Of a DNA stretch of 6,554 nucleotides, positions 1-6,554 are shown one piece after another. The stretch's first letter is position 1. Each line of letters begins with the position of its first letter. This stretch comes from Gammaproteobacteria bacterium (lineage in GTDB: Bacteria; Pseudomonadota; Gammaproteobacteria; Arenicellales; JAOTYS01). Below the pieces are notes generated by a model. That model worked only from the letters and a program-made list of their open reading frames with translations. It was not told the origin of the DNA and searched no databases. Location of the stretch: the NCBI GenBank assembly GCA_029861795.1, contig JAOTYS010000261.1:1-6554 (forward strand). The letters run 5' to 3'. Position numbers and translations under genes: made by a program.

Positions 1-146
1 GCAGATCCTCAGACTGTTAAGGGTCCCATCTAGAGGGGGGCGGGGGCAAACTTTCGTTTCGTGAATATAGTCTTATAGGTGCTTGTCGTGGTCGAGCAAT
101 TTCAAAAGAGCCTTTTCTAAAAATTTTTTTGGAAAAACAAAAGGGG
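1..146. other. Left-edge non-coding stretch
   Basis: No gene can be supported here. One plus-strand frame is open from base 1 to a TAG at 31-33 and could be the last ten codons of an upstream gene, but this is too short to judge. A G-rich run lies at 35-46 (six G, one C, five G). AAAAG at 104-108 can pair with CTTTT at 112-116 and is followed by a run of seven T at 124-130. This resembles a weak terminator for a gene to the left, but the stem has only one G-C pair, so I do not call it. Confidence 0.4.
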
Positions 147-226
147 AATGTCCGCTTCACCCTCGAAAGCAGACGTTCCGGTATTATCGGCGCTTAGGTT
201 TGCTGCTGACCCGAATCAGTCATTTG
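147..226. repeat. Dispersed palindromic repeat, copy 1
   Basis: Bases 147-157 and 167-177 form an 11-position stem (one mismatch, one G-T pair) around a nine-base loop, reading AATGTCCGCTT and AAGCAGACGTT. The stem is followed by a 25-base variable stretch and then CTGCTGACCCGAA at 203-215. The same two blocks, AAAGCAGAC and CTGCTGACCCGAA, recur at 3113 and 3150 with exactly the same 37-base offset between block starts. ATGTCCGCTTC at 148-158 is also the exact reverse complement of 3160-3170. The class resembles the GCGGACAT-type intergenic repeats found in many proteobacterial genomes, whose chance translations appear in databases as short hypothetical proteins beginning MSA (from memory). 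It lies just upstream of the promoter of the first gene. Confidence 0.7.
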
Positions 227-241
227 AGGTGACACCCTCGA

Positions 242-247
242 TATAAT
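242..247 (+). promoter_or_regulatory. -10 box of the accessory cluster promoter
   Basis: A perfect TATAAT ends eight bases before the ATG at 256. No good -35 hexamer is visible at the usual distance (GTCATT at 219-224 is a poor match). A start site seven or eight bases after the box falls at or within two bases of the start codon, so the mRNA would be leaderless or nearly so. This fits the lack of any Shine-Dalgarno sequence before that ATG. Confidence 0.5.
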
Positions 248-255
248 ACGTCTGC

Positions 256-1203
256 ATGGATACGAACAGACAAGCAAGTGGCCCGAAGCGGCAGCACTTT
301 GTTCCTTGCTGCTATTTGAAGTTTTTCGCGCATTCCGGAGATTGGGCCGACGGGCGCAAAACGCGCGTATATTTTACTAATGGCGAAATTTCACGCTGCG
401 TGCCCGTTGAAGACGTTGGTGCCGATGATTTCACTTACTCGAAAGAGTTTCCCGAGTTTGACAATGAATTTCACAACATGGAGCGAGACTATCCTCCAAT
501 CGTCGAAAAAATATTGGCATCGGAAAGCCTCACTAAAAAAGAGTACTTCGGCTTAGTTATTACGATGATAGATTTCAACCTCCGCAACATCGCCTATGAA
601 AATAGGTCCGATCGTGAGCGGAAGGACGTTTACGGCGCGATATCCCGATCGTGCATGGAAGATTTATTCTGGGAGGCACCGGGGAGAGGAACGAGTTTTC
701 AGGAAAACTTGGACTGGCTCGCAGAGAATTGGCGCATACAGGCACTGGAAACGGAAAGCGGTGAGAAGTTCATAACTAGCGACAATCCGTCGACAATCTA
801 CTGCCACGAGCGCTTCGGTCGACCAATATTGATTTACCTGCCAATACACCCAGATAAGGCAGTTATTGCATTCGATAGGCGCTATATACGAGCAGTTTCG
901 CGAAAGGTAAGCGACGATGCGCTGAGCATATTGAATGGATTACAGGTAAATCGTTGTGTGCGCCATGTGTTCTCGGAGCACGATACGTTGGCAGCCGACC
1001 AGCAAAACGTCAATTCACTTAAGGAGCTGTTACAGCGAGAGAAACCGAGTCGATTTGCTACGCAAGAAGGATTGTGGCAACGAGACTATATTAATATCGC
1101 CAGCCCGGCAGTTGCCCGCTTCCAATTTATTCGGCAACGAAAACGAGTTATCTCTGAACTCAGAGAAGCGATCCGATTAGCAATCAGCAGTAGATACCGA
1201 TGA
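256..1203 (+). CDS. DUF4238 family protein
   Basis: This 315-residue protein has the hallmarks of the DUF4238 family. Near the N-terminus is HFVPCCYLKFFA (residues 14-25), matching the family pattern H-[YF]-V-P-x-x-Y-L-x-x-F. The central motif KFITSDNP is at 171-178, followed by the I-Y-L-P-I-H-P-D strand at 193-200 that corresponds to the usual P-L-S-P-D. Length is normal for the family. The biochemical role of DUF4238 is not established; members are scattered in accessory regions and often sit near mobile or defence genes. No signal peptide or membrane segment is visible, so it should be cytoplasmic. ATG 256 is the only plausible start: the upstream frame meets TAA at 244-246 with no other start between. 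There is no Shine-Dalgarno sequence. It is the first gene of a three-gene same-strand cluster, 62 bases ahead of the next. Family assignment is firm; function is unknown. Confidence 0.85.
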   Translation: MDTNRQASGPKRQHFVPCCYLKFFAHSGDWADGRKTRVYFTNGEISRCVPVEDVGADDFTYSKEFPEFDNEFHNMERDYPPIVEKILASESLTKKEYFGLVITMIDFNLRNIAYENRSDRERKDVYGAISRSCMEDLFWEAPGRGTSFQENLDWLAENWRIQALETESGEKFITSDNPSTIYCHERFGRPILIYLPIHPDKAVIAFDRRYIRAVSRKVSDDALSILNGLQVNRCVRHVFSEHDTLAADQQNVNSLKELLQREKPSRFATQEGLWQRDYINIASPAVARFQFIRQRKRVISELREAIRLAISSRYR

Positions 1204-1265
1204 ACGCTTCTGGAGATTGGTTTCTCTGGCACTGCTGCGGCAGACGCACTCGCGATGCTTGACCA

Positions 1266-1982
1266 ATGAAAAACCAGTATTTCGGAGACATCAACGATTA
1301 CAAAAAGTATGGTTTGCTACGCTCGATTATCACGGCCACCAAATTTCGTGTTTTCGTAGCGTGGATGCTGACGCCGGACGATGGTGGCCTAGACGGCCAG
1401 TTTACTGCATACATCGACGAACCAGGAAAGTATAGGGATCATGATCCAATTCTTTTCGATGGGCTGAAAAGATTTCTGACAGAGAGCAAGGAACGCCACG
1501 TCGGGTTGATTGAGACAACTGATCTCGTTCCAGGGGCTGTGTATTTTTCGAAGATAACGCCCGATTCCGCTTCGCAAAGAGCTGAATGGTTTGCTTCCTT
1601 GTTGGACTGTCTGAGCGAAAGCGATCTGGTTTTTCTCGATCCAGACAACGGCTTGGAAGTGAAATCAACGCCTTATGGTCGAAAATCCTCATCAAAGTTT
1701 CTGTACTGGCGCGAAGTCAAAGAGATATGGTCCGTAGGTCAGTCGTTGTTGATTTACCAGCATTTCATCCGAGAGAAGCGCCCGCAGTTCATACAGAGGA
1801 TGTTGGAGGCTTTTCATACGGCGACTCCAGGCTCATTGGTCGAGGCGTTCTCGACGGCCAACGTCGTCTTTCTCATGGCGCTCCAGCCCGGTCATCAGCG
1901 GTTTAATGGCGTTATACTCGATGCTGTGCAAGCGCGTTGGCAGGGACGAATTAGGCATTGGGACTTAGACCAAGGTACCTAG
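1266..1982 (+). CDS. Conserved hypothetical protein with DPDNG motif
   Basis: This 238-residue soluble protein belongs to a conserved bacterial family that I recognise by its start, MKNQYFGDINDYKKYGLLR, but for which I know no demonstrated function. Other recognisable blocks are the W-M-L-T-P-D-D-G segment at 33-40, LVFLDPDNGLEV at 121-132, F-L-Y-W-R-E-V at 145-151 and L-L-I-Y-Q-H-F-I-R at 161-169. A hydrophobic strand ending in D-P-D-N-G, then a Y-W-x-E helix and another strand, resembles motif IV and following elements of Rossmann-fold methyltransferases and of TcmP-like proteins. That resemblance is an inference, and no clear glycine-rich SAM-binding loop is seen. ATG 1266 is fixed by TGA at 1260-1262 in the same frame and by the conserved N-terminus. 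There is no Shine-Dalgarno sequence. It probably shares a transcript with its neighbours. Confidence 0.8.
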   Translation: MKNQYFGDINDYKKYGLLRSIITATKFRVFVAWMLTPDDGGLDGQFTAYIDEPGKYRDHDPILFDGLKRFLTESKERHVGLIETTDLVPGAVYFSKITPDSASQRAEWFASLLDCLSESDLVFLDPDNGLEVKSTPYGRKSSSKFLYWREVKEIWSVGQSLLIYQHFIREKRPQFIQRMLEAFHTATPGSLVEAFSTANVVFLMALQPGHQRFNGVILDAVQARWQGRIRHWDLDQGT

Positions 1983-2056
1983 TGGATATCTGGTAGTTGC
2001 TCGCTTTGCCTCACAAGCAGACGACCTATGAGAATAATTGATTGGATCGAAATAGC

Positions 2057-3088
2057 GTGAGCAGGGGTTATGTCTATATTCTGGAAGTTAGTGATATTGA
2101 TCTGCCGGTCTGCAAAATCGGTCGGACCATCAAGACCCCGCAGGAACGTTGTGCAGCTATTAATCGAAGCTCTACAGGAGACTTTCTTTGGCAGGTCGCC
2201 TACGAATTTTCTGTGAGTGATTGCGATCAGTTCGAACGGATCGTCCACAAGAAGTTAGAGCCGTTCCGTCAAAAGGGCCGTGAGTTCTTCAACGTCTCTG
2301 CAGAAGTCGCCGATAATGCGGTACGGTCCATTCTTGATCGACAGACTGAAATTCAAGAAGTAGAACCGCAGCAATTGGCGGTGCCTGACGAGCACACTCC
2401 GAATCCGCTGAAAGCGAAAAAGCCTCGGGGTATTAAGTTTCGCCAAAAAGACTCCGAGTACGCAGACATTCTTGCGCTTTTTGCAGGGCTTACTGGATGT
2501 AAGGGGCGGCCTTTCGGCCAGCTAAATAAGCCGTACTTCGGAATGAGCGATGGCAATGAAGGCGTACAATGGAATATCGCGATCTACACGGACCCCGAGG
2601 AGATTCAGCTTGGCGTGAACTTGGAGGGCCTCACATACGCTAACTGGCCCATAACGACCCTGATACTTAATGAACTGGCGAATCCGATGTTTTTTGAGGC
2701 CAAAGAGCAGGTGGCGGAACCTGAGCGGATCTATTTGCGAATGACTCGTGACGCGTGGCAAGCAGCATCCAGACCGAGCATTCTCGAGAAATACATTGGA
2801 CTCGGTGATATTTCGATACAAGTCATTAAGCCGCACCAATGGAAATCTATGCTGATCGAAGCTCTGGAATGTTTGTCGGAGGACAAAGGATACCGAGGCA
2901 GAAGCAAACAAAAGGTCACTCTTGCTAAGCAACCCAATCGTGGCGAACAGGTCCGAACTATGGAAGTGTCACCACATCTGACGGTGTGGACGCCAATCGA
3001 GACAGCCGGCGATATGGAGAGCAATTTGAAGATGGGAAGAGATGGATTGACGCCCGTTTACAACTGGATGTCGAGCGCAAGCCAGTAA
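2057..3088 (+). CDS. T5orf172/MUG113-type GIY-YIG-like protein
   Basis: The N-terminal 90 or so residues match the T5orf172/MUG113 branch of the GIY-YIG nuclease superfamily. From the GTG start these include G-Y-V-Y-I-L at 4-9 (the GIY strand), C-K-I-G-R-T at 19-24 (the YIG strand), an arginine in the following helix (R31), a histidine in the FERIVHKKL helix (H64) and R-E-F-F at 75-78, whose glutamate is the expected metal ligand. All catalytic-type residues appear present, so DNA cleavage is plausible but unproven. The remaining 250 residues, with a W-N-I-A-I-Y-T-D strand, are not assignable by eye. TGA at 2039-2041 blocks the frame, leaving TTG 2042 or GTG 2057 as the start. I prefer GTG because it gives MSRGYVYIL, the usual compact N-terminus, with a weak GGA ten bases upstream; starting at TTG would add five residues. 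Last gene of the cluster, 74 bases after the previous stop. Confidence 0.8.
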   Translation: MSRGYVYILEVSDIDLPVCKIGRTIKTPQERCAAINRSSTGDFLWQVAYEFSVSDCDQFERIVHKKLEPFRQKGREFFNVSAEVADNAVRSILDRQTEIQEVEPQQLAVPDEHTPNPLKAKKPRGIKFRQKDSEYADILALFAGLTGCKGRPFGQLNKPYFGMSDGNEGVQWNIAIYTDPEEIQLGVNLEGLTYANWPITTLILNELANPMFFEAKEQVAEPERIYLRMTRDAWQAASRPSILEKYIGLGDISIQVIKPHQWKSMLIEALECLSEDKGYRGRSKQKVTLAKQPNRGEQVRTMEVSPHLTVWTPIETAGDMESNLKMGRDGLTPVYNWMSSASQ

Positions 3089-3111
3089 AGATGAGCGTCG
3101 GCTAACCGCTC

Positions 3112-3170
3112 CAAAGCAGACATTGGGCTAGACTAGCTGTGAAAGGCCGCTGCTGACCCGAAGCGGACAT
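3112..3170. repeat. Dispersed palindromic repeat, copy 2
   Basis: This is the partner of the repeat at 147-226. AAAGCAGAC at 3113-3121 and CTGCTGACCCGAA at 3150-3162 match copy 1 base for base at the same 37-base offset. The end, AAGCGGACAT (3161-3170), is the inverse of the left stem arm of copy 1. The 25-base interior is unrelated between copies but contains its own palindrome, GCTAG-A-CTAGC (3127-3137). It starts 23 bases after the third gene's stop, so the two copies closely bracket the accessory cluster. As a structured RNA it might also end or protect the transcript, but there is no T-run. Confidence 0.7.
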
Positions 3171-3304
3171 AGGGCCATTGGCCTCACACCGATGAAATTC
3201 TTTGCGCAGCGATTCGCTGAACATCTCACCCAGCGTCTTCGATATGCCGGTTAAGCAGTTAATCCCTGTTCTGCGACAGTGTCCCCATAGCGATAATCGG
3301 CTTA
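3171..3304. other. Intergenic stretch without a supported gene
   Basis: A 20-codon plus-strand frame (3192-3254) has no ribosome binding site and no recognisable product, and I do not call it. GGGCC at 3172-3176 and GGCCT at 3180-3184 make a short hairpin with a three-base loop and no T-run. Nothing else is recognised before the promoter elements that follow. Confidence 0.5.
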
Positions 3305-3323
3305 ATACGTAGATATACGTATA
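3305..3323. promoter_or_regulatory. Tandem TACGTA operator-like site
   Basis: ATACGTA occurs at 3305-3311 and again at 3315-3321, exactly ten bases apart, so both palindromic TACGTA cores face the same side of the helix. The second is embedded in a perfect ten-base palindrome, TATACGTATA (3314-3323). The pair covers the place where a -35 hexamer should be for the TATAAT at 3332, and no consensus -35 is present there. This arrangement fits a dimeric regulator bound at the -35 region, most simply an activator. The regulator is unknown and the site is inferred from symmetry only. Confidence 0.4.
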
Positions 3324-3331
3324 AACGGGTC

Positions 3332-3337
3332 TATAAT
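3332..3337 (+). promoter_or_regulatory. -10 box of the riboswitch transcript
   Basis: A perfect TATAAT is followed about seven bases later by the first bases of the aptamer, so transcription should begin near 3343-3345. The best -35 candidates (around 3309-3315) are poor and overlap the tandem TACGTA site, suggesting the promoter needs an activator. Confidence 0.65.
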
Positions 3338-3340
3338 GTA

Positions 3341-3457
3341 AGTAGCGACAAAGGCAAATCCAGCCAAAGCTGGTGACGCAAAGCCACGGGTCCTCGCTTC
3401 CTCCGAGAAGCCATGGATGACTCCCCGAAGGACCCCAAGATCGCCGGGCTACTGATC
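3341..3457 (+). promoter_or_regulatory. Cyclic di-GMP-I (GEMM-I) riboswitch
   Basis: The conserved GEMM-I core is clear: AAAGGCAAA (3350-3358), a hairpin CCAGC-CAAA-GCTGG (3360-3373), GACGCAAAGCCACGGG (3375-3390), and GATCGCCGGGCTAC (3439-3452). Mapped on the Vibrio cholerae Vc2 aptamer from memory, the ligand-contacting bases are G20 = G3354, the intercalating A47 = A3381 and C92 = C3452. A guanine at position 20 favours cyclic di-GMP over cGAMP. Two departures are seen: the hairpin loop is CAAA rather than the usual GNRA tetraloop, and helix P3 carries an extra arm of about 46 bases (3393-3438). Within it GGGTCCT (3388-3394) can pair perfectly with AGGACCC (3429-3435), competing with the normal P3 pairing. 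The aptamer ends about 40 bases before the start codon with no terminator between, so control of translation is more likely than attenuation. Confidence 0.88.
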
Positions 3458-3485
3458 TAACGAATCTCAGCGCGACGAATAATTA

Positions 3486-3492
3486 CGGGAGA
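3486..3492 (+). promoter_or_regulatory. Ribosome binding site of the riboswitch-controlled gene
   Basis: CGGGAGA lies six bases before the ATG at 3498 and is the best Shine-Dalgarno sequence in the window. CTCCC at 3421-3425, in the extra arm of riboswitch helix P3, can pair with GGGAG (3487-3491), giving a possible way for aptamer folding to expose or hide it. Confidence 0.7.
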
Positions 3493-3497
3493 AAACG

Positions 3498-6400
3498 ATG
3501 CTAAATCATAAAATTACGGCATCGGTGGTTATGCTGGGGATGGCGATTCTGCTTAGTCCGGCAGCCTATGCTGCGAAGCCCGGTAAAATCAAACCCGATA
3601 AAATTGATGTTTGCCATGTTCCAGAGTCAACGCCGGACAATCTGCACATTATTAATATCAGCACCAACGGTAATGCACTTAATGCTCATCTATCCCACGG
3701 TGATTGGGAAGCGACCGCTGAATTGTGTGATGCTATTCCCGATAATGATTGCGATGGTGAACCGGACCCTGTAGCAGATGACGCTGATTGTGTTGCCATA
3801 AATGGCGGTCCAGGCTGGACTTGTCAAATTGGTATCTGTAACTCACCACCGACCGATATTGCACTTGATAGTGCTGATATAGATGAAAACCTGGCGTCCG
3901 GTACACCAGTCGGAATGCTCAGTAGCACCGACCCAGATTCACCCGGACCTTTTACCTATACTTTTGTCTCCGGCGACGGCGATAGTGACAACGCATCATT
4001 TAGCATTTCTGGCTCACACTTACTAAGTTCAGCGACCTTTGATTTTGAATCAAAACATTCTTATAGCATTCGCCTAATGACGGATGCAGGTGATGGGGGT
4101 ACTTATCAGGAAGCCATCACCATTTCAGTGAATGATATTAATGAAGCGCCTACAGCTATTGTCCTCGAAAACGATAGTATTCATGAAAATCAAGCTACTG
4201 GCTCTTTGATTAGCTACTTCACAACAACCGACGTAGATGCGGGCGATTCTCATGTCTACACTCTGGTGGGAGGTCCTGGTGATACCGATAACGCTTCGTT
4301 TGACATCGTTGATGACCAACTTGTTAGTGCTGAGAGTTTTGACTTTGAAACTCGAGATAGCTATAGCATGCGTGTACAGTCAGAAGACAGTGGTGGCTTA
4401 ACAATCACACAAAGTTATTCAATCACTATCATTGATGTGAACGATCCGCCAACGGCGATTACTCTAAACAATTCCGATGTCGATGAAGAACAGGCAGTGG
4501 GTACAGTAGTGGGTACCTTCACCTCAACCGATGTTGATTCTTCAATCTTTAGTTACAGCCTGGTGGCGGGCTTTGGTAATGCTGATAATGCATCGTTCTC
4601 AATAGTAGACGATCAACTGCAAAGTGCGATAATCTTTGATTACGACGTGCAAAACAGTTTCAATATTCGAGTCCAGACCGATGATGGTGACGGTGGTACT
4701 TTTCAGGATACTTTTACCATCACAATTAACAGTATTTATGGAGACGATTACTTCCCTAACGGTGTCGCTGCAGGAGACGTCGATCAGTCGTCGGTCGTCC
4801 TGTGGGCGCGAGGCGCGTCTCCAGGAACAATAACATTTGAGTACGGCCGGGATCCCGATTTCTCCGACCCCCCTGACGGCGTCCAGCACAAAGAGGTTGT
4901 CGATCCAAAACTCCCCGTCAAAGCCGACATTTCGGGATTGCTCGCGGGAACGCAGTACTATTACCGTGCCTGCCGCGGCGGCACGTGTCAGCTTTCAATG
5001 CTGCCCGGTTTCGAAGCACGTGGCAGTTTTCGCACCCCCTTTGCATTCAAAGACGGTAAAAAAGGGCTGCGATTTGGTGCGTCTTCATGCTGGCGTGGCG
5101 ACCTAAGACCTTTTGTGTCCATCAGGAATGTTCCCGACCGAGACCTCGATTTCTTCGTTGCCCTGGGTGACACCGTCTATGCGGATAGTCCTGCAACTTG
5201 GGATGGTACCGATGACGATGATCCCTCCGGAAACCGAGCTATAAATCTTCAGGAATTTCGACATAAGAACGCACTCAACTACGAGGGGCCACCAGAAGAA
5301 AACTATTTCGCCCTCGCCCGTGCCTCGACAGCCTCTTTCGTCACCATCGACGATCACGAGATCATCAATAATTTTGCGGGCGGTGCGCACCCCACAAGCC
5401 AGGTAGATACCGCCGAATGCAGTAAGGAACAGTTGGGTATAGGGCCTTTTAATGTATGTTTTTGTGATAAAACCAAAGATCCCCCGGATGCAAACTGCAT
5501 TAAGCAATTCATCAATGAGACTGACTTGTACGAGGACGGGTTGCAAGCGTGGTCCGAGTACAATCCTGTTCGCGAAGAACATTACGGTGTTACCAGAGAT
5601 TTTCGTACCGAATATAAAAGAAAACTCTATCGTTACCAGACCTTCGGCCAGGATGCAGCGCTATTTATGCTCGACGCGCGTTCTTTTCGCGACGAGGCGA
5701 AGGGAGGGGCCGCGGCGTACGATGCAGACCGAACTATGCTGGGGGCGGCACAACTGAGCGAGTTGCTGGAGGATCTGAGTGCGGCTGACCAGCTAGGGGT
5801 CACTTGGAAATTAGTATTCTTGCCTGAGCCGATACAGCGCATGGGTATTATTGAGTCATCCGATAGATTCGAGGGCTACCAAGCAGAGCGAAGCAAAATT
5901 CTGAGCCACATAGAAAACAACTGTATAGATAATGTGGTCTTCATCTCCGGTGACATTCACGGAACGCTGGTTAATAACCTAGATTACAAAGACCCCCTTC
6001 CTGACATAGATCGCTATTCACGCACCTGGGATATTAGCACTGGTCCGGCTGCCTACCACCACCCCCTTGGAATGACATTGCAAAAGTTGCCCGGCCAAAA
6101 GGAGGAATACGACCATTTAGATCGGGATGCTCAAAACGAAAAAGTGAAGGAAACTTTGAATGCCCAATTATTCGCAATTGGCGCGCCTCTGCTCGGATTA
6201 GGCCAAGAACTCACCTACCCGACCCATAAGGACAAATACAATCAAGACATCCCGGCAGAAAAAATATCCGGGAGATGGGATTTGACCAACATCTTTGGGT
6301 GGACCGAGTTTGAAATCGATGCCGAAACGCAGATTCTTATAGTCACCACCTATGGAATACCCTTTTACGACCCAGTGGAGGGATACGGCTTAGACTTTGA

Positions 6401-6554
6401 TGATTATAAGAGCGCAGAGCCTGAGGTTAGGGGTAAGTTTACCGTTCGGCCTCACGTTCGAAAGGAGGAGGGTCAATTCTGCGGCAAAGATGTCGATTGC
6501 GATTCGTGTAATTGTGCTCTATTAAGCGAAGGCGGCATTTTGCAATGCGTCGCG
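3498..6554 (+). CDS. Secreted cadherin-repeat/PhoD-type phosphatase fusion (partial)
   Basis: The frame is open for 1019 codons and runs off the right edge; start ATG 3498 follows a good ribosome binding site. Residues 1-25 are a Sec-type signal peptide (cleavage near A-Y-A, 23-25). Residues 37-78 form a Cys/His module (CHVP at 39-42, HLSHGD at 64-69). Residues 82-114 are acidic and Cys-containing (DNDCDG at 82-87). Three cadherin-like repeats fill about 117-414, with linkers NDINEAP and NDPP. A PhoD N-terminal beta domain starts at F-P-N-G-V-A-A-G-D (419-427), with V-L-W-A-R at 434-438. The phosphatase core carries A-S-S-C (528-531), L-G-D (556-558), I-D-D-H-E (617-621) with N-N (624-625), L-D-A-R-S-F-R and S-G-D-I-H (817-821), the metal-site motifs of this Fe/Ca enzyme family. 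It probably cleaves phosphodiesters or monoesters outside the cytoplasm while the cadherin repeats bind calcium or partners. A Cys-rich tail (C995, C1001, C1004, C1006, C1017) continues past the window. Confidence 0.9.
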   Translation, partial: MLNHKITASVVMLGMAILLSPAAYAAKPGKIKPDKIDVCHVPESTPDNLHIINISTNGNALNAHLSHGDWEATAELCDAIPDNDCDGEPDPVADDADCVAINGGPGWTCQIGICNSPPTDIALDSADIDENLASGTPVGMLSSTDPDSPGPFTYTFVSGDGDSDNASFSISGSHLLSSATFDFESKHSYSIRLMTDAGDGGTYQEAITISVNDINEAPTAIVLENDSIHENQATGSLISYFTTTDVDAGDSHVYTLVGGPGDTDNASFDIVDDQLVSAESFDFETRDSYSMRVQSEDSGGLTITQSYSITIIDVNDPPTAITLNNSDVDEEQAVGTVVGTFTSTDVDSSIFSYSLVAGFGNADNASFSIVDDQLQSAIIFDYDVQNSFNIRVQTDDGDGGTFQDTFTITINSIYGDDYFPNGVAAGDVDQSSVVLWARGASPGTITFEYGRDPDFSDPPDGVQHKEVVDPKLPVKADISGLLAGTQYYYRACRGGTCQLSMLPGFEARGSFRTPFAFKDGKKGLRFGASSCWRGDLRPFVSIRNVPDRDLDFFVALGDTVYADSPATWDGTDDDDPSGNRAINLQEFRHKNALNYEGPPEENYFALARASTASFVTIDDHEIINNFAGGAHPTSQVDTAECSKEQLGIGPFNVCFCDKTKDPPDANCIKQFINETDLYEDGLQAWSEYNPVREEHYGVTRDFRTEYKRKLYRYQTFGQDAALFMLDARSFRDEAKGGAAAYDADRTMLGAAQLSELLEDLSAADQLGVTWKLVFLPEPIQRMGIIESSDRFEGYQAERSKILSHIENNCIDNVVFISGDIHGTLVNNLDYKDPLPDIDRYSRTWDISTGPAAYHHPLGMTLQKLPGQKEEYDHLDRDAQNEKVKETLNAQLFAIGAPLLGLGQELTYPTHKDKYNQDIPAEKISGRWDLTNIFGWTEFEIDAETQILIVTTYGIPFYDPVEGYGLDFDDYKSAEPEVRGKFTVRPHVRKEEGQFCGKDVDCDSCNCALLSEGGILQCVA
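3846..4739 (+). repeat. Three tandem cadherin-like repeats within the fusion gene
   Basis: Units at about 3846-4145, 4146-4445 and 4446-4739 encode repeats of about 100 residues. Each has an N/P-P-T-x-I start, an acidic E-N or E-E turn, S/T-T-D-x-D, D-N-A-S-F, a F-D-[FY]-[ED] block and a S-[YF]-[SN]-[IM]-R strand. Units one and two end with N-D-[IV]-N-[ED]-x-P, the calcium-binding linker of cadherins; unit three ends in N-S-I-Y-G-D-D and leads directly into the phosphatase part. The similarity is clear in protein but not obvious in DNA, so the units are old duplications. Confidence 0.8.

Follow-up and report, generated by a model that had tools for sequence, protein, structure and literature searches.

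The c-di-GMP-I (GEMM-I) riboswitch has a well-studied fold in which a GNRA tetraloop is docked on its receptor, and type I of this class (Vc1, Vc2, Bc1) has both the loop and the receptor. Type II has a GYRA loop without the receptor, according to the available part of PMC11218506. In Vc2 the C59-G79 pair is an A-minor site (PMC3764141, available in part), and the Vc1 riboswitch sits before gbpA (PMC4744006, likewise in part). Here we describe an aptamer of this class within a window of 6,554 nucleotides, the whole stretch of gammaproteobacterial DNA that was analysed. All features given below lie on its forward strand.

A GEMM-I aptamer with an unusual P3 arm

The Rfam covariance model RF01051 (c-di-GMP-I, GEMM-I) matched positions 3343-3456 with 56.4 bits against a gathering score of 35. 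Model R1, which was built from 23 copies with the window copy among them, scored the same extended-P3 aptamer at 57.3 bits. The RF01051 alignment placed the equivalent of Vc2 G20, a ligand contact, at G3353, and by our own mapping A47 corresponds to A3380 and C92 to C3452; the G20/A47/C92 correspondence was taken from the available parts of PMC11218506 and PMC4744006. The sequence-only reading had claimed a GEMM-I aptamer with three ligand bases directly before a gene. Both points were borne out, as the bases are present and the ATG lies 41 nt 3' of the aptamer. C3377 and G3443 are present and may stand at the interhelical P2-P3 C-G pair (C36/G90 of Vc1 in the accessible text of PMC4744006), with the P3 partner placed by Vc2 numbering. 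We infer that the window aptamer binds c-di-GMP.

The P2 hairpin (3359-3374) was defined by the RF01051 alignment and by covariation, with both-side changes in 5 of 6 pairs of a 37-sequence alignment; the window copy has U.U as the outermost pair of this hairpin. In that alignment the P3 base helix (3382-3450, with 3382-3392 paired to 3439-3450) had 97.0% of cells paired and both-side changes in 2 of 10 pairs. The P2 loop is CAAA (3365-3368), neither the GNRA tetraloop that marks type I nor the GYRA loop without receptor that marks type II. At the position of the receptor, the window P3 keeps C50-G97, the next layer is C51 and A96 (U-A in Vc2), and the remainder is a conserved extension of about 46 nt (3393-3438), recognised by its recurrence in other copies and holding helix H2 (3399-3405 with 3426-3432). 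What sets this locus apart most is a P2 loop outside the GNRA type together with the conserved extension of P3, neither of which appears in the sequence-only reading.

A second putative helix, HA (3388-3394 with 3429-3435), would compete with the structure of the P3 extension. The fold with P2, P3 and H2 was calculated at -25.8 kcal/mol and that with P2, HA and a hairpin at -26.2 kcal/mol; when the other pairs were left free, the ligand-free calculation favoured the HA fold over the P3 fold by about 5 kcal/mol. The alignments searched for covariation showed no both-side changes in H2 or HA, whose sequences are near-invariant. As they vary too little for a proof by covariation, the pairing of H2 and HA is a prediction.

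The extension recurs and is tied to the P2 loop

The variant is concentrated by lineage: with up to 11 per genome, nearly all extended copies belong to a single order of Gammaproteobacteria, which SecA marks as Woeseiaceae-like. Woeseiaceae-like bacteria are abundant in marine sediment. Of 135 different contexts that fit the pattern, 103, the window among them, were aptamer-like and had the extension; they come from the window and 44 genomes. Its exact 18-mer occurred in 2 of the 369 genomes that made up a sample of the class, and with at most one mismatch in 70 of 296 genomes of the order of genome G187, some of these matches being due to chance. GEMM-I matches in 40 genomes numbered 336, each of these genomes having been chosen for its pattern matches. 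The 18-mer also occurs in eight stretches of viral contigs, and when these were read none was an aptamer; phage records gave no aptamer match and plasmid records two weak partial ones. Among the literature matches listed, as titles and abstract starts, no account of this P3 extension was found, nor in the available parts of PMC11218506, PMC4744006, PMC3764141 and PMC4223295, and the search returned no paper joining 'Woeseia' with 'riboswitch' or 'Woeseiales' with 'c-di-GMP'.

Within the extended copies, GAAGGACCC was found with at most one mismatch in 89 of 98, and 96 of 98 have C-G at the position of Vc2 C59-G79. Copies were picked by the 18-mer, which leaves only the other (3') half of the extension unselected. 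Mean pairwise identity was 0.28 and 0.26 in the flanks, 0.63 in the P2 hairpin and 0.77 in this unselected half, in both flavours. These values bear on whether the copies are ordinary GEMM-I aptamers in which the long loop of P3 amounts to neutral padding, spread by recent duplication, and the CAAA loop folds GNRA-like and docks as usual. A CAAA loop does dock in a GNRA-like conformation in a Mg2+ riboswitch (PMC3764141, in the part available), and loci L329-L332 of the same order have long P3 arms without the extension alongside GAAA loops. Neither neutral padding nor recent copying would keep the unselected half of the extension about 77% identical among copies whose flanks agree no better than by chance and whose P2 shows compensatory changes. 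The type of loop, moreover, tracks the extension, and we regard such padding as unlikely.

A GNRA P2 loop was present in 96 of the 99 parsed ordinary-P3 GEMM-I copies and in 24 of the 89 extended ones, which take in two short forms (duplicates removed; Fisher P = 3.4e-26, which is no true probability because the copies are related). The comparison covers related sequences, mostly high-scoring matches, and the strict regular expressions left some copies unparsed. The two short forms, L354 and L358, came from copies not picked for a long P3, and both have CAAA; the loop in the 24 exceptions is GAAA.

Our reading, which depends on comparison of sequences, is of a variant of GEMM-I in which the extension would take the place of the usual tetraloop receptor. 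Its most probable role is that of a new receptor region, with H2 as the cap, on which the P2 loop would dock. A near-invariant sequence in two flavours might also suit a motif bound by a protein or a small RNA, by which the switch would join c-di-GMP to a second input. The tie to the tetraloop change is better explained by an internal contact, and binding of such a partner seems to us improbable.

Promoter, leader and proposed control

A promoter-like site (3310-3337; TAGATA, 16 nt, TATAAT at 3332-3337) with 10 of 12 consensus matches ends 5 nt before the aptamer. This site is weak when taken alone, because shuffles of the region hold a mean of 0.7 such sites. Across the variant copies, -10-like boxes 7-22 nt upstream of the aptamer were found in 20 of 97; the counts for three control windows were 2, 3 and 2 of 97. 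A Shine-Dalgarno sequence, GGGAG (3487-3491), precedes the ATG at 3498, and the stretch from the aptamer to this start has no listed terminator-like site. The window Shine-Dalgarno is mostly unpaired in the ensemble, so that an expression platform is not apparent. The median distance from aptamer to next start in the variant set was 48 nt under our start rule.

The extension contains UUCCUCC, conserved although inside the selected 18-mer, and strong Shine-Dalgarno sequences stand at the next genes (GGAG in 61 of 86). This raised the option of an anti-Shine-Dalgarno that pairs with the mRNA's own Shine-Dalgarno, c-di-GMP hiding or freeing UUCCUCC in H2. Leaders did pair with the loop better than control starts (-9.62 versus -8.16 kcal/mol, P = 0.002), but relative to controls they paired still more strongly with the 16S anti-Shine-Dalgarno (-8.11 versus -5.93). 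Because that gain is the larger, the leaders' preference for the loop falls below that of the controls, which include spurious ORFs (-1.51 versus -2.23). Pairing of the Shine-Dalgarno with the 18-mer region was 0.117 against 0.129 in shuffled sequences (73 loci, folds without pseudoknots). Loop pairing was thus no stronger than generic Shine-Dalgarno strength and the shuffle control no lower; we rejected this role and consider it very unlikely.

Next genes of extended copies were signal-like by a simple rule in 67 of 86 cases, and as judged from their sequences they look mostly exported, PhoD among them. We consider it likely that a promoter-proximal, clade-restricted GEMM-I variant heads the mRNA of an exported cadherin-PhoD phosphatase, and that an NAAA loop and P3 extension replace the GNRA loop and receptor. 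In such a mechanism the riboswitch, which has the ligand pocket, P2 and P3 base of GEMM-I, would begin the cadherin-PhoD mRNA with the loop and usual receptor swapped. Binding of c-di-GMP would then favour P3 with H2 at the expense of HA, and the change of helix might alter translation or stability of the short leader. By analogy with Vc1/gbpA, high c-di-GMP would be expected to raise the amount of protein. This HA/H2 switch is putative, and so are translational control and the direction of its effect.

The exported cadherin-PhoD protein

The gene (3498-6554) encodes 1019 residues up to the contig end, where its 3' end is missing, so the sequence-only reading was right that the frame is unterminated. 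That reading had also proposed an exported protein joining cadherin-like repeats to PhoD, and this agrees with a Sec-type signal peptide identified by eye (3498-3572, 25 residues ending AYA) and with matches to PF00028, PF16655 and PF09423. No twin arginine of a Tat signal was seen by eye in the N-terminus, MLNHKITASVVMLGMAILLSPAAYA. The Tat signal is described for PhoD, yet it lies outside the Pfam domain that defines the family. Residues 112-412 (3831-4733) form three cadherin-like repeats by eye, with DINEAP and DVNDPP linkers, covered by two PF00028 stretches (52.2 bits against a cut-off of 28.8). They are followed by PhoD_N (PF16655, residues 422-494, 4761-4979) and the PhoD catalytic domain (residues 530-853, 5085-6056; PF09423, 151.5 bits against 27), which matched PDB 9uya and 2yeq by sequence and whose model matches 2yeq. 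The metal ligands Cys-180, Asn-272 and Asp-436 correspond to C531, N625 and D819, all in place. The equivalog NCBIfam AlkPhosPhoDBac (NF058638) scored 83 bits, below its curated cut-off of 1000. Only the start of a Cys-rich C-terminal region (6471-6554) precedes the contig end, as aligned with P0003, P0005 and others that continue. Phosphatase or phosphodiesterase activity is predicted from sequence and model; calcium-dependent adhesion, scavenging of phosphate or nucleic acid in a biofilm, and any response to c-di-GMP are putative.

The same architecture occurs in the metagenome proteins P0003 (64% identity) and P0005 (61%), each over 100% of the query and each running on into the Cys-rich repeats missing at the window's cut end. 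The fusion, common to both, is therefore not a one-off. The suggestion that it might be undescribed stands to the extent that titles and abstract starts among the matches listed held no paper on a cadherin-PhoD fusion, but the architecture itself recurs. A search of titles and abstract starts found no paper on GEMM-I with PhoD or GEMM with cadherin.

PhoD was found in 0 of 80 other next genes scanned after extended copies. Among the nearest PhoD loci retained from reference genomes (80, of which six have less than 1.5 kb before the match), none had a full GEMM-I match (E ≤ 1). A match of 16.3 bits (E = 0.98) in L050, truncated where the contig ends, was left out of this count. The link between PhoD and the riboswitch accordingly comes from this window alone. 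At E ≤ 1e-60, PhoD subfamily A1 occurred in one of the 369 genomes from the class, namely G002 itself; at E ≤ 1e-40 it was found in none of the 296 genomes from the order, in a search with no positive control inside it. By tblastn 121 plasmid records matched the protein, and in none did the match span 80% of it.

Significance and comparison with known systems

A natural variant mostly without GNRA, with its pocket bases kept across many species and genes, would make it possible to test how one tertiary contact can be exchanged for another while ligand control is retained. Woeseiaceae-like bacteria would also be shown to use RNA to place many exported proteins under c-di-GMP, and the cadherin-PhoD gene would, if this is true, tie surface life to cleavage of phosphate esters. 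The case seems to us evenly balanced for a third GEMM-I structural type, amplified in Woeseiaceae-like Gammaproteobacteria, in which the P3 extension would be the receptor of the NAAA loop, HA/H2 competition would put part of the switch inside the aptamer, and c-di-GMP would be wired to exported proteins including the cadherin-PhoD phosphatase.

The window protein resembles Bacillus subtilis PhoD (PDB 2yeq) in PhoD_N plus PhoD, the Cys-type iron ligand, the Asn-272/Asp-436 equivalents and the modelled fold; it differs in its Sec-type rather than Tat signal and its N-terminal cadherin repeats, and its relatives have C-terminal Cys-rich repeats. It is alike in whole architecture to P0003 and P0005, in which the Cys-rich C-terminus is complete. 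Like Vc1 before gbpA, the window aptamer precedes a gene for an exported protein. It shares ligand bases, P2 and P3 base with type I, but has a CAAA P2 loop, no recognised usual receptor and about 46 nt of conserved P3 extension. With type II it has in common that the usual receptor is unrecognised, whereas its loop is NAAA rather than GYRA and it carries the conserved extension.

Riboswitch and gene in the window

A GEMM-I riboswitch preceding an unterminated cadherin-PhoD gene, as proposed in the sequence-only reading, was borne out. The Rfam c-di-GMP-I family (RF01051) matched 3343-3456 with 56.4 bits, above its gathering score of 35. The start codon of the gene, at 3498, follows the aptamer by 41 nt and is preceded by a Shine-Dalgarno GGGAG. 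Judged by this score and by its ligand bases, the aptamer is a GEMM-I, and the RF01051 alignment puts a long insertion into its P3 (about 46 nt, 3393-3438; hereafter the extension). A gap of 5 nt separates the aptamer from a TATAAT box on its 5' side. No intrinsic-terminator-like site was found between the aptamer and the gene start, so termination is less likely as the mode of control than an effect on translation or mRNA stability. Three genes lie upstream on the same strand: by Pfam, 256-1203 encodes a DUF4238 protein and 2042-3088 a T5orf172/GIY-YIG-type protein, and the 238-aa product of 1266-1982 has no Pfam match. They look like accessory genes without relation to the riboswitch.

A search with the exported cadherin-PhoD protein gave 271 proteins in total, with the cadherin part alone matched in many of the 120 listed. 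Its full architecture is common to P0003 (64% identity) and P0005 (61%), which run on into Cys-rich repeats, while other relatives, about 50% identical in the PhoD part, have different N-termini. By these alignments the fusion is thus genuine yet modular, and the C-terminal end is missing from the window protein. Against reference genomes the single window protein gave no match; an alignment used as query gave 355 relatives, the best 80 of which (identity ≤44%) were kept. GEMM-I was found at none of these 80 loci with a model built from 23 aptamers, which scores the window, itself among the 23, at 57.3 bits. Four close PhoD relatives (P0029, P0031, P0041 and P0057) appear by eye to start with lipoprotein signals and to have no cadherin stalk; members of the subfamily may thus vary in how they attach to the cell.

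Occurrence and conservation of the extended variant

Four Methylococcales genomes have 22 copies of GEMM-I between them, none with the insertion. RF01051 matches were present in 67 of 369 sampled genomes of the same class; one of these, G187, had 11, seven of them with a long P3. All seven, plus one copy in genome G031, closely share the window insertion, which was not seen in six further copies of varied P3 length inspected in five other genomes. The named nearest relatives of the G187 SecA (120 listed of 8000) are Woeseiaceae, others being named only Gammaproteobacteria or Proteobacteria, and we therefore call the group carrying the variant Woeseiaceae-like.

An 18-mer taken from the extension's 5' half occurred exactly in two of the 369 class genomes, G187 and G031. 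With ≤1 mismatch allowed, 70 of the 296 genomes in G187's order had it, in some cases by chance inside genes; the reversed pattern gave near zero. We fetched 100 regions, a subset of the pattern places, and examined them jointly with earlier-found loci. By a strict rule 103 of 135 distinct contexts, window included, were aptamer-like; apart from the window they came from 44 genomes, with at most 11 copies in any one. Several of the 32 contexts that failed the rule were near-misses, and 98 of the 103 could be fully parsed. In one copy in genome G593 (L179) the extension matches that of the window base for base from GGGTCC to CCCCAAGA. GEMM-I is dense in the order: forty of its genomes, picked for holding pattern matches, had 336 RF01051 matches, with a maximum of 21 in one.

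The 18-mer was the selection criterion, and its own conservation is uninformative. The unselected 3' half of the extension had a mean identity of 0.77 in flavour A (43 sequences) and 0.765 in flavour C (29). The P2 hairpin averaged 0.63 and the flanks 0.28 and 0.26. GAAGGACCC was present with ≤1 mismatch in 89 of 98 copies. Among 37 sequences chosen for equal length, five of six P2 pairs showed compensated both-side changes, and the structure beat every slid version. Because the unselected half is conserved, the flanks are not and P2 varies with compensation, the copies appear to be old, and the extension appears to be under constraint.

Genes and promoters around variant copies

The median distance from aptamer to next start was 48 nt, under a start-picking rule that also took some doubtful ORFs. 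Of the 86 next genes that lie no more than 110 nt away, a simple hydrophobicity rule marked 67 as exported-looking, 14 of these with a lipobox-like motif. When 81 of the 86 were scanned with Pfam, beta-helix, PKD, Calx-beta, cadherin-like and GDSL domains recurred in small numbers; among these 81, PhoD was found in the window only. Boxes resembling a -10 element lay 7-22 nt upstream of the aptamer in 20 of 97 copies, versus 2-3 in control windows.

In three genomes (L205, L211, L213) the variant precedes one kind of 77-aa protein (pattern M.TN.AD....HIDETLP). Extension-free GEMM-I stands ahead of similar genes in G187, G388 and G295 (L137, L149, L152), whose products of about 310-340 aa have an N-terminal hydrophobic stretch; a SecA-like ORF is next in L137 and L149. 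The Methylococcales GEMM-I (L081-L102) have C-G, not G-C, at positions 12-37, and most stand before genes for proteins that look exported by eye.

P2 loop and extended P3

P2 loop type and P3 extension correlate. Strict regexes, applied to five locus sets with duplicates removed, found the usual GNRA loop in 96 of 99 ordinary-P3 copies: 24/24 among the best-scoring of the order (29 loci given), 20/20 among the top hits in the class sample (30 loci), 17/18 in Methylococcales (22 loci), 4/5 in otherwise fetched loci (142 loci) and 31/32 in the lower part of the order matches listed, the weakest not among them (40 loci, 34 parsed, 9 taken for long P3). Extended copies had GNRA in 24 of 89, the remainder being CAAA (45), AAAA (11) and UAAA (9); the window, with CAAA, was left out. 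Fisher's test gave 3.4e-26, which is no true probability since the copies are related. Two of the 89, both CAAA and from copies not chosen for long P3, have a short extension, GGGTCCTCGTCTCCTCTTTCCGGACCC (L354, L358), possibly a minimal receptor.

In Vc2 the tetraloop adenines dock onto the P3 pairs C59-G79 and U60-A78 (PMC3764141). The three adenines are kept in 98, 96 and 96 of 98 variant copies, and the equivalent of C59-G79 is C-G in 96 of 98. The layer beyond is C and A, opening to CUCGnn facing CCC(C)AA, which we read as a putative new internal loop of receptor type, with helix H2 (UCCUCCG with CGAAGGA) as its cap. An alternative helix, HA (GGGUCCU with AGGACCC), uses the same bases and is mutually exclusive with P3 and H2; both helices are near-invariant, and no both-side changes were found in either. 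Folded as named, the window RNA has almost the same predicted energy with P3/H2 (-25.8 kcal/mol) as with HA (-26.2), and with other pairs left free the HA fold is ahead by about 5 kcal/mol. A ligand-driven choice between HA and P3 plus H2 is plausible but unproven.

The UUCCUCC of the extension resembles an anti-Shine-Dalgarno, which could act on translation, and leaders of switch genes do pair with it more strongly than control starts. However, the same leaders gain more for the 16S anti-Shine-Dalgarno, and shuffling the stretch did not lower the predicted Shine-Dalgarno pairing; we keep this reading only as a rival explanation.

Comparison with known c-di-GMP-I riboswitches

The analysis shows the aptamer with its ligand bases, the variant with its extension, the correlation with loop type and the exported PhoD fusion. 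In the mechanism that we propose, the variant aptamer would bind c-di-GMP, its P2 loop would dock in a new way on the extended P3, the aptamer would choose between HA and H2, and translation of the downstream gene would be controlled. The sign may be positive by analogy with Vc1, a positive regulator of downstream expression (PMC4744006). No description of the extension was found in the literature searched, mostly by titles and abstract starts. We rate the extended-P3 aptamer new as a variant, its kind, GEMM-I, being already known. Type I c-di-GMP-I aptamers are described as having GNRA with a receptor and type II as having GYRA without one (PMC11218506), whereas the window loop fits neither.
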